Positions 1 through 64,000 of a stretch of 64,000 nt of DNA are shown here, one piece after another. The notes beneath the pieces are model-generated. The model was not told the DNA's origin. It ran no database searches and worked only from the letters and a program-made list of their open reading frames with translations. Within the stretch, counting starts at the first letter, position 1; every line of letters starts with the position of its first letter. The stretch is from Clostridiales bacterium (GTDB lineage Bacteria > Bacillota > Clostridia > Saccharofermentanales > Saccharofermentanaceae). A program made the translations under genes and the position numbers. The stretch covers positions 124,001-188,000 of the forward strand of contig JAFWMQ010000005.1 in assembly GCA_017510605.1 (NCBI GenBank), given 5' to 3'.

Positions 1-635
1 TTATTAACTTCCGATTGCATCTGAAGCAGCGCATTTACGTCACAGATAGGCTTTACGCTTTCCATCGGATTTACACCGTTCTTACGGCGCTCAAGCATTG
101 CTTTCTCATCTTTTGCAGACGGATAGCCCATGGAGATCCTTACCATAAATCTGTCTATCTGGGAATCCGGGAGAAGTGAGGTTCCCGATGCCCCTGTCGG
201 GTTCTGTGTCGCGAAAACAATGAACGGTTTTGGCAGCATATAAGTTGTTCCGTCCACCGTAACGCTGCTCTCTTCCATCGCCTCAAGAAGCGCTGACTGC
301 GTACGCGAAGAAGCGCGGTTCAATTCGTCAGCAAGAAACAGATTGTGGAAGATCGCACCGGGCTGATACTTCATCGAATCGGTATTCTTGTCATACATCG
401 AAAAACCCGTGATGTCCGACGGCAATACGTCCGGCGTGAACTGTACTCTTCCGAAGTTAAGCCCCATGGTCTTGGAGAAAGCAAGCGCCATCGTCGTCTT
501 ACCGACGCCCGGCACATCCTCTATAAGTATGTGTCCGCCTGCAAGTATAGCCGTCAGCGTCTGCGCGATCACATAATCTTTACCGCAGATTACCTTCTTA
601 ACCTCATGGATTATACCTTCACTCACGTTACCCAT
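1..635 (-). CDS. MoxR-family AAA+ ATPase, 3' end beyond window
   Basis: The start codon is at 633-635 on the minus strand and the frame is open to position 1, giving about 211 N-terminal residues. A Walker A motif (EDVPGVGKTT) lies near residue 40. Further on are the MoxR-type segments VQFTPDVLPSDITG, a Walker B-like FLADELNRA, and ATQNP (sensor 1). MoxR ATPases are hexameric chaperones that usually act with a DUF58/VWA partner on metal loading or envelope protein maturation. The partner would lie to the left, outside the window. The family is clear; the specific role is not. Confidence 0.9.
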   Translation of the reverse strand, partial: MGNVSEGIIHEVKKVICGKDYVIAQTLTAILAGGHILIEDVPGVGKTTMALAFSKTMGLNFGRVQFTPDVLPSDITGFSMYDKNTDSMKYQPGAIFHNLFLADELNRASSRTQSALLEAMEESSVTVDGTTYMLPKPFIVFATQNPTGASGTSLLPDSQIDRFMVRISMGYPSAKDEKAMLERRKNGVNPMESVKPICDVNALLQMQSEVN

Positions 636-789
636 ATTGTTAACCCCCAATGATCTTCTCCGAAGAGCACTATACGAGTATAGCAATATAAATATATATA
701 TGTAGGCGAAAAATGAAAGAATATATGTGATTGTAATATAGCAGGGGAAATGGAAGCCACACCACCGTATTCCTGAAGACCGGTGATTA

Positions 790-922
790 ATGGTCAGTTT
801 TTTGGTTATGCAATCTGGCTGTTTATGATAACCAATAAGTTGACTTTCGAGAACAATCAACTTATTGGTTATGTGATTAGCTTCAGTATGCTAACCAAAA
901 ACGAATCACAACATCTGACCAT
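790..922. repeat. Nested palindromic element, 133 bp
   Basis: The core is a perfect 16-bp inverted repeat (828-843 with 857-872, 13-nt loop). It is enclosed by TTTTTGGTTA (799-808) against TAACCAAAAA (892-901), and then by ATGGTCAG (790-797) against CTGACCAT (915-922). The whole block can fold on itself. It sits in the gap between the MoxR gene and the 3' end of the PD-(D/E)XK-like gene. It could be a MITE-like relic or a bidirectional terminator; no flanking target duplication is obvious. The rest of 636-940 shows nothing else. Confidence 0.6.
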
Positions 923-940
923 CAAGTTATATATTTTTGA

Positions 941-1732
941 TCAGCAATCAAGGGGTGGTAATAACAGTGAATCGTATATCACTGAGTTAAGTTTAGTGCG
1001 AAGAGTTCTGATATCGAATGGAACATCATCCTTACTGTAGGTGTAGAAAACATCAAGTTCCGGGAGCAGTCCGGCTCCGGAATAGTTGTTGTATTTCGTT
1101 GCGGTTATGCGGTTGTAGTCGGCGGCATTCTTCATTCCGAAATGTTCGTGGAACTTGCACAGATCAAGTTCCTTGATCAGGATTACAAAATCGGAATAGA
1201 TTGGCTTATTCAGTCCCTTAAGCCAAATTTCCGGTTCATACTTAAAAGGAATCCCGTTCTCAGTATAAAACGTTGCGATCGAGACTTCTGCAGCAGATCT
1301 GTAGTATGTTCCATTATAGAAAAATGTTTTGTTCTCTCGGTAATTCGGGTTGGCATCATTTTTTAGGCTATTGAAAAAGTTTCCGTCCAATATCACGGCA
1401 TCATCAGCACTTCTATACATGCGTCTTATGATCTTTCTCGGGTTGATATCAGGAGGAGGCGGACCCTTGAAGTAACAGTTCCAGATACCTTCAAGCCTTG
1501 TCAGTTCGCGCTGGATATCGTCTCTTAACAACAATCTGTTCTGAATATTGATTCCGGATTTACTGTCTACCAAATAGGTTCCTCCGGAACTTACGGTGAA
1601 AACATCTTTTTTCTCTCCGTGAATTGTCCGCTTCGTTTTTGTAACCTCAGGAAACATGGCAAGCTGTTGCTTGAGAAAATTGATTTTCAAGGCAAGGTAT
1701 TCTTTCGGGATGTATGGTTCAAGTATCTGCAT
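941..1732 (-). CDS. PD-(D/E)XK-like hypothetical protein (paralogue of 41309-42112)
   Basis: 263 aa. The N-terminal half is basic and helical. The C-terminal half has a nuclease-like core: Y-R-S-A-A-E helix, then NGIPFKYE, IYSDF and HEHFGM. This resembles the E / (P)D / (D/E)xK arrangement of PD-(D/E)XK proteins, but the usual lysine position is occupied by His. The protein at 41309-42112 has the same order (KSKNE, MGIPFKYE, INPDY, LEVLGM), so the two are distant paralogues. The start lacks a Shine-Dalgarno sequence: TATAAT (1739-1744), six nucleotides, then ATG, suggesting a leaderless mRNA. The function is unknown; nuclease activity is an inference from motif order. Confidence 0.75.
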   Translation of the reverse strand: MQILEPYIPKEYLALKINFLKQQLAMFPEVTKTKRTIHGEKKDVFTVSSGGTYLVDSKSGINIQNRLLLRDDIQRELTRLEGIWNCYFKGPPPPDINPRKIIRRMYRSADDAVILDGNFFNSLKNDANPNYRENKTFFYNGTYYRSAAEVSIATFYTENGIPFKYEPEIWLKGLNKPIYSDFVILIKELDLCKFHEHFGMKNAADYNRITATKYNNYSGAGLLPELDVFYTYSKDDVPFDIRTLRTKLNSVIYDSLLLPPLDC

Positions 1733-1738
1733 AGTCAG

Positions 1739-1744
1739 ATTATA
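1739..1744 (-). promoter_or_regulatory. -10 box of a probable leaderless mRNA
   Basis: TATAAT is followed by exactly six nucleotides and then the ATG at 1732, so transcription would start at or next to the start codon. There is no good -35 box; the arm of the 1748-1801 inverted repeat occupies the spacer region. Confidence 0.55.
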
Positions 1745-1747
1745 ACC

Positions 1748-1801
1748 TCTCTGTTTGTCGGTTTTTCACGACAAAATCCGACAAAATCCGACAAACAGAG
1801 A
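1748..1801. promoter_or_regulatory. 14-bp perfect inverted repeat, possible operator
   Basis: TCTCTGTTTGTCGG (1748-1761) and CCGACAAACAGAGA (1788-1801) are exact reverse complements. Between them ATCCGACAAA-type words are reiterated. The left arm lies immediately upstream of the -10 box at 1739-1744, so a protein bound here would cover the promoter of the PD-(D/E)XK-like gene. An operator role is an inference. Confidence 0.5.
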
Positions 1802-1846
1802 AGTGATCCTTACCCTTAAAGCTGAGTATTGCAGTTCGCTATCTTT

Positions 1847-1935
1847 CCGACTTTTCGTGTTGAAAAACTCGGCAGAAAAGTCGGATTTCCTGATTTCCGA
1901 CTATTTGTCCGACTTTCCAAAGCGTATTAGTCGGA
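1847..1935. repeat. Three-hairpin CCGAC/GTCGG element, copy A
   Basis: This is one of three 89-nt copies (others at 21728-21816 and 51053-51141). Three consecutive hairpins use CCGAC/GTCGG stems: CCGACTTTTC...CTCGG, AAAAGTCGGA...TCCGACT, and GTCCGACT...AGTCGGA. The offsets of the stems (0, 33 and 83 nt) are the same in all copies although the loops differ. An extra GTCGGA follows at 1941-1946. It lies between the PD-(D/E)XK-like gene and the end of araD. Confidence 0.8.
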
Positions 1936-1998
1936 AAAAAGTCGGATTAATCCAAGCAGGGGTTCCTTTCTATATATGCAGCCCGAAAAACCGGAGCA

Positions 1999-2038
1999 AA
2001 GTAAGAACCCGCTGCATTTCTGCAACGGGTACTTACTT
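1999..2038. terminator. Strong hairpin, candidate terminator of the araD operon
   Basis: AAGTAAG-A-ACCCGCTGCA, loop TTTC, TGCAACGGGT-A-CTTACTT: about 17 base pairs with small mismatches. A second smaller hairpin, GCCCGG (2084-2089) with CCGGGC (2104-2109), lies directly after the araD stop. T-tracts on the minus strand are poor, so termination efficiency is uncertain. Confidence 0.5.
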
Positions 2039-2116
2039 GAACAAGAAGCAAACAATACGAAATTGTTTTTAACGAATAAATTTGCCCGGACACCGAAAAT
2101 CAGCCGGGCTCATGCC

Positions 2117-2806
2117 TTACCCCTGGCCATAATAGGCGTTGGCGCCGTGCTTGCGCAGATAATGCTTGTCGAGCAGCGTCTGCTGCATGCGGCCGGCATC
2201 GGGATTCAGCATCAGGGCGTGGAAATCCATGAATGCGACTTCTTCCATAACGACTGCATTATGTACTGCGTTGAAAGGATCTGTTCCCCATGTGAAAGGA
2301 CCATGCGAGAAGACGTTTACGGCAGGAATTGCGTCCGGATCTTTACCGGCAAAAGTCTCAACGATTACGTTGCCGGTTTCCTTCTCATATTCGCCATGGA
2401 TCTCTTCGTCTGTCATAGGACGTGTGCAGGGAATATCACCGTAGAAATAGTCTCCCTGTGTCGTTCCCATGGCGGGAATGGCGCGGCCTGCCTGTGCAAA
2501 ACTTACTGCCCAACGTGAGTGTGTGTGAACGACACCGCCGATATTCGGGAAAGCTTTGTAGAGGACTACGTGCGTGGGTGTGTCGGAAGAAGGCTTCCAC
2601 TTGCCCTCAACGACTTTGCCGTCAAGGTCGACGACTACCATATCTTCTGCCTTCATGACATCGTATTCGACGCCGGAAGGCTTGATAACAACAAGACCTG
2701 ACTCGCGGTCGATACCGCTGACATTACCCCATGTAAAGGTAACGAGTCCGTATTTGGGAAGGAGGAGATTTGCCTCTAAGACTTTTGCCTTAAGTTCTTC
2801 TAACAT
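2117..2806 (-). CDS. araD: L-ribulose-5-phosphate 4-epimerase
   Basis: 229 aa, the normal length for this class-II aldolase family enzyme, which interconverts L-ribulose-5-phosphate and D-xylulose-5-phosphate. Visible signatures are GNVSGID and KPSGVEYD near the N-terminus, the zinc ligands HTHS (near residue 95), the strongly conserved TTQGDYFYG, a third His in FSHGPF, and the C-terminal [14 protein letters not shown]. Its ATG overlaps the stop codon of the upstream kinase (TGATG), with a GGAGG inside the kinase end, so translation is probably coupled. It is the last gene of the sugar uptake operon. Arabinose isomerase (araA) is absent from the window. Confidence 0.95.
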
Positions 2807-4359
2807 CAGATTACCTCCGTAGCTGTCTTTTCCATGGGAAGTGCATTCTTATACTTGGAAAGGAATGCTGCAAAGCCTTCTACGTCGGCAGGTTCTGCCA
2901 TTACGCTTACGCTCTTGGCGCCTGCGAAAACCTTGTTGTCGAGGAAGTCGGGAAGTGTCTCGCCCTCTTCTTTCTGGATCATGTAGGATACGAGAAGAGC
3001 CATTCCGTAAGGTCCGCCTTCACCGGCAGTCTCCATAACGGATACCGGAGCTGCGACAGCTGCGCTGAGCATGCGCTGGCCGACCTCGGGCGTCTTGAAG
3101 AAACCGCCGTGACCGTAGAGCTTGTCGATGCGGACATTTTCGGTGCCCTGAAGGATATCCATTCCGATCTTCAAAGTAGCAAGAGCGGAGAGAAGATGTG
3201 TTCTCATGAAGTTAGCGAGAGTGAAGGAACAGTCTGGTGTCCTTGCGAAAAGAGGACGGCCTTCGTCAAGATCAGTTACGCCTTCGCCTGAAAAGTAGTT
3301 GTAAGATAAGAGACCGCCGCAGTCGGGATCGCCTTTCAAAGCGACCTGGAACAACTTTGTATACAGATCGTTTTTGGATATTTCCACACCGAATAACTTT
3401 GCGAACTCATCGAAAAGATTGACCCATGCGTTGATATCTGATGTGCAGTTATTGCAGTGGACCATTGCGACGGGTGCGCCTGCAGGGGTCGTGACCATAT
3501 CGATCTCACGGTGAACACCGAGATCGTGATCGACGACTACCATTGCAAAATCGGATGTGCCTGCGCTGACGTTACCTGTGTAAACGCGGACGGAATTGGT
3601 TGCGACCATACCTGTTCCTGCGTCACCTTCACAAGGTGCGATCGGAATGCCTGTAGCAAGGTCTCCATCGGGATCCAGGAACTTAGCGCCTTCTTCGGTA
3701 AGAGTGCCTGCATTCTCGCCGGCGGATAAAACCTTAGGAAGAATGGAAAGCAGGTCGCCGCCTGTGAGTTCATTGAACTTGGCGACCATGGCCTGATCGT
3801 AATCGCAGGTCTTGCTGTCGATAGGGAACATGCCGGATGCTTCGCCGACACCCATGACCTTGAGGCCTGTAAGACGCCAGTGGATATAGCCTGCAAGCGT
3901 TGTAAGGTAATCAATATCACCTACATGGGATTCGTTATTCAGGATAGCCTGATAGTAGTGTGCGATGCTCCAGCGCTGCGGGATATTAAAGCCTAAAACT
4001 TCAGTAAGTTTCTCTGCAGCTTCACCGGTGATGGTATTGCGCCATGTGCGGAATCCGGCGAGCTGATTGCCGTCCTTATCAAAGGGAAGGTAACCGTGCA
4101 TCATTGCAGAGATGCCGATGCCGCCGACCTCAGTTAATGTTACGCCGAACTTGGACTGGACATCAGCCTTGAGTGCTTTATAGCAAGCCTGAATTCCTGA
4201 GTGGATCATGTCGGACGAATATGTCCAGATACCGTTCTCGAATTGATTTTCCCATTCGAAATCACCTTGCGCTACCGGAAGATGATCCTTATCGATAAGT
4301 ACTGCCTTGATACGTGTGGAACCCAGTTCGATTCCCAATGCTGTTGTCTTAAGATCCAC
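2806..4359 (-). CDS. FGGY-family carbohydrate kinase (probable ribulokinase)
   Basis: 517 aa, two-domain FGGY kinase of the ASKHA fold. The N-terminal phosphate-1 segment is [17 protein letters not shown]. The Firmicutes subgroup motif [13 protein letters not shown] follows, with [12 protein letters not shown] and a C-terminal adenosine-binding region ([15 protein letters not shown]). It starts at GTG, seven nucleotides after AAGGAGG. Being paired with araD and an AraR-like regulator points to L-ribulose as substrate, but members of this subgroup are also annotated as xylulokinases. The call as ribulokinase is from context. Confidence 0.88.
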
Positions 4360-4380
4360 GTTAGTGCCTCCTTGTAATGT

Positions 4381-5430
4381 TTACTTTTTATTGTTCTTAC
4401 GTGCAAGTATAACACTCTGAACAAGGAGGAAGATGCAAAGCATTACACCTACGGTAATGTTTGTCCACCAAGCATCTTCGAGACCGAGCGAAGTAACGAT
4501 CATCTTGATCGTTGAAAGTGAGAGAACACCGAAAAGCGTTCCGGCAATATTTCCTACACCGCCTGAGAGCAATGTGCCTCCGATGATGGAAGATGCGATC
4601 GCGTTCATCTCGGCGCCCTGTGCATGCAGAGGGGAACCGGAGCATGCGTGCAGGAAGAAGAGATAACCGCCGATTCCTGCGCAAAGGCCGCAGAGAACGT
4701 GTGCGAGGAACTTTGTGAGCTTAACGTTGATACCGAGCATGTTAGCGCTCTGGTTGTTACCGCCTACTGCGTAGAAATTACGGCCGAGCTTGGTCCATCT
4801 GAGCAGGCAGAAAAGAACGACAACGACGATGAGCGCAACGATGACACCGACTTCGACATATGCGGGAACATAGATTCCTTTTTTATTTACTGAACCTAAG
4901 AAGGGAATAGTGATCTCAGTTCTGCACAGCTTGACGAATGGTTCGTAAGTGACAGGGACACGGTCGCTGCACACTATCGTGGTCATACCTTTCGCGAAAA
5001 ACAAACCAGCCAATGTAACTATGAACGGCTGAAATTCCATGTAAGCTACGAGGAATCCCTGAACGATACCGAATGCGAGACCGATTCCCAGAGCGAGGAG
5101 GATCGATGTGAAGACATTACCGCCGTTCTTTTCGAGATGTACGGCGCAGGCCATGCAGACGAGGGATGTTACCTGTCCGACTGAGATATCGATACCGCCT
5201 GTGATCATGACGAGAGTCATACCGCATGACAGAACGAGGAGCGAAGCGTTCTCATTTAAGATGTTGAAGAACATCTGCGGCTTGGTAAATCCTTTCTTGA
5301 GGAAAAGGACCGCGCATATGTACATTACTATGAATACAGCGATAGTTATGATGAGAAGAAGATTTGTATCCGTTAAGGAAGCACGTCTTTTAAGTTTGTT
5401 GCTTCCCAATGCATTTGTATTTACTGACAT
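4381..5430 (-). CDS. yjfF: Sugar ABC transporter permease, YjfF-like
   Basis: 349 aa hydrophobic protein of the RbsC/BPD_transp_2 family with about eight to ten membrane segments. It carries the family patterns GMTLVMITGGIDISVGQV near residue 75 and AVGGNNQSANMLGI in the cytoplasmic coupling region, followed by ASSIIGGTLLSGGVGNI. The ATG follows AAAGGAG and lies one nucleotide after the TGA of the preceding permease. Gene order SBP-ATPase-permease-permease is the same as in E. coli ytfQ-ytfR-ytfT-yjfF (galactofuranose uptake). Context suggests a pentose here. Confidence 0.88.
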   Translation of the reverse strand: MSVNTNALGSNKLKRRASLTDTNLLLIITIAVFIVMYICAVLFLKKGFTKPQMFFNILNENASLLVLSCGMTLVMITGGIDISVGQVTSLVCMACAVHLEKNGGNVFTSILLALGIGLAFGIVQGFLVAYMEFQPFIVTLAGLFFAKGMTTIVCSDRVPVTYEPFVKLCRTEITIPFLGSVNKKGIYVPAYVEVGVIVALIVVVVLFCLLRWTKLGRNFYAVGGNNQSANMLGINVKLTKFLAHVLCGLCAGIGGYLFFLHACSGSPLHAQGAEMNAIASSIIGGTLLSGGVGNIAGTLFGVLSLSTIKMIVTSLGLEDAWWTNITVGVMLCIFLLVQSVILARKNNKK

Positions 5431-5431
5431 A

Positions 5432-6559
5432 TCAAGCTTTCTCCTTTCCTACTGCAGCCTCAGCTTTCGCTGCTTCTCTCTTGTTCTTAAAATCTTCGAT
5501 GAGTTTACGAACGAAAGGAGAAGAGATGATTATGAGGAGGATTACAACTACAGCTTTGTAAGCGGAAATTGAACTTGAGTCGATCTCCTTGAACTTGTAA
5601 AGCGTTGTTGTAAGGAACTGGATAACATATGCGCCCAGAACGGAAGATGTAAGATTGAACTTACCGCCGCCTAAGTTGTTACCGCCTAAAGCGACTGCGA
5701 GGATCGCGTCCATTTCGATGTTGTTTGCGATAACTGAATATGTGATGGATGAAGTTCTTGATACCTTGATGAAGCCGCAGACTGCAACGCATACACCGAG
5801 GATCACGAATGTTAAGAGCTTGATCATTTTCGGGTTGATACCGTTAAGTCTTGAGGACGAAGCATTGATACCTACCGACTGGGAATAAAGTCTTAAGTTA
5901 GTAAACTTTAAAACAAGCGCGATCACTATAATACAGAATATCGTAATGAATACCGGAGTCGGAACGGGGATTCCCGGAATGAAGTTTCCGAAGTAACCGA
6001 AACGCTTGTCGTTGATCGAGATGTTGTCGTTGTTGTTGATCCATGCAGCGATCGAACGTCCTGCAGTGAAGAGGATGAGCGTTGCTACCATCGGCTGGAT
6101 CTTGAAGAATGCAACGAGCGCACCGTTAAATGCTCCGAAAAGCGCTGATACTACAACGCATAAAAGGAAAGAGACGATGATCATGCCTGCGAACTGTGAG
6201 CCGGGGATGTCAGGAGCATAACCCTTAACGATCCTTAATACCGTTGAGCCTGCGATTGCGATCGTAGCACCGACGGAAATATCCTGACCGCCGGAAGCTG
6301 ATGTAACGAGTGTCATTCCGATCGCGAGGATAACAAGTTCGGATGCGTTATCGATGATCGTGATGAGGTTGCCCGACAATATCAGGTTTCCTGTGCTGCT
6401 TGGTTCTAATGCGATCTTAAAAAAGCCCGGATCTGAAATAAGGTTGAAGATTACCAGGAGTGTAAGGGCTACGATCGGAATAAACAGCTGGTTGCGGATT
6501 ATCTTGCCGAAGAACTCTCCTGCTGAGCCTTTTGATTGTACCTTAGTATCGGTTGTCAT
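5432..6559 (-). CDS. ytfT: Sugar ABC transporter permease, YtfT-like
   Basis: 375 aa membrane protein of the same RbsC family, with the conserved GMTLVTSASGGQDISVGATIA and the coupling motif SVGINASSSRLNGINPKMIK, then AVALGGNNLGGGKFNL. The N-terminal 25 residues and a Lys/Ala/Glu-rich C-terminal tail are cytoplasmic. It overlaps the stop of the ATPase gene by four nucleotides (ATGA). With YjfF it would form the heterodimeric membrane channel. Confidence 0.88.
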   Translation of the reverse strand: MTTDTKVQSKGSAGEFFGKIIRNQLFIPIVALTLLVIFNLISDPGFFKIALEPSSTGNLILSGNLITIIDNASELVILAIGMTLVTSASGGQDISVGATIAIAGSTVLRIVKGYAPDIPGSQFAGMIIVSFLLCVVVSALFGAFNGALVAFFKIQPMVATLILFTAGRSIAAWINNNDNISINDKRFGYFGNFIPGIPVPTPVFITIFCIIVIALVLKFTNLRLYSQSVGINASSSRLNGINPKMIKLLTFVILGVCVAVCGFIKVSRTSSITYSVIANNIEMDAILAVALGGNNLGGGKFNLTSSVLGAYVIQFLTTTLYKFKEIDSSSISAYKAVVVILLIIISSPFVRKLIEDFKNKREAAKAEAAVGKEKA

Positions 6560-8067
6560 TTGGATTCACCTCCGGCAATCGTTGCCATGATCTTATTCTG
6601 GTTGAGATCATCTCCCTTGAGTTCGCCGACGACCTTGCCGTCACGCATGACAACAAGACGCGAGCATGTACGGATCATCTCATCGATTTCGGAGGAAATA
6701 AACGTGATACTCTTTCCTTCCGAAGCGAGTTTCAATACGAGTTTCTGGATCTCGACTTTTGTTCCTACATCGATGCCTCTCGTAGGTTCGTCGAGAATGA
6801 GATATTGAGGATTTGCAAGGAGCCATCTTGCAAGGATTACTTTCTGCTGGTTTCCGCCTGAAAGGGATTTGATCGGAGTATCCTGCGAAGCGGTCTTAAT
6901 GCTCAGAAGTTTAATGTATTCATCAGCAAATTTCTCTGCCTGAGCACGTGAGAAAGGCTTGAAGAAACCTTTCATTACCTGGAGTGCCAATATGATGTTG
7001 TCTCTTACTGAAAGGTCTCCGACGATACCGTCAAGCTTTCTGTCTTCAGGGAGATAACTGATACCATGCTTCATTGCATCGAGAGGCTTTCTGATCTTTA
7101 CCTCTTTACCGTCGATCTTTACTGTGCCTCCGGCAACTCTGTCAGCACCGAAAATAGCACGTACGCTTTCTGAACGGCCGGAACCCAGAAGACCGGTAAA
7201 GCCGTTGACTTCGCCTTTGTGTATCTCGAAATCAAACGGCTTGATACCGGTCGTTCCGGTAAGGTTAATTGCCTGATAAACGGGAACCCCGTTATAATCA
7301 ATTTTTTCAATGTCAGCATCGTTCTTGATCTCGGCCATATCATCAAAATCTTTACCGAGCATCTTGGATACGAGCTGTACTCTGGGCAGGTCTTCGATAA
7401 CGTATTCGCCTACGAGCTTACCGTCACGCAGAACGGTAATGCGGTCGCATACTTCATATACCTGCTCAAGGAAGTGTGTTACGAAAATAATACCTACACC
7501 TTTTGCTTTGAGATCGCGCATCAGGTTAAAGAGTTTCTGAACTTCCTGTTCGTCCAAAGAGGATGTAGGTTCGTCGAGGATAAGAACTTTACAGTCCATA
7601 TCCACAGCACGTGCTATTGCTACCATCTGCTGGATCGCAATGGAGCAGTTGCCGAGCTGTTCAGTAGGAAGAGCAGGTATACCTAATTCATCAAGGAGTT
7701 TGCCTGCAGAACTGTTTATCTTGTTCCAGTTTGTGAAAGGACCGCTTGTACGGCCGATGTACATATTCTCAGCTACCGTAAGGTTAGGGCAGAGAGTAAT
7801 CTCCTGATAAACCGTTGCGATACCTTTATTCTGTGCATCCTGAGGTGATTTGATGTGTACGGGCTGACCTGACAGCGTTACATCGCCTCCGTCTTTTGGA
7901 TATACGCCGGTCAACACTTTGATAAGTGTTGATTTACCTGCACCGTTCTCGCCCATCAGAGCATGGATTTCGCCTTCTCTTAATGTGAAATCAACGTTCT
8001 CAAGAGCGCGCACGCCCGGGAAAAATTTACATATCCCACGCATTTCCAAAACTGCGCTATCCTTCAT
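6556..8067 (-). CDS. Sugar ABC transporter ATP-binding protein, YtfR/RbsA-like
   Basis: 503 aa with two tandem nucleotide-binding domains, typical of carbohydrate importers of the RbsA class. Domain 1 has Walker A GENGAGKST and Walker B LILDEPTSSLD. Domain 2 has the degenerate Walker A seen in this class (GLLGSGRSE), signature LSGGNQQK and Walker B LILDEPTRGID. I chose ATG at 8067 (MKDSAVLEM) because AGGAGGAAC lies directly before it; the open frame continues 21 codons upstream, but that extension is made by the hairpin at 8097-8129. Confidence 0.92.
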   Translation of the reverse strand: MKDSAVLEMRGICKFFPGVRALENVDFTLREGEIHALMGENGAGKSTLIKVLTGVYPKDGGDVTLSGQPVHIKSPQDAQNKGIATVYQEITLCPNLTVAENMYIGRTSGPFTNWNKINSSAGKLLDELGIPALPTEQLGNCSIAIQQMVAIARAVDMDCKVLILDEPTSSLDEQEVQKLFNLMRDLKAKGVGIIFVTHFLEQVYEVCDRITVLRDGKLVGEYVIEDLPRVQLVSKMLGKDFDDMAEIKNDADIEKIDYNGVPVYQAINLTGTTGIKPFDFEIHKGEVNGFTGLLGSGRSESVRAIFGADRVAGGTVKIDGKEVKIRKPLDAMKHGISYLPEDRKLDGIVGDLSVRDNIILALQVMKGFFKPFSRAQAEKFADEYIKLLSIKTASQDTPIKSLSGGNQQKVILARWLLANPQYLILDEPTRGIDVGTKVEIQKLVLKLASEGKSITFISSEIDEMIRTCSRLVVMRDGKVVGELKGDDLNQNKIMATIAGGESK

Positions 8068-8096
8068 GATGTTCCTCCTCCTGTTCAAAGAAAGAA

Positions 8097-8129
8097 TGTG
8101 CGATGCGATGAGACGCATCGCATCGCACA
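8097..8129. promoter_or_regulatory. 14-bp intercistronic hairpin between binding-protein and ATPase genes
   Basis: TGTGCGATGCGATG and CATCGCATCGCACA are perfect inverted repeats with a 5-nt loop. On the minus strand it follows the binding-protein gene and is followed by TTCTTTCTTTG, so it could be a leaky terminator or a 3' exonuclease block. Such hairpins often give excess binding protein over membrane components; that role is inferred here. Confidence 0.7.
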
Positions 8130-8176
8130 CTCAATTGTTAGCTAAATACTCTAATTACTAAGTAAAAGACTGACTA

Positions 8177-9208
8177 TCAGATACCGTAGTTAGCAACGTC
8201 ATCAGCTGTGATTGTTGTAGCGTCGAAGCCCTTCTCTTCCATGATAACTACCTTCTGGGAAGCACCATTCTTGATGATGTTGTCGATGTAGGAAGCCTGG
8301 AAAGGATTGCACTGACCATCATAGTTCCAGTTGCCTGCGAGGAGTTCTTCAAGAGCCCATGTGTTGCAGTCGAAACCGATAACGATAACGTCCTTGCCTA
8401 CGCCGTGAGAGATGTTTGCCTTATCAAGAGCTGCAACAGCACCCTTAGCCATGTTGTCGTTCTCTGCATAGATTACGTTGAATGTCTCGCCGGAATCGAT
8501 GACTGCCTGAACGATCTGCTGAGCTGTCTCTTCAGACCACTCTGCTGTCTGCTGCTTAACGATGCTCCAGTTAGCCTCTGCAGCTACCTTTGTATCGAGA
8601 GCGCCGGAACGGCCAATCTGAGCTGATGAACCCATAACGCCCTGGATGTGTACGATCTTGTATTCAGAAAGGTTCTGGGAAGCGAGCCAGTCAACTGCCT
8701 GCTGACCTTCCTTAGCCATGTCGGAAACGATTGAAGCCTCATAGAGATCTTCACTTGCGTCGATTGTTCTGTCGAAAAGGATAACCTTGATGCCAGCCTT
8801 CTGAGCCTGCTCAAGAACGCCATCCCAACCTGATGTACCAGCTGCTGAGATCAAGAGATAATCTACTTCGTCCTGAATGAACTTCTGAGCTGCTGCGATC
8901 TGATCCTCGTTCTTAAGGCTGTAGAAGAAAGAAGCCTCATAGCCGTTCTCTTCTGTGAATGTAGCCTTCATGTCTCTGTCGTTAGCTGTACGATAACCGG
9001 ACTCATTAGGATCGTTGTTGATGATACCAACTTTGATGAGACCATCACCAGTATCAGCGGGAGCTGCTGTTGTAGCTGCTGCTGTCTCGTCAGGTGCCTT
9101 AGTGGTTGCCTGTGTTGTCGGATTTCCGCCGGATGTGCAGGCTGTCATACCGAATGCCATAGCTGCAACTACTGCGGAAGAAACTAACATCTTAACCAAT
9201 TTCTTCAT
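8177..9208 (-). CDS. Sugar-binding lipoprotein of ABC importer, YtfQ-like
   Basis: 343 aa after choosing ATG at 9208, preceded by AAGGAGATTAATT. A lipoprotein signal peptide ends in MTAC (Cys24), followed by a Thr/Ala-rich linker of about 30 residues that tethers the domain to the membrane. The remainder is a type-I periplasmic-binding fold (Peripla_BP_4) with KVGIINNDPNESGYR, VDYLLISAAGTSGWD and YAENDNMAKGAV, close to the pattern of galactofuranose/pentose binders. It is the first gene of the import operon and is homologous to the second binding protein at 10690-11670. Confidence 0.92.
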   Translation of the reverse strand: MKKLVKMLVSSAVVAAMAFGMTACTSGGNPTTQATTKAPDETAAATTAAPADTGDGLIKVGIINNDPNESGYRTANDRDMKATFTEENGYEASFFYSLKNEDQIAAAQKFIQDEVDYLLISAAGTSGWDGVLEQAQKAGIKVILFDRTIDASEDLYEASIVSDMAKEGQQAVDWLASQNLSEYKIVHIQGVMGSSAQIGRSGALDTKVAAEANWSIVKQQTAEWSEETAQQIVQAVIDSGETFNVIYAENDNMAKGAVAALDKANISHGVGKDVIVIGFDCNTWALEELLAGNWNYDGQCNPFQASYIDNIIKNGASQKVVIMEEKGFDATTITADDVANYGI

Positions 9209-9660
9209 AATTAATCTCCTTTTGCATTTTGAGGTTTTTCCCGGAACACCCTTTGTGTCCGATGTACTCTGCCCCAAATAAACACCCAACGGCAATACTC
9301 TTCAACGAATCTCGTATGCCCTGTCAGGAATGGTGAGGTTGCACAAATACAGATTTGTCTTTTCGCTCTCGAAAACGGACAGATCTTCTAGTACGGCGTG
9401 TTTTTGCTGCAAGATGTCGAAAATCTTTTGCATGAATGTTGAATATCTTTAGATGAATCAATCCTGTCAAATGCCGGATCCTGCATGTCAGATTGCCTAA
9501 TAATGCGGCCGGTACGCTGAAATCATCATTTTTGCATTTGCGAAGAGGATAAATTATCCACCACTTTCACACTCAGATTATTTATGTCAAATATTTATCG
9601 TTTCTTTGCGCATGGTCAGGACTGTATAATTTTCCTGTAAGGTAAAGGAGTCTCTAAGCC
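9209..9660. promoter_or_regulatory. Divergent regulatory region with two 6-4-6 palindromes
   Basis: The gap between the import operon and the araR-like gene holds no ORF. It contains ACAAAT-ACAG-ATTTGT (9343-9358) and, one base later, TTTTCG-CTCT-CGAAAA (9360-9375). Bacillus AraR sites are also 6-4-6 palindromes built from ATTTGT and ACAAAT, but with the half-sites in the opposite order. TATAAT at about 9635-9640 is a plausible -10 for the araR-like gene. Binding of AraR here is inferred. Confidence 0.55.
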
Positions 9661-10677
9661 GTGGCAGAAAAATACAAGGTCATTGTCGATAAGCTTGAAC
9701 TGGAACTCAAGCGCATGAGAGCGGAAGGGAAGATCAGACTTCCTTCCGAGAGTGACCTGTGCAAAACATATTCCTGCAGCAGACAGACGATACGTGCCGC
9801 TCTCGATGTTTTGTTCCAAAAAGGCCTGATCGAAAAACGCCGCGGTTCAGGTTCATTTATTGCCGGCGGTACCTTCACGAACAGAACAGTGTTTTTCATG
9901 ACCGAGGATTGTGACAGATACAAGAGTCCTGCTCTGATCACCGGATTAAAAGAACAACTTTCTTCTTATAAATATGAACTTAAATCTATTTCAACTTTAG
10001 GCAGTATAAAAGCCGGGAAAGATATCCTTTTGCAGGTTATTTCCGGGCGCCCTGCAGCGTTGATAATTGAACCGGTCTGTGATCTTGTTCCGGATCCTAA
10101 TGCAAGGATCATTGAAGAGATAATGAATATGAAGATACCCGTCATCTTCTGCAATTCTGTTCTCGGACCTGTACATGTGGTTCCTGACAATAAAGAAGGC
10201 GGGAAAGAACTGACAAAACATTTCCTTGATACCGGCAGGAAGAAGATCGCATGCATCTTCCGCATCGATGATTCGAACGGACGGGACAGGTACCGGGGTT
10301 ATATCGATGCTCTTTCAGATGCAGATCATTTTGATGAGTCACGCTGTCTTCTGCTGTCTTACCGTGAAGAAAAAGAAATACTCTCAGGTAAGTACGGGCT
10401 GCTGACAGATTTTGCCGAAGATATACTTACAGACTGCGATGCCGTGATTTGTCAGAACGGCATGATCGCGAATCTGTTGGAGAGCATTCTTCATAAGAAA
10501 GGAATATCCGTTCCGGATGATATAGCTGTTGCCGGTTTTGACAGTTTTTCCGGATACGATAATGAGCAGTTCTGCAGGGCGCTTGCAAAGACCGCAATTG
10601 CACTGGCTGAAGGCAAGGATGCTAAAAGTGTTACCGTGCCGGTGAAGAAAGCCGGCGCTGATCAAAGAATGCTTTAA
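9661..10677 (+). CDS. araR: GntR-LacI hybrid transcriptional regulator, AraR-like
   Basis: 338 aa. Residues 1-70 are a GntR-type winged helix-turn-helix (LPSESDLCKTYSCSRQTIRAALDVLFQKGLIEKRRGSGSFI). The rest is a LacI/GalR-type effector domain (FCNSVLGPVHVVPDNKEGGKELTKHFLDTGRKKIACI; DDIAVAGFDSF). This domain pair is that of Bacillus subtilis AraR, the L-arabinose-responsive repressor. It starts at GTG after AAAGGAG. It is divergent from the import operon, fitting local control of araD, the kinase and the transporter. Confidence 0.85.
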   Translation: MAEKYKVIVDKLELELKRMRAEGKIRLPSESDLCKTYSCSRQTIRAALDVLFQKGLIEKRRGSGSFIAGGTFTNRTVFFMTEDCDRYKSPALITGLKEQLSSYKYELKSISTLGSIKAGKDILLQVISGRPAALIIEPVCDLVPDPNARIIEEIMNMKIPVIFCNSVLGPVHVVPDNKEGGKELTKHFLDTGRKKIACIFRIDDSNGRDRYRGYIDALSDADHFDESRCLLLSYREEKEILSGKYGLLTDFAEDILTDCDAVICQNGMIANLLESILHKKGISVPDDIAVAGFDSFSGYDNEQFCRALAKTAIALAEGKDAKSVTVPVKKAGADQRML

Positions 10678-10689
10678 ATAACCAGCAGA

Positions 10690-11670
10690 TCAATACTCTC
10701 TCGAATCAACAAAATCCTGGGTAATGCTTTGCGTCGTGTAAGCTGACTCATCAACATAAACGTGCTTGGGGATGGGTTCGCCTTTGCGGTATTTCTCGAT
10801 GAGTTCTTTTACGCGCGGTCCGAAAAGAGGGTTGCACTCTACACAGAGATTTATCTTGCCGTCATGACAGTATTGAAGTGCTTCTCTTGTGGCATCGAAA
10901 GTAATGATCTTTACCTGACCGCCGTTTCCGTACGTGATGCCTGCTTCTTCAAATGCTCTCATTGCGCCAAAGGTCATGTTGTCGTTCTCACTGTAAAGAA
11001 CGTCTATATCTTTGTTTTCCTTAAGATATTCAGTCATTACTTCATATGCTTTTGCCTCGGTGAAGTCGCCGTAAAGCTGGCTTGAGATCTCCCAGTTGGC
11101 GTGCTTTGCAACGGCACTTTCCAAAGCTCTTGTTCTCTGGATCTGGGCAGTTGCGCCGATAGTGCCCTGAAGGTGTAAGATCTTGATGTTTTTATCAGAC
11201 GGTATCTCACTCTCGAGCCACTCAACGGCGAGGTTGCCCTGATGCAGGAAGTCAGAACCGATGTTAGTGAGATAGAGATCCTCGTTTTCAACTGCTACAG
11301 ATCTGTCCATGATGATCACGGGGATGCCCGCATCTTTGATCTCAGCTAAGACGGTATCCCAGCCTTCTTCGACGGTGGGCGCGATGATAATAAAATCAAC
11401 ACCTTCAAGGATGAATTTTCTTACAGCGGTAAACTGATTCTCCTGCTGCTGTCTGGCGTTCTCCATTATAAGTTCGTATTCGGGATCGCCTTCGAAAGTG
11501 GCAGTCATGGATCTGGTATTTGCAACTCTCCAGTCCGATTCCGAACCGACCTGCGAGAAACCTATTACAAACGCTTCATTATCAGAAGGCTCGGTTGCTC
11601 TTATGCCCGAACATCCGGCCATACATCCGATCATTGCTATGCAAAGCAGGATACTAAAGAATCGTCTCAT
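10690..11670 (-). CDS. Second sugar-binding lipoprotein, probable sensory partner of YesM kinase
   Basis: 326 aa. The lipobox is CMAGC with Cys20, followed by a type-I binding fold very similar to the 8177-9208 protein (VIGFSQVGSESDWRVAN, VDFIIIAPTVEEGWD, YSENDNMTFGAM). Its gene begins inside the end of the histidine kinase gene (17-nt overlap), so it is made from the same mRNA as the two-component system and not with the permeases. By analogy with clostridial XylFII-LytS-YesN it probably presents bound sugar to the kinase. It could alternatively be a spare binding protein for the importer. Confidence 0.88.
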   Translation of the reverse strand: MRRFFSILLCIAMIGCMAGCSGIRATEPSDNEAFVIGFSQVGSESDWRVANTRSMTATFEGDPEYELIMENARQQQENQFTAVRKFILEGVDFIIIAPTVEEGWDTVLAEIKDAGIPVIIMDRSVAVENEDLYLTNIGSDFLHQGNLAVEWLESEIPSDKNIKILHLQGTIGATAQIQRTRALESAVAKHANWEISSQLYGDFTEAKAYEVMTEYLKENKDIDVLYSENDNMTFGAMRAFEEAGITYGNGGQVKIITFDATREALQYCHDGKINLCVECNPLFGPRVKELIEKYRKGEPIPKHVYVDESAYTTQSITQDFVDSREY

Positions 11671-13093
11671 TATCTATGTCCGCCTTTCCGGGTATCTCTA
11701 TACTTATCGAAGTTCCTTCCTGAGGCACACTTTTGATGTCGAACTTGCAGTCTTCACCGTAAAGGATCTTCAACCGCTTGTATGATGATGTGAGACCGAA
11801 ACTTGTTGTGTCCTCATTAAGGACTCTTGTCCTTAAGTTTTCCAGTTCTTCGTTATTCATTCCGAGACCGGTATCTGATACTTTGAGTATGATCTTATCG
11901 CCGTTGCGCGTACCGGTGACGATGATGCTGCCCTTGCCGCGCTTGGGTTTTAAGCCGTGGTAGATTGCGTTCTCGACAAGAGGCTGCAGCGTCATTTTCG
12001 GAAGCTTTGTATCTTCGATGGAAGGATCGATGCTGATCTCATATTCCATGATATCCCTGTAACGTACCTGCTGGATCTCAAGATAACTCTTGATATGTTG
12101 CTTTTCTTCCGCAACCGTAACTATATCTTTACCGTCGCTTAGGAATGAACGGAAATAAGAAGAAAGGCTCGTTACCATCTGCTCTGCCTGGTCGTTCTTG
12201 CCGATCTCGATGAGCCAGACGATGGCATCGAGCGTGTTGTATAAGAAATGCGGATTGATCTGCGCCTGGATGAGGGACAGCTCTATGTCGCGCAATTTGA
12301 TCTGCTCCTGGCGGTTAAGTTCGATCTGTCTATCAAGTCTGGCTGCCATGTCTTCGATACCGGATGACAGTAACGCGAGGCTCGTGTCGTCGGTTTCTAC
12401 CGGTGTGTGCGGACTTAAGTCGCCGCCGCCGATCTCTTTAACACGGCTGTTCATGGCAACGATCGGATCAGTGATGCTTTTCGAGAGTTTAACTGCGCGA
12501 CTTAATACCGCAGGAATTACAACGATCATGATGATAACGACGAATGCGATCTCTATCGTAAGCAAGAAGTCGATCTGCTTTTGGATGCTTGCCATCTCAC
12601 CGGCCTCATAATACAGGTAAGAGTACATGTAGTCCTCGATGAGTCCTGTGGTGATGTAGATGTTTTTCTCGAGCTGGTCCATACGGTCATCGTAACTGGA
12701 GGTGTTCTCGATGTCGTGCATATAAGCTGTAAGTTTATCGCAGAGCGAAAGAACACTTGTCATAGATTTGCGTCCGTCGGTATTAGAGGTGTTCTTAAGA
12801 AGATCCTCTGCAAGAGCTCTCGCAGATTCAACATCATCCCACGGCATTTCATCGCTGTATCCGGTTACGTAGAAATACATCTGCTCATCGATTTCCTGTT
12901 TGAATTTCTGGTTGAAACCGGAAACTTTTACGATGTTGCCTGATACCGACGCGTACATCAGGTTACGCGTCAGGAGCATCGTGAAAATACTTATGAGTAT
13001 GACTGCGATCGGGATAAACATCTGCAGCAACAAACGGTACATTTTTCCCTGTACCGTGTTAGAACTTTTTCTCCTGTCAGAAGGAGACTTCAT
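11654..13093 (-). CDS. YesM-type sensor histidine kinase
   Basis: 479 aa. TM1 is about residues 21-43, an extracytoplasmic helical sensor region covers about 44-177, and TM2 is about 178-198. A HAMP region follows, then the His_kinase domain with H282 in NPHFLYN. The HATPase has the N box PLVENAIYHGLKP and the G boxes SDTGLGMN and FGLTSSYKRL. Its ATG overlaps the TAA of the response regulator gene (TAATG). It would phosphorylate the YesN protein in response to sugar, probably through the co-encoded binding protein. Confidence 0.93.
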   Translation of the reverse strand: MKSPSDRRKSSNTVQGKMYRLLLQMFIPIAVILISIFTMLLTRNLMYASVSGNIVKVSGFNQKFKQEIDEQMYFYVTGYSDEMPWDDVESARALAEDLLKNTSNTDGRKSMTSVLSLCDKLTAYMHDIENTSSYDDRMDQLEKNIYITTGLIEDYMYSYLYYEAGEMASIQKQIDFLLTIEIAFVVIIMIVVIPAVLSRAVKLSKSITDPIVAMNSRVKEIGGGDLSPHTPVETDDTSLALLSSGIEDMAARLDRQIELNRQEQIKLRDIELSLIQAQINPHFLYNTLDAIVWLIEIGKNDQAEQMVTSLSSYFRSFLSDGKDIVTVAEEKQHIKSYLEIQQVRYRDIMEYEISIDPSIEDTKLPKMTLQPLVENAIYHGLKPKRGKGSIIVTGTRNGDKIILKVSDTGLGMNNEELENLRTRVLNEDTTSFGLTSSYKRLKILYGEDCKFDIKSVPQEGTSISIEIPGKADIDNETIL

Positions 13094-14703
13094 TATTCTG
13101 TGACTTCCCCGTTACGATATTGACTGGGCGTGCAGCCTTGGTTCTTTTTGAAGACGAAAGAGAAATATCTTGGATCTTTATATCCGATCTCGTTGGCTAT
13201 CTCGCCGCTCCTCTTACTTGTATTCCGAAGAAGGATCTTTGCCTTTGCCATTCTTTTCTTCGTTATGTATTCGACAAAAGACAGACCGACTTTGTTGGAG
13301 AATAATGCGCTCAGATAGTTCGCGCTGATATTTATCTCTTCTGCGACAGAATCAAGCGAGATGTCCTCATCGGCATAGTGCTCGTTAATATAATCAACGG
13401 CGTTATTGATGATGTCGTTGCCTTTCTTCTGTGCTTCGGCATCTCTCATCTTTATTGCAACGGTGAGCGCTTCGATGAGATAAGGTTTTACTTCTTCAGC
13501 CGTGATATTTGTATCGAAGCTTGGAAGGCTTGAGGCTATCTGCCCGGGATCGACTTCCGCTTCCTTCAGCGCAAGCTCGACATTTACCCTTATGCTGACG
13601 AGAAGGTAGTAACGGAACAGGATCGAATTAACGCTTGACTCCACACTGTTGAGATAATCGTCTGCAAAAGTTTTCACTTCGGCTGCCGTACCTGTCTGCA
13701 CGAAGTACCTGATGATCATCGGATCGAATTTGCCCGCATCGATCTTGTCGATATGGGTCTCACTTGCAACATACTGTTCAGCCTTGATCTGCTCAGATGT
13801 AAAGATATGCTGGTTAGTAAAGATATGTCTGTATGCAAATGCCCTGTTTGCATCCTGATAGCAGGAGGACAGGCCGCTCAGTCTGTTTGTTGCAACGCCG
13901 ACGGCAACATGCCAGTCGAGCATGGCTGATGCCTGCTCACAGTGCTGCCGGATCATGTTGACGCACTTTTCTTCCATACGCTTCAGACTGTCATCGTCGC
14001 CCTTTATGAGCACCGCGTAAGAGAAAAGGTTGCATCTGAAGATAATATAATCGGGATACTGCAGGAACTGGTTAAGGAGACTCTCGGTAACACCTGAAGC
14101 CTCGCCGGAATATGTTGACTGGTCAAGGTCTCTGATTGAGAATATAACAATGTTATATCCGTCAGCCGAGAGGTTCAGATGGAGTTTATCAGCCTCTTCA
14201 TAGATTTCCTGGACAGACATGGATCCTTCTACGAGTTTCTCGAAAAATACCCTGTGGGACAGTCTCTCGAACTTCTTGAATTCCTGTTCATAGAGCTTGA
14301 CGTAGTCTTTCTGTTCATTCTCTTCGGTGATCTTTTTGCGCACACCGTCCAGAGCGTTGATCATGTCGGTCTTGGTGACGGGCTTTAACAGATACTGCTC
14401 GACACCGATCTCGATAGCTTTCCGGGCGTACTCGAAATCACTGTACCCGGAGATAACGATTATCTTAATGCCGGGAAGTTCCTTGGTGACCGTCTTGCTT
14501 AAAGACAAGCCGTCCATGAACGGCATGGTGATATCGGTGATAAGGACATCGGGCTTAAGTTTACGTATCATTGGCAGAGCCATCTCGCCGTCGGGAGCGT
14601 CCCCGACAAACTCGAATCCGTATTTCTCCCACGGGATCATGTCGCGCAGACCTTCGCGCACGATGCTCTCGTCTTCACAAATAAATACTTTAAACAGATC
14701 CAT
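13093..14703 (-). CDS. YesN-type response regulator with AraC DNA-binding domain
   Basis: 536 aa. The receiver domain covers residues 1-120 (acidic pair E10-D11, phosphoacceptor D57 in VLITDITMPFMDG, switch Lys in LLKPV). A middle linker region of about 300 residues follows, then two AraC-type HTH motifs in the last 105 residues (DISLDSVAEEINISANYLSALF and RSGEIANEIGYKDPRYFSFVFKKNQGCTPSQYR). GGAGG precedes the ATG. It is the first gene of the YesN-YesM-binding protein operon and is likely the activator of the adjacent importer; the target is inferred from position. Confidence 0.93.
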   Translation of the reverse strand: MDLFKVFICEDESIVREGLRDMIPWEKYGFEFVGDAPDGEMALPMIRKLKPDVLITDITMPFMDGLSLSKTVTKELPGIKIIVISGYSDFEYARKAIEIGVEQYLLKPVTKTDMINALDGVRKKITEENEQKDYVKLYEQEFKKFERLSHRVFFEKLVEGSMSVQEIYEEADKLHLNLSADGYNIVIFSIRDLDQSTYSGEASGVTESLLNQFLQYPDYIIFRCNLFSYAVLIKGDDDSLKRMEEKCVNMIRQHCEQASAMLDWHVAVGVATNRLSGLSSCYQDANRAFAYRHIFTNQHIFTSEQIKAEQYVASETHIDKIDAGKFDPMIIRYFVQTGTAAEVKTFADDYLNSVESSVNSILFRYYLLVSIRVNVELALKEAEVDPGQIASSLPSFDTNITAEEVKPYLIEALTVAIKMRDAEAQKKGNDIINNAVDYINEHYADEDISLDSVAEEINISANYLSALFSNKVGLSFVEYITKKRMAKAKILLRNTSKRSGEIANEIGYKDPRYFSFVFKKNQGCTPSQYRNGEVTE

Positions 14704-14806
14704 CAGATGTCCTCCGTTAATATCTTTTCATTGTATCACAGGTATTCGCTCATCATGATTTATTCTTTATAATTGAGACGAGATAATCTTTTAGAGGTGA
14801 TGAGAT

Positions 14807-15355
14807 ATGAGATTCGGGAAACTGATCGTTAAAGATAAAACCGGAGCAGACATAGAGCTCAGAAGCGCTATTGAGACAGACGCGGAAGACCTTTTGAAAT
14901 ATCTGAAGGTCACAAATACCGAATCGCCTTATCTCATCTGTGAACCTGAAGAGATAACCATGACCGTTGAAGAAGAGAAGGCTTTCATCGCAAGGAAAAC
15001 CGAAGCCGGAAGGGAATTGTTGCTCCTGGCTTTTGCTGACGGCAGGCACATTGGAAACTGCTCTCTCATGAGTGTCGGCAATTCCGTCAGATATAAGCAC
15101 AGGTGCATGATCGCCATCGCTCTTTACAGGGAATACTGCGGAAGAGGTATCGGCAGGTTAATGCTCGGGACTGTTCTTGATGAGGCAAAAAAGTCAGGTT
15201 ACGAACAGGCGGAACTTGAAGTTGTTACTGAGAACGAAGGCGCGGTTGCCTTATATGAATCTCTTGGATTTGTTAAGTGCGGACTGCTCCCGAACAGCAT
15301 GAGATACAAGGACGGAAGCACTGTCGATTCATACTGGATGATAAAGGAACTTTAA
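14807..15355 (+). CDS. GNAT-family N-acetyltransferase
   Basis: 182 aa. The acetyl-CoA-binding motif A appears as IALYREYCGRGIGRLMLGTVLDEAKKSG, with the C-terminal YESLGFVKCGLLPNSMRYKDG typical of protein or amine acetyltransferases. A TATAAT lies at about 14771. AGAGGTGATGAGAT precedes the ATG. Its stop codon overlaps that of the convergent MFS gene by four nucleotides. The substrate is not predictable. Confidence 0.9.
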   Translation: MRFGKLIVKDKTGADIELRSAIETDAEDLLKYLKVTNTESPYLICEPEEITMTVEEEKAFIARKTEAGRELLLLAFADGRHIGNCSLMSVGNSVRYKHRCMIAIALYREYCGRGIGRLMLGTVLDEAKKSGYEQAELEVVTENEGAVALYESLGFVKCGLLPNSMRYKDGSTVDSYWMIKEL

Positions 15356-16617
15356 GCGGTTTCGACCTGTGTCTGAACGGGCTCATCAACGTTTTCGAGC
15401 TCTCGGATCTTCTTGATCCTCGACATTACAAGTGCGACGATCACAAGGCAGATGCCTGCGCATATTATCGTTATTGCCGAACCGGTTCCGACTCCTTTTC
15501 CGGAGACTTTGCCGATGATATCCGCGGTTATGCCGGAAAGGCCGTATGCGGCAACATATCCGAGCTGCGAGATGAATCCCAGGAAGCCCCAGGCGCGTCC
15601 CTGAAGTTCAGCAGGAATGTTGGTCCTTACGAGATAATCCAGGCTGTTGTTTGCGAACGGCAGTGCAGCGAAAAACAGAAATCCGAATGAGCAGATGATA
15701 TAAGGATTCTCGCAAACGGCGAACAATGCCATGCCGATACCTGAGACTGCAAGACCTATCCAGAGTGCTCTTACGAAGTTCTTTTTGATTCCCTTTATTC
15801 CGAGAACGATGCTTGTAACGAGCATGCCTGAAGCAGCGGAGGTCTCAACTATACCCAATGTTTTTGAATCAGAAAATGACAGTACGAAGGGCTCGCCCAA
15901 TACCTGGAATACACCCATAAAGAGGCAGATAAGGGAAGATACTACGACCAGGACGACAAGGCCTTTCTTTGATATTACTGCAGCCCAGCCTTCTTTCATG
16001 CTGGCAAAGAACGGTTCAGGTTCGCTCTTTATGCTTGTCTTGATTCCGCTTCTGACGATTGCTGCAGCAACTACCGTAAGGAAGAAAGTGCAGATGTCTA
16101 TGATGAGGATCAGCTTGATGTCACTGACAGCAAGAAGGAATCCTGCGATGACAGGCGAGAAGATATATCTTGAAGAACCTGCCATGGATACAAGTCCGTT
16201 AGCCTTCGAATACTGTTCCTTGGTAAGAAGGTCTGTGATCGTAGCAGTGTATGAGGGTTCGAGAAGCGCGGAGAATACTGAGCTTATCGTGGTGCCGAGG
16301 TATATCTGCCAGAGTGCGGCTTCACCACGGAGCATGCAGATCAGTATGAACAATACTCCGAGACCGGACAGGCCGTCGCCGATCATCATGAGAAGACGTC
16401 TGTCATATCTGTCGGCAAGAACGCCGGCAGGAACTTTGAGGATAAGGCCGGGAAGGAATCCGAGAAGTGTAAGGAGTGCCATATCCGCAGCGCTTCCGGT
16501 CTTTTGGAAAATATATAATCCCAGACCGAAGCTTGTAAGGCCTCCGCCGATGGATGATATGAATTCACCTGCCCACAGCAGAAGGAATCTTCCGTAATTG
16601 TTCTTTTCCTTAGTCAT
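15352..16617 (-). CDS. MFS transporter, MDR-type exporter
   Basis: 421 aa with twelve hydrophobic segments. The loop 2-3 motif GVLADRYDRRLLMMIGD is the major-facilitator signature. The sequence resembles the macrolide-efflux/enterobactin exporter (MFS_3) group (FGLGLYIFQKTGSAADMALLTLLGFLPGLI). I chose the ATG at 16617 (MTKEKNNYG), which has AAGGCGG eight nucleotides before it. An ATG eleven codons upstream at 16650 is possible but has no ribosome site. The substrate is unknown. Confidence 0.88.
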   Translation of the reverse strand: MTKEKNNYGRFLLLWAGEFISSIGGGLTSFGLGLYIFQKTGSAADMALLTLLGFLPGLILKVPAGVLADRYDRRLLMMIGDGLSGLGVLFILICMLRGEAALWQIYLGTTISSVFSALLEPSYTATITDLLTKEQYSKANGLVSMAGSSRYIFSPVIAGFLLAVSDIKLILIIDICTFFLTVVAAAIVRSGIKTSIKSEPEPFFASMKEGWAAVISKKGLVVLVVVSSLICLFMGVFQVLGEPFVLSFSDSKTLGIVETSAASGMLVTSIVLGIKGIKKNFVRALWIGLAVSGIGMALFAVCENPYIICSFGFLFFAALPFANNSLDYLVRTNIPAELQGRAWGFLGFISQLGYVAAYGLSGITADIIGKVSGKGVGTGSAITIICAGICLVIVALVMSRIKKIRELENVDEPVQTQVETA

Positions 16618-16758
16618 TTCCGTGACCGCCTTCTTAGTATTTCTGATCATACTTTACCGCGTCCGGAGTGAAGATACCTGAGATAATAATTACATATTCC
16701 TTAAATAATCCTTAAATCGCAAATCGCATCTCTTTAGTGAACTAAAAGACTTTTCTGT

Positions 16759-16764
16759 TATAAT
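16759..16764 (+). promoter_or_regulatory. -10 box for the PutP-like gene
   Basis: TATAAT about 34 nt before the ATG, with AAAGGAG between. The -35 region (around TTAGTG, inside the palindrome TTTAGTGAACTAAA) is weak. Confidence 0.5.
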
Positions 16765-16797
16765 ACATAATGTTATGAATTTCCAAAGGAGTATGTT

Positions 16798-18345
16798 ATG
16801 GACAAGATAATTGCTTTTATACTCTATTTCGTCGTTGTCCTTGCCATCGGAATTTACTTCTTCATCAAGAGTAAGGGCGGGGACGAGAAAGAGTATTTCT
16901 TAGGCGGCCGTCACATGGGTCCTTTTGTTACTGCGATGAGTGCGCAGGCATCGGACATGAGCGGCTGGCTTTTGATGGGTTTCCCGGGTTCGCTTTTCGC
17001 ATTCGGTATGGGACAGGTATGGATCGGTATAGGTCTTGCATTGGGAACAGCCGCCAACTGGATCTTTGTTGCCACAAGACTCCGCCGTTTCTCAAAGGCA
17101 TCCGGCGACTCGATCACATTGCCCCAGTATCTCACAAACAGATTTGCAAGTAAGAGTTCAGTCCTGAAGGTCGTATGCGCGATCATCTTCCTCATCAGCT
17201 TTACTGTATATGTTGCTTCCGCATTCGTTGCAGGCACGACAGTATTTGCATCTGTTCTTCCCTGGTTCAATGACCACCAGCATCTTGCAATGATCATCTT
17301 TGCGGTGCTGATCCTCATCTACACATTCCTGGGCGGTTACAAGGCTGTTTGCTGGACTGACTTCTTCCAGGGTCTCATGATGCTCATTGCGCTTCTCGCA
17401 GTTCCGATCGTCATGCAGGCAGTAGGTCAGTTTAATCCCGTTTACTACGGCGAAGTAAAAGAAGGTGTTACGGCATTCGGAACCGATCCTTTTGCAGCTC
17501 CATGGCAGGAGATCATTACCGGCCTCGGCTGGGGCCTCGGTTACTTCGGTATGCCTCATATCCTTGTACGTTTCATGTCGATCGAGAAGCCTTCACAGAT
17601 CAAGAAATCAGCAACAGTTGCTATCATTTGGGTAATCCTTACCCTCGGTGCTGCTGCAGTTATTGCTTATCTCGGAAGAACTTACATCATGTCTAACGGA
17701 ACATCTCTTGCAGAGCTTCTCCTTCCTGACGGAAGAAAGAGGATCTTCATTGAAGTTGTTTGTGATATCTTCCCGGGCTTCGTTGCAGGTATCCTGTTAT
17801 CAGCTATCATTGCCGCTGCGATGTCCACGGCTGACTCACAGCTCCTCGTTGCATCTTCTGCATTTACGAGTGATATCTATAAGCCGCTGATCCGCAAGGA
17901 CAAGGCATCTGATAAGGAAATGCTCTGGCTCGGCCGTATCGTCGTTTTAGTCGTTGCAATCGTTGCATTCTTCATTGCACGCCAGGGTCTTGATAACGAA
18001 CAGAGCTGGGCAGCTGACATCATGAACATGGTTGAGAACGCATGGGGTCTGTTCGGTGCATCCTTCGGTCCTGTCGTTATCCTCTCACTGTTCTGGAAGC
18101 GTTTTAACTATGCAGGTGCAGTTGCGGGCATTATCGGCGGTGCAGCTGTCGATATCGCATGGCTCCTCTGCTTTACAAGCACGATAAGACCGGCGCTCAT
18201 TAATGACACCGGCATTTACGAGATCGTTCCGGGCTTTATCTGCGGCCTCATCATCGCAGTAATTGCCACCGTAGCCACCAAGGCTCCGGGCAAGGAAGTC
18301 GAATCTATCTATAACAGAGCAACAGATAAGACGATCGACGACTGA
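16798..18345 (+). CDS. putP: Sodium/proline symporter (SSS family)
   Basis: 515 aa with about thirteen membrane helices. It matches PutP rather than other sodium:solute symporters: EYFLGGRHMGPFVTAMSAQASDMSGWLLMGFPG at residues 30-65 includes the Na+/proline region, and the segment ADSQLLVASSAFTSDIYKPL carries the conserved sodium-site Ser residues. The start has AAAGGAG at good spacing. It is a single-gene unit closed by the terminator at 18366-18403. It would take up proline with Na+. Confidence 0.92.
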   Translation: MDKIIAFILYFVVVLAIGIYFFIKSKGGDEKEYFLGGRHMGPFVTAMSAQASDMSGWLLMGFPGSLFAFGMGQVWIGIGLALGTAANWIFVATRLRRFSKASGDSITLPQYLTNRFASKSSVLKVVCAIIFLISFTVYVASAFVAGTTVFASVLPWFNDHQHLAMIIFAVLILIYTFLGGYKAVCWTDFFQGLMMLIALLAVPIVMQAVGQFNPVYYGEVKEGVTAFGTDPFAAPWQEIITGLGWGLGYFGMPHILVRFMSIEKPSQIKKSATVAIIWVILTLGAAAVIAYLGRTYIMSNGTSLAELLLPDGRKRIFIEVVCDIFPGFVAGILLSAIIAAAMSTADSQLLVASSAFTSDIYKPLIRKDKASDKEMLWLGRIVVLVVAIVAFFIARQGLDNEQSWAADIMNMVENAWGLFGASFGPVVILSLFWKRFNYAGAVAGIIGGAAVDIAWLLCFTSTIRPALINDTGIYEIVPGFICGLIIAVIATVATKAPGKEVESIYNRATDKTIDD

Positions 18346-18365
18346 TCTTTATATTTTCGAAATGT

Positions 18366-18403
18366 AACGGCCCCGGGGTGATCTGTTCTCAGGGGCCGTT
18401 TTT
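18366..18403 (+). terminator. Rho-independent terminator after putP
   Basis: AACGGCCCC (18366-18374) pairs with GGGGCCGTT (18392-18400), followed by TTT. It is near-symmetric and may also serve the convergent kinase gene. Confidence 0.85.
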
Positions 18404-18421
18404 AATTTGCAGGAAGATATA

Positions 18422-19543
18422 TCAGGACAGCTTCTTCCAGCCTGCGGCGATCTTCTCATCGAGCTTTTCAAAACTCAAAAGACCGCTTAAAGCATCATAT
18501 GAGGAGACGCAGCATGCGCCTGTCGCTGAGGCATACCGCACGCATTGTTCCGGTGTGCATCCGTTAAGTATTGAAGTCAGAAATGCAGCGACGCTGGTAT
18601 CTCCGGCACCGGTGCCCGATAAGACTTTGTCGGGTACAAAGCTTGTTTCGAAGCCGCTCTTATCTGCCCAGGCTTTGACATCAAGTCCGAGGCGGGGAGA
18701 GATCTTATTAAGAATACCGGAGGAAGCGGTGCAGTAATACATTCCGGGAACTCCGCACTTGATGAGAATGATCCGTGCACCAAGTTCCATGCACGTTTTT
18801 CCGAGCGGTACGATATCACGCTCAAGATCTATGACTTCTGTCAGATCGCGATCCGCATTGTTTTTGCGAAGGTCCTCATACTTTGTTCTGTCCAGCATGA
18901 AGAGCAGTTCTTCAATGCTGGGTACGAAGATATCTACATAAGGCAACGCATTGATAAGGATCTTTTTCCAGTCTGCTTTTCCTGCAGGCGTATCCGGATC
19001 AACGGCGGCAAGATCAAGGCTTGTGGCTGCACCTGCGTCCTTCACAATACGTAAGATCTTTGCCAGTTCTTCTCCGTCGTTTTCATATATCCTCTTCATA
19101 AGAGGCGGATATCCGAAATGGAAAAGCGCGGCATTTCTTATCGCATCCATCGGAAGATCTTCTGCACAGAAAGTATTGTTTGCGCCGGGGTTATGAAGGA
19201 ATATCCGGTCGATTCCCGGAACTGCCAGAACTACTGAATACGAAGTAGAATCATCCTTGCTTCTGATAAGCCCGGATGCAGCATTGTATTTTGATGCAAT
19301 GGAGATTACCATGTCTCCGAAATCGTCATAACCGATCTTTCCGGCGAGGGTAACATCCGCGCCAAGGATCTTCATGGCAAGACCTGTATTTGCGACCACG
19401 CCGCCTGTATGAATATCGGCATCACCGACATTGATGAGTCTTCCGGGAGCAAATATATCGCTGATCCCTGATGATGATTGTTTTGCGATAGACGGTGTTA
19501 TATCGAGGCAGATGTGACCTGCTGCAACTACGCTTTTGCTCAT
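18422..19543 (-). CDS. PfkB-family carbohydrate kinase
   Basis: 373 aa. PfkB signature 1 region is GGVVANTGLAMKILGADVTLAGKIGYDDFG. The catalytic C-terminal motif is VLSGTGAGDTSVAAFLTSIL, whose GAGD Asp is the general base. The length exceeds that of ribokinase by about 60 residues because of insertions around residues 150 and 230. I chose ATG at 19543, six nucleotides after AAAGGTG; a GTG three codons upstream is inside that ribosome site. The sugar or nucleoside substrate cannot be told. Confidence 0.88.
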   Translation of the reverse strand: MSKSVVAAGHICLDITPSIAKQSSSGISDIFAPGRLINVGDADIHTGGVVANTGLAMKILGADVTLAGKIGYDDFGDMVISIASKYNAASGLIRSKDDSTSYSVVLAVPGIDRIFLHNPGANNTFCAEDLPMDAIRNAALFHFGYPPLMKRIYENDGEELAKILRIVKDAGAATSLDLAAVDPDTPAGKADWKKILINALPYVDIFVPSIEELLFMLDRTKYEDLRKNNADRDLTEVIDLERDIVPLGKTCMELGARIILIKCGVPGMYYCTASSGILNKISPRLGLDVKAWADKSGFETSFVPDKVLSGTGAGDTSVAAFLTSILNGCTPEQCVRYASATGACCVSSYDALSGLLSFEKLDEKIAAGWKKLS

Positions 19544-19729
19544 TCTTTTCACCTTTCGAAAAACCGGTTAATGCCAATGAAAAGTAATTACATCGATGTT
19601 GATAGTATAATACCAACCTCAAAATAAGACATCAAAACCTCGATATAAAACAAAGATTAATTGAATATTTTAATCAAGTTCTGTTGTTAAAATGATTACA
19701 TCGGAAACAGTTCAGAGAGGGGTGTTGTT

Positions 19730-20464
19730 ATGCTTGATCTCAAAGGAAAATGGGTTTTGGTAACAGGCGCGTCGAGAGGCCTCGGAAGGCTCGCCGCAAA
19801 GCTTATGGCAGAGCAGGGATGCAATCTGCTTTTGCAGAGCAGAAACCTGGAACATACAGCTTCGCTTGAAGAAGAATTAAAGACGAAGGGTGTTGACTGT
19901 CACTCGTTTGCGGCTGATCTTAACGACATTCCGTCGGTGATGAAGATGCTCTCTGACATTGATGCCATCGGTATGGATGTTGATGTTGTTCTCAACAATG
20001 CAGGTCTCCAGATCGCATACAGGACGGATTATTACAAGACTCCTGCGGAAGACTATACAGTCAGTTTTAACGTTAATACGATAGCTCCCGCCATGATATG
20101 CTATCACTTCCTTCCGAAGATGAACGCACGTGGATTCGGACGTATCGTCAACACGACGAGCGGTATCGATAAAGAACCTGAACAGGCAGGTTATTCCGCG
20201 GCAAAAGCTGCGCTTGATAAGATTACCAAAGATATGGCTTCGAGACTCGGAGGCACCGGTGTAGCCATGAACCTTACTGATCCGGGATGGTGCAGGACTG
20301 ACCTCGGCGGACCCAATGCGCCCAATGCACCTGAAAGCGCGATACCGGGCGTAGTAGTCGGAGCATTTGTTAATGACACGGTAAACGGTCAGATCTTCCG
20401 CGCACAGGAGTTCGCCGGAATGAGTCTCGAAGAAGCAGTCGCAAAAGCAAATACGATCAATTAA
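19730..20464 (+). CDS. Short-chain dehydrogenase/reductase
   Basis: 244 aa classical SDR. The Rossmann motif is TGASRGLGRLAAK, followed by NNAG (VLNNAGLQ) and the catalytic Ser and Y-x-x-x-K (TTSGIDKEPEQAGYSAAKAALDK). The ATG follows GAGAGGGGTG. The ADH gene begins 16 nt downstream, so the two probably form an operon. Both are NAD(P)H-dependent carbonyl/alcohol enzymes; the substrate is unknown. Confidence 0.92.
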   Translation: MLDLKGKWVLVTGASRGLGRLAAKLMAEQGCNLLLQSRNLEHTASLEEELKTKGVDCHSFAADLNDIPSVMKMLSDIDAIGMDVDVVLNNAGLQIAYRTDYYKTPAEDYTVSFNVNTIAPAMICYHFLPKMNARGFGRIVNTTSGIDKEPEQAGYSAAKAALDKITKDMASRLGGTGVAMNLTDPGWCRTDLGGPNAPNAPESAIPGVVVGAFVNDTVNGQIFRAQEFAGMSLEEAVAKANTIN

Positions 20465-20480
20465 TTCAAAGGAGATTAAC

Positions 20481-21632
20481 ATGGAAAATTTCACCTTCTA
20501 TTCACCTACAAAATTCGTTTTCGGAAAAGGCACAGAGAACGAGGCAGGCAGCCTCGTTAAGGCATTCGGAGGATCCAAAGTTCTCATCCATTACGGCGGC
20601 GGAAGCGTTGTCCGTTCGGGACTATTAGACAGGGTAAAAGTATCGCTCGATGAAGCAGGGATCGCTTATGTGGAACTTGGCGGCGTCAAGCCGAATCCGA
20701 GAAGCGGACTAGTTTATGAGGGAATTGAACTCTGCAAAAAAGAAGGTGTTGATTTCGTTCTTGCAGTAGGCGGCGGAAGTTCCATCGATTCATCAAAGGC
20801 GATCGCTGCTGGCGTTGTTTACGACGGAGATTTCTGGGATTTTTATTGCGGCAAGCCTATCGAAAAAGCGCTTCCCGTAGGTACCGTTCTTACCATCGCT
20901 GCAGCAGGCAGTGAAGGTTCAGGTGACTCTGTCATCACCAAAGAAGAAGGTATGTATAAAAGAGGCGCGAGCGGAGAAGGAATAAGACCTAAGTTCAGTA
21001 TCTTAAATCCGGAGCTTACACAGACGCTTCCTCCTTATCAGACTGCATGCGGTATTACGGACATCATGGCTCACCTTTATGAGCGTTATCTTACAAATTC
21101 CAAGGACGTCGAGGTTACGGACAGACTTATCGAAGCCCTTCTCATTACCATGAAGAATGAAGGCCCGAAGGTCATCGCTGATCCCAACGATTATGAAGCG
21201 CGCGCAAATATCATGTGGGCAGGAACAATGGCTCATACAAATTCATGCGGCGTAGGAAGATCCCAGGACTGGAACAGTCACAATATCGAGCATGAATTAT
21301 CAGCACTTTACGACTGCGCACACGGTGCCGGACTTGCTGTCACGATGCCCGCTGTCTTCAAGTATGTTATGAATCACGATGTGGCACGTTTTGAGCAGGC
21401 TGCAAAGAGAGTATGGGGAGTTGAGACCGCAGAAGAAGGAATCGATGCATTCAAGAGCTTCCTTATCTCGATCGGTATGCCTTCCACATTAGGTGAACTC
21501 GGCGGCAAAGAGGAAGATATTCCAACACTCGTAAAGAACCTCTGCTACGGCGACGGACGCATCGGAACGATATCCGGATTCGTTACCCTTGATGAGGAAG
21601 ACTGCACGAAGATCTATCAGGCAATGCTGTAA
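20481..21632 (+). CDS. Iron-containing alcohol dehydrogenase (BdhA/YqhD-like)
   Basis: 383 aa, group III alcohol dehydrogenase. The cofactor site is AVGGGSSIDSSKAIA. The metal-binding Asp/His set appears in DIMAHLYERY and WNSHNIEHELSALYDCAHGAGLAV. Close relatives reduce butyraldehyde or other aldehydes with NADPH. AAAGGAG precedes the ATG. A terminator follows at 21674. It could supply aldehyde-to-alcohol reduction for the luxE/luxC pair 3 kb away, but this link is speculative. Confidence 0.92.
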   Translation: MENFTFYSPTKFVFGKGTENEAGSLVKAFGGSKVLIHYGGGSVVRSGLLDRVKVSLDEAGIAYVELGGVKPNPRSGLVYEGIELCKKEGVDFVLAVGGGSSIDSSKAIAAGVVYDGDFWDFYCGKPIEKALPVGTVLTIAAAGSEGSGDSVITKEEGMYKRGASGEGIRPKFSILNPELTQTLPPYQTACGITDIMAHLYERYLTNSKDVEVTDRLIEALLITMKNEGPKVIADPNDYEARANIMWAGTMAHTNSCGVGRSQDWNSHNIEHELSALYDCAHGAGLAVTMPAVFKYVMNHDVARFEQAAKRVWGVETAEEGIDAFKSFLISIGMPSTLGELGGKEEDIPTLVKNLCYGDGRIGTISGFVTLDEEDCTKIYQAML

Positions 21633-21673
21633 AATTTGAATATATCTTTGTTTATATCCAGAATAGATGGATG

Positions 21674-21713
21674 AAAGGGGGCTATTTCACTATGAGTGAG
21701 ATGGCCCCTTTTG
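21674..21713 (+). terminator. Terminator of the SDR-ADH operon
   Basis: AAAGGGG (21674-21680) pairs with CCCCTTTT (from 21705), with the small inner hairpin TCACT-ATG-AGTGA, followed by TTTTGTGTTT. Confidence 0.85.
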
Positions 21714-21727
21714 TGTTTGAATTATTT

Positions 21728-21816
21728 CCGACTTTTCGCGACTAAAAACTCGGCAAAAAAGTCGGAATTTCGGTTTTCCGACTTTTTGTCCGACTTTTTG
21801 AAGAAAAAGAGTCGGA
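21728..21816. repeat. Three-hairpin CCGAC/GTCGG element, copy B
   Basis: Ungapped over 89 nt with copy A (1847-1935). Stems and offsets are the same and loop sequences are different. It lies just after the ADH terminator and before the macrodomain gene. Confidence 0.8.
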
Positions 21817-21902
21817 TGTTTCCGGATCTGTTTTGACAGACAAATCCGAATCGGGTTCCATGGGGTATAATTGACAGAAAATGATCTTCCGGGAGGCATA
21901 CC

Positions 21903-22436
21903 ATGAGCAGTATCAGTATTCAGGAGATAAGCATTACCAAACTTGCTACCGATGCAATAGTAAACGCGGCTAATTCAGAACTTATGATGGGCGGCGGAGT
22001 CTGCGGAGCGATCTTCAGGGAAGCAGGAGCTGCCAGGCTCCAGGCAGCGTGCCTTAAGATCGGCGGCTGCAAGACAGGTGACGCAGTCATCACGCCCGGC
22101 TTTGATCTTCCGGCAAAGCACGTAATCCACGCTGTCGGTCCGGTATGGTACGGCGGCGGCAGAGGCGAACCCGAGCTGCTTTACAGTGCTTATAAGCGCT
22201 CTCTTGAAGTGGAAAAAGAAAACGGTCTTCATTCTATCGCGTTCCCTTTGATATCCGCAGGGATCTACGGATATCCGCAGGATCAGGCATGGGAAAGGGC
22301 GCTCACAGCCTGCAGGGATTTTATTTATGCTGACAATGACTATGAGATCGACATTGTTTTTGCTGTGATAGATGACGGTATCATGAATGCAGGCAGAAAG
22401 AAGATGGCGGAACTGAATATTACTGATAAAATGTGA
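21903..22436 (+). CDS. Macrodomain protein (ADP-ribose-1''-phosphate/ADP-ribosyl hydrolase type)
   Basis: 177 aa single macro domain. The ligand loops are TDAIVNAANSELMMGGGVCGAIFREAG and SAGIYGYPQDQAW, as in MacroD/YmdB-like proteins that hydrolyse ADP-ribose esters such as O-acetyl-ADP-ribose. GGGAGG precedes the ATG. TATAAT near 21866 is a plausible promoter. The corA-like gene starts 31 nt after the stop. Confidence 0.92.
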   Translation: MSSISIQEISITKLATDAIVNAANSELMMGGGVCGAIFREAGAARLQAACLKIGGCKTGDAVITPGFDLPAKHVIHAVGPVWYGGGRGEPELLYSAYKRSLEVEKENGLHSIAFPLISAGIYGYPQDQAWERALTACRDFIYADNDYEIDIVFAVIDDGIMNAGRKKMAELNITDKM

Positions 22437-22467
22437 GTTGATTTGTTTTTACGGAGGATGAGCTGAA

Positions 22468-23385
22468 GTGTTTTTCGCGATTGAAGAGACTTTAAAAGAA
22501 GTTGACCGCAAAGAACTGAAAAAGTCAGGAAAGCAGTTTGTTGCAGTCCTTTCTTTCGAAGAATGGAAAGAGAATAAGGACAGCTTCGAGATGGGCATCG
22601 ATATCGAGCCCGATCTATCTGAGATATTCCTGACCAAGGCTGAGGTAAACTACGATTCACTTACCGGATCGTTTGCTATTCCTGACAGGAAAAATCCGTC
22701 GGGTGATGATCTTAAATTCGCTTTTGTTCTGGATGAAAAAGGCGTTGTGTTTATTGATGATAATGACACCGCCCTGAACATTATCAAAGGTGTTCAGCGC
22801 ACGAAAAAATGGAAGCTTCCGAGCCTTGAAAGATTCCTCTATGATTTCCTGGACCAGATCGTCATAGATGACCTAAGACTCATGGAAAACTATGAGAATG
22901 AACTTGATTCCATGGAACAGTCTATCATCGACGGTGAGGAGAACCTGCCATCCGGCCGATTAAATGACATAAGAAGCGACATCCGGTACCTTCGCATTCA
23001 CTACGAACAGTTAATGGATCTTGCTGCCGAATTCGAGGAAAACGAGAACGGTTTCTTTAAGATCGAGAACCTGAGATACTTCAGATTATTCATTAACCGT
23101 GCCGAAAGACTCCATGAGCAGTCCATGTCCCTGCGCGATTACACGATGCAGCTCCGCGACCTTTACAAAGCACATCTTGATCTAAAACAGAACCGCATCA
23201 TGACAGTGCTCACGGTCGTTACCACGATCTTCATGCCGCTGACATTGATCGTCGGCTGGTACGGAATGAACTTCCGCTACATGCCCGAGCTCGATTCGCG
23301 CTGGGGTTACCCGGTAACGATTGCTGTAAGTATCATTATCGTTGTGGTAAGTCTGCTGTTCTTCAAGAAGAAAAAGTGGTTATGA
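22468..23385 (+). CDS. corA: CorA-family divalent cation transporter
   Basis: 305 aa. A cytoplasmic N-terminal alpha/beta domain and long helices are followed by two C-terminal membrane helices. The first ends in the ion-selectivity motif YGMNF (near residue 270), and a basic KKKKWL tail follows the second. It starts at GTG, ten nucleotides after GGAGG; no in-frame ATG fits better. It would carry Mg2+ (or Co2+/Ni2+). Confidence 0.92.
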   Translation: MFFAIEETLKEVDRKELKKSGKQFVAVLSFEEWKENKDSFEMGIDIEPDLSEIFLTKAEVNYDSLTGSFAIPDRKNPSGDDLKFAFVLDEKGVVFIDDNDTALNIIKGVQRTKKWKLPSLERFLYDFLDQIVIDDLRLMENYENELDSMEQSIIDGEENLPSGRLNDIRSDIRYLRIHYEQLMDLAAEFEENENGFFKIENLRYFRLFINRAERLHEQSMSLRDYTMQLRDLYKAHLDLKQNRIMTVLTVVTTIFMPLTLIVGWYGMNFRYMPELDSRWGYPVTIAVSIIIVVVSLLFFKKKKWL

Positions 23386-23390
23386 AAAAT

Positions 23391-23458
23391 CTCTCTTTGC
23401 CGCTTCGGACAGGTCCTCGGGCGCATGGCGCCCTGCGGAACTCGCGGCTTAAAGAGAG
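23391..23458. other. Cloverleaf-like structured element after corA
   Basis: CTCTCTTTGCCGC (23391-23403) pairs with GCGGC-TT-AAAGAGAG (23444-23458). Inside are GGAC-AG-GTCC (23407-23416) and GGGCGC-ATG-GCGCCC (23419-23433), giving a three-way junction. There is no T-tract on the plus strand; on the minus strand the element is followed by ATTTTTC. It may be a terminator, a structured RNA or a palindromic repeat; I could not decide. Confidence 0.5.
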
Positions 23459-23489
23459 AGTTATCCTTATCGAAAGGATAGAATCGTAG

Positions 23490-24131
23490 TTGAATCCGAT
23501 CATTGAAATATCTAACAGGTTGTCGTGCGCAATAGACAACAAGAGGGACAGGAAGATCTGCGGGATGGAACTTGGCAGATTTGTTCCGACACCTTATGCG
23601 GAAAGCCATGGCGCAACCGGAAGCCAGTCCGCTCCGTATCTCGGTCTCGAAAAGATCCTTAAGGGTTTATATCTGACACGGGAGGATTCCTTCATTGATA
23701 TCGGCTGCGGAAAAGGCCGTGTTATTTCTTATATGGTAAGCCGGGGTTTTCCGTGCAAGCTCACAGGCATTGAGATCAATCCTGATGTCGCGTCTGTTGC
23801 GCGCAAATGGACAACAAGATATCCGAATGTGGAGATCATCGAAGGCGATGCTTTCGGGCTTGATTACAATGACTATACGGTGCTGTTCATGTACCGCCCG
23901 ATGGAGACTTTCACTTTCAAGATGTTTATAGAACTTCTGGAGAGCACGCTTACGCATGCTGTCAAACTTTACTACTATGTTGACGAGCAGAGCGGATACT
24001 ATCTGAACGACAGACCGGGTTGGACGCTTCTCACCCGTCAGAAAATGCATTTTGTGCGCGGTTTGTTTATTCATAAGGAGCCGCAGCGCTATTCAGTGTG
24101 GACGTATTCGCCGTGCGAAATCGATTCCTGA
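23490..24131 (+). CDS. Class I SAM-dependent methyltransferase
   Basis: 213 aa. The SAM-binding motif I is SFIDIGCGKGRVISYM (residues 68-83), followed by GIEINPDVASVARKW and IEGDAFGLDYNDYTVLFMYRP. The start is TTG, with AAAGGATAG upstream; the first downstream ATG (MELGRF) is possible. It is followed within 52 nt by luxE-luxC. The substrate is unknown; the catalytic core is convincing. Confidence 0.82.
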   Translation: MNPIIEISNRLSCAIDNKRDRKICGMELGRFVPTPYAESHGATGSQSAPYLGLEKILKGLYLTREDSFIDIGCGKGRVISYMVSRGFPCKLTGIEINPDVASVARKWTTRYPNVEIIEGDAFGLDYNDYTVLFMYRPMETFTFKMFIELLESTLTHAVKLYYYVDEQSGYYLNDRPGWTLLTRQKMHFVRGLFIHKEPQRYSVWTYSPCEIDS

Positions 24132-24182
24132 AGGTTATAATGTTGTTATTGAGGTGTGGGCTTTAGATACTAGGGGTGTTCT

Positions 24183-25286
24183 ATGAAGCTGCGCAGAAAA
24201 CTATTTGCAAGTAAAGATCCATACGACTGCACGAAGCCGCAGTTGTTTCTAGATGCGTGCAAAGAGAATATTGATTACCTGATCACACATTGTGACGACT
24301 ATAAGAAGATTGCTGACGGGCTTGGCGTTCACACGGCAGAAGACATTGCATGCCCCGAAGATATTCCCGTTATTCCGACCATGCTTATGAAGCAGCACGA
24401 TTTCAGGGCGGGGCGTTATTTGGTAATGGCTACGTCGTCGGGGACGAGCGGGAAAAAGAGTCACGTGCGTTTCGAGTTTGGTGCGCTGATGGCGGCGCTT
24501 AAGATGTCGATCAGAGTGACGAGATATCATGGTATCATGACCGCGAAGCCGTGCCGCTACATCGTTATGGGTTACAAGCCTCACAGGTCCAATAAAACAG
24601 CGGTGGCAAAGACTGCATATCTTACGACTTTTCTGGCGCCTGCGATCAGCCGCAAGTTTATATTGAAGCACACGCCGGACGGTTACAAACCTGATTTCGA
24701 GAGCATCGTAAATGCGCTCAGGAAATATGAGAAGGGCAAGGCCCCGGTGCGTTTCATGGGGTTCCCGTCGTATACGTTTTTCCTGTTCAGGATCCTGGAG
24801 GAGAGAGGGCTTTCCTTCAAACTTCCGAAGGGTTCCAAGGTCATGCTCGGAGGCGGATGGAAGCAGTTCTATCAGGAGGCTGCAGACAAGGAGACGTTCT
24901 ATAAACTCGCGAAAAAAACGCTCGGTATCGAAGAGGAAAACATCGTCGAATTTTTCGGTGCCGTCGAGCATCCGATCCTTTATACCGATTGCGCTTATCA
25001 CCACTTTCATGTGCCGGTTTACAGCAAGATCGTCATCCGAGATCCCGATACTCTTGAGCCTCTCGGGAACGGTCAGACCGGCCTTGTAAATCTCATATCA
25101 CCGCTCTGCAGGGCGACGCCGATCCTGTCAGTCATGACGGACGATCTCGGCATCTTACACAACGGAGAAGAATGCCCGTGCGGAGTCAGATCGCCTTATC
25201 TAGAGATCGTCGGACGCGTTGCTCCCGATGACATCAAAACGTGTGCCGCAGGTGCCGCTGACATTCTCCAGGGGGTGAAGGTATGA
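24183..25286 (+). CDS. luxE: LuxE-like acyl-protein synthetase
   Basis: 367 aa, close to the 370-380 aa of LuxE. The adenylation motif SSGTSGKKSHVRFE lies near residue 85 and FFGAVEHPILYTDCAYHHFHVP near residue 260. A Cys 13 residues from the C-terminus (Cys354 in DDIKTCAAG) sits where LuxE enzymes carry their acyl-accepting Cys. LuxE activates a fatty acid with ATP and passes the acyl group to LuxC. The stop overlaps the luxC start (ATGA). No luciferase (luxAB) or luxD is present, so the product is an aldehyde for some non-luminous use. Confidence 0.88.
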   Translation: MKLRRKLFASKDPYDCTKPQLFLDACKENIDYLITHCDDYKKIADGLGVHTAEDIACPEDIPVIPTMLMKQHDFRAGRYLVMATSSGTSGKKSHVRFEFGALMAALKMSIRVTRYHGIMTAKPCRYIVMGYKPHRSNKTAVAKTAYLTTFLAPAISRKFILKHTPDGYKPDFESIVNALRKYEKGKAPVRFMGFPSYTFFLFRILEERGLSFKLPKGSKVMLGGGWKQFYQEAADKETFYKLAKKTLGIEEENIVEFFGAVEHPILYTDCAYHHFHVPVYSKIVIRDPDTLEPLGNGQTGLVNLISPLCRATPILSVMTDDLGILHNGEECPCGVRSPYLEIVGRVAPDDIKTCAAGAADILQGVKV

Positions 25287-26578
25287 TCCTTTTCGACGGC
25301 AAAACATATGAGAGTTCCGAACAGGACAGACTCCTGACAGAGCTTGGCGAGAAGATCCCGAAGATCCTCTCGCAGAAGCAGTTGTCCCCTGAAGTTGTCA
25401 TCGACGCAGTTGAGCAGCTGCGCGTCGATCTGCTGAAGGGCAGATTCGATGACCTGCTGACGTCATTTCCCGAAGACACCGTGGAGACATATAAGAAGCA
25501 GGCAGAGGCGCTTTTGTCCAAAAAACATCTGCACCAGAAGCTCGCGACTGAGCTTGGAAATACTGAAGAATACACGACAGATAAGATTGAAGGTTTCGCA
25601 CAGATAAGAGTTAAGAAAATGCCTTTGGGCGTGCTCTTCCACATCGCTGCGGGCAACATGGATTTCCTTCCCGCATATTCTCTCGCTGAAGGCCTCATGA
25701 CCGGCAACATCAACATCTTAAAGCTTCCGTCCGCTGACAACGGCCTGTCGTTGAAACTCATCATGCAGCTCATCGAATACCGACCGGAACTGAAGGATTA
25801 TATCTACGTTTTTGATACGGCATCAACTGACATCCAGGGCATGCGCAAGATGGCTGAACTCAGCAATGCGATAAGCGTTTGGGGCAGCGACATGGCAATC
25901 GAAGCCGTGCGCGGTCTTGCTCCGACAGGCGCGAAAATAATCGAGTGGGGTCAGAAGCTCGGCTTCTGCTATGTATCGAAGCTCGAAAAAGTCGCAGATG
26001 CCGATGAAGAGCTCGCAGGCCTTGCAAAACACATCGCAACAACGAAGCAGCTCCTTTGCAGCAGCTGCCAGGTCATCTACATTGATACTTCTGATATGGG
26101 CGAGATCAAAGCATTTGCAGAGCGTTTCCTGCCTGTCCTTGAGACGGCCGTGAACGGAAATGCAACACAGGAGATTGGTATCCGCGCGAGGGATACACTC
26201 GTCTCATACACGCAGAGACTTAAGAGTTATCTAGGTGAAGAGGAGAAGCATGAGAACGTGCTTCGCGGAAGATCGTGCAGCCTGATCATTGCATCCGATA
26301 GTGCTCTTGAGTTGTCGCCCATGATGTGCAACGTCCTCGTAAAACCTCTGCCCCGTAAAGACATGGGAAAAGTGCTTTATGAATCAAGATATCATCTCCA
26401 GACCGCAGGTCTGATCTGCCCTCCGGCAGACCGCGCGGAACTCGCAGAACTCTTCACTCAACTGGGTCTCATCCGTGTCACCAAAGGCGCCGACATGAGC
26501 GCATATTTCCCGGGCGAATGCCACGACGGCGAGTATGCGTTGAACAGGTACATGCGGGTAGTGAATGTGGAGGAATAA
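25283..26578 (+). CDS. luxC: LuxC-like acyl-CoA/acyl-protein reductase
   Basis: 431 aa, of the LuxC branch of the aldehyde dehydrogenase superfamily, which reduces enzyme-bound acyl groups to aldehydes with NADPH. Recognisable segments are KMPLGVLFHIAAGNMDFLPAYSLAEGLMTGNINILKLPS and SVWGSDMAIEAVRGLAPTGAKIIEWGQKLGFCYVS. Cys residues in KQLLCSSCQVIYID are candidates for the thioester nucleophile. It is translationally coupled to luxE. Confidence 0.88.
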   Translation: MILFDGKTYESSEQDRLLTELGEKIPKILSQKQLSPEVVIDAVEQLRVDLLKGRFDDLLTSFPEDTVETYKKQAEALLSKKHLHQKLATELGNTEEYTTDKIEGFAQIRVKKMPLGVLFHIAAGNMDFLPAYSLAEGLMTGNINILKLPSADNGLSLKLIMQLIEYRPELKDYIYVFDTASTDIQGMRKMAELSNAISVWGSDMAIEAVRGLAPTGAKIIEWGQKLGFCYVSKLEKVADADEELAGLAKHIATTKQLLCSSCQVIYIDTSDMGEIKAFAERFLPVLETAVNGNATQEIGIRARDTLVSYTQRLKSYLGEEEKHENVLRGRSCSLIIASDSALELSPMMCNVLVKPLPRKDMGKVLYESRYHLQTAGLICPPADRAELAELFTQLGLIRVTKGADMSAYFPGECHDGEYALNRYMRVVNVEE

Positions 26579-26611
26579 AAATTCTGGATAACAGATATAA
26601 GCGCAAATGAA

Positions 26612-26694
26612 AACCCACCCATAGACCGGAACTCTAGGATGGGTTAATTCTATACCCACTCGGAAGCAACCGTCTTTGCAGACTGTGCTTTCAT
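26612..26694 (-). ncRNA. Orphan short transcription unit: candidate sRNA or 14-codon leaderless ORF
   Basis: On the minus strand a promoter (TTGACG, 17 nt, TAGATT at 26701-26729) is followed by six nucleotides and an ATG at 26694. The 14-codon ORF reads MKAQSAKTVASEWV, stop at 26650. A hairpin GTCT-GCAA-AGAC lies inside it. The unit ends in a long stem (AACCCATCCTAGA with TCTA-T-GGGTGGGTT, 26612-26645) followed by TTTC. Nothing lies downstream but the end of convergent luxC, so this is a free-standing RNA of about 85 nt. Function unknown. Confidence 0.4.
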
Positions 26695-26700
26695 ATAAAA

Positions 26701-26729
26701 AATCTAACATCCTACCCGGGTAACGTCAA
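26701..26729 (-). promoter_or_regulatory. Promoter of the orphan short unit
   Basis: TTGACG (26724-26729) and TAGATT (26701-26706) with exact 17-nt spacing on the minus strand. Confidence 0.5.
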
Positions 26730-26778
26730 ACAAAAAGATACTTAAAGACCGGCAATTTAGATAACAGTTATGACTTAG

Positions 26779-26862
26779 AGTAATATCCTGTGACTGTTTT
26801 TCGATTTTAGGAACAATAAACTACAAACAACTGTCAAAAAGTAATATTTTGTGACTGTTTTT
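26779..26862. repeat. Two-unit repeat, 61-bp period
   Basis: AGTAATATCCTGTGACTG at 26779 recurs as AGTAATATTTTGTGACTG at 26840, each followed by TTTTT. AACAGT/ACTGTT words flank the units, giving hairpin potential. Its design (two units about 61-64 bp apart) resembles the repeats at 28949-29054 and 41039-41144. Confidence 0.5.
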
Positions 26863-26937
26863 AAAAATCTGTAACAGGCAAAAAACAGGACACAGGAAAT
26901 TGCACAAATAAACAAGGGGAAACTTTTACCGGCATTT

Positions 26938-26990
26938 GGGGAAGCGCTGATCGGATTACATGCGCACATCTTGATGAGATCAGCGCTTCC
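26938..26990. repeat. Short palindromic element with 13-bp inverted repeats
   Basis: GGAAGCGCTGATC and GATCAGCGCTTCC are exact inverted repeats enclosing about 27 bp. The outer sequence GGGGAAGCGCTGAT resembles GGGGAAACACTGAT at the left end of the 27297-27461 element, so the two may be relatives of one MITE-like family. Confidence 0.5.
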
Positions 26991-27098
26991 TATTTGCCAC
27001 ACGTAGTGTAACACTGAACTCCGTTGGAAATGCGTGAAGGGTGGGTGAAGGGTGAGTCAAAACTGCGTGATTATAGTGACGGACATTTTACAAAACGC

Positions 27099-27127
27099 TT
27101 GACGCGCTATAAGTCATGTTGTATTAT
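27099..27127 (+). promoter_or_regulatory. Promoter of the ABC-F leader
   Basis: TTGACG (27099-27104), 17 nt, TATTAT (27122-27127). Transcription would begin near 27134. Confidence 0.75.
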
Positions 27128-27162
27128 CACGGCGTAAAAATCTGACAAACGGAGGGACACCA

Positions 27163-27183
27163 ATGAGGAAGACGATCTGCTGA
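27163..27183 (+). CDS. Leader peptide MRKTIC for ABC-F attenuation
   Basis: A six-codon ORF (ATG AGG AAG ACG ATC TGC TGA) eight nucleotides after GGAGG and about 30 nt from the predicted transcription start. Its codons 3-6 form the 5' arm of the terminator at 27169-27217, so a ribosome held on it would stop that terminator from folding. This is the arrangement of inducible ribosomal-antibiotic resistance leaders. The peptide itself is not conserved with any I can name. Confidence 0.6.
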   Translation: MRKTIC

Positions 27184-27217
27184 AGTTTATAAACTGCCTC
27201 GCGGATAAGTCTTTTTT
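27169..27217 (+). terminator. Attenuator T1 overlapping the leader ORF
   Basis: AAGAC (27169-27173) pairs with GTCTT (27209-27213) and ATCTGC (27175-27180) with GCGGAT (27201-27206), with inner hairpin AGTT-TATA-AACT (27184-27195), followed by a run of six T (27212-27217). Confidence 0.65.
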
Positions 27218-27244
27218 GTGTGTTCATTTATATTGCAATAGTTC

Positions 27245-27279
27245 AAGCCGCGGCCGCAACGACGTTGTCGCGGCTTTTG
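27245..27279 (+). terminator. Attenuator T2
   Basis: AAGCCGCG (27245-27252) pairs with CGCGGCTT (27269-27276), with inner CAACG-A-CGTTG, followed by TTTT. GCGG in the 3' part of T1 could compete for its 5' arm. Confidence 0.65.
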
Positions 27280-27296
27280 ATTTATCCGGCAGAGGA

Positions 27297-27461
27297 TTGG
27301 GGGAAACACTGATTAATCCTGACGCACGTCCTGGCGGCCGATTTCACGCCTGATGTACGGTCATAATTCTTGGAATACACTCGTATTCCTTCGGATTCTG
27401 ACCTAATCATCCGCAAAATCTGCTTGCCACGCCGCACATCACGATTCATCAGCTTTTCCCG
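27297..27461. repeat. 165-bp element with imperfect terminal inverted repeats
   Basis: The left end GGGGGAAACACTGATTAATC pairs imperfectly with the right end GATTCATCAGCTTTTCCC. A small hairpin GGAATAC-ACTC-GTATTCC lies inside at 27372-27389. It fills the space between the attenuator and the ABC-F gene. It could be a MITE-like insertion or a further part of the leader RNA. Confidence 0.45.
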
Positions 27462-27475
27462 AAAGGAGAATCATT

Positions 27476-28936
27476 ATGCCAGTGATTAACATTAACAATT
27501 TAACATTCGGATACGACGGGTCTGAGAAGACTTTATTTGATGACGTCACCATTACTTTAGATACAAGCTGGAAACTCGCTCTGGCAGGCCGCAACGGCAG
27601 GGGCAAGACGACGTTCTTTAAGCTTTTGAGAGGTGAATTGCCCTACGGCGGAACCATCACGGGCGTGCCGGAGACGATACTTTTTCCAATGTCTGAACTG
27701 CCCGAAAATGAGGACTGGAGAGTGCGCAAAGAACTTAATCTGATGGGTGCAGATCCTGATATTATGTGGCGTCCGATGGATACGCTCTCGGGCGGTGAGC
27801 GCACCAAGCTGATGCTCGCAAATCTTTTCGCATCAGACGGAATATATCCTCTTATCGACGAGCCCACAAACCATTTGGACAGGCAGGGAAGAGAGGCGGT
27901 TGCCGACTATCTGTCGACGAAGGACGGCTTCATCCTGATCTCGCACGACCGTGCGTTTTTGGACCGTTGTACTGACCACACACTGGTTATTACGAAGACC
28001 GGTCTTGAGCTCGTCAATGCAACATATTCGGTTTGGTGGGAGAATAACGAACAGCGTATGGAAAGCGAGCGCGCCAGGAACGACCAGCTCAAGAAAGAGA
28101 TGAGTTCCATCGATGCTGCGATGAAGAAAAACGCGCAATGGTCTAACAAGGCTGAAGGTTATAAGAACAGGAGCAAGGCGCCGTCGAAGGTCGCAGAAGA
28201 TCATTTCAGAAGAGCATTTGAAGCTGAGAAAGCACGTAAACTGATGTCTGCTTCGAAGAATCTCGAGAGGCGCAATGAACGCAAACTCGAAGAAAAACAG
28301 AGTCTTCTTAAAGATCTTGAACGCTCGGAAAAGCTCAAGATCACAGGCACGGAGCACCACAACAGGACCCCTGTAATTCTTAAGGATGTGACACTGCTCC
28401 GATACGGCGAGCCGGTTGTTACGGGGTTTAATCTGACTGTCGAGCGCGGCAGCAAGATATCCCTTCAAGGCAAGAACGGATGCGGCAAGAGTACTTTGAT
28501 CAAGTATCTTGCGGGGCTGGGAGATTCCGAAGGTATAACTGCCGAGGGTGATATCTATATCGCTCCGGGCTTGAAGATCTCTTACGTCGGGCAGGATACT
28601 TCATCTTTGAACGGATCGCTATACGATATTGCGGGTGAACGCGGTGCCGACAAGACAATCTTTTCGACGATCCTGATCAAGATGGGCTTTACCAAGGAGA
28701 TGCTCTACCGCGATGTCTCCGCGTTGTCTCTCGGGCAGAAAAAGTTCGTCATGATTGCGCTGTCGCTTTGCGAGCACGCCGATCTCTATCTGTGGGACGA
28801 GCCGCTAAACTACATTGACGTATATCTCAGGCAGGAGATCGAGCGTCTGGTCAAGGACAACAATGTCACGATGCTTTTCGTTGAGCACGACCGCACCTTC
28901 TCGGAGGCCGTAGCCGACAGGGAAGTAAAGATGTAA
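27476..28936 (+). CDS. ABC-F ATPase, Lsa-type ribosomal protection protein
   Basis: 486 aa, two ATP-binding domains and no membrane segments. Domain 1: Walker A GRNGRGKT, signature LSGGERTK, Walker B LIDEPTNHLD. A charged coiled linker of about 80 residues (roughly 185-290) is the antibiotic-resistance domain. Domain 2: Walker A GKNGCGKST, signature LSLGQKKF, Walker B LWDEPLNYID. The length and the asymmetric second domain fit the Lsa/Vga group, which displaces lincosamides, streptogramin A and pleuromutilins from the ribosome. The attenuator leader upstream supports a resistance role. AAAGGAG precedes the ATG. Confidence 0.9.
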   Translation: MPVININNLTFGYDGSEKTLFDDVTITLDTSWKLALAGRNGRGKTTFFKLLRGELPYGGTITGVPETILFPMSELPENEDWRVRKELNLMGADPDIMWRPMDTLSGGERTKLMLANLFASDGIYPLIDEPTNHLDRQGREAVADYLSTKDGFILISHDRAFLDRCTDHTLVITKTGLELVNATYSVWWENNEQRMESERARNDQLKKEMSSIDAAMKKNAQWSNKAEGYKNRSKAPSKVAEDHFRRAFEAEKARKLMSASKNLERRNERKLEEKQSLLKDLERSEKLKITGTEHHNRTPVILKDVTLLRYGEPVVTGFNLTVERGSKISLQGKNGCGKSTLIKYLAGLGDSEGITAEGDIYIAPGLKISYVGQDTSSLNGSLYDIAGERGADKTIFSTILIKMGFTKEMLYRDVSALSLGQKKFVMIALSLCEHADLYLWDEPLNYIDVYLRQEIERLVKDNNVTMLFVEHDRTFSEAVADREVKM

Positions 28937-28948
28937 GGAATTGCTCAG

Positions 28949-29054
28949 AATCACAGCAAAATCACAGCCCGCAATGTATTTTGCTGTGATTTTTTAATGG
29001 CTGTACCGTTTTTTCACTACAAAGTCACAGCCTGCAGTGTATTTGGCTGTGATT
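28949..29054. repeat. Two-unit palindromic repeat, 63-bp period; first unit also a terminator
   Basis: AATCACAGCAAAA (28949-28961) pairs with TTTTGCTGTGATT (28979-28991), followed by a T-tract, which would terminate the ABC-F transcript. A 31-nt unit at 28961-28991 is repeated at 29024-29054 with five changes; both copies are hairpins with CACAGC/GCTGTG stems. Confidence 0.7.
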
Positions 29055-29055
29055 A

Positions 29056-29571
29056 TTACAAAAGGGACGCCTCTTTCCTCCTAATATCCATAAAGATATC
29101 CACTTTATTCCGGTGGTATTCTTTGAAGCCGCATTTCTCGTAGACGTGGAGTGCGCGCGGATTGTCAACAAACACGGTAATGCGGATGCGGTCAAGACCA
29201 AGATCTTTAAAGCCGTAATCGATCATGCGGAGGAGCGCTTCTTTGCCGTAGCCCTTGTCCTGCATTGAATATGTGATGACGATGCCCCATTCGGCATCGT
29301 TGTCCTTAAGGTCGAAAAACTCGGTGTTGCCGATAAACTTACCTGAGGTTTTCTCGATCATCGAAAACATGACCGCATTATTATCGATCTTGTCCCGCAT
29401 GTAAGCGCGCTCTTCCTCTTCGGTGTACGGCGTTAGCCTGTCGCTGATGAAGCGGGCCACGTGTTCTATGTCATTGACCATCTCAAGATAGTCAGGCACA
29501 AGCTCCATCGCAGGCTTAATAAAATCGATCCGTTCTGATTCGAAGACTTTCTCCGTCAAAGCTGTTACCAC
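29056..29571 (-). CDS. GNAT-family N-acetyltransferase, RimJ/RimL type
   Basis: 171 aa. Acetyltransf_3 pattern: FIGNTEFFDLKDNDAEWGIVITYSMQDKGYGKEALLRMIDYGFKDLGLDRIRITVFVDNPRALHVYEKCGFKE, with the acetyl-CoA loop in QDKGYGKEA. The start is GTG at 29571, overlapping the upstream lipoprotein gene by seven nucleotides. The target protein or metabolite is unknown. Confidence 0.88.
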   Translation of the reverse strand: MVTALTEKVFESERIDFIKPAMELVPDYLEMVNDIEHVARFISDRLTPYTEEEERAYMRDKIDNNAVMFSMIEKTSGKFIGNTEFFDLKDNDAEWGIVITYSMQDKGYGKEALLRMIDYGFKDLGLDRIRITVFVDNPRALHVYEKCGFKEYHRNKVDIFMDIRRKEASLL

Positions 29572-30059
29572 CCGTAACTGAAGTTATGGTCTTCCATTCC
29601 CGGAAAATACTTCTCGATCCTGTCCCAAAAGTCCTTATTAGAATCTTCAAGATAATCATTTTTTATATTGTCGAAACGGTTTTCCTTCTCATCGAAAGGC
29701 ACGTCAGAGAGTTCGAGTGACGTGCAGTCGTAGATCAGATAATTTCCGTCAGAAAGAGTCAGCTCTATGCCATACCTGCCCTTGTAAAAATAATCAGCAT
29801 GACCGATATGGGTTTTCAGCGGGGTGGAGTCGATCTCTTCTATAAGGTCATCGAGCTGGTCCGGTGAGACCTCCTGAATATAGTAATCTCCTTCTTCATC
29901 TTTATTGGTTTCTGAAAAGACACGCGCAGATACGACCTTGGCATTCTCGTCGAAATAGGTCGTGAGTTTTTTCCTTGTCTTTGATGGCGCGAGAAGAAAA
30001 CATCCGCTCAATGAAAGTGCCAGCATTATCGTCAAAACTATCGCAGAAATCCGTCTCAT
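29565..30059 (-). CDS. Small hypothetical lipoprotein
   Basis: 164 aa with a short signal peptide ending in lipobox LSGC (Cys19). The mature part is acidic, with no family I recognise. AAAGGAAAATAGGAT precedes the ATG, and a TATAAT lies about 40 nt upstream on the minus strand. It shares a transcript with the acetyltransferase gene downstream. Confidence 0.8.
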   Translation of the reverse strand: MRRISAIVLTIMLALSLSGCFLLAPSKTRKKLTTYFDENAKVVSARVFSETNKDEEGDYYIQEVSPDQLDDLIEEIDSTPLKTHIGHADYFYKGRYGIELTLSDGNYLIYDCTSLELSDVPFDEKENRFDNIKNDYLEDSNKDFWDRIEKYFPGMEDHNFSYGW

Positions 30060-30229
30060 ATCCTATTTTCCTTTATTTCCAGATTACGAAAATGATTATA
30101 CATTATGTTGGCTTTGAAATCATTTTGTTCTTATTGTTTATAAACCTTTAATATCGTTGTGATGAGTGCTTAACATATTGTTTTTTATAATAATGATAAA
30201 GTAAGAATTCTGTGCTGAGGTTTGTCTTA

Positions 30230-32515
30230 ATGGCTTCGCGGTATATCTATGTTGGCATATTTGCATTGTTGATACTCTTGTTGATAACGTGTGCCGTTAA
30301 TTCAAGACGTCATTACAAGGACCTCGGAAAAACGGTATCCTGGCTTGACATAGCTTTGATTTATCCGATCTTGGGCAATGCCATAATTATCATAGCTACC
30401 CGTAAATGGTTAGCTCTTATCGGCTGCTACATTTACCATATCGGAATGGATTTTGTCATATTTGAACTCATGAAGTTCACGGAAGCATACTGCAATGGAG
30501 CAGGCAAAAAGAGGAAGGCTCCGAAATGGATCAAATGGGTCCTCCTCGCAGATGCCGTGCAACTCCTGGCAAACCTTTTCACAAAACATGCTTTTGATAT
30601 CGAATGGATCGTTCAAAAGGGACAGATCTATTATATTCTGAAGCCTTTGGCAGGACAGTATATTCACAGGCTGGTTGTTTACGGAGTTTTCATTGCTATC
30701 ATCCTGGGCTTATTGATAATGACGATCCGCGCATCACGTCTCTACAGGGAAAGGTATTACATCATTCTGGCTGCCATGAGCGCGGCCGGTATCTGGGAAT
30801 CATACTACATATTCTCCAAAAATCCGATCGACCACTCAATGATAGGTTTTGGAATATTCGGTGTTATTGCTTATTATTTCGCCATCCACTACAGACCTTT
30901 GAGACTCATTGATAAGATGCTCTCCGGTATCGTCTCGAACGGTTCGGATGCCTGCTTTATCTTCTCGCCAAGGGGAAGATGTGTCTGGGTTAATAAAGCG
31001 GCATGCATCCTTGTAGGCATCTACGAAGAAAACAGTGAGAAAGCCCCGGAAGCTCTGGAGTATCTGTTTAACATAAAACTTCACAGGGGAAACTGGTCGG
31101 AACAGCACAGTACAGGTTCCGGCGAGAGCCTTAAATACTATCTTTTTGAGAACCGTGACGTTCTTAATGAGAAAGGTAATATCAACGGTTATTATCTGAA
31201 GGTCAGTGATAACACAAAAGAGCAGCTCAAGATCAGAAAAGAACTTTATGAAGCTACTCATGACAGACTCACCGGAATCTATACGCAGGATCATCTGTTC
31301 AAGCTGATCAGGCAGACAATAGATGTTCACAATGATACGGATTATATGGTTCTTTATGCGAACATCAAGAACTTCAAAGTCGTTAATGATATTTTCGGTA
31401 ATGATTTCGGAGATTATGCGATCAGATGTTTTGCGGAAAAGATAAAGAAGCAGTTTACCTCAAGATGCGTCTACGGACGACTCGGCGGTGCTAACTTCGG
31501 TTTCCTTGTTCCCAAAGATGAGTTTGATGCAGATAAGATCGAGAATGCCCTTACTCTGATCAATGTCAAGCGCGGTTCCATCAAGTATCCTATACAATCC
31601 CAGATCGGTGTTTACGAGGTCAACAGGAAAGAGCCGGATGTACCGACAATGTTTGCCGATGCCCGTATTGCTCTTACTTCGATCGAAAAAGATGATTCCG
31701 CCCGTATGTCTTTTTACGATGATAAGTTAAGAAATGAGATCTTATGGAACCAGGAGATCACGACACAGATCGCTGATGCCATTAGGAACCGCGACATAAG
31801 ACCTTATCTCCAGCCGATAGCTGACAGGGAGGGAAACATAGTAGGATGCGAAGCGCTTGTCCGTTGGATTCACAAAGAACACGGTTTCCTTGCACCTTTT
31901 AAATTCATTCCTTCACTCGAGAAAAACGGAATGATAGCCGAAGTGGACAAATACATGTGGCGTTGTGCATGCGAGATTCTCGCTGATTGGAAGAAGCGCG
32001 GCTGGGATCTGTTCGTTTCCGTAAACATCTCACCGAAGGATTTTTACTATCTGGACGTTCCCAAGTTCATCAAGTCTCTGGTCGAAGAGTATGATGTTGA
32101 TCCGAAGAAACTGCGTGTTGAGATTACTGAGACTGTCATGGTAACGGATTCCGATAAGGTTGTTTCGATCATGGAAGAGTTCCGCAGTTATGGCTTTATC
32201 GTCGAGATGGATGACTTCGGAAGCGGTTATTCTTCGCTCAATATGCTTAAGTCTCTTCCTGTTGACGTACTTAAGATCGATATGAACTTCCTCGGAAAGA
32301 CAGATGACGAGCAGAAGGCGGATACTATTGTTAAGAACGTTATCAATCTTGCCATGGAGCTTGGAATGACGGCTCTTACTGAAGGTGTTGAGTCAATAGA
32401 CCAGTTCGATATTCTTTCAAGTATGGGATGCAGCTTATTCCAGGGATATTATTTCAGTAAACCTATCCCGTTGGAGGATTTTGATAATTTGGTGATAGTT
32501 AAGCGAAAGTATTAA
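30230..32515 (+). CDS. Membrane GGDEF-EAL protein, probable c-di-GMP phosphodiesterase
   Basis: 761 aa. An N-terminal 7TM module covers about residues 1-220, then a PAS-like segment, a GGDEF domain and an EAL domain. The GGDEF site is degenerate (G-G-A-N-F, residues 419-423), so cyclase activity is unlikely. The EAL domain keeps E-A-L (541-543), VEITET, MDDFGSGYSS and the terminal GVESIDQ, so it should hydrolyse c-di-GMP. I chose ATG at 30230 (GAGG nine nucleotides before) over the GTG six codons upstream, which has no ribosome site. Confidence 0.92.
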   Translation: MASRYIYVGIFALLILLLITCAVNSRRHYKDLGKTVSWLDIALIYPILGNAIIIIATRKWLALIGCYIYHIGMDFVIFELMKFTEAYCNGAGKKRKAPKWIKWVLLADAVQLLANLFTKHAFDIEWIVQKGQIYYILKPLAGQYIHRLVVYGVFIAIILGLLIMTIRASRLYRERYYIILAAMSAAGIWESYYIFSKNPIDHSMIGFGIFGVIAYYFAIHYRPLRLIDKMLSGIVSNGSDACFIFSPRGRCVWVNKAACILVGIYEENSEKAPEALEYLFNIKLHRGNWSEQHSTGSGESLKYYLFENRDVLNEKGNINGYYLKVSDNTKEQLKIRKELYEATHDRLTGIYTQDHLFKLIRQTIDVHNDTDYMVLYANIKNFKVVNDIFGNDFGDYAIRCFAEKIKKQFTSRCVYGRLGGANFGFLVPKDEFDADKIENALTLINVKRGSIKYPIQSQIGVYEVNRKEPDVPTMFADARIALTSIEKDDSARMSFYDDKLRNEILWNQEITTQIADAIRNRDIRPYLQPIADREGNIVGCEALVRWIHKEHGFLAPFKFIPSLEKNGMIAEVDKYMWRCACEILADWKKRGWDLFVSVNISPKDFYYLDVPKFIKSLVEEYDVDPKKLRVEITETVMVTDSDKVVSIMEEFRSYGFIVEMDDFGSGYSSLNMLKSLPVDVLKIDMNFLGKTDDEQKADTIVKNVINLAMELGMTALTEGVESIDQFDILSSMGCSLFQGYYFSKPIPLEDFDNLVIVKRKY

Positions 32516-32564
32516 TTATCGTAAAGTGCTATAATGATCCGGGAATAAAAGGGGGTAAGATCAT

Positions 32565-33317
32565 ATGGCATTTGCCGGAATGTTTATCGCTGCGATCTTT
32601 ATTGTAATCGCAATCATTGTTTTCATCATTGCACTTATCGAACTCATCGTCGGAATCGTTCTCATGTGTAAAAAGAAGAAGGTTCCGGCGATCATATTTT
32701 TCGTGCTTGCCGCGATACCTGTCATCATAACTGTCATAGTCGTGAGTGTGTATAGCTACAAACAGAACAATCCGCAGTTTGAGACCTATGACGGCGGTAC
32801 AGTCACCCTTCACATGAGAGATGTAAATAAGATGAAGGATCTTCTCAGGGCAAAAGACATGGACGGTCTCGACAAACTGCTCGATAAGCACCCGGAACTC
32901 ATTTACTATCAGGATATTAACAGAAGGACTCTTCTTGAATTCGGGTTAGAAAGCTGCAGTGTCGAAGTTATGGAGATTGCTTATGATCACGGCGCGAGAT
33001 TCGATGAGCCGGTTGTTTTCGACAGGCTGATATATGATTATTCGCTTCAAATATTTGCCAATGATAATTATTGGTGTTTTCTGTACAGCTACGGTGATGA
33101 TTTTGAGCCATGGCTTAACAAAGGCGAGACTACCGATGAAGTGATCGATGCTCTCAAGTTTGCTGTTGAACATGGCGCCAAAGCAGATTGGGTTATGTCC
33201 GGAGACTGGACTCTTTCCGAAATGGTCCGTGAGTGGGCAAAAAGTGACGGGAATTATACATCTAAAGATAAAGAACTTGTGCGGTACGCAAATTCAGTTT
33301 CATATAACACTATCTGA
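32565..33317 (+). CDS. Hypothetical membrane protein with ankyrin-like region
   Basis: 250 aa. Two hydrophobic helices fill residues 4-33 and 42-64, with a KKKK turn between them. The rest looks like degenerate ankyrin repeats (AKDMDGLDKLLDKHPELIYYQDINRRTLLEFGLESCSVEVMEIAYDHGARFDEP). AAGGGGG precedes the ATG and TATAAT lies at about 32533. It may be a membrane-anchored protein-interaction module. It overlaps the end of the convergent ACT gene by eight nucleotides. Confidence 0.75.
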   Translation: MAFAGMFIAAIFIVIAIIVFIIALIELIVGIVLMCKKKKVPAIIFFVLAAIPVIITVIVVSVYSYKQNNPQFETYDGGTVTLHMRDVNKMKDLLRAKDMDGLDKLLDKHPELIYYQDINRRTLLEFGLESCSVEVMEIAYDHGARFDEPVVFDRLIYDYSLQIFANDNYWCFLYSYGDDFEPWLNKGETTDEVIDALKFAVEHGAKADWVMSGDWTLSEMVREWAKSDGNYTSKDKELVRYANSVSYNTI

Positions 33318-33699
33318 TGTCAGTAATGCTCCGGGATCCAATCGTATATCCTTCTTTTTCCAAAGCGGAAAGAGCCTTATCAAAGTTCTCTTCTTTTACG
33401 AAAATATAGTCGGTGTTATATGTCGATACGGCGAAAATACCGATCTTGTTCTCTGCGAGAATGGCAGAGATTTTTGACAAAATTCCTATCAGCGAGAAAT
33501 CCAGAACACCCTCGATCCTGAAGCCCTTCCATCCGTCATCTCTTATGAGGGTATTGTCAGGAATATCTGAGGATTTGCAGAGAAGAGAGATCTCTTCGTC
33601 TGTTTTTGCGGTAAAGCAAAACTCTTTATCCCGCGGGAGATCTCCGGCGGATTCAAGTTTACAAACCGTGAACTGATATGGCAATGGATTTATGGTCAT
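33310..33699 (-). CDS. ACT-domain protein (COG3603-like)
   Basis: 129 aa with two ACT-like halves. The second is typical: FRIEGVLDFSLIGILSKISAILAENKIGIFAVSTYNTDYIFVKEENFDKALSALEKEGY. Such stand-alone ACT proteins bind amino acids and act as sensors; the partner is unknown. There is no Shine-Dalgarno sequence. Extended -10 TGATATAAT lies six nucleotides before the ATG, so the mRNA is probably leaderless. Confidence 0.85.
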   Translation of the reverse strand: MTINPLPYQFTVCKLESAGDLPRDKEFCFTAKTDEEISLLCKSSDIPDNTLIRDDGWKGFRIEGVLDFSLIGILSKISAILAENKIGIFAVSTYNTDYIFVKEENFDKALSALEKEGYTIGSRSITDIR

Positions 33700-33705
33700 A
33701 TGTCC

Positions 33706-33711
33706 ATTATA
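33706..33711 (-). promoter_or_regulatory. -10 box of a probable leaderless mRNA (ACT gene)
   Basis: TATAAT with an extended TG element, six nucleotides before ATG at 33699. No -35 consensus is visible. Confidence 0.6.
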
Positions 33712-33783
33712 TCAGAGGTTTAACTTTTTTATTCTGATGGTATAATGTCCTATTGTTTAGAGAAGGAAAGGGTAGAATTTTTA

Positions 33784-34818
33784 ATGCAGAAGCTTTTATC
33801 GGTGGCAATTCCCTGCTATAACTCGCAGGATTATGTTAACAGAGCTATTGAAAGCATCCTGCCTGGTGAGGATAGAGTGGAGATCATCGTTGTTGACGAT
33901 GGTTCTACTGATAATACAGCAGGGGTCGCCGAAGAATACGTTAAGAAACATCCCGATATCGTCCGTCTTGTCAGGAAAGAGAACGGCGGTCACGGCGATG
34001 CTGTTATGACCGGTCTTATGAATGCTTCGGGCCTGTATTTCAGGGTGGTTGATTCCGATGACTGGCTGGATAAGGATTCACTTCTTAAACTTTTGGATGT
34101 CCTCGAAGAGATGAGAGATCCGGAGAAGGCTGCAGATCTCGTAATCACCAATTATGTATATGAGAGAGTCAAAGAAGGTCGCACACGCCCGATGAATTAC
34201 CGCAAGTCGATCCCTTCGGGAAGACTTTTCGGATGGGAAGAGGTCGGCAAGTGGCAGGCAGGTTCATATCTCATAATGCACTCGGCAACTTACCGCACGG
34301 AGCTTGCCCGTAACAGCGGCATGAAGCTTCCCAAGCACACTTTCTATGTGGACCATCTTTTCGTAAGCTATCCGATGCTGAAGGTTGAGAAGATGTACTA
34401 TCTTGATGTTGACCTCTACAGGTATTTTATCGGCCGCGAAGACCAGTCAGTCAATGAGAAGGTCATGCTCAGCCGTATGGACCAGCAGCTCAAGGTCAAC
34501 CGTATCATGCTCTATGAACTTGATGTTGATTCAATAACCAACAAAGCGCAAAAAGAATATCTTTACTATTACACTGAGATCGTTACCCAGGCGAGTGTCT
34601 CATTCCTCCTGCGTCTCGGCACAAAGAAAGATGAGGAGCTCATGCAGTCCCTCCTTGACGAGATCCAGGAAAAGAGACCTGAATATTACGAATGGCTCCT
34701 TCAGAAACCCTTCTACCGCCACACTGTCGGTCCTATCCGTAAGCTTCCCCATTGGTTTGCTTACCCTCTGTACCGTACCTGCTATCTTATTGCCAGAAAA
34801 GTATTCGGATTTAACTGA
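33784..34818 (+). CDS. Family 2 glycosyltransferase
   Basis: 344 aa. A GT-A domain at the N-terminus: LSVAIPCYNSQDYVNRAIES, IIVVDDGSTDNTAGVAEEY and the DxD-like VVDSDDWLD. I chose ATG at 33784 (after AAGGAAAGGG); the upstream in-frame ATG at 33745 overlaps the end of the -10 box TATAAT and cannot be used. The C-terminal 130 residues are helical. It probably adds sugar to a cell-surface polymer or lipid, fitting the convergent flippase-like gene. Confidence 0.9.
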   Translation: MQKLLSVAIPCYNSQDYVNRAIESILPGEDRVEIIVVDDGSTDNTAGVAEEYVKKHPDIVRLVRKENGGHGDAVMTGLMNASGLYFRVVDSDDWLDKDSLLKLLDVLEEMRDPEKAADLVITNYVYERVKEGRTRPMNYRKSIPSGRLFGWEEVGKWQAGSYLIMHSATYRTELARNSGMKLPKHTFYVDHLFVSYPMLKVEKMYYLDVDLYRYFIGREDQSVNEKVMLSRMDQQLKVNRIMLYELDVDSITNKAQKEYLYYYTEIVTQASVSFLLRLGTKKDEELMQSLLDEIQEKRPEYYEWLLQKPFYRHTVGPIRKLPHWFAYPLYRTCYLIARKVFGFN

Positions 34819-34820
34819 TA

Positions 34821-35843
34821 TTAAGCAGTTTCTTTCTTGCGGATCAATGAAAGAAAAACAAGTCCCAGCCCGCTTGCAACCAGTGGCAGGACAAATGCGC
34901 AGAAACGCGACAAAAGCATGACGCTCCCTAATAATTCCTTTGGAATAAGATCAGAATAGAACAACGCATATCCGTATTCCGTGACGCCTGCGGCCCCCGG
35001 AAGAGGAAGCGAAGATACTGATATAAACAGGGATGACTGGGTCCTTAATACCGTAAACCAGTCAAGCCCGGAACATCCGATTGCGCGTGCACAGAAAAAT
35101 GTGACCGAATGGAAAAGGATCAGCTGAACAAGAGACACCAGTAACATCTTAAGAAATACTGACTTATTCATTCTTAATAAAGCTGCGGCTCTTCTGTATG
35201 AAGCAAATGATCTTAGGAATTTGAACTTACCGCCCGGCTTTAGACCCCTGAACTTCAGAAATCTCAGACCTATCTCAGCGAAAAATCCCGCTATTCTCCT
35301 TGTAAAGAGCACGCAGAACAGTCCGATGATTATTACGATATTCAGAGCGAACCCGATAGGGAAGACGTATGCGAACCTGCCATGGAGCTTGAATATATCC
35401 CCGCGCGAAAATATCACCCCGACGATCCCGAGAAAAACGGCAGCGCACTGGAAACTCAAAAGCGCGCATAAAAGCGTAAATGCGCTGTGCGAGACTTTGA
35501 GCTTATCCTTTGCCATAAAGTAGAGCTGTCCCGGCTGGCCGCCTGTCGAAGAAGGTGTTATCGAACTGAAGAAATAACCGGCGAAAGAATACTTCATCAT
35601 CTGCGGGAATGTGATCTCATATCCGGCGAGTAGTAAGCATCTGCTGATGTTGATTCCGTCCGCGACCGCATAAAGTGCCATTGCGCAGACAGCGAGCAGG
35701 ACCCATCCGATATTTGCACTCTTAAGAGTGCCTATAATATCCTGACCGTTAAGTTCCTTATATATGACATAGACTGTCGCACCACATAAAAGCAGAAGAA
35801 ATAATGCGCCCAGCCAAAGAGATTTTCTCTTCAAAAGCTTCAT
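34821..35843 (-). CDS. LPG-synthase TM-region/flippase-like membrane protein (YbhN/UPF0104)
   Basis: 340 aa, about eight membrane helices. Signature stretches are FFSSITPSSTGGQPGQLYFMAKD (near residue 92) and SLPLPGAAGVTEYGYALFY (near residue 275), as in the lysylphosphatidylglycerol synthase transmembrane family without the synthase domain. AAGGAACGG precedes the ATG. It ends two nucleotides from the convergent glycosyltransferase; a role in lipid or glycolipid translocation is likely but unproven. Confidence 0.88.
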   Translation of the reverse strand: MKLLKRKSLWLGALFLLLLCGATVYVIYKELNGQDIIGTLKSANIGWVLLAVCAMALYAVADGINISRCLLLAGYEITFPQMMKYSFAGYFFSSITPSSTGGQPGQLYFMAKDKLKVSHSAFTLLCALLSFQCAAVFLGIVGVIFSRGDIFKLHGRFAYVFPIGFALNIVIIIGLFCVLFTRRIAGFFAEIGLRFLKFRGLKPGGKFKFLRSFASYRRAAALLRMNKSVFLKMLLVSLVQLILFHSVTFFCARAIGCSGLDWFTVLRTQSSLFISVSSLPLPGAAGVTEYGYALFYSDLIPKELLGSVMLLSRFCAFVLPLVASGLGLVFLSLIRKKETA

Positions 35844-35961
35844 ATAAATCTATCCGTTCCTTATATATTCAGCGTGGTTATTTTAGGGCAAACCTGAGAA
35901 GTTTTCAATCTTGGCGGGCGGTCTTGCGGAGATTTCACTTAAAAAAACCTCTTTTGTCATA

Positions 35962-35967
35962 TATAAT
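35962..35967 (+). promoter_or_regulatory. -10 box of lipoprotein gene
   Basis: TATAAT 28 nt before the ATG at 35996; AGGGAG lies between them. The -35 box is weak. Confidence 0.5.
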
Positions 35968-35995
35968 AGGGCGAATCAAAAATGAGGGAGAAAGT

Positions 35996-36475
35996 ATGAG
36001 AAAAATAATTGCAGCATCTTTAACGGCGGTCATGCTTTTCGCTATGACGGCATGCAGTAAAGAACCCGAGCAGACAACGGAAGCTCCGACCGCTACGACG
36101 GCAGCGGCTACAGCTGCGACTGAGGCAGAGACCGAGGCAGCAGAAACTACCCTGGACGATGTGTATTATGCACCGCCTGCCTGGGAGGGTTATTGGAAAG
36201 CTACAGACAGCGATGAAAACTTCGAGATCTCCGGAGTTACAGACGATGGATTCAAAATGGTCTACTTCCATTATGAGGAAGGCACCATTGAGCAGTTCAA
36301 CTACGATATAGAGTTTGACAATCCCGAGAAAACTATCGCTTCCGAGATCGGCTCAGCCAACGATCACGGCGGCTGGGAATACACGTTCAACTTCCAGGGA
36401 GACACGATCCTGGTCCAGTTCAAGACCCAGGAACAGGTTTATACAAGAGCAGAAAAACCTGCTGAAGAAACTTAA
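35996..36475 (+). CDS. Hypothetical lipoprotein with Thr/Ala/Glu linker
   Basis: 159 aa from ATG at 35996; the longer open frame to 35804 runs through the promoter and into the flippase gene and is rejected. The lipobox is MTAC (Cys19). Residues 20-50 are a low-complexity Thr/Ala/Glu linker, then a small acidic beta-rich domain (WEGYWKATDSDENFEISG). The linker resembles those of the binding protein at 8177 and the lipoprotein at 49121, probably a lineage style of cell-wall-spanning linker. Function unknown. Confidence 0.82.
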   Translation: MRKIIAASLTAVMLFAMTACSKEPEQTTEAPTATTAAATAATEAETEAAETTLDDVYYAPPAWEGYWKATDSDENFEISGVTDDGFKMVYFHYEEGTIEQFNYDIEFDNPEKTIASEIGSANDHGGWEYTFNFQGDTILVQFKTQEQVYTRAEKPAEET

Positions 36476-36479
36476 GAAA

Positions 36480-36590
36480 TTTTAGGTTCATTTCAGGTTG
36501 GGGGGTCATAATAAGGCCACTGAAGCATACAATAAACTTCACAACAGACCCTCCCCTATTAAAAAGTCCGGCATTAGCAACCGGACTTTA
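36480..36590. repeat. GH94-flanking direct repeat, copy 1 (with terminator)
   Basis: It is homologous to 39353-39463 in the same orientation: shared blocks are TTTCARGT, GGGGGG, ATAATRARGCCA, AGCAWA and a terminal hairpin. The hairpin here, AAAGTCCGG (36563-36571) with CCGGACTTT (36581-36589), is a good bidirectional terminator. GGGGGGTC also pairs with GACCCTCCCC to close an outer stem, so the region could be a structured RNA. Confidence 0.6.
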
Positions 36591-36625
36591 ATTTTGTTTG
36601 AATATATTTCCCGATATTACCCGGT

Positions 36626-39298
36626 TCAGTCGAGATCCACCTCGATCACATCACCGATCTTATCCTTCGGGAGCACGTTGCTGCCTTCACTTATTAAGGC
36701 TCCGTCAACGGTGATCTTCTGAACAGAAGACGCATCAGCCACCTTTTTGTAGATTACCTTTACAGGTCTGCCATTGAACTCGAAGCTTACAGAAGCCTTG
36801 CCTTCAGTGTCGAACTGCGAAGGCAGGAGCTTGGGATCAAAGACCATGTCTCCGTAGGAACCTTTGATTCCGAACATCTCGGTCAGGACGGTGAGCATCA
36901 GCCAGCTTGCAGCGCCCGTGAGATAGTGGTAAACGCCGCGTCCCTTGGGATCGAAATACTCAGGGACGCCGGGATAGATCTTACTCTGTGCAAAATCCGT
37001 TGCGTGACCGTAAAGAGTACCCAGTACTTTCCAGCCTTCATCCTTGAAACCTCTCGAATAGAGAGCATTTCCGAACATAACTGTCATGTGGGAGAAGACC
37101 GCGCCGTTCTCTTTCTGGCCATATGAGAAGCCGAACATACGGCCCATATCCGTCTTGATCTCGTGGAAATCAGTATTGAGCTTGTAGCCGCCGATCGATG
37201 CATCATAGATGTATTTATCTGCGGATCTTACGATCTCGGCAACCTGGTCTTCAGATGCGATGCCTGACATTACCGTGAAAACCTGGCTTGTAAGCATCAT
37301 TGCGGGCTTGCCGTGCTTATCACCGTTCTTCTCGAGGGCGTTGCCGCTGTTATCGTAATAGCCGTTGAAACGTGAATACCCCTCGGTGTCCGTGAACCAT
37401 TCAGTCTCCCTGATGTGGGTTGTGATCCAGTCTGATTTCTTCTCGAGGTCATCGGCAAGAAGGTCGACCGCAAAACTCTTCTTAGAGCCTGAAAAACCGG
37501 TTTTAACATTGTTACAATACTGATTTAATACGGATTGGAGCTTATCTGCGTCATATACACCGAGAAGGCCTTCAAGCTCTGAAGCAGCCTCGATCGTGTC
37601 CTTTCCGAACGCCTTTTTGTATTCCCTGAGGATCGATGCAAGCTTTTTATAGTTGCCGGCATAAGCTGCGGTGAAGGCCACGCTCTCGCCCTTATCCTTG
37701 CCCATGTCCAAAGCGTCATTCCAGTCTGCGCCCCGGAGCTTCATGTGGCCGTGACCGCCGACATCGAAGAATGCCGCAAAGTTCTGCAGAAGAAGATGCT
37801 CGATCACAGTGCCTTCGGAGCTGCTGCCGCTCAGATCAGTGTCCTTATCGAGCAGTTCCTCGCCGCGCATGACCTGACGGTCGATAAAGTAGGGCGCGGT
37901 CTCATCAAGGATCTTCAGATCGCCTGTCTGATTGATGTAGAGGTCCATGGTCATGAAGGGCCACATCGCGTGATCCATCCAGACTCTCGTGATGCCGTTG
38001 CGGTCAGCGATGAATTCGCCGCTTCCGCTTCCGATTATCGTTGCATTAGTTCCGTCTGTCCTGACACCTCCGAAATTATCGACGAGCATGCCCCTGACGT
38101 CCGAAGGATCCATGATTATAAGCGCAAGGCAGTCCTGCCAGAGATCTCTCCATCCGCGGCCGCCCTTGCCGTAATCGTGGTGAGGCAGGAATGAACAGCC
38201 GTAGATCCTCCTGAGCATGGGCTGCACGCCGACCCAGTACATCCAGTTGTCGAATGCCTTATCACCGGTGTGGAAACTTACGTTGTTCTTTCTGTCCCAG
38301 TATTCTTTGTTCTTTGCAAGCTCGATATCGAATTTCTCAGAAGTGAGGTACTTAACGGCGACCTTCTCAAGTGCTGAGGAGGTTGTGTGGATTTCTTCCT
38401 CTGTGTCAGAGGGTTTGTCCAGATCATCGATTGCAAGTGCGAAACAATAATCGCAGGATTCTCCCGGAGCCAATGTCTTATTAAAGAACATTGCTGCACC
38501 CATTGCTTCAAAACCGTCTGCTCTGTCACCGGGATGATATGCATCAATTTGAGGTACCGGGAATCCCGGGTTGTCAAATGCACCGCCCTCACCGATAAAA
38601 TCTTCGGCTACAGGGCAGAAGACAGCAGGCTTTTTACCATCTCCTTCAGCAGCGAAAAAACCGTAAATGACTTTGTTTCTTCTGTGTCCGCGCTCATCGA
38701 ACGTGAGAGTAGGATTATTCGTAACACCGTACTCCGTAACTGTCATTCTGTTGAGCATCGAGGTGACGTTTCTGTGGTCCCTGATGTTGTCTGCAGAACG
38801 TCCGTAAATCGGCGTTGCCGCCGTGGGTGTGAAAGTGATAGGAGATGATCCCGTGTTGGTGATCTTAACTTTTGTGAGCTCAATCCTGTCTGTTGTCTCA
38901 ACGGGCACGAATGTAGTGACTTCAGTCTTAATATCCGTGCCTGAAATCTCACGCTCGACCTTCTGCCAGAGAAGGCCGCCGTATAGGGTTACTTTGTCTT
39001 TTTCTGAAGTGAACTTTCTCGCATTGGCAGAAGCCGAAGCGCCCATAGCCGATACGAGCGTACCGTCTTCCAGATAAAGCCAGAAGTTCCTGGTTGAACG
39101 GTTGTTGTGAAGGTTGTCAGATGACACAGGTTCTAAAATGAATGTGTTCTGAGAGGTCTTGAGATCTCCGCCAAATTCGGGCGTCAGAGATCCCATCATG
39201 CCGCTGGAAGCTCCGTCAGGGAAATACAGATAACTGTAAAGATCCGGGTCCTCAAGCTTAAAAGTGCCTTTGTCATCAACGAATTCGTAACCTTTCAT
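36626..39298 (-). CDS. GH94-family glycoside phosphorylase
   Basis: 890 aa. The domain order is the GH94 plan: an N-terminal beta-sandwich (1-300), a helical linker, an (alpha/alpha)6 barrel (about 340-780) and a C-terminal jelly-roll. The catalytic acid is D528 in GADWNDALDMG; nearby are GRGWRDLWQDCLAL and the phosphate-site-like HMTVMFGNALY. GH94 enzymes phosphorolyse beta-glucosides (cellobiose, laminaribiose, chitobiose) to sugar-1-phosphate. At 890 aa it is longer than cellobiose phosphorylase (about 810), nearer to laminaribiose phosphorylase. Exact specificity unknown. It has no sugar transporter beside it. Confidence 0.9.
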   Translation of the reverse strand: MKGYEFVDDKGTFKLEDPDLYSYLYFPDGASSGMMGSLTPEFGGDLKTSQNTFILEPVSSDNLHNNRSTRNFWLYLEDGTLVSAMGASASANARKFTSEKDKVTLYGGLLWQKVEREISGTDIKTEVTTFVPVETTDRIELTKVKITNTGSSPITFTPTAATPIYGRSADNIRDHRNVTSMLNRMTVTEYGVTNNPTLTFDERGHRRNKVIYGFFAAEGDGKKPAVFCPVAEDFIGEGGAFDNPGFPVPQIDAYHPGDRADGFEAMGAAMFFNKTLAPGESCDYCFALAIDDLDKPSDTEEEIHTTSSALEKVAVKYLTSEKFDIELAKNKEYWDRKNNVSFHTGDKAFDNWMYWVGVQPMLRRIYGCSFLPHHDYGKGGRGWRDLWQDCLALIIMDPSDVRGMLVDNFGGVRTDGTNATIIGSGSGEFIADRNGITRVWMDHAMWPFMTMDLYINQTGDLKILDETAPYFIDRQVMRGEELLDKDTDLSGSSSEGTVIEHLLLQNFAAFFDVGGHGHMKLRGADWNDALDMGKDKGESVAFTAAYAGNYKKLASILREYKKAFGKDTIEAASELEGLLGVYDADKLQSVLNQYCNNVKTGFSGSKKSFAVDLLADDLEKKSDWITTHIRETEWFTDTEGYSRFNGYYDNSGNALEKNGDKHGKPAMMLTSQVFTVMSGIASEDQVAEIVRSADKYIYDASIGGYKLNTDFHEIKTDMGRMFGFSYGQKENGAVFSHMTVMFGNALYSRGFKDEGWKVLGTLYGHATDFAQSKIYPGVPEYFDPKGRGVYHYLTGAASWLMLTVLTEMFGIKGSYGDMVFDPKLLPSQFDTEGKASVSFEFNGRPVKVIYKKVADASSVQKITVDGALISEGSNVLPKDKIGDVIEVDLD

Positions 39299-39352
39299 GG
39301 GCAGATCTCCTTAAGAATTATCACTTTAAATATTATAGAAAAAACTTTGATC

Positions 39353-39467
39353 AATTTTAAGTAGATTTCAAGTGGGGGGATGATAATGAAGCCATCATAG
39401 CAAAAGCAAAATGTTTCTCATAATAAGCCCCTCGAATAGGTTCGGAGTAAAGCATCCGGACCTTTTC
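39353..39467. repeat. GH94-flanking direct repeat, copy 2 (with terminator)
   Basis: The partner of 36480-36590. It ends in AGGTTCGGA (39438-39446) pairing with TCCGGACCT (39455-39463), followed by TTTTCTTT on the plus strand. It lies between the GH94 start and the YdcF-like gene. Confidence 0.6.
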
Positions 39468-39494
39468 TTTATGCAAATGAAGTTGATAATCTTG

Positions 39495-39500
39495 TATAAT
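39495..39500 (+). promoter_or_regulatory. -10 box of a probable leaderless mRNA (YdcF-like gene)
   Basis: TATAAT, six T residues, then ATG at 39507. There is no ribosome site and no clear -35. Confidence 0.55.
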
Positions 39501-39506
39501 TTTTTT

Positions 39507-41000
39507 ATGAAAAAACTGTTCCTCAAATTGAGATATCTTCTGCTGGCGATCGTCATGGTGATCGCCTGCTATATATATGTCCTTTTTGTTGGGGATGAGT
39601 ACACCTGTATTATCGATACCGGTTTTGCATATTCTAACAGTATAGAGCCGGTTGTTAGTGTTGACGATGAGGGCTTGGATATACTTGAAGTCACATACTC
39701 GCGGTTTGAAGGCAGCACCGCTTATGTTGGTGTCAGGTCGCGCAATCCGGGCCGCGCATATATATCAGTTAAGTCGGGTGAAGAAAGCGCATCAATTTCA
39801 GTTCTGTATGTTCATAAGAATGGCATAGTTACTTACGATGATTATTTCGGCGACTTCAACGGAAGCTTTATTGTCAGGGTCGGTCTCGCTATCTATATGG
39901 CTGTCATTCTTGCAGACCTCATCATCATGTACAGAAGGGGCCTGCGTAAAAATCTGTACCTTTCGCGCAATATCCTTACATGCGGTCTGATCATCTTTAT
40001 GGCCGGGAGCTTTCTCATGCATCTTATAAACCTGCTGTCGGTTCAAAGGATGGGTCTTTATGAAATACTCGGAAGTTTTATGTATTTCATGAAGGCCTTT
40101 GCCCTATATTCCATGCCGCTGTCAGTGATGATGGCAGTTCTTGCAACGGTAAGTAATTTAAGACTTCTGAAGTATGAGGGACGCACATGGCGCAACATGC
40201 TCGCCATTTTCCTTAGCATTCTGTTATGCATCGCCGCGGTCACACCTCTTACAGTCTCATATCTTCTTCAGCAGGCAACCTGGATAGACGTCAACAACTG
40301 GACCGGCCCCGGACGTTTCATCGGAATGTTTATCGAAAACACCGCCGGCTTAATTGTTGTCTATTTCGAGTGCATCCTTACAGGAACCATCATTCTCAGC
40401 GTCAAGGCAGCGCGCCATATTCCGGATTTTGATAAGGATTACATCATTATCAACGGATGTCAGATCCGGAAAGACGGAACCATTACCAGTCTTCTCAAAT
40501 CGAGAGCCGACCGCGCGATCGAATTTGCCGGGATGCAGAAAAAGGCGACCGGCAAGGACATCATCTTTATTCCTTCAGGCGGCAAGGGAAAAAACGAGGG
40601 CACCAGCGAAGCCGAAGCTATCAGCAATTATCTTAAAAGCCGCGGCATTCCGGAGTCTTCGATCATCCTTGAAGACCAGTCGACAAACACGTATGAGAAT
40701 TTCCGCAATTCGATAAAGATCATTAAAGAAATGACTGACAAGACAGCCCCCAAGATTGCCTTTGCAACAACTAACTACCACGTCTTCCGCGCAGGCTTAT
40801 TCGCCGCCAGACTTCATATAAAAGCTGAAGGCATAGGCAGCAAGACCAAGAGTTATTTCTGGGTAAATGCATTCATCAGGGAGTTCATCGCCACAGTCTA
40901 CTACAAGCTCCGGACACACATTCTCGTCCTGGCGGTCCTCATGATGATCAATGTTACTGTGACGCTGATGACGTATATATCGAATGTAGTGCTGTCGTGA
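39507..41000 (+). CDS. YdcF/SanA-like (DUF218) membrane protein
   Basis: 497 aa. TM1 is at residues 7-25, an extracellular beta domain covers about 30-115, and five or so helices follow. A C-terminal YdcF/ElyC-type domain is seen as DYIIINGCQIRKDGTITSLLKSRADRAIEF, IPSGGKGKNEGTSEAEAISNYLKSRGIPESSIILEDQSTNTYENFRNS and FATTNYHVFRAGLFAA. These domains are linked to envelope polymer metabolism. The in-frame upstream Met codons (39411, 39471) have no ribosome site; ATG at 39507 follows a -10 box at leaderless distance. Confidence 0.85.
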   Translation: MKKLFLKLRYLLLAIVMVIACYIYVLFVGDEYTCIIDTGFAYSNSIEPVVSVDDEGLDILEVTYSRFEGSTAYVGVRSRNPGRAYISVKSGEESASISVLYVHKNGIVTYDDYFGDFNGSFIVRVGLAIYMAVILADLIIMYRRGLRKNLYLSRNILTCGLIIFMAGSFLMHLINLLSVQRMGLYEILGSFMYFMKAFALYSMPLSVMMAVLATVSNLRLLKYEGRTWRNMLAIFLSILLCIAAVTPLTVSYLLQQATWIDVNNWTGPGRFIGMFIENTAGLIVVYFECILTGTIILSVKAARHIPDFDKDYIIINGCQIRKDGTITSLLKSRADRAIEFAGMQKKATGKDIIFIPSGGKGKNEGTSEAEAISNYLKSRGIPESSIILEDQSTNTYENFRNSIKIIKEMTDKTAPKIAFATTNYHVFRAGLFAARLHIKAEGIGSKTKSYFWVNAFIREFIATVYYKLRTHILVLAVLMMINVTVTLMTYISNVVLS

Positions 41001-41038
41001 AGCCGGGCATTAATCAAGATTTTGAATCACAACAGGTT

Positions 41039-41144
41039 TTCAGGTAATACTTCAGGCTAATACCTGAACTTTTGCCTGTATAGTTGAGCGGATTCGAAAA
41101 AGTTCAGGTAGTACTTCAGGCTAATACCTGAACTCTTACCTGAA
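41039..41144. repeat. Two-unit palindromic repeat, 64-bp period
   Basis: TTCAGGTA...TACCTGAA (41039-41068) recurs at 41103-41132 with one change in 32 nt; a further half-site ACCTGAA follows at 41138. Each unit is a hairpin with TTCAGGCTAA in its loop. It lies upstream of the second PD-(D/E)XK-like gene. Confidence 0.7.
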
Positions 41145-41209
41145 ACATCTAGTTTATTCCTGACAAAACAGGACAGAACACCCACTGATATTCTGGCATG
41201 ATTTGAAAA

Positions 41210-41251
41210 TTTACCCCCCAAAATTGAGACTTTACCCCCCTGTAATGAGAC
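41210..41251. repeat. Two 21-bp tandem repeats, possible IS-end remnant
   Basis: TTTACCCCCC-N5-TGAGAC occurs twice head to tail (41210-41230 and 41231-41251). Tandem ~20-bp repeats near an end are typical of IS21-type transposase-binding sites, but no transposase or terminal CA dinucleotide could be assigned, so this is only suggestive. The rest of 41001-41308 shows nothing more. Confidence 0.4.
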
Positions 41252-41308
41252 TGGAAAACTTAATAAAATAGATGTGGAATATGTCAACATTTCGAAAGGG
41301 GAAGGAAT

Positions 41309-42112
41309 ATGAATAAAATTATTTTTCCTATGAAGGTTCATGCGGTCAAGCTTGAATACAGAAGACTCAAGTTGGAGAAAATGCCGCACGGACATTATAT
41401 TTCAAGAAAAGACAAAACTATTGTGGTAATAACTTATGATCCTGAAAATGCTAAGTACAATTCAAGGCATCCCAGGACGCTCTACGTTACATCAAAGCTT
41501 GGAAAGATCTACTCGGAAAAGATAAACAACTATCTGAGGCTGAAACAAGAATACGATGCATTGCTTTCTGACTGGAATTCACGATACAGATTTGCTCCGC
41601 CGAGAATAGAGTTTCCCATTAGACAGTATTATGATCCCCATCTGATGAACAACGATTTTTACAACAAAGAACCTGAACGTTGCGGCAAGTATATTTCCGA
41701 TAATCCGACTGTCAGTGAGCACGGAGAACTTAAGTCAAAAAATGAGCTGATGGGTGCAGATCTGCTGAAGGAGATGGGCATACCGTTTAAATATGAAACA
41801 TCAGTCTATTTTGAAGAAACGGGGGAAACCATCAATCCTGATTATCTGGTTAATTTCTTTGAGATAGACAGATGTGCTTATCTTGAGGTCCTGGGGATGA
41901 ACGATAAAACTGATTACTCGGTAAAAACGGCGGTAAAGATAAACAGTTTCTCGAAGGATAGGTTCAGACCCGGCAGGGAAGTGATCTATGTGCTTCTTTA
42001 CGATAAAGCGAACTTTGACAAGGATTATTTTGTAAGCCAGGTATTATCTGCATTTAATGACATGATCCCTGACAGTGCACTAATTTGGGATGCTGAGTCA
42101 GAAGCCGTTTAA
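41309..42112 (+). CDS. PD-(D/E)XK-like hypothetical protein (paralogue of 941-1732)
   Basis: 267 aa. A basic N-terminal half (residues 1-110) precedes a nuclease-like core: LKSKNELMGADLLKEMGIPFKYE, TINPDYLVNF and YLEVLGMNDKTDYS. The Pro-Asp of the second motif is present here, unlike the paralogue (SD). The position of the third-motif Lys is Leu, so catalysis would need a migrated residue. AAAGGGGAAGG precedes the ATG. It stands alone, with repeats on its 5' side. Function unknown. Confidence 0.75.
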   Translation: MNKIIFPMKVHAVKLEYRRLKLEKMPHGHYISRKDKTIVVITYDPENAKYNSRHPRTLYVTSKLGKIYSEKINNYLRLKQEYDALLSDWNSRYRFAPPRIEFPIRQYYDPHLMNNDFYNKEPERCGKYISDNPTVSEHGELKSKNELMGADLLKEMGIPFKYETSVYFEETGETINPDYLVNFFEIDRCAYLEVLGMNDKTDYSVKTAVKINSFSKDRFRPGREVIYVLLYDKANFDKDYFVSQVLSAFNDMIPDSALIWDAESEAV

Positions 42113-42124
42113 TACAGAAGCAAT

Positions 42125-42877
42125 TTAGCCGTTTAACGCATCGCTCAATGAACAGGGCACGCCTCGCGGCCCTCTGATCGCATAGATGCCGTACTCGTCG
42201 CCAAGCACGGAGAAAGTAAACTTATTACGGTCGTAACGCTTCAGCAGTTCGATCTTCATGAGGGCGGTAATGGTCAGGTTTTTATCCTGATAATCGTACG
42301 GAATATCTGTTTCCAAAACCCTGCATTTATAGAGGATCGCGGATACGGGTGCTGCGACATACATATATACGATATCGCCATTGATTATGCCGGCACCCTG
42401 CTTCCAGGTGATTATGTCATTCCCGGCAAATGCGCCCTCGACATCGTAGAATTTCGGGTTTGCAGGAATGATCCATTCTTTAGGTTCGCGGACGGACTTT
42501 TTGCGGCGCTTGGAAGAAGTGGCGTTGTAGCTGATATCTGTCAGTGCGCAGACACGGTCCTCAGGAACAGTACCGTCCAGCAAAACGGTTATCCAATTCT
42601 GCTTGTTCATGTGATATGCGGGCATGATCCCGTCTTCATGTACGACAGTGTCATGAAGGATGACATCGTCGATCTTAAGGTTTATAACTGACACGTAGCT
42701 TTTGCCGGACAGGCCTAACTTATCGCGGCCGACATCCATGATCAGCGCGAACCATTTTTTGTTGTCTTTGTGGCGGTATACGGCATGCTCATTATACCGT
42801 GGCCAGGGGAACTCCGGTGCTACACCGTATTGATCCTTAATGTAATCGTTTATTTTCCTGCGCATACTGCAGAGCAT
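42125..42877 (-). CDS. MmcQ/YjbR domain fused to an EVE/PUA-like domain
   Basis: 250 aa. Residues 1-125 match MmcQ/YjbR (YGVAPEFPWPRYNEHAVYRHKDNKKWFALIMDV, GIMPAYHMNKQNWITVLLDGTVP). Residues 135-250 look like an EVE/PUA-type fold (KEWIIPANPKFYDVEGAFAGNDIITWKQGAGIINGDIVYMYVAAP). EVE-type domains bind modified bases, so a nucleic-acid role is plausible. The ATG overlaps the TAA of the zinc-ribbon gene (TAATG). The EVE-like call is from pattern only. Confidence 0.75.
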   Translation of the reverse strand: MLCSMRRKINDYIKDQYGVAPEFPWPRYNEHAVYRHKDNKKWFALIMDVGRDKLGLSGKSYVSVINLKIDDVILHDTVVHEDGIMPAYHMNKQNWITVLLDGTVPEDRVCALTDISYNATSSKRRKKSVREPKEWIIPANPKFYDVEGAFAGNDIITWKQGAGIINGDIVYMYVAAPVSAILYKCRVLETDIPYDYQDKNLTITALMKIELLKRYDRNKFTFSVLGDEYGIYAIRGPRGVPCSLSDALNG

Positions 42878-43569
42878 TATGTATTCTCTTTGGGAAGATA
42901 ATTAATTGCTTCAGAGAAATTCTCTGCTTTGCCGGTCAATATTATTGCCTTAACGCGCTCCATGTAACGGGCGGTTCTGAACTGAAGGGGAACCAGATCG
43001 TTATACTTTTCAAGCTGGGTCTTTTTGGCGGAATAAAGATTCTGAAGGCTGTTTGTTTTTTCCTGAATTTCCTTTTGTCTTTTTCGCTTATACTGCATCT
43101 CGTTCTCGACCTGGTAATTCAAGGAATCTCTTTTACTTGTCGCGGTTTTTCCGCCGACAATCAATAATACGACGGCAGTGATCAATCCGATGATAGAAAA
43201 CGTATAAAGAAAGCCGGCTGCCTGTGAAGCGAGTGTGAGTATATACCCCAATAAATATAATGCATTAATACTTACTACAGAAGCGACCAGATATGGCCAG
43301 AAGAACTTGAAAGCAGCGTGATGCTTTGCCGGAGGGATAGGCTTAGAAAGTGTTGTTTTATTTTCGTTGATCTCTTTTTGCATCTTCTCGAGATCGCCGT
43401 ACTCTTTTTTGAGTTTATCGGCTAATTCGATACTCTCTTCTTTTGTCATTGACGGCACAACAGGTGATTCAGAAGTTTCCTCTGTTATTTTCTCGATCTT
43501 ATTGCCGCACTTAGCGCAAAAGACATCATCATCCTTCAGTTCCAGACCACATTTACGGCAAAACGGCAT
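42877..43569 (-). CDS. Zinc-ribbon membrane protein
   Basis: 230 aa. The N-terminal zinc ribbon is CRKCGLELKDDDVFCAKCG (residues 4-22). It is followed by a Lys/Glu-rich helix, two membrane segments (about 88-112 and 118-138), and a long basic coiled coil. GGAGGATAATTGT precedes the ATG. It is translationally coupled to the MmcQ/YjbR-type gene. Function unknown. Confidence 0.8.
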   Translation of the reverse strand: MPFCRKCGLELKDDDVFCAKCGNKIEKITEETSESPVVPSMTKEESIELADKLKKEYGDLEKMQKEINENKTTLSKPIPPAKHHAAFKFFWPYLVASVVSINALYLLGYILTLASQAAGFLYTFSIIGLITAVVLLIVGGKTATSKRDSLNYQVENEMQYKRKRQKEIQEKTNSLQNLYSAKKTQLEKYNDLVPLQFRTARYMERVKAIILTGKAENFSEAINYLPKENT

Positions 43570-43631
43570 ACAATTATCCTCCGTTAAAATAATGAGGAGA
43601 TTATATCATATAAAGGCCATAGGTATTTTCT

Positions 43632-44648
43632 TCAGCTGACAACTTTATTCTTGCCGGTTTTCTTGCCGGTATATAGATTGTCGTCGGCAGCCTTTACCCA
43701 CCCGTCAACCGAGGTTCCGGATGTGAAGGCGGCAATGCCGAGTGTTATGGTAACTTTTATATGGTCTTCCGCGAAAATAAAGTCTTCGGATTCGATCCTT
43801 TTTCGAAGTGTCTCGACAAGACCAAGAAAAACATCGTGGTCCTTGCCGGAAGATAAGATGAGAAATTCCTCGCCGCCCCAGCGTGAGATCCTGCATTCGG
43901 AACAGACTTCCCGCATGATGCGTGAGACATTAATAAGCACATAGTCGCCGGCATTGTGACCGTATCGGTCATTGATCTTCTTAAAGTCATCGATGTCGAT
44001 CATGGCGACAAAAAGCGGCTTGTCTTCTTTCGCCGAAGATTCGAGTTCGGTCATCATGAAATGGCGGTTATAAAGCCCGGTGAGGCGGTCGGTGTGGGCG
44101 GCATCAGTGAGTTTCTTTTCGTAGTCTCCGATGAGGCTCAGCATGAGTCTTGAATAGTAGATCAGGAATGCGAGGACGATGACTGAATTGAAGGCCCAGA
44201 AAGAGCCGGCCAGTGCGTTATCGACCATATATAACGGACCGGCAAATGCAGTATATCCGGTTGACAGAAGATAACAAATTGCGATAATGCCGCTGACGAC
44301 AAATGCATTTACACGCGTCTTGCCAAGCTTATCCGCCATATATTCCGTGTAGAAGATTATCGGGATCATCGAGAAACAATAAAGGTGGAATCCGATCTTA
44401 TATCCCAGGCAGAAAGTGCATAAGCACATATAAAATGTAATCCAGAAATAAACGAGTCTTACGTAGATATCAAGGCGGTCTTTTGCTATAAGGACATAGC
44501 CGATAATGTAGACCATTAACGTCGGAATGCTGAACCAGATAAGGATCGTGGCATTACACAGACAGAAGAACCCCGCGAGCGCTATAACGAGAAACAGGAT
44601 GACCGTGTTGATTATGTATGTGAATCTTTTTATCCGCGCGAGATCCAA
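43632..44648 (-). CDS. Membrane diguanylate cyclase
   Basis: 338 aa. About six membrane helices in residues 1-170 are followed by one GGDEF domain (DRLTGLYNRHFMMTEL, DIDDFKKINDRYGHNAGDYVL, RWGGEEFLIL). The active-site GGEEF is intact, so it should make c-di-GMP, opposing the EAL protein at 30230. It starts at TTG, eight nucleotides after AGGAGG. Confidence 0.92.
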   Translation of the reverse strand: MDLARIKRFTYIINTVILFLVIALAGFFCLCNATILIWFSIPTLMVYIIGYVLIAKDRLDIYVRLVYFWITFYMCLCTFCLGYKIGFHLYCFSMIPIIFYTEYMADKLGKTRVNAFVVSGIIAICYLLSTGYTAFAGPLYMVDNALAGSFWAFNSVIVLAFLIYYSRLMLSLIGDYEKKLTDAAHTDRLTGLYNRHFMMTELESSAKEDKPLFVAMIDIDDFKKINDRYGHNAGDYVLINVSRIMREVCSECRISRWGGEEFLILSSGKDHDVFLGLVETLRKRIESEDFIFAEDHIKVTITLGIAAFTSGTSVDGWVKAADDNLYTGKKTGKNKVVS

Positions 44649-44795
44649 ACTGATATCCTCCTCATAAAACTACACTTTAAGTATATTCCGCTCATATTTT
44701 CTATATGTGAATGAATCGAAAACATTTATATCAATTATGTTTTATAATGATTAATGTTCGACTTAAGAACAATTCAATTGGGAGGAATATTGAAC

Positions 44796-45908
44796 ATGAA
44801 GATCGGATGCGTAAAAGAGATCAAGAACAACGAGTTCCGTGTGGGACTCACACCTGACAACGTCAAGGCATACGTTGCCGCAGGCCACCACGTCTACATG
44901 GAAAAAGGTGCCGGCGTAGGTTCAGGCTTCACTGACAATGAGTACATCGATGCCGGTGCGTCGCTCATCGACAATGCCGCCGAAGTATGGGCTCTTGTTG
45001 ACATGATGGTCAAGGTAAAGGAACCCCTGCCGGAAGAATATCCGCTCTTCAAAGAAGGGCTCATCCTCTACACATATCTCCATCTTGCAGCAGACAAAGA
45101 GCAGACTGAAGCTCTTCTCGCAGGCAAGGTAAAAGCAGTTGCTTATGAGACACTTCAGGAGAAAGACGGCTCTTTGCCGTGCCTTGCTCCTATGTCCCAG
45201 ATTGCAGGACGTCTCTCCATTCAGGAAGGCGCCAAGTATCTCGAAAAGAAGTTCGGAGGCGAAGGAATCCTCCTTGCAGGCGTTCCCGGTACACCTAAGG
45301 CAAACGTTGTCATCCTTGGCGGCGGTACGGTCGGTATGAATGCGTGCAAGATCGCAGTCGGCATGGGCGCAAACGTTACGATCCTCGATGTAAATCTTAA
45401 GAGACTTGAAGAACTCGACAACAGGTTCGGTTCACATATCCAGACTCTCGTTTCCAACGATTCAAATGTTGAAAGAGCAGTTAAGGATGCAGACCTCGTT
45501 ATCGGTTCAGTCCTTATTCCGGGCGGTTCCACACCTAAGCTCTTCAAGCGTAAGTATCTGCCTGAGATGAAGGCCGGTGCTGTATTTGTTGACGTAGCTA
45601 TCGACCAGGGCGGATGCGGTGAATCTTCACACGTTACGACACATGATGATCCTGTTTATGTTGAGGAAGGTGTTGTTCATTACTGCGTAGGCAATATGCC
45701 GGGTTCCGTTCCGAGAACATCCACAATTGCTCTTACAAATGCAACACTCCGTTATGGTCTTGAGATCGCAAAGTCAGGTCTTGAGGATGCATGCAAGGCT
45801 AATCCTGTCATTGCAACCGGCGTTAACTGCTACGATGGCAAGATCGTTAATAAGAATGTAGCTCTCGCTCTCGGTTACGAATGTGCTGACCTTTGCGGAA
45901 TGATCTGA
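44796..45908 (+). CDS. ald: Alanine dehydrogenase
   Basis: 370 aa, the standard length. Family landmarks: MKIGCVKEIKNNEFRVGLTPDNV at the N-terminus with the substrate Arg, VKVKEPLPEEY with the catalytic Lys, YLHLAAD with the catalytic His, and the NAD Rossmann motif VVILGGGTVGMNA. The final stretch DQGGCGES is conserved. The ATG has GGGAGGAATATTGAAC upstream; the 14-codon longer frame overlaps a TATAAT near 44740 and is rejected. It interconverts alanine and pyruvate/ammonia. Confidence 0.95.
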   Translation: MKIGCVKEIKNNEFRVGLTPDNVKAYVAAGHHVYMEKGAGVGSGFTDNEYIDAGASLIDNAAEVWALVDMMVKVKEPLPEEYPLFKEGLILYTYLHLAADKEQTEALLAGKVKAVAYETLQEKDGSLPCLAPMSQIAGRLSIQEGAKYLEKKFGGEGILLAGVPGTPKANVVILGGGTVGMNACKIAVGMGANVTILDVNLKRLEELDNRFGSHIQTLVSNDSNVERAVKDADLVIGSVLIPGGSTPKLFKRKYLPEMKAGAVFVDVAIDQGGCGESSHVTTHDDPVYVEEGVVHYCVGNMPGSVPRTSTIALTNATLRYGLEIAKSGLEDACKANPVIATGVNCYDGKIVNKNVALALGYECADLCGMI

Positions 45909-45910
45909 GC

Positions 45911-47638
45911 ATGGTAAAGAACATTACTGACGATCAGCTTAAGGCTTTGATATCTTCTGCACGGGGTGAAGTGAAAGCTGACCTCGTGCTTAAGAACGCT
46001 AAGGTCATGAATGTTTTTACGGGCGATATCGAGGAAGGCGATGTTGCTGTTACTGACGGATATATCGTCGGTATCGGTGAATATGAGGGTAAAGAAGAGA
46101 TCGATATCGGAGGCAGTGTCGTCTGCCCCGGCCTTATTGATTCTCACATTCACATTGAGAGTTCCATGACGGCTCCCGCAGAATTCGCGAAAGCGGTCAT
46201 TCCGCACGGAACTGTCGCTGTCGTTACTGATCCTCATGAGATCGCAAATGTGGCAGGTGAAGTCGGTATCTCTTTTATGCTTGAGAGTTCCAAAGATCTT
46301 CCTTTGGATGTTTTCTTCATGCTTCCGTCATGTGTGCCGGCGACACCTCTCGATGAAGCCGGAGCAGTGCTTGATGCGGATTCTCTTGCACATTTTTACA
46401 GTGAGGAAAGAGTCCTCGGTCTGGCTGAACTTATGAATTCCTACGGCACAGTAAGAGGTGACGGCGAAATAATCAGAAAGATACAGGGCGCGGATTCTCA
46501 CGGCAGAAATATAGACGGTCATGCACCAATGCTGTCAGGCAGGGAACTTAATGCTTATATTGCTGCGGGAGTCAGATCGGATCACGAGTGTTCTGTTTTC
46601 GAAGAGGCGGAAGAAAAGCTCAGGCGCGGCCAGTGGATCATGATCCGTGAGGGTACGGCTGCCCAGAATCTTGAGCCGCTCCTGCCGTTATTTGATGACA
46701 GGTATTGTGACCGGTGTCTTCTCGTTACAGATGATAAGCATGCCGGTGATCTCATCAGCAAGGGGCACATCGACTACATAATAAGGAAGGCGATAAAAGC
46801 CGGTAAGAGTCCATATAACAGCATCAAGATGGCGACAATAAATGCCGCAGCTTATTTCGGTCTTAAGGACAGGGGCGCAGTGGCACCCGGATATGTTGCC
46901 GACATGATAGTCGTATCCGATCTTGAGAATTTCGAAGTCGCGAAAGTATTTAAGAACGGCAGGCTGATATCCGAGAACGGAAAGCTGACCGCAGAAGTAA
47001 AAAAGCCTGCGATCGATGAGGGAAAATACTGGAGAGTTCTCCACAGCTTCAATATGAGTGAGATAAAGCCTGAAGCTTTTAAAGTAAGTGTTGAGGGCAG
47101 TAAGAAGCGCGTCATAAAACTTATTCCCGGAGAGATACTTACGGATGAAGAAATAGTTGATTCTTCAAATACTGAAGACATCAATAAGATCGCCGTAATT
47201 GAACGGCATAAGAATACAGGCCACATCGGCACCGGTTTCGTAACGGGCTATGGTCTTAAGAAGGGCGCCGTCGCGTCGAGTATCGCTCATGATTCGCATA
47301 ATCTTATTGTGGTCGGAACGAATGACGAAGACATGGCTCTGGCAGCAAACGCCGTTCGTGAAAACGAAGGCGGTCTGGCGATAGCATGTGACGGTAAAGT
47401 TCTCGGTTCTTTGGCTCTTCCGATCGGAGGGCTCATGTGTGATCTGGATGTCAGTGAGATCGAAGAGAAACTGAGTGCGATGAAAGAGCAGGCAAGGCTT
47501 CTCGGTGTTCCTGAAGGCATCGATCCGTTCATGACACTTGCGTTCACCGCACTGCCGGTAATCCCCAAACTCAGGATACTGACAAAGGGCGTTGTCGATG
47601 TCGGAACACAGAGCTATGTGCCGGTATTGTTTGATTAA
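45911..47638 (+). CDS. ade: Adenine deaminase
   Basis: 575 aa amidohydrolase. The metal site is VVCPGLIDSHIHIESSMTAPAEFAK. Further on are VVTDPHEIANVAG, ELMNSYGTVRGD, DGHAPMLSGRELNAYIAAGVRSDHE and the C-terminal GLKKGAVASSIAHDSHNLIVVG, all diagnostic for Ade (adenine to hypoxanthine). It starts at ATG 45911, two nucleotides after ald, without a strong ribosome site, probably by coupling. The terminator at 47658 ends the operon. The neighbouring purine permease is a pseudogene. Confidence 0.95.
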   Translation: MVKNITDDQLKALISSARGEVKADLVLKNAKVMNVFTGDIEEGDVAVTDGYIVGIGEYEGKEEIDIGGSVVCPGLIDSHIHIESSMTAPAEFAKAVIPHGTVAVVTDPHEIANVAGEVGISFMLESSKDLPLDVFFMLPSCVPATPLDEAGAVLDADSLAHFYSEERVLGLAELMNSYGTVRGDGEIIRKIQGADSHGRNIDGHAPMLSGRELNAYIAAGVRSDHECSVFEEAEEKLRRGQWIMIREGTAAQNLEPLLPLFDDRYCDRCLLVTDDKHAGDLISKGHIDYIIRKAIKAGKSPYNSIKMATINAAAYFGLKDRGAVAPGYVADMIVVSDLENFEVAKVFKNGRLISENGKLTAEVKKPAIDEGKYWRVLHSFNMSEIKPEAFKVSVEGSKKRVIKLIPGEILTDEEIVDSSNTEDINKIAVIERHKNTGHIGTGFVTGYGLKKGAVASSIAHDSHNLIVVGTNDEDMALAANAVRENEGGLAIACDGKVLGSLALPIGGLMCDLDVSEIEEKLSAMKEQARLLGVPEGIDPFMTLAFTALPVIPKLRILTKGVVDVGTQSYVPVLFD

Positions 47639-47657
47639 GATTGCAAGTACAGTTATA

Positions 47658-47688
47658 AAAGGCGGCCGGAATTCCGACCGCCTTTTTT
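47658..47688 (+). terminator. Terminator of the ald-ade operon
   Basis: AAAGGCGGCCGG, AATT, CCGACCGCCTTTTTT. Confidence 0.92.
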
Positions 47689-47697
47689 GTCTTTGTT

Positions 47698-48030
47698 TTA
47701 TATCAGACCGCAACGAAGAACTTGATGAGGAAGATCACTGACAGGATGTATGTCAGTATGGATACTTCCCTGAATTTGCCTGTAAATACTTTGAGAAGCG
47801 TGTAGCTGATGAGGGCCAGGCCGATCGCATGTCCGATGGCGCCGCGAAAATGCAGAGCAGGAACATGACAGCCGTAACGGCCGCGGTAAGGCCCGTTCTT
47901 CCGCCGGCTTCAACACCCGAAGCGGATTCAGCGCAATGATATATGCCATTGTCATGAAGGTCGTGATCCCGGCAATTACTTCTGTGCGTACAGTCGTACC
48001 GTTCTCTTTCAAATGGAAGATCTTATCCAT
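47698..48030 (-). pseudogene. AzgA/NCS2-type purine permease, internally deleted remnant
   Basis: Only about 110 codons remain of a family that is usually 430-480 aa. The N-terminus is intact (MDKIFHLKENGTTVRTEVIAGITTFMTMAYIIALNP). It is joined in a shifted frame to ESASGVEAGGRTGLTAAVTAVMFLLCIF, the conserved middle segment, and then in another piece to IGLALISYTLLK...LSVIFLIKFFVAV, the C-terminal helix. Two internal deletions are therefore implied. It faces adenine deaminase, a common partner for such permeases. Confidence 0.85.
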
Positions 48031-48163
48031 GAGAGCACCCTCAAAATTATTTGAAATACAATCAGATATTAATGTAAGAATGCATACAATTCTATTTCGA
48101 AAATGTTAAAATGTGCACCAGGGGTTTAATCCATTTTAAATCAAATATGAGGAGAACAAGTTT

Positions 48164-48610
48164 ATGTTAGAGATTTTCGGACTTATCATGCTTTGCAAAG
48201 CAAACAAGAAGAATGCATTGGCAAGAGGAAAAAAACCGGGCGGATTTATCGCGCTTACCATTATTTTGTGGGTCGGACTTGAGCTCCTCGGATTTTTCAT
48301 CGGAACACTTTCAGAAATTGAATACGGATATTTTATTTTCGGATACGGCTTCGCAGGCATAGGTGCTCTTATCTCATTCCTTTGCGCAAAATTCGGTCCC
48401 AAGGGCGACTACGTTGACCCCAAAGCCCAGCAGACAATGGATGCAAATGCACCGGTAATCGGCGACTACAATGTTCCTGTAGATGATTCTGCTTATGCAC
48501 CTGCTCAGCCTGCTGCACCTGTTCAGCAGCAGAAGTTCTGCAACAGCTGCGGTTCACCGGTTCCGGACGGATGCAAATACTGCGATAAGTGCGGTGCGCC
48601 TGTAGTCTGA
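48164..48610 (+). CDS. Membrane protein with C-terminal zinc ribbon
   Basis: 148 aa. Two hydrophobic helices (about 26-48 and 55-80) are followed by a Pro/Ala/Gln-rich spacer and a zinc ribbon at the C-terminus (FCNSCGSPVPDGCKYCDKCGAPVV). AGGAGAACAAGTTT precedes the ATG. Function unknown; zinc ribbons of this type are frequent in Clostridia. Confidence 0.8.
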   Translation: MLEIFGLIMLCKANKKNALARGKKPGGFIALTIILWVGLELLGFFIGTLSEIEYGYFIFGYGFAGIGALISFLCAKFGPKGDYVDPKAQQTMDANAPVIGDYNVPVDDSAYAPAQPAAPVQQQKFCNSCGSPVPDGCKYCDKCGAPVV

Positions 48611-48991
48611 TCAAACTTGTTTTTTCCGCTTTGTGATCAGGAATTCTGTCAGATAACATGGCAGGATTCCTATCAGATAGCACGCCAGATCTGTGAGAGA
48701 AAAACCGGTTCCGATGATGATCCTCAGGACTTCATTTGTGATGCCGAAGCGGTCGCAGAATCCCCATAACTGAAGGAATTCGACAGCGAACGCGAAAACC
48801 AGTATCACCGACGGAATAATGAACCAGAGTATTTGTTTATTCGGAATTACGGTTCTCACGATCGTGTAAAGAAGTATAACGACAAGAACGTCGCCCAGAT
48901 AGATCCTTACCCAGCCGTGGGCAAATAAAGCGATGAGGACCTCTATTCCGAGCAACAGGACTGTTATCAATCCGAATATCAGACGTCTCAA
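48611..48991 (-). CDS. DUF2809-like small membrane protein
   Basis: 126 aa, four membrane helices. HGWVRIYLGDVLVVILLYTIVR and FAVEFLQLWGFCDR match the DUF2809 pattern. The start is TTG (48991), six nucleotides after GAAGGTGG. It ends immediately against the convergent zinc-ribbon gene. Confidence 0.78.
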   Translation of the reverse strand: MRRLIFGLITVLLLGIEVLIALFAHGWVRIYLGDVLVVILLYTIVRTVIPNKQILWFIIPSVILVFAFAVEFLQLWGFCDRFGITNEVLRIIIGTGFSLTDLACYLIGILPCYLTEFLITKRKKQV

Positions 48992-49120
48992 ATCAAACCA
49001 CCTTCAAAGCGAACTTTTTTCGAGAACACTATTATACAACGAATGATATTGCCTTCCCGTCAATTAAGGTATAATTACTGTGTTGGCTTTTGGAAAACGA
49101 TCATAATATGGGGTATGACC

Positions 49121-49699
49121 ATGGAAAAAAGAACAATCGCAGCAGCATTGGCAGTTTGTACTGTGCTTTCCGCGACTGCCTGCAGCAGCCGTCCCAGGGC
49201 CACTGTCATTCAGACGATGGAGACTTTTTCATCCTCACAGGAAAGCAGCTTGACAGAAACTTCTGAAGCAACTACTGCTGAAAGCGCAATATTGGAAACC
49301 GTGCTCTTAAAAGGTTCCGGTGATGACACATATTCGTTTACTTTCGACAGCGAGATGATCACATATTCAGGACAGGGAGGTAATTTCTTCCTTGTAGGAA
49401 GCAGCCCTACGGAATGCTATCTCCACATTATGGTCCAGAGTGGTGATACGACATATGAGGATACCTTTGAATCAGCCGCAGGCAGGATCGTTGAAGAATA
49501 TACGCTTCCTTCGGGAAGAAGGGCATTCTGTTATAAGACCAGCGAGGCAAATACTCTTCATGTGATCATAGATGCCAAAGATCTTGTAACTACCGGCAAC
49601 TGCCTGGTCAAGATCTCCATAGGTTCAGCTGACGCGTGGCCTTATTCGCAGTCCAAGATAGCGGACATGGTTGATAACGGATTCTATTTGGAAAAATAA
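49121..49699 (+). CDS. Hypothetical lipoprotein
   Basis: 192 aa from ATG 49121 (GGGG seven nucleotides before; the ATG two codons upstream is too close). The signal peptide ends in ATAC (Cys21), followed by a Ser/Thr/Glu linker and a beta-rich domain of about 135 residues. TATAAT lies near 49070. No family recognised. Confidence 0.8.
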   Translation: MEKRTIAAALAVCTVLSATACSSRPRATVIQTMETFSSSQESSLTETSEATTAESAILETVLLKGSGDDTYSFTFDSEMITYSGQGGNFFLVGSSPTECYLHIMVQSGDTTYEDTFESAAGRIVEEYTLPSGRRAFCYKTSEANTLHVIIDAKDLVTTGNCLVKISIGSADAWPYSQSKIADMVDNGFYLEK

Positions 49700-49728
49700 G
49701 TGTGTTTTTACTTGAAAAACTAAGGGGT

Positions 49729-49760
49729 GTCCTCCGGGACACCCCTTAGTAATTGTTCCT
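49729..49760. terminator. Bidirectional terminator between lipoprotein and hsp20
   Basis: ACTAAGGGGTGTCC and GGACACCCCTTAGT pair perfectly (14 bp, 4-nt loop). On the minus strand TTTTT follows, giving a good hsp20 terminator. Confidence 0.9.
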
Positions 49761-49768
49761 TATCTTCA

Positions 49769-50215
49769 TTAGCCTTCAATAGCTATAGTGTTGTTTGCGG
49801 GCGGAAGAGTCTCTAATTCTTTCTTCGGGATGCTCAGTTTAAGAACACCGTTCTCGAATTTAGCCTTAACGTCTTCGACCTTTACCTGGTCACCGACATA
49901 GAAACTACGCTGCATGCTTCCGGCATATCTTTCCTGACGTATGATCTTGCCGTGATGTTTCTTCTCGGTCTCCTGATCCTTGCTTGCACTGATGGTCATA
50001 TAACCGTCTTCAAGCTTGACGTTGATCTGGTCTTTCTTAAATCCCGGAAGATCCATTTCCATCTCAAAATCCGTGTCAGTCTCGTGAACATCGGTCTTCA
50101 TCAGATTGCGTGCATTTTTCCCGTAAAGCTGCTTATCGATATTAGCCAGCTCATGTGCAGGGAAACCCCAAAACTCGTCGAACAAATCTTCTCCAAACAA
50201 ACCGGACATCAACAT
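49769..50215 (-). CDS. Small heat shock protein, Hsp20/alpha-crystallin
   Basis: 148 aa. The alpha-crystallin domain runs from about residue 45 (VHETDTDFEMEMDLPGFKKDQINVKLEDGYMTISASKD) to 140, with the conserved AKFENGVLKLSIPKK. It is an ATP-independent holdase. I chose the second ATG (50215), nine nucleotides after AAAGGAG; the first ATG touches the ribosome site. It is controlled by the CIRCE-bearing promoter at 50299-50341. Confidence 0.93.
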   Translation of the reverse strand: MLMSGLFGEDLFDEFWGFPAHELANIDKQLYGKNARNLMKTDVHETDTDFEMEMDLPGFKKDQINVKLEDGYMTISASKDQETEKKHHGKIIRQERYAGSMQRSFYVGDQVKVEDVKAKFENGVLKLSIPKKELETLPPANNTIAIEG

Positions 50216-50298
50216 AATAATCATCTCCTTTGATCGTTGTTATCCGAGCATTAGAGCGGAGGTCTGATCTATCGATCTTCGTTCCTTTGTTCCGACTG

Positions 50299-50341
50299 AA
50301 TTATAGTCCCTTGATTAGCACTGTCAAGGTGAGAGTGCTAA
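50299..50341 (-). promoter_or_regulatory. hsp20 promoter with CIRCE operator
   Basis: TTAGCACTG-N9-GAGTGCTAA (50315-50341) differs from the CIRCE consensus TTAGCACTC-N9-GAGTGCTAA at one position. On the minus strand TTGACA (inside CIRCE, 50322-50327), 16-17 nt, then TATAAT (about 50300-50305) form a strong promoter. HrcA repression is therefore expected; hrcA is not in the window. Confidence 0.9.
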
Positions 50342-50431
50342 TTCAAAATCGAACAAAAACGGGCCTTGGATTTGTGCAGTTTTTAAGCCGCCGCATTTTC
50401 GGGACGGGACTATAATATCGGGGGTTGCCGA

Positions 50432-50983
50432 TTATTTCAGAGCCATTCCGTCACTGAATGCATTTCCGACTTTCTCTCCAAGCGCAATGTAAGCATTATT
50501 GCACGGATCAAAAGTGATCGGCTTCAGCTTTTTGGGATCGATCTTGCCGTCGGTGACAACACTCTCATCCGCGGAAACATTTACGATCTCACCGATAAGA
50601 ATACCGTCTTCAAAACTCTTAACCTTGCATTCGAGTGCCATAGGAAGTTCATCGATCAGAGGCGCATCGACGAAGGAACTTTTTGTCGCGTGAAAACCCG
50701 CTTTTGCAAACTTGTCTGGAACTTTGTCTGCAGATTCGATGCCGACATAATCGCATGCAGCCACCTGATCTTCCGTAGCCATGCTGACTGTGAAAGCGCC
50801 GCGGACCGCCAGGTTCTTCGTAGTCTTGTGGACGCCGAGACTGATGGTTATCTCTTTGAAATCTGTTGTGATTCCCCATGCCGCATTCATGGCATCCGGT
50901 ACACCGTTCTCATCGTATGTTCCGATGATAAGGACCGGTTGCGGAAACATTATCGGGTGTGCTCCAAAATCAATTCTGCTCAT
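50432..50983 (-). CDS. Flavin reductase-like / flavoredoxin family protein
   Basis: 183 aa. The flavin-binding split-barrel pattern: PVLIIGTYDENGVPDAMNAAWGITTDFKEITISLGVHKTTKNLAVRGAFTVSMAT, then DYVGIESADKVPDKFAKAGF. Such proteins bind FMN and reduce it or pass electrons. A good ribosome site (ACGGAGG) precedes the ATG. It is a single-gene unit. Confidence 0.9.
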   Translation of the reverse strand: MSRIDFGAHPIMFPQPVLIIGTYDENGVPDAMNAAWGITTDFKEITISLGVHKTTKNLAVRGAFTVSMATEDQVAACDYVGIESADKVPDKFAKAGFHATKSSFVDAPLIDELPMALECKVKSFEDGILIGEIVNVSADESVVTDGKIDPKKLKPITFDPCNNAYIALGEKVGNAFSDGMALK

Positions 50984-51052
50984 GGTTTTTACCTCCGTGC
51001 GGAAAAACTTATAAGCTGATTATATAATGCCTGGCAAGTTTAGTGTATTTTT

Positions 51053-51141
51053 CCGAGTTTTTAGTTCCGAAAAGTCGGAAGAAAAGTCGGATTTTGAGAA
51101 TTCCGACTTATCGTCCGACTTTTTGACTTGTTTCAGTCGGA
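51053..51141. repeat. Three-hairpin CCGAC/GTCGG element, copy C (first hairpin inverted)
   Basis: It has the same length and offsets as copies A and B, but its first hairpin (CCGAG...AAGTCGG) is the reverse complement of the first hairpin of copies A and B. Hairpins 2 and 3 keep the common orientation. It lies between the flavin reductase promoter and the 3' end of galT. Confidence 0.8.
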
Positions 51142-51167
51142 ATTTCGGTTGGAGTGTAAGCAAAGTT

Positions 51168-52628
51168 TCAGATGGAGATCGTCTCCACGAACCTCATGAA
51201 CGCATCAGTATCCTTATAGACACCGGCGCATTCCAGGATCTCTGAGAAGGCGATTCCGACTTCTTCTTTGATAATGTCGAGCGTGTCTTTCTCACCCACA
51301 CGCGGGATGATCTTCTCGGCTGCCCAGGCTGCGTGTGAGGAACCGGAAAAATCAGCGCCGGCATCGATCGCTTCCGCAAGATCAGCCAGTTCTTTCTTTA
51401 GTCTTGCCGGCAGGATGGCGAGGCCCATGACTTCGATCAGACCGATGTTCTCTTTCTTGAGATGATGGTATTCCCGGTGCGGGTGGTAAACTCCGAGCGG
51501 GAATTCATCGGTCGTGATGTTGTTGCGGAGCACAAGCTCGAGCTCGAGATCACCCTCTTTATTTTTCCTTGCAATAGGCGTGATAGTGTTGTGAGGCACA
51601 CCGTCTGTCTCTGCAAAAATAAAAGCATCTTCGTCCGTGTAATCTCTCCATTTTGCAAGGATCCTGTCAGCCAGATCCGCGATCCTGACGGCATCTTTTC
51701 CGGTCAGTCTTATTACGGACATCGGCCAGTTGACGATGCCTGCGGTAATGTCTTCGAAGCCGGGGACTGTGAATGTGTTTAAGTATCCTGCGCGCGCCAT
51801 GGGGAAGGTGTATGAGCCGCCCTGGAAATGGTCATGCGAGAGGATGGATCCGCCAACGATGGGGAGGTCTGCGTTAGAGCCTGCAGTGTAGTGGGGGAAC
51901 TGATTAACGAACGATAAAAGCTTTACGAATGTCGAGCGGTTGATCACCATCGGGATGTGTTCTTTGTTGAGGATGATGCAGTGCTCGTTGTAGTAGACGT
52001 AAGGTGAATACTGAAGGAAATAGGGATCGCCGTCAAGTTCGACCGGGATGATCCTGTGGTTTTGTCTTGCAGGGTGTGAGAGTGTTCCGGCGTAGCCTTC
52101 ATTCTCAACACAAAGGAGACACTTCGGATAGGATGTTGACTTCGCTTTGCCTGCAGCCGCGATGTCTCTCGGATCTTTCTCTGGTTTGCTGAGATTGATC
52201 GTGATATCCATCTCTCCGTATTTTGTCGAAGTCGTCCACTTTATGTCTTTTGCAATTCTGTCTGTTCTTATGTAATTTGTCTTTTTCGAAAAGTCATAGT
52301 ACCAGTCAGTCGCCTTTTTGGAAGACTCGGATCTAAGTTTCCCGAACATGCTGATAACGCATGAAGGCGGAGGTGTAAGTACACCCATAAGTTTGGTATC
52401 GAAAAGATCTTTCTGCGCATTCGTAAGATCACCCTGAAGGTTCAGGAAGTCTTCAAGTATGAGATGGAGTTCGCGCGGAATTATCTCTTCTTCAGGTGCG
52501 GTATATTCATCCAGTCCGAGGATCTCTATGAGCCTGTTTATCGTAAAGACTTTGTCGGCTTCATTCACAAGGCCGTTCTGCACACCGTAGTTTACGAGTT
52601 CTGTTATGAGATAGTTATAGTCAGTCAT
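51168..52628 (-). CDS. galT: Galactose-1-phosphate uridylyltransferase, Firmicutes class II
   Basis: 486 aa; class-II GalT is about 490 aa, against 350 for the E. coli type. Recognisable: VMKAN-independent start TDYNYLITELVNYGVQNGL, LLCVENEGYAGTLSHPARQNHRIIP, YSPYVYYNEHCIILNKEHIPMVI and the active-site region GGSILSHDHFQGG. It converts galactose-1-phosphate and UDP-glucose to UDP-galactose and glucose-1-phosphate. It lies 11 nt after galK on the same strand, with GGAG before the ATG. Confidence 0.95.
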   Translation of the reverse strand: MTDYNYLITELVNYGVQNGLVNEADKVFTINRLIEILGLDEYTAPEEEIIPRELHLILEDFLNLQGDLTNAQKDLFDTKLMGVLTPPPSCVISMFGKLRSESSKKATDWYYDFSKKTNYIRTDRIAKDIKWTTSTKYGEMDITINLSKPEKDPRDIAAAGKAKSTSYPKCLLCVENEGYAGTLSHPARQNHRIIPVELDGDPYFLQYSPYVYYNEHCIILNKEHIPMVINRSTFVKLLSFVNQFPHYTAGSNADLPIVGGSILSHDHFQGGSYTFPMARAGYLNTFTVPGFEDITAGIVNWPMSVIRLTGKDAVRIADLADRILAKWRDYTDEDAFIFAETDGVPHNTITPIARKNKEGDLELELVLRNNITTDEFPLGVYHPHREYHHLKKENIGLIEVMGLAILPARLKKELADLAEAIDAGADFSGSSHAAWAAEKIIPRVGEKDTLDIIKEEVGIAFSEILECAGVYKDTDAFMRFVETISI

Positions 52629-52639
52629 GAGGCACTCCG

Positions 52640-53875
52640 TTACAGTACTTTGATACCGCCGTATTTTCTGATCTTAAGTATCCGGCATGAGCCTTCGCCG
52701 AAGATCTTGTCCATTGTTTCTTTGTAGTGATCAGTATTCTCATTCTTTACAAAAGCCTGGATGGTTCCGGCGAATCCGCCGCCGTGAACACGCGAGCATT
52801 CTTCATCGGTCAGCACAGCATCGGAAACTGCCAGAGCAACTGATACATTCTGGTTCTCCACATCCGAAGAAGTATAGACATTCTGCAGATACTTGAATGA
52901 AGAATTACCTGATGATCTCACGGTCTTCAGGAATGACTGAAGGTCATTATTTTTCAGAGCACTGACGCCTTTGCTGACGCGTGCATTTTCTTCAACGAAA
53001 TGAATGGCTCTGAGCACTGCTCTGTCACCGGCACCGGCGCGCAGTTCAGTTATGTTGTTAAGGATCTCTTCAAGCGAGACAGGTCTTAATACATCGTGTC
53101 CCAGAAGCTCTGCGATCTTCTTCATCTCTGAAGGAACAGCTGCGTATTCGTGAGTTAGATCGCTGTGGGAACCTTTGGTATCCGTGATGCAGAGACTGTA
53201 ACCTGTCTTTGTAAAATCAAAACCGATTTTCTCTATAACAGGGCTTGACGGATCTTCAAAATCGATATGGACCATGTTTCCGACAGAGCATGCCATCTGG
53301 TCCATGAGACCGCACGGCTTGCCGAAGAATTCATTCTCTGCTTTCTGTCCTGCTTTTGCGATGGTAACGGGATCGATGGACATGTCATTAAAAAGACCTG
53401 ATACGATAGTTCCTATAAGAGTCTCAAAAGCAGCAGATGAGGAGAGACCCGCGCCGATCAGAACATCGCTGGTGATATATGCGTCAAATCCGCCGGCCTT
53501 ATATCCTTCATCTTTCAGCGTGCGGATAACGCCTTTGATCAGTGCGCCGGTAGTGCCGGATTCTTCCGCATTTTTAGCAAGGTCAGTAATGGTGATAAGA
53601 GGGGCATCGCCTGAAACGATACGGACGGTATTTCCGGAAGTCTTTTTTACGACCGCAATTGCGTCAAGGTTGATCGATGCGGCAAGAACTTCGCCGTGCT
53701 GGTGGTCCGTGTGATTGCCGAGTATCTCCGTTCTTCCCGGAGCCGAATATATCTCCAGGCCTTCTTTTGTTCCGAAGTTCTTTGCGAATTCATCTATGGC
53801 AGCCTCGTATCTTGAGAGCTGCTTATCTGCACAGTCAGAATATATATCTTTAAAATCTATAACGGAAAGGTCCAT
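52640..53875 (-). CDS. galK: Galactokinase
   Basis: 411 aa GHMP kinase. The galactokinase signature is APGRTEILGNHTDHQHGEVLAASI near residue 45; the ATP loop is DVLIGAGLSSSAAFETLIG, with Asp/Glu in FFGKPCGLMDQMAC, and the C-terminal motif is VHGGGFAGTIQAFV. ATG at 53875 follows AAAGGAGG by eight nucleotides; an extension of 12 codons upstream is rejected. The two 28-bp operators lie between it and tetR, so both directions may be controlled. Confidence 0.95.
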   Translation of the reverse strand: MDLSVIDFKDIYSDCADKQLSRYEAAIDEFAKNFGTKEGLEIYSAPGRTEILGNHTDHQHGEVLAASINLDAIAVVKKTSGNTVRIVSGDAPLITITDLAKNAEESGTTGALIKGVIRTLKDEGYKAGGFDAYITSDVLIGAGLSSSAAFETLIGTIVSGLFNDMSIDPVTIAKAGQKAENEFFGKPCGLMDQMACSVGNMVHIDFEDPSSPVIEKIGFDFTKTGYSLCITDTKGSHSDLTHEYAAVPSEMKKIAELLGHDVLRPVSLEEILNNITELRAGAGDRAVLRAIHFVEENARVSKGVSALKNNDLQSFLKTVRSSGNSSFKYLQNVYTSSDVENQNVSVALAVSDAVLTDEECSRVHGGGFAGTIQAFVKNENTDHYKETMDKIFGEGSCRILKIRKYGGIKVL

Positions 53876-53948
53876 GGCTGATCCTCCTTTTGTATTAATG
53901 ATACCTTCCAAAAATCAAAAAGGCATATGCGCAGAACGCACAAACGAT

Positions 53949-53976
53949 GGAAACTAATTTTGTAAATTCAGTTTCC
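53949..53976. promoter_or_regulatory. 28-bp palindromic operator O1 for the TetR-type regulator
   Basis: GGAAACT-N14-AGTTTCC with an AATTT/AATTC inner symmetry. It lies near the galK promoter. The second copy is 64 bp away, centre to centre. Confidence 0.7.
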
Positions 53977-54012
53977 TGTTATTCTTCCGGATACCTGTTA
54001 AGATATGCAAAA

Positions 54013-54040
54013 GGAAACTCAAAATATTAATTCAGTTTCC
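54013..54040. promoter_or_regulatory. 28-bp palindromic operator O2 for the TetR-type regulator
   Basis: GGAAACT-N14-AGTTTCC, identical half-sites and spacing to O1, different spacer sequence. It ends two nucleotides before the GGAGG of the tetR-type gene, so binding there would block its own transcription. Confidence 0.7.
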
Positions 54041-54056
54041 GACGGAGGTGCCTGAA

Positions 54057-54620
54057 ATGGACGATCTTAAGAATAGGATTCTTGTAAATACAATAAAGGT
54101 CTTCAATAAGAAAGGACTTAAGCTCACGATGGATGATGTTGCTGAGCAGATGGGAATATCAAAGAAAACTATTTATAAATATTTCAACAGTAAAGAAGAG
54201 ATATTCGATCAGATCGTGGATTATATTTTCGACGGCATCAAGGCGCGCGAAAATGAGATCTTAAACGAAGAGGGACTCAGCATAGACGAGAGAACGAGAA
54301 AGCTCCTTGCAGCATTCCCCGAAAGTTTTACCGCGATCGATTTTGCAAAACTCGGTGACCTCAAAGACAAGTATCCGAAGATCTATAAGAAGATGACAAG
54401 AAGACTCGAGTCAGGATGGGAGCCTACTATTGAGCTTCTGGAACAGGGAAGGAAAGAAGGCATTTACAGAGAGGACGCTGATCTTACGATCTTCAAGATC
54501 ATGATGGATGCGTCGATCGCAAAGCTTTTCGAGGCAGACACATTAAAGAAAACGAAGATCAAATATGTTGAGTGCCTTAATCAGATAGTAGACATTTTGC
54601 TCCTGGGAATCACAGCGTAA
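54057..54620 (+). CDS. TetR/AcrR-family regulator of the galactoside locus
   Basis: 187 aa. The N-terminal HTH is MDDVAEQMGISKKTIYKYFNSKEEIFDQIVDYIF (residues 24-60); the C-terminal ligand/dimer domain is helical and unassigned. ATG 54057 sits eight nucleotides after GGAGG; the GTG three codons earlier overlaps the ribosome site. It heads the operon with the GT-B protein, the symporter and alpha-galactosidase. TetR members rarely control sugar genes, so the ligand is of interest. Confidence 0.9.
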   Translation: MDDLKNRILVNTIKVFNKKGLKLTMDDVAEQMGISKKTIYKYFNSKEEIFDQIVDYIFDGIKARENEILNEEGLSIDERTRKLLAAFPESFTAIDFAKLGDLKDKYPKIYKKMTRRLESGWEPTIELLEQGRKEGIYREDADLTIFKIMMDASIAKLFEADTLKKTKIKYVECLNQIVDILLLGITA

Positions 54621-54632
54621 AGAGGTTTTACA

Positions 54633-56114
54633 ATGAACAGATATGAGTCCGTTTACGGCAATATACAGAAATCTTCAACGGTTAAGAAAGCTGTTAAGAG
54701 CAAGCAGAAATACATCCGGAAGTTCGGTGATGATTCGGGTGCCGACTATTCTGCTGAAGTTCTTGAGAATGCTTATATCGGCGATATCCTGGGAGTAAAG
54801 AATATCGAGATCGGAAAGAATGCTCCGGGAACAACTCTTGGCTTTGATATTGATAACGGCATCATCGTAGGAAACATCAGAATGGGATTTGGTCACTACA
54901 GGATCTCAATGGCGATGGCAAGCGCTGCAAATTCAATGGGTCTTGTTCCTTACTGGATGGATCTGAATTCTTATCCGGAGACCACGTGCACGAAGGTAAT
55001 ATCGGCACAGAACGATCTTTATTCCAAAGGTTCCCGTATCTCACAGAAGAGCAGGCTTTTTAATAAGTTCATATGGGAGCCCATTAACTATACAGGTTTT
55101 AAGCAGCTGTCCTATAACGCGCCCGACCAGAAAAACGCGGAACTCATGGCAACTGTCTATAAGAATGTGCCCAAAGAAATTCCCGTTATCGGAACTCATG
55201 TATGGCCCGCTCAGGCTGCGGTTCATGCAGGTATGAAGTATGTAGTAAATGCTGTTCCGGATAACTGGCCGATGGCACTGCATTTCGCGGAAGGCGCGGT
55301 TCATACTATCCAGACGCATTATGCATATCTCGGTTACCGCACGATGAACGGCATGGCAGGCAAGAATATTCTGAAGCCGATGCCTGAAGATTCTATCGTG
55401 TACACAGGACATTACATTGATGATGAACTCGTAAGAAACATAGAGATTGATAACGCAAGAAGACTTGCCAGAAAAGCATCGGGCAAGCCTACGCGTTTCC
55501 TTCTGACGATCGGCGGCGCAGGCGCGCAGAAAGAGATATTTGCAGCGATCGTAAATGAGCTCATGCCCGATATCAAAAATGGCAGGGCAGCGCTCTACAT
55601 CAACATCGGTGACTACATGAATGTTTGGGAAGATCTGAAGAGATTGGCGCCCGGGATGGAAGCTGTTACCAAAACACATTTCAACGATTGGGAAGAGACA
55701 AAGAAGTTCTGCGATGACGCGCTTGAAGGTGATGTGGAAGGAATAAATATCTTCTGTCACGAGAATATTTTCGAAGCAGTCTACGCGACAAATCTTCTTA
55801 TGAGATCATGCGATGTGCTCGTTACAAAACCGTCGGAACTCGCATTCTATCCGGTACCGAAATTGTTCATAAAGAGGATCGGCGGTCACGAACAGTGGGG
55901 CGCGGTCCACTCGGCAGAGATGGGTGACGGAACTCTCGAATGCAGGGACATTCCGCACACATTGCAGATGATAAGACTTTTCGTTGATGACGGAGTCACA
56001 TTAAAGAATATGTGTGATGCGATAGACATGAATAAGAAACTCGGAGTATATGACGGAGCATACAATGCGGTAAAACTTGCGCTGGAACTTAAGAAGGGAG
56101 GACAAACAAAATGA
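54633..56114 (+). CDS. MurG/MGDG-synthase-like GT-B fold protein in the galactoside operon
   Basis: 493 aa, no standard name known to me. NIRMGFGHYRISMAMA (residues 81-96) resembles the GxGHxxxA motif of the MurG/MGDG synthase N-domain. RFLLTIGGAGAQKEIF (288-303) and DVLVTKPSELAFYPVPKLFIKRIGGHEQWGA (394-424) resemble the C-domain nucleotide-sugar site. It lacks membrane helices. RBS AAGAGG before the ATG; its end overlaps the symporter start (ATGA). It may be a glycosyltransferase acting on galactosides or glycolipids, or a sugar-nucleotide-binding protein; enzyme activity is an inference. Confidence 0.72.
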   Translation: MNRYESVYGNIQKSSTVKKAVKSKQKYIRKFGDDSGADYSAEVLENAYIGDILGVKNIEIGKNAPGTTLGFDIDNGIIVGNIRMGFGHYRISMAMASAANSMGLVPYWMDLNSYPETTCTKVISAQNDLYSKGSRISQKSRLFNKFIWEPINYTGFKQLSYNAPDQKNAELMATVYKNVPKEIPVIGTHVWPAQAAVHAGMKYVVNAVPDNWPMALHFAEGAVHTIQTHYAYLGYRTMNGMAGKNILKPMPEDSIVYTGHYIDDELVRNIEIDNARRLARKASGKPTRFLLTIGGAGAQKEIFAAIVNELMPDIKNGRAALYINIGDYMNVWEDLKRLAPGMEAVTKTHFNDWEETKKFCDDALEGDVEGINIFCHENIFEAVYATNLLMRSCDVLVTKPSELAFYPVPKLFIKRIGGHEQWGAVHSAEMGDGTLECRDIPHTLQMIRLFVDDGVTLKNMCDAIDMNKKLGVYDGAYNAVKLALELKKGGQTK

Positions 56115-57928
56115 GACTTACACTTAAGGAGAAAGTCGCTTACGGTTTAGGTGCCGTCGGAAAAGATATGGTCTATATGCTCTCCGCGAGCTATGTCCTC
56201 TACTACTACCAGGATATCCTCGGAGTATCCGCGATCGCAATGGGAATAATACTTATGATCGCACGTGTTTTCGATGCGTTTAACGATCCGCTTATGGGCG
56301 TGATTGTCGCGAAAACGAAGACCAAATGGGGCAAGTTCCGTCCCTGGCTTATGATCGGTACGGTTACGAATGCGGTCATTTTGATCGTGATGTTCGCGGC
56401 ACCGCCGTCACTCGACGGAGGCGGACTTATTGCATACGCGGCTGTGATCTACATTCTTTGGGGTATCACATACACCATGATGGATATTCCGTACTGGTCG
56501 ATGATCCCCGCGTTTACCGAAGGCGGAAAAGAACGTGAAGGACTTACGACACTTGCAAGATCTGCTGCTGGCGTGGGTTCGGCGGTCATATCGATCCTCA
56601 CGGTTATGTGTGTTGCTGCCCTGGGTAATGCATTCTCCAAGGGCGAGGCAAAGATGGTGACCAGAGAATTCAGTTCTTCTGAAGCGACTGTTTTCATCAT
56701 GGAAAGAGATGCGGATAACAATCCTACCGGTGAAGTCTTTGAATTTCCCGGCTGTACGCTGAATGTCACAATAACCGGAACAGAGAAGATCTTCGATGGC
56801 ATAATCGATGTAAACGATTCCAATGCGGATATCTCAGGTATGATCTTCGGCAGGGACATCTCGAACTACGGAGTCGAGTATGTCATGGGTGACTATGCTG
56901 ATGAGGAACAGACTGAAGTAGTGGAGACTGCACCGGTGCTTGTTATCGGGGTACCTTCCGGTGAGTTCATGGATTTCGCGGCAATGTCTTCAGTCAATGC
57001 CGATCTCACAATGAATTCGACACTCGAAGTCGAGCGCGTCGGCTTCAAGTATTTCTCAATTATCATAGGCGTGCTTTTCGTTGTCTTCATCACGATCACA
57101 TGCATCTTCGTCAAGGAGAAGTCCACGGTTGACCTCAAGACACCTTCCGTCAAGCAGATGTTCAAGGCTCTTCTGCAGAACGATCAGGCAATGACCATCG
57201 TTATCACCATCGTTCTCGTGAACTCCGCAACTTACATTACATCGAACCTTCTGATCTACTTCTTTAAATACGATCTTGCAGGTTCGAACTGGACCGGAAA
57301 TTACACATTATTCAACATGTTCTCAGGCGGCATCCAGATCATAGCCATGATGCTCTTCTTCCCGCTGCTCAGGAAAGCATTCAACACGCTGAAGATCTTC
57401 TATATCTGTGTCTTCGCTGCCATCGGCGGATATGTGATCCTTCTTTTCATGGCGCTTGCTGGCTTGAAGAGCGTATATCCGTTCTTCGTTCCGGGATTCT
57501 TCATTATGTCCGCTGTCGGAATGCTCAATGTTGTCGTAACGATATTCCTTGCGAACACGGTTGATTACGGTCATCTGAAGAATAACAGAAGAGACGAGTC
57601 AGTCATCTTTTCCATGCAGACATTCGTTGTTAAACTCGCATCAGGCATAGCTGCCCTGGTCGCATCCATCTGCCTTTCGATCTTCAATATCAAAGAGAGT
57701 TCTGAAGCCGCAGTTACTTATTCATCAATGCTGGAACAGATCGATAATTACAGAAACCACGTTGTCGATACGATCAGTTCAGGCTCCATCGTAGGACTGA
57801 GGTTAGTAATGACTCTCGCGCCGATCATCGTACTCGTCGTAGCTTTGTTGATATTCAAGAGTAAGTATATACTTACGGATAAGAAGCTCGTTGAGATCGC
57901 AAAGGAGCTCAAGTCAAGGGAGGCTTAA
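56111..57928 (+). CDS. GPH (MelB-type) sugar:cation symporter with large extracellular insert
   Basis: 605 aa, against about 450-480 for the family. The N-half has GPH signatures FDAFNDPLMGVIVAKTKTKWGKFRPWLM (residues 54-82) and MDIPYWSMIPAFT. Residues about 175-308 form a hydrophilic, beta-rich insert between TM5 and TM6, which by MelB topology faces outside; TM6 starts near 312. A second smaller insert lies before the last helix (about 545-575). It is likely to import alpha-galactosides such as melibiose or raffinose. Coupled to the GT-B gene before it; alpha-galactosidase starts two nucleotides after it. Confidence 0.88.
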   Translation: MRLTLKEKVAYGLGAVGKDMVYMLSASYVLYYYQDILGVSAIAMGIILMIARVFDAFNDPLMGVIVAKTKTKWGKFRPWLMIGTVTNAVILIVMFAAPPSLDGGGLIAYAAVIYILWGITYTMMDIPYWSMIPAFTEGGKEREGLTTLARSAAGVGSAVISILTVMCVAALGNAFSKGEAKMVTREFSSSEATVFIMERDADNNPTGEVFEFPGCTLNVTITGTEKIFDGIIDVNDSNADISGMIFGRDISNYGVEYVMGDYADEEQTEVVETAPVLVIGVPSGEFMDFAAMSSVNADLTMNSTLEVERVGFKYFSIIIGVLFVVFITITCIFVKEKSTVDLKTPSVKQMFKALLQNDQAMTIVITIVLVNSATYITSNLLIYFFKYDLAGSNWTGNYTLFNMFSGGIQIIAMMLFFPLLRKAFNTLKIFYICVFAAIGGYVILLFMALAGLKSVYPFFVPGFFIMSAVGMLNVVVTIFLANTVDYGHLKNNRRDESVIFSMQTFVVKLASGIAALVASICLSIFNIKESSEAAVTYSSMLEQIDNYRNHVVDTISSGSIVGLRLVMTLAPIIVLVVALLIFKSKYILTDKKLVEIAKELKSREA

Positions 57929-57929
57929 A

Positions 57930-60323
57930 ATGATCACCGTATTATCGGACGGCAAGTTATTTGTTTTGGACACCTCGAAAACTACTTATGCGTTCCGTGT
58001 GATGGAATCAGGTCATTTAGAGCACCTCTATTACGGCAGGAAGATCCATGTTGATTCGGATGACGGTCTCAAAGAATTGTCTGAATTCGCACCGGGAAAT
58101 ACAAATATATATGACTCTGAGAACGGCAGGTTCTCAATGGAGGACATACGGCTGGAGGTTAGCACCATCGGAAAGGGTGACGTCAGGGAACCTGCTCTCG
58201 AACTTGTCAACAGTGACGGGAGCAGGACCTCGGACTTTGTTTTCGACGGTTATGAAGTATCGAAAGGCAAGATCCGTGATGAAGATTTTCCAGGCTCTTA
58301 CGGGGATGATGCATCCGTTCTTAAGGTGTCATTAAAAGACAAGGAAAACGCACTCGGCTTAGTGCTTACATACAGTGTTTTCGAAGAGTGCGACGTTATT
58401 ACAAGGTCATGCGAACTTACAAATAACGGTGACGGTGATGTTGTCATAGAACGCATCATGAGCACACAGCTGGATTTCGATCAGGGCGAGTTTTCATTCG
58501 TAACTTTTAATGGTGCCTGGTCACGCGAAATGAATAAAAATGTTCAGCGTGTCGGCAGCGTCAAGCTCGTTAATTCTTCATGCGGCGGATCATCTTCCAA
58601 CCACGCAAATCCTTTCGTTATGTTAGGCCGCGGAGCATTTGACGAAGACTACGGTGAAGTCTACGGGATTAATCTGATCTACAGCGGAAATCACTACACC
58701 TGTGTCGAGAAGAGTCCGTTCGGCAAAGTCCGTCTTGTTACCGGCATCAATCCACAGGGATTTACATGGAAACTTGCGAAAGGAGAGTCCTTCAGAAGCC
58801 CTGAAGCCGTAATGACATTTTCCACTTCGGGCTGCAACACTATGAGCCACGGACTGCATGACTTCGTAAACGGTCATATAGTAAGCGGCGAGTGGAAGGA
58901 CCGTCTTCGGCCCGTCCTGCTGAACTCCTGGGAAGCAGCTTATTTCAACATCAGTGAGAGCAAACTGTTAAGACTTGCACGCCGCGCGAAAAAAGCAGGC
59001 GTCGAACTCTTCGTCATGGATGACGGCTGGTTCAAAGGCCGCAATGACGATTCGTCCTCACTGGGTGACTGGACACCCGAACCGAAGAAACTTCCTCATG
59101 GTCTCAAAGGCATCTGCGACAAGATCCGCAGGCTTGGTCTGGATTTCGGCATCTGGGTCGAACCTGAGATGGTGAATGAGAATTCCGATCTTTACCGCGC
59201 GCATCCCGGCTGGGCGATGAAGATACCCGGCAAACCGCATTCCACGGGGCGCAACCAGATGCTTCTGGACCTCACGCGTACTGAAGTGCAGGACTACATA
59301 ATCGAAGCCATGTCTTCGGTTTTTTCGTCCGCGGATATCTCTTATGTGAAGTGGGATTATAACCGTAATTTCACGGATGTCTATTCATCATCACTGCCTT
59401 CAGACAGACAGGGAGAAGTATCTCACAGATATATCCTCGGTCTTTACCGTGTGATGAATGCTCTCACGAAAAAGTTCCCTCATATCCTCTTTGAAGGATG
59501 TGCCTCCGGCGGCAACAGATTTGACCTGGGCATACTCTCATATTTTCCTCAGATCTGGGCATCCGACGATACCGACGCATATCAGAGGGCAGTGATCCAG
59601 AACAGCTATTCATATGCCTATCCGCAGTCATGCTACACATGCCATGTTTCTGACGTTCCAAACCATCAGACTCTGAGACGTACGCCTCTTGATACCCGTT
59701 TTAATGTTGCGCTGTTCGGCAACACCGGTTATGAGTGCAATCTCTGCGATCTCCCGAAAGAAGAATTCGAAGAGATAAAACGCCAGATAGAATTCATCAA
59801 GGCGAACCGCAAGCTCATGCAGTTCGGATATTTGTGGCGTGTCAGATCTTTTGATGAAGGCCTGTTCGGCATGGGTCCGTCTCAGGGCGGCACGGGAAAT
59901 GACGGTAAGATCCTGTCCTGGACCGTTTCTTCCAAAGACGGCAGCGAAGCGATGTCGCTGATAATGCAGAGTCTTGCGACACCTAATGACAGTCATGACG
60001 TGCTCTATGTCAGAGGTCTCATCGATGATGTCAAATACCATATCGAGGTCCGTGAGAATACTTACGATCTCAAGGGGTTTGGCGGCCTGGTCAACTACGT
60101 CGCGCCATTTCACGTTAAGCAGGACAGCTTTATCCACAGAGTAATCGCAAAGTTCCATAAGATGCCGTCCGAGAATGAGTCGCACGAGATGTATGGTGAT
60201 GCCATGATGTATGCCGGTGTTCACATCAAACAGCGATTTGCCTCATTAGGCTACAACGAGAACACGCGTTATTATCCTGATTTCGGCTCGCGCATCTATA
60301 AGGTGGAGAAGTCGGACATCTGA
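57930..60323 (+). CDS. GH36 alpha-galactosidase
   Basis: 797 aa from ATG 57930 (GGGAGG six nucleotides before). The N-terminal beta-sandwich covers about 1-330, then the TIM barrel: LLNSWEAAYFNISESKLLRLA, FVMDDGWFKGRNDD, nucleophile D476 in YVKWDYNRN, acid/base D546 in IWASDDTDAYQR, and SYAYPQSCYTCHVSDVPNHQTLRRTPLDTRFNVALFG. No signal peptide, so it acts on imported sugars in the cytoplasm. It releases galactose for GalK/GalT. Confidence 0.94.
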   Translation: MITVLSDGKLFVLDTSKTTYAFRVMESGHLEHLYYGRKIHVDSDDGLKELSEFAPGNTNIYDSENGRFSMEDIRLEVSTIGKGDVREPALELVNSDGSRTSDFVFDGYEVSKGKIRDEDFPGSYGDDASVLKVSLKDKENALGLVLTYSVFEECDVITRSCELTNNGDGDVVIERIMSTQLDFDQGEFSFVTFNGAWSREMNKNVQRVGSVKLVNSSCGGSSSNHANPFVMLGRGAFDEDYGEVYGINLIYSGNHYTCVEKSPFGKVRLVTGINPQGFTWKLAKGESFRSPEAVMTFSTSGCNTMSHGLHDFVNGHIVSGEWKDRLRPVLLNSWEAAYFNISESKLLRLARRAKKAGVELFVMDDGWFKGRNDDSSSLGDWTPEPKKLPHGLKGICDKIRRLGLDFGIWVEPEMVNENSDLYRAHPGWAMKIPGKPHSTGRNQMLLDLTRTEVQDYIIEAMSSVFSSADISYVKWDYNRNFTDVYSSSLPSDRQGEVSHRYILGLYRVMNALTKKFPHILFEGCASGGNRFDLGILSYFPQIWASDDTDAYQRAVIQNSYSYAYPQSCYTCHVSDVPNHQTLRRTPLDTRFNVALFGNTGYECNLCDLPKEEFEEIKRQIEFIKANRKLMQFGYLWRVRSFDEGLFGMGPSQGGTGNDGKILSWTVSSKDGSEAMSLIMQSLATPNDSHDVLYVRGLIDDVKYHIEVRENTYDLKGFGGLVNYVAPFHVKQDSFIHRVIAKFHKMPSENESHEMYGDAMMYAGVHIKQRFASLGYNENTRYYPDFGSRIYKVEKSDI

Positions 60324-60334
60324 TCTGCAAATAT

Positions 60335-61213
60335 TTACTTAGCTTTTTCCACCGGCAGTGTTGCCGTCTCGATGCCTGCCTTAATGAATTCGCCGAGCAG
60401 GAGATCTGCAGCCAGTACGTCTGCGCAGGCAAGGCGGATGACCGATCCGTCTATTTCGGTGATGCGCACGAAATGCTTAATGATCTTCTGTGAATTGATC
60501 TTGAATTCATTCGAACAGTGCTCTGCTTTGATGACATTGTTCATCTCGCCGACATGGCAGTATTTCTGCGCAAAGATGACATAGTAACTCTGGCCGATCG
60601 CAAGGAATCCCTTGATCAGATCGTGGTAGGTTGCCATCATGAAATCGTTGTTTACATAGAACTCATCATAACCGTTTTTCCTGATCTCAAACTTGAGGTT
60701 CATGCTCGTGTAAAAAGCAAAATCAGTCTTGCCTGCAGCTATAATACTGATCCCCATGATCACCGCTGCCGCTATGAAAGCCCACCAGAACGGGATGTGA
60801 AAATTCTCATATTCGTTGAGCTTCAGAATGAACACAAAAGGCAGAAGCAGCGAGAACACGCCTATCACGATATACATCGTCGTGAAATACTGTTTGCGGT
60901 AATTGTCGCATACCTCGAACATGTCCCTGCCTTTTCTTCTCTTGTGGATCTTTGCCTCGCGGATCTCGGCGGCCGTTTCTCCTGTTTTCTCATCCAGACG
61001 GTTTGGCTTGATGTGGTTCCTGTATGTGTACCGGACCGCGAAAATGCCAAGGCTGATAATGAAAACGGACAGGACAACCGATGCGATCAGCACCGCACCT
61101 TTAATCTTTCCGAGCATTGCCAATGTGACGAACCCCGCCACATCGAATACGATAATCACGATCCAGAGGATCATGGTCAGATAGACTTTCTTATGTTCTT
61201 TTTCCTGATCCAT
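60335..61213 (-). CDS. Hypothetical four-helix membrane protein
   Basis: 292 aa. Helices are at about residues 10-30, 36-58, 112-133 and 140-162. A C-terminal cytoplasmic domain (165-292) looks like a pleckstrin/YcxB-like beta domain (EIRKNGYDEFYVNNDFMMATYHDLIKGFLAIGQSYYVIFAQKYC). A 72-codon extension runs antisense through the glycerate kinase start and is rejected. TATAAT (61220-61225) stands six nucleotides before this ATG and no ribosome site is visible, so the mRNA is probably leaderless. Confidence 0.72.
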   Translation of the reverse strand: MDQEKEHKKVYLTMILWIVIIVFDVAGFVTLAMLGKIKGAVLIASVVLSVFIISLGIFAVRYTYRNHIKPNRLDEKTGETAAEIREAKIHKRRKGRDMFEVCDNYRKQYFTTMYIVIGVFSLLLPFVFILKLNEYENFHIPFWWAFIAAAVIMGISIIAAGKTDFAFYTSMNLKFEIRKNGYDEFYVNNDFMMATYHDLIKGFLAIGQSYYVIFAQKYCHVGEMNNVIKAEHCSNEFKINSQKIIKHFVRITEIDGSVIRLACADVLAADLLLGEFIKAGIETATLPVEKAK

Positions 61214-61219
61214 ATGGAG

Positions 61220-61225
61220 ATTATA
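61220..61225 (-). promoter_or_regulatory. -10 box of a probable leaderless mRNA (membrane protein gene)
   Basis: TATAAT, then CTCCAT, then ATG at 61213 on the minus strand. Confidence 0.55.
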
Positions 61226-61319
61226 TACCATCTGCAAAGACCTGTTCCTTGCCGTATCTGAACTGAAAGTGCGGTTTGGGAGGCCGTTTTGTATAATAAA
61301 ACAAAAACAGCAGGGACAT

Positions 61320-62408
61320 ATGAAAGCAGTTATCGCAATGGATTCATTCAAAGGAAGCCTGACTTCTTTGCAGGCCGGAGATGCCGTCAGACGCGGCATT
61401 ATGAGAGCATGTCCTGATGCGGCAGTCACGGTATTTCCTTTGGCTGACGGAGGAGAAGGAACGGCCGATGCGATCGCTCCTTATGTTAATGGCATTACTA
61501 AGAGTGTTATGGTTACAGGTCCCCTCGGCACGCCTGTTGACGCGGATTATATTTTTTCGGAGGAAACCAAAACCGCATACATAGAGATGGCAAAAGTTGC
61601 CGGTCTGACTCTGATAAAGCAGGAGGAGCGAAATCCGTATTTAACGACTACTTACGGTGTGGGTGAGCTTATAAAAGATGCAGTTGCGGGTGGTGCACAG
61701 AAACTCGTTATCTGCATCGGCGGCAGTGCGACCAAAGGACGCGGCGCAGGAATGCTTCAGGCATTGGGTGCAAAGTTCCTGGACCGGCACGGCAACAGCA
61801 TTAAGCCCGGCGCGGCTGGCCTTAAGGATCTTCATACGATAGATATGACTGACCTTACCGGGAAGCATATCGATATCACCGTTGCAAGTGATGTTACAAA
61901 CCCGCTTTGTGGGCCTGACGGTGCGAGCTTCGATTACGGACCGCAGAAGGGCGCGACAGAAGAGATGTGCATGGAGATGGACACATGGCTCAGAAACTAT
62001 GCCGAAACTGCCGGTTTTGATCCTTTTGAAGCGGGTACAGGGGCGGCAGGAGGCATGAGCTTTGCCCTCAAAAATTTCCTTGGAGCACGGATCGGGTCCG
62101 GTGCTGAGATCGTAATGAAAACAACCGGCATTGAGACTGAAATAATGACTTGTAACATTGTTATAACAGGTGAAGGATGCATGGACAGCCAGACTGTTAA
62201 GGGGAAAGCACCGTATAAGGTCCTTCAGTTAGGGAAGAGACATAACAAGCCGGTTTACGGCATTACAGGCATCCTTGGTGACGGTTATGAAGAGTGTCTA
62301 AAAGCCGGTTTTACGCGCATCATTCCGCTGGCTGATCCCACAATGGACACTGAAGCTGCAATTAGGAGCGTCGAAGCAACGGCGGCACGTCTTTTCGAAG
62401 AGATATAG
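61320..62408 (+). CDS. Glycerate kinase (GlxK/GarK type)
   Basis: 362 aa. MDSFKGSLTSLQAGDAVRRGI at the N-terminus, PLADGGEGTADAI, IGGSATKGRGAGMLQALGAKFLD and the GAAGGMSFAL region are diagnostic of the glycerate kinase family, which makes phosphoglycerate from glycerate. ATG 61320 follows CAGGGAC; a TATAAT lies at about 61292. It is a single-gene unit. Confidence 0.93.
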   Translation: MKAVIAMDSFKGSLTSLQAGDAVRRGIMRACPDAAVTVFPLADGGEGTADAIAPYVNGITKSVMVTGPLGTPVDADYIFSEETKTAYIEMAKVAGLTLIKQEERNPYLTTTYGVGELIKDAVAGGAQKLVICIGGSATKGRGAGMLQALGAKFLDRHGNSIKPGAAGLKDLHTIDMTDLTGKHIDITVASDVTNPLCGPDGASFDYGPQKGATEEMCMEMDTWLRNYAETAGFDPFEAGTGAAGGMSFALKNFLGARIGSGAEIVMKTTGIETEIMTCNIVITGEGCMDSQTVKGKAPYKVLQLGKRHNKPVYGITGILGDGYEECLKAGFTRIIPLADPTMDTEAAIRSVEATAARLFEEI

Positions 62409-62500
62409 GCATTATCCGAAGATAAAGAGATTGACTATTTGGCCGCTTGAGGAAGGTAACTGACATAGTCTCTGCAGAGGTGGAGATGATCTGATCTTTC

Positions 62501-63379
62501 TCAAAGATCAAAAATGCTGATCTGCTTTTTGTCCTCAGGAAAATCCTGCATGTATTCAAAGCATTTGAAGGGGTCGGAAATGATGCCGTTGTCCCTGCAG
62601 ATCTTCTTGAAAACCTGCATCAGATGCCTGGAGTCAGGACTCGGGACTTCATATGAATTGCCGTAGGTGGCGATGTATTTCTGCTTGAGGTAAGGGAAGT
62701 GTTTGTCGAGCGCGGCATAGAAATATTCGCGGTCACCGTCTCTTAGTGTCAAGCCCATGTCGAAGCAGATGACGCCTTTGACGCCGGTCCGGACGCATTC
62801 ATTCAGGATGGCGGTTATGTTCTCTTCGGTATCGTTTATGAAGGGCAGTATTGGCGTGAGCCATACGACCGTGGGAATGCCGCGCTTCTGCATCTCCTCA
62901 AGGACTTCTATACGCCTTTTGGTATTGCAGACATTGGGTTCGATTATCCTGCAGAGGTCATCATCGTATGTGGTGAGGGTCATCTGGACGACGCATTTGG
63001 TGTCCTGATTTATCTTATCCAAAAGATCGATGTCCTCAAGTATCATGTCGGATTTGGTCTGCACGGCGGCGCCGAAGCCGTGTTCGTATATGATCTCGAG
63101 ACAGCGCCGTGTAAGTCTCAAGTCTTTTTCGCAGTGCATGTAGGGATCAGACATGGAGCCGGTCGCTATCATGCATTTTTTTCGTTTGGAGGAGAGGGCT
63201 TTTTCGAGCAGTTCGGGGGCGTTCTTTTTGACCTCGATGTCTTCGAACGGGTGCGTAAACTGGTAGCACAGGCTCCTGCTGTCACAGTAAATGCAGCCGT
63301 GCGAACAGCCGCGGTATATGTTCATACCGATCTCTTTTCCGCTGCCTTTAAGGATTCCTTTCGCTTCTACGAAATGCAT
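62501..63379 (-). CDS. Radical SAM protein, SPL-like family
   Basis: 292 aa. The [4Fe-4S] cluster motif is CSHGCIYC (residues 25-32, CxxxCxxC). Also seen are ATGSMSDPYMHCEKDLRLTRR and VQMTLTTYDDDLCRIIEPN, typical of the spore photoproduct lyase-like/Rv2578c group. There is no DNA-lesion-specific Cys assigned, so the substrate is unknown. The ribosome site is weak (GGATGAT); Met19 is an unlikely alternative because it is so near the cluster. Confidence 0.88.
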   Translation of the reverse strand: MHFVEAKGILKGSGKEIGMNIYRGCSHGCIYCDSRSLCYQFTHPFEDIEVKKNAPELLEKALSSKRKKCMIATGSMSDPYMHCEKDLRLTRRCLEIIYEHGFGAAVQTKSDMILEDIDLLDKINQDTKCVVQMTLTTYDDDLCRIIEPNVCNTKRRIEVLEEMQKRGIPTVVWLTPILPFINDTEENITAILNECVRTGVKGVICFDMGLTLRDGDREYFYAALDKHFPYLKQKYIATYGNSYEVPSPDSRHLMQVFKKICRDNGIISDPFKCFEYMQDFPEDKKQISIFDL

Positions 63380-63463
63380 ATCATCCGGTCCCGCTTAATT
63401 CCAATAGGAAATTCGTATAAATTATTCTAACATTTACTTCACATTACGATAATCTCCTGCTGA

Positions 63464-63469
63464 TATAAT
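63464..63469 (+). promoter_or_regulatory. -10 box of a probable leaderless mRNA (membrane sensor gene)
   Basis: Extended -10 TGATATAAT, then six nucleotides, then ATG at 63476. Confidence 0.6.
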
Positions 63470-63475
63470 CAAGAT

Positions 63476-64000
63476 ATGGAAAACGGTTATACATTTTTTT
63501 ACGTTGAGGCAAATGTTGTCTGCATAATCATTTTCGCGATGCTGCTCATCAAAGATCTGGGCGGTGTTGGCAGACAGGCCAAACAGATGATCTTTGTCAA
63601 CATAATCGCAGCCCATATCATGTATTTCGTAAGTGACATATGCTGGGTACTCATGTTGGGAAACATGATCCCTCATACCCGTTTGTCGGTTTCCGTCGTA
63701 AATATTTTTAATGCCATCCTGCTCAGTGCTATCACCGGGTTCTGGTTTGTATATGTTGAGCTGTCACAGGGTGAGAAGTACATTACGGTATTTAGGAACC
63801 GTATATTTGCTCTGATCCCCGCAATGTGCGAGACATTGATCATGCTGGTCGTGTTCGTGCTTTTCCCGGGCGTGGTCATCAACGGTGAACTGAAGCTTAC
63901 AACGGCATATTATATTCTCTTCCTGGTGGTGCCCATAGGTTATATTATCGTCAGTGCTGTCAGGTCATTTATCAGGGCACTTCGAAAAGAAAACTATGCG
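63476..64000 (+). CDS. Multi-helix membrane protein, N-terminal part (possible GGDEF sensor)
   Basis: An open frame from ATG 63476 to the right edge (175 codons), beginning MENGYTFFYVEANVVCIIIF. At least five membrane helices are visible, in the arrangement seen in 7TM sensor modules of Clostridia GGDEF proteins. The output domain lies outside the window, so the assignment is open. No ribosome site; probable leaderless start. Confidence 0.65.
   Translation, partial: MENGYTFFYVEANVVCIIIFAMLLIKDLGGVGRQAKQMIFVNIIAAHIMYFVSDICWVLMLGNMIPHTRLSVSVVNIFNAILLSAITGFWFVYVELSQGEKYITVFRNRIFALIPAMCETLIMLVVFVLFPGVVINGELKLTTAYYILFLVVPIGYIIVSAVRSFIRALRKENYA

Follow-up and report, generated by a model that had tools for sequence, protein, structure and literature searches.

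Known attenuators of ABC-F genes

Two-level attenuation of ABC-F genes is already known (PMC9226507, PMC10201436), and a stalled ribosome has likewise been shown to obstruct a terminator directly (PMC10314930). In Bacillus subtilis, vmlR is preceded by the three-codon upstream ORF (uORF) MIN, replaced by MRK in other Bacilli, and is controlled by transcription attenuation together with a hairpin that sequesters its Shine–Dalgarno (SD) sequence (PMC9226507). The chromosomal ABC-F gene cplR of Clostridioides and Clostridium follows the uORF MR[I/M] and combines transcriptional and translational control (PMC10201436). The leader of msrD encodes MsrDL, a macrolide-specific arrest peptide that stalls at the stop codon, where the stalled ribosome obstructs a single terminator (PMC10314930). 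The lsaA leader of Enterococcus faecalis carries the uORF MAGN (PMC10201436).

The leader described here precedes an Lsa-like ABC-F gene and displays the features of vmlR- and cplR-type attenuators, namely an SD-led predicted uORF, putative intrinsic terminators and mutually exclusive helices. Its likeness to vmlR covers the ABC-F gene, the short uORF, a presumed drug-stalled ribosome, the two proposed levels of control and, in part of the leaders, an alternative helix predicted to open an SD hairpin. By description, the two differ in layout: vmlR has its uORF within an anti-antiterminator, and one terminator is broken by an antiterminator of its own, whereas here the ORF is itself an arm of the first terminator, two terminator-like hairpins are present, and the freed arm would pair beyond both of them, at the SD. 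With cplR, the locus has in common a chromosomal Clostridial ABC-F gene, a short uORF and, as proposed below, two-level control. In cplR, however, a single stem-loop serves both as terminator and to sequester the main SD, whereas here the termination and SD hairpins are separate and joined through a long-range helix, P3. The six-codon ORF and a stalled ribosome that would directly obstruct the terminator recall msrD; in contrast to MsrDL, whatever follows codon 3 of the peptide seems to be dispensable, and translational control is predicted as a further layer. LsaA, the nearest solved relative of the encoded protein, is compared by uORF only (MAGN versus M[RK]xx[IVF]C here).

The ABC-F gene and its surroundings

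The window, i.e. the whole stretch of 64 000 nucleotides that was analysed, belongs to a genome of 2.9 Mb (G000); among named relatives, those nearest to it are MAGs from the rumen that carry the label Saccharofermentans or Ruminococcaceae. Its ABC-F gene is defined by two features:

27476–28936, forward strand: gene for an Lsa-like ABC-F ribosomal-protection ATPase of 486 aa, assigned by profile matches and closest solved relative
27463–27473, forward strand: SD region of the ABC-F gene (AAGGAGAATCA), read directly and by folding as the 3′ strand of helix P4

The protein passes the curated cut-off of NCBIfam NF000355 for ribosomal-protection ABC-F proteins (403.4 bits; cut-off 380). It fails that of NF000167, the Lsa family proper (518 bits; cut-off 750), though this is still its best-matching family, and its closest solved relative is Lsa(A) (7nhk, 362.8 bits). 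The gene is therefore called Lsa-like only, and the Lsa-type ABC-F gene that the initial annotation placed downstream of the leader is retained in that sense. It is a ribosome-protection gene by profile match, with antibiotic resistance as its probable role. Just upstream of it, two adjoining genes (24183–26578) weakly resemble LuxE acyl-protein ligase and LuxC acyl-CoA reductase, with scores of 102.6 and 47.4 bits, far under the cut-offs. An imperfect direct repeat (TAATATCCTGTGACTGTTTTT / TAATATTTTGTGACTGTTTTT) lies at 26782–26870, 5′ of the leader promoter.

Layout and conservation of the leader

The leader contains, from promoter to second hairpin:

27099–27127, forward strand: promoter TTGACG-17-TATTAT, with transcript start expected near 27134; −35 and −10 are kept in relatives
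27151–27161, forward strand: leader SD GGAGGGACACC, a strong SD, of which 27155–27160 can pair with 27220–27225 (leader-SD lock)
27163–27183, forward strand: leader ORF MRKTIC (ATG AGG AAG ACG ATC TGC TGA); an SD and a short ORF occur in 63/63 leaders
27169–27180, forward strand: A5, the 5′ arm of hairpin T1 (helix P1), AAGAC.ATCTGC, identical to leader codons 3–6, defined by folding and conservation
27201–27217, forward strand: A3, composed of the T1 3′ arm GCGGATAAGTCTT (27201–27213) and the U-tract T6 (27212–27217), also the 5′ side of P3
27220–27225, forward strand: GTGTTC, partner of the leader SD flank 27155–27160; 97% of cells paired, with little variation
27245–27278, forward strand: T2, a second hairpin (hairpin proper 27245–27276) with a short broken U-tract (TTTTGATTT), a putative second terminator

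Promoter, MRKTIC ORF, T1 and T2 can be read directly where the initial annotation had put them, and the leader that holds them recurs in the genus. Automated scans are less informative. The consensus promoter scan alone yields three promoters where 3.9 are expected, i.e. no more than by chance, and the terminator scanner applied to the window listed neither T1 nor T2, whose loops both exceed its rule. As promoter and terminator scans alone were no better than chance, conservation was used as evidence. In the aligned upstream regions of orthologues, the −35, −10, SD, ORF, T1 3′ arm, GTGTTC, T2 and pre-SD segment are kept while the spacers drift, among them the one between −35 and −10.

With a covariance model built on 26 leaders of the genus, 66 of 85 genus genomes yield a single copy of the leader each (E 3e-25 to 1e-8), and the matches sit just 5′ of independently located ABC-F genes. 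This recurrence excludes chance and, judged by its conservation, the leader is real and selected. Outside the genus, the covariance model gives only weak or chance matches and no credible leader; matches in G363, G133 and G130 are marginal, and the one in G237/L201, at the start of a 171-aa ORF, is due to chance. No Rfam family matches in the window.

Terminator-like hairpins T1 and T2

The whole 152-nt leader folds better than 200/200 shuffles (z −3.3). T2 (27245–27276) has a folding energy of −18.8 kcal/mol and its U-tract is weak in the window; the T1 U-tract is U5–U6 in most leaders. A structure comprising P1, T2 and the SD-flank helix shows seven cells changed on both sides, a number matched by 0/500 shuffles. 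Own partners outperform swapped partners for P1 (p 0.013), and T2 has two pairs with changes on both sides. We infer that T1 and T2 act as terminators in the window. T1 is not a terminator in every species, since in the basal clade L124–L127 the U-tract of P1 is mostly short or missing; T2 carries T6 there. This clade suggests that termination at P1 is a derived trait.

The helix between the leader SD flank (27155–27160) and GTGTTC (27220–27225) is likely a real pairing, with a swap test significant over all pairs (p 2e-5) but not over the five distinct SD flanks (p 0.20). The deep-branching leaders L124–L127 (G065, G013, G080 and G021) have the SD GGAGGTAGACC, and the flank partner after T1 is also altered in them (e.g. 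GGTA with TACC in L124). These flank changes give a hint that the leader SD itself is sequestered in the off state.

An anti-T2 pairing between A3 and the T2 5′ arm was considered and rejected. About 7 bp are possible when only half of T2 has emerged, but A3 and T2 strands of one leader match no better than strands exchanged between leaders (p 0.29 and 0.40), hence without covariation; this pairing is therefore not claimed. Stalling on the leader ORF does not explain the passage of T2, which may simply be leaky.

A third strand in front of the ABC-F SD

Beyond T2, two further elements lie ahead of the gene:

27279–27295, forward strand: D, composed of the distal arm GATTTATCCG (27279–27288) and GAGG (27292–27295), partner of A3 in P3 or of the ABC-F SD in P4
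27296–27455, no strand assigned: hairpin-forming insertion of ∼160 bp, lying 3′ of D and 5′ of the ABC-F SD, defined by the alignment of relatives and by folding

D lies directly before the ABC-F SD in most relatives. P3 is formed by 27197–27200 and 27202–27211, on the A3 side, with D, and in the window comprises 10 bp plus a 4-bp extension (CCTC/GAGG). As P1 and P3 share A3, they are mutually exclusive. The P3 duplex is present in every leader examined. Own partners are favoured over swapped partners with z −7.1 for 26 unique strands and, in a larger set of 34 unique strands, with −18.7 versus −14.6 kcal/mol (z −8.6, 0/50,000 permutations); these tests count unique strands as independent, the phylogenetic tree being outside their model. 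In an automatic alignment, 10 cells of the structure combining P3 and T2 show changes on both sides, a count that 0/500 shuffles reach.

Distinct complementary P3 helices fall in separate clades of the ABC-F protein tree. Both strands are altered together in L115 (GCGGAAAGTC/GATTTTCCGC), L120 (GCGGAGAATC/GATTCTTCGC), L126 (CGGCGGAG/CTCCGCCG) and L122 (CTTGCGGAG/CTCTGCAGG); L116 carries an added CACG/CGTG extension, and L124–L127 pair GCGGCGGA with TCCGCCGC-like partners. By this pattern, compensatory changes have preserved P3 across many clades. For P4, in which D and its flank pair with the main ABC-F SD, the swap test gives z −3.4 to −4.3.

The position of D constrains what P3 can do. Since D lies 3′ of T1 and T2 alike, P3 is limited to acting on read-through mRNA, and lying beyond T2 it cannot help RNA polymerase past that hairpin. 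Its target is most likely translation, with mRNA stability as the alternative. A covarying third strand just before the ABC-F SD thus indicates that control is probably also translational, and the models make such a layer likely, though not for every species alike.

The insertion at 27296–27455 is missing from most relatives, and a form of ∼50 nt occupies the same site in L047, L049 and L075. Its outline is GGGGAAACACTGAT ... ATCAGCTTTTCCC, with an inner hairpin GGTCATAATTC...GGATTCTGACC. A mobile repeat was considered for it and rejected, as neither BLAST nor a pattern search found a second copy in the genome. A similar palindrome (GGGGAAGCGCTGATC...GATCAGCGCTTCC) occurs at 26938–26991, 5′ of the promoter, and has its start motif in common with the insertion at 27296. 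The initial annotation had missed both this ∼160-bp insertion (27296–27455) and the pairing of 27155–27160 with 27220–27225. The predicted fold of the window returns D to the ABC-F SD region despite the insertion, with the SD core 0.73 unpaired. With the insertion, the SD is predicted to be largely exposed from the outset; the translational lock is therefore possibly weak in this genome, and transcription attenuation may be dominant in the window's own copy.

Folding under a ribosome footprint

For vmlR, an initiating ribosome gives a toeprint at +16, and lincomycin and retapamulin stall initiating ribosomes (PMC9226507). Here, 63 leaders were folded in silico with a footprint masked, which covered everything from the leader 5′ end up to position +16 relative to the AUG of its ORF. 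The mean number of T1/P1 pairs falls from ∼10.8 without a ribosome to ∼0.1 with the footprint. Conversely, P3 of at least 6 bp is predicted in 0/63 leaders without a ribosome versus 50/63 with the footprint. Mean predicted exposure of the ABC-F SD rises from 0.32 to 0.41, with a clear gain in 23/63 leaders and a drop in six. In the deep leaders L120, L123 and L125, the unpaired fraction of the SD goes from 0.01, 0.17 and 0.15 to 0.77, 0.75 and 0.46, respectively, on the switch to P3. Together with the stalling precedent of vmlR, this folding indicates that a ribosome stalled at the leader start would prevent T1 and free A3. It agrees with the proposal of the initial annotation that a ribosome stalled on the ORF would block T1. 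The ribosome-mediated attenuation proposed there stands as regards the ORF and the blocking of T1; it falls short in having missed the third strand D, with control probably also translational.

A probable switch acting at two levels

The leader probably works as a two-level ribosome-mediated switch, combining transcription and translation attenuation, in which A3 is passed between A5 and D. The parts, their conservation, their mutual exclusivity and their compensatory evolution are observed here. Without drug, ribosomes would clear the tiny leader ORF, and A3 and A5 would form the U-tailed T1, ending transcription. In transcripts that escape, A3 would stay locked and the free D would fold on the ABC-F SD (P4); many of these transcripts would also meet T2. 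If ribosomes were halted at the start of the leader ORF by a drug, expected to be a lincosamide, a pleuromutilin or a streptogramin A, they would cover A5, so that T1 could not form and RNA polymerase would read on. The freed A3 would then capture D (P3), which would keep T1 from re-forming and take D off the SD; translation of the ABC-F gene would thereby become possible.

Transcription attenuation could also act by itself, with the stalled ribosome blocking T1 and P3 just guarding against T1 re-forming or stabilizing the mRNA. The U5–U6 tract of T1 in most leaders, the precedent of MsrDL, where the stalled ribosome obstructs the terminator (PMC10314930), and the small mean gain in predicted SD exposure are all in keeping with this simpler reading. 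It is nevertheless unlikely, given that D, located at the SD, shows covariation with A3 as well as with the SD region, and that a large opening of the SD is predicted in L120, L123 and L125.

The leader ORF and the probable sensor

Among the 63 compared leaders, all with an SD, the short ORF has six codons in 60 and three codons in three. MRKTIC is encoded by 33/63, and Cys is last in 59/60 of the six-codon ORFs. Codons 3–5 are variable (K/E/T/V/N/M/A, T/I/V/A and I/V/F/S/R, respectively). Three-codon ORFs occur in two lineages (MKR in L071 and L142, MRK in L124), and the P1 arm, ATCTGC or TTCTGC, is retained outside the ORF in L071 and L124 and lost in L142. As the arm outlives ORF shortening in L071 and L124, conservation of the last two codons mostly reflects RNA pairing. 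The initial annotation was right that the ORF nucleotides are one arm of the terminator-like T1, an arm kept in relatives. MRKTIC seems hardly to matter as a peptide and to be dispensable beyond codon 3. The variable peptide, the cut ORFs and the arm kept in two of three of them point to a ribosome halted at or near the leader start codon as the likely sensor. Searches of the open-access literature for MRKTIC, or for Saccharofermentans together with ABC-F, gave no match.

That MRKTIC is a sequence-specific arrest peptide with conserved amino acids, like MsrDL (MYLIFM), is accordingly a rather improbable reading. The frequency of MRKTIC and the nearly invariant final Cys speak for it, as do the Cys-ended outgroup leaders MKKISC, MYIISC and MFRFSC. 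Yet the last codons are the RNA arm that pairs with A3, codons 3–5 vary, and the ORF is down to three codons in L071, L142 and L124, with the RNA arm kept in L071 and L124. Moreover, other leaders from Clostridia encode just MK or MN, and TTCTTGC is not part of their ORF. Very improbable is a riboswitch-type attenuator sensing a ligand or a protein, with an incidental ORF: it would fit a strongly structured and conserved leader, but not the SD, ATG and early stop kept in 63/63 leaders, the missing Rfam match or an arm placed within the ribosome footprint of the AUG. Two constitutive terminators insulating the gene from upstream transcription, without any switch, are scarcely credible even though T1 and T2 are plain hairpins, because both lie downstream of the conserved promoter and the ORF and the exclusive covarying P3 would be purposeless.

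Related leaders of other Clostridial Lsa-type genes

Lsa-type genes of other Clostridia have leaders that differ in sequence and follow the same logic of an arm, an anti-arm and, further downstream, the arm once more. Such leaders are found in L080, L082, L084, L085, L088, L090, L091, L095, L100, L101, L104 and L113. Their uORFs include MK, MN, MKK, MRR, MRKFSC, MFRFSC and MYIISC, and the arm is TTCTTGC or TTCCTGC. Exact 7-base triples behind SD-preceded ORFs occur in 9/34 Clostridial loci versus 0/680 shuffled regions. Read by eye, the second arm copy seems to lie inside a U-tailed hairpin in L080, L082, L088 and L095, which appears to be the classical antiterminator arrangement. Leaders L080, L084, L085, L088, L090, L091 and L113 have in common with the present one a short uORF, an arm downstream of the AUG, an anti-arm and a second copy. 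The difference is that in other Clostridial leaders the second copy appears to be in a U-tailed hairpin, whereas in this genus it is 3′ of T2, at the SD, and P1 has, in most species, gained a U-tract. Collectively, these leaders apparently form a widespread group of attenuators among Clostridial Lsa-type genes, undescribed in the literature searched.

It is tempting to go further and to regard the two-level switch as a member of a distinct class of leader switches of Clostridial Lsa-type ABC-F genes, a tentative proposal that may well prove too broad. In such a class, the conserved sensor would be the nucleotides under a start-stalled ribosome and not the peptide, and A3 would pass from that arm to a copy of it, which could sit in a terminator (antitermination) or else, as in this genus, 3′ of two terminators and close to the SD. 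One stall would open transcription and then translation, and in this genus an anti-antiterminator hairpin would have become a terminator. What is new is the leader family, the ORF as terminator arm together with a long-range helix that spans a second hairpin, and the apparent selection on the RNA arm and not on the peptide.

Implications

If the proposed switch is true, ABC-F ribosome protection would be inducible in a common group of Clostridia from gut and rumen, where any drug freezing ribosomes at a start codon would set it. Evolution would then keep the RNA wiring and not the leader peptide, which would explain the strong divergence of the uORF peptides of ABC-F genes. A search rule free of peptide homology would also follow: one would look for an arm lying within about +6 to +18 from the uORF AUG, for the matching anti-arm and for a repeat of the arm. 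Finally, leaders whose second copy is found within a terminator in some cases and at the SD in others would constitute a natural series of rewired switches in which the evolution of attenuators may be followed.
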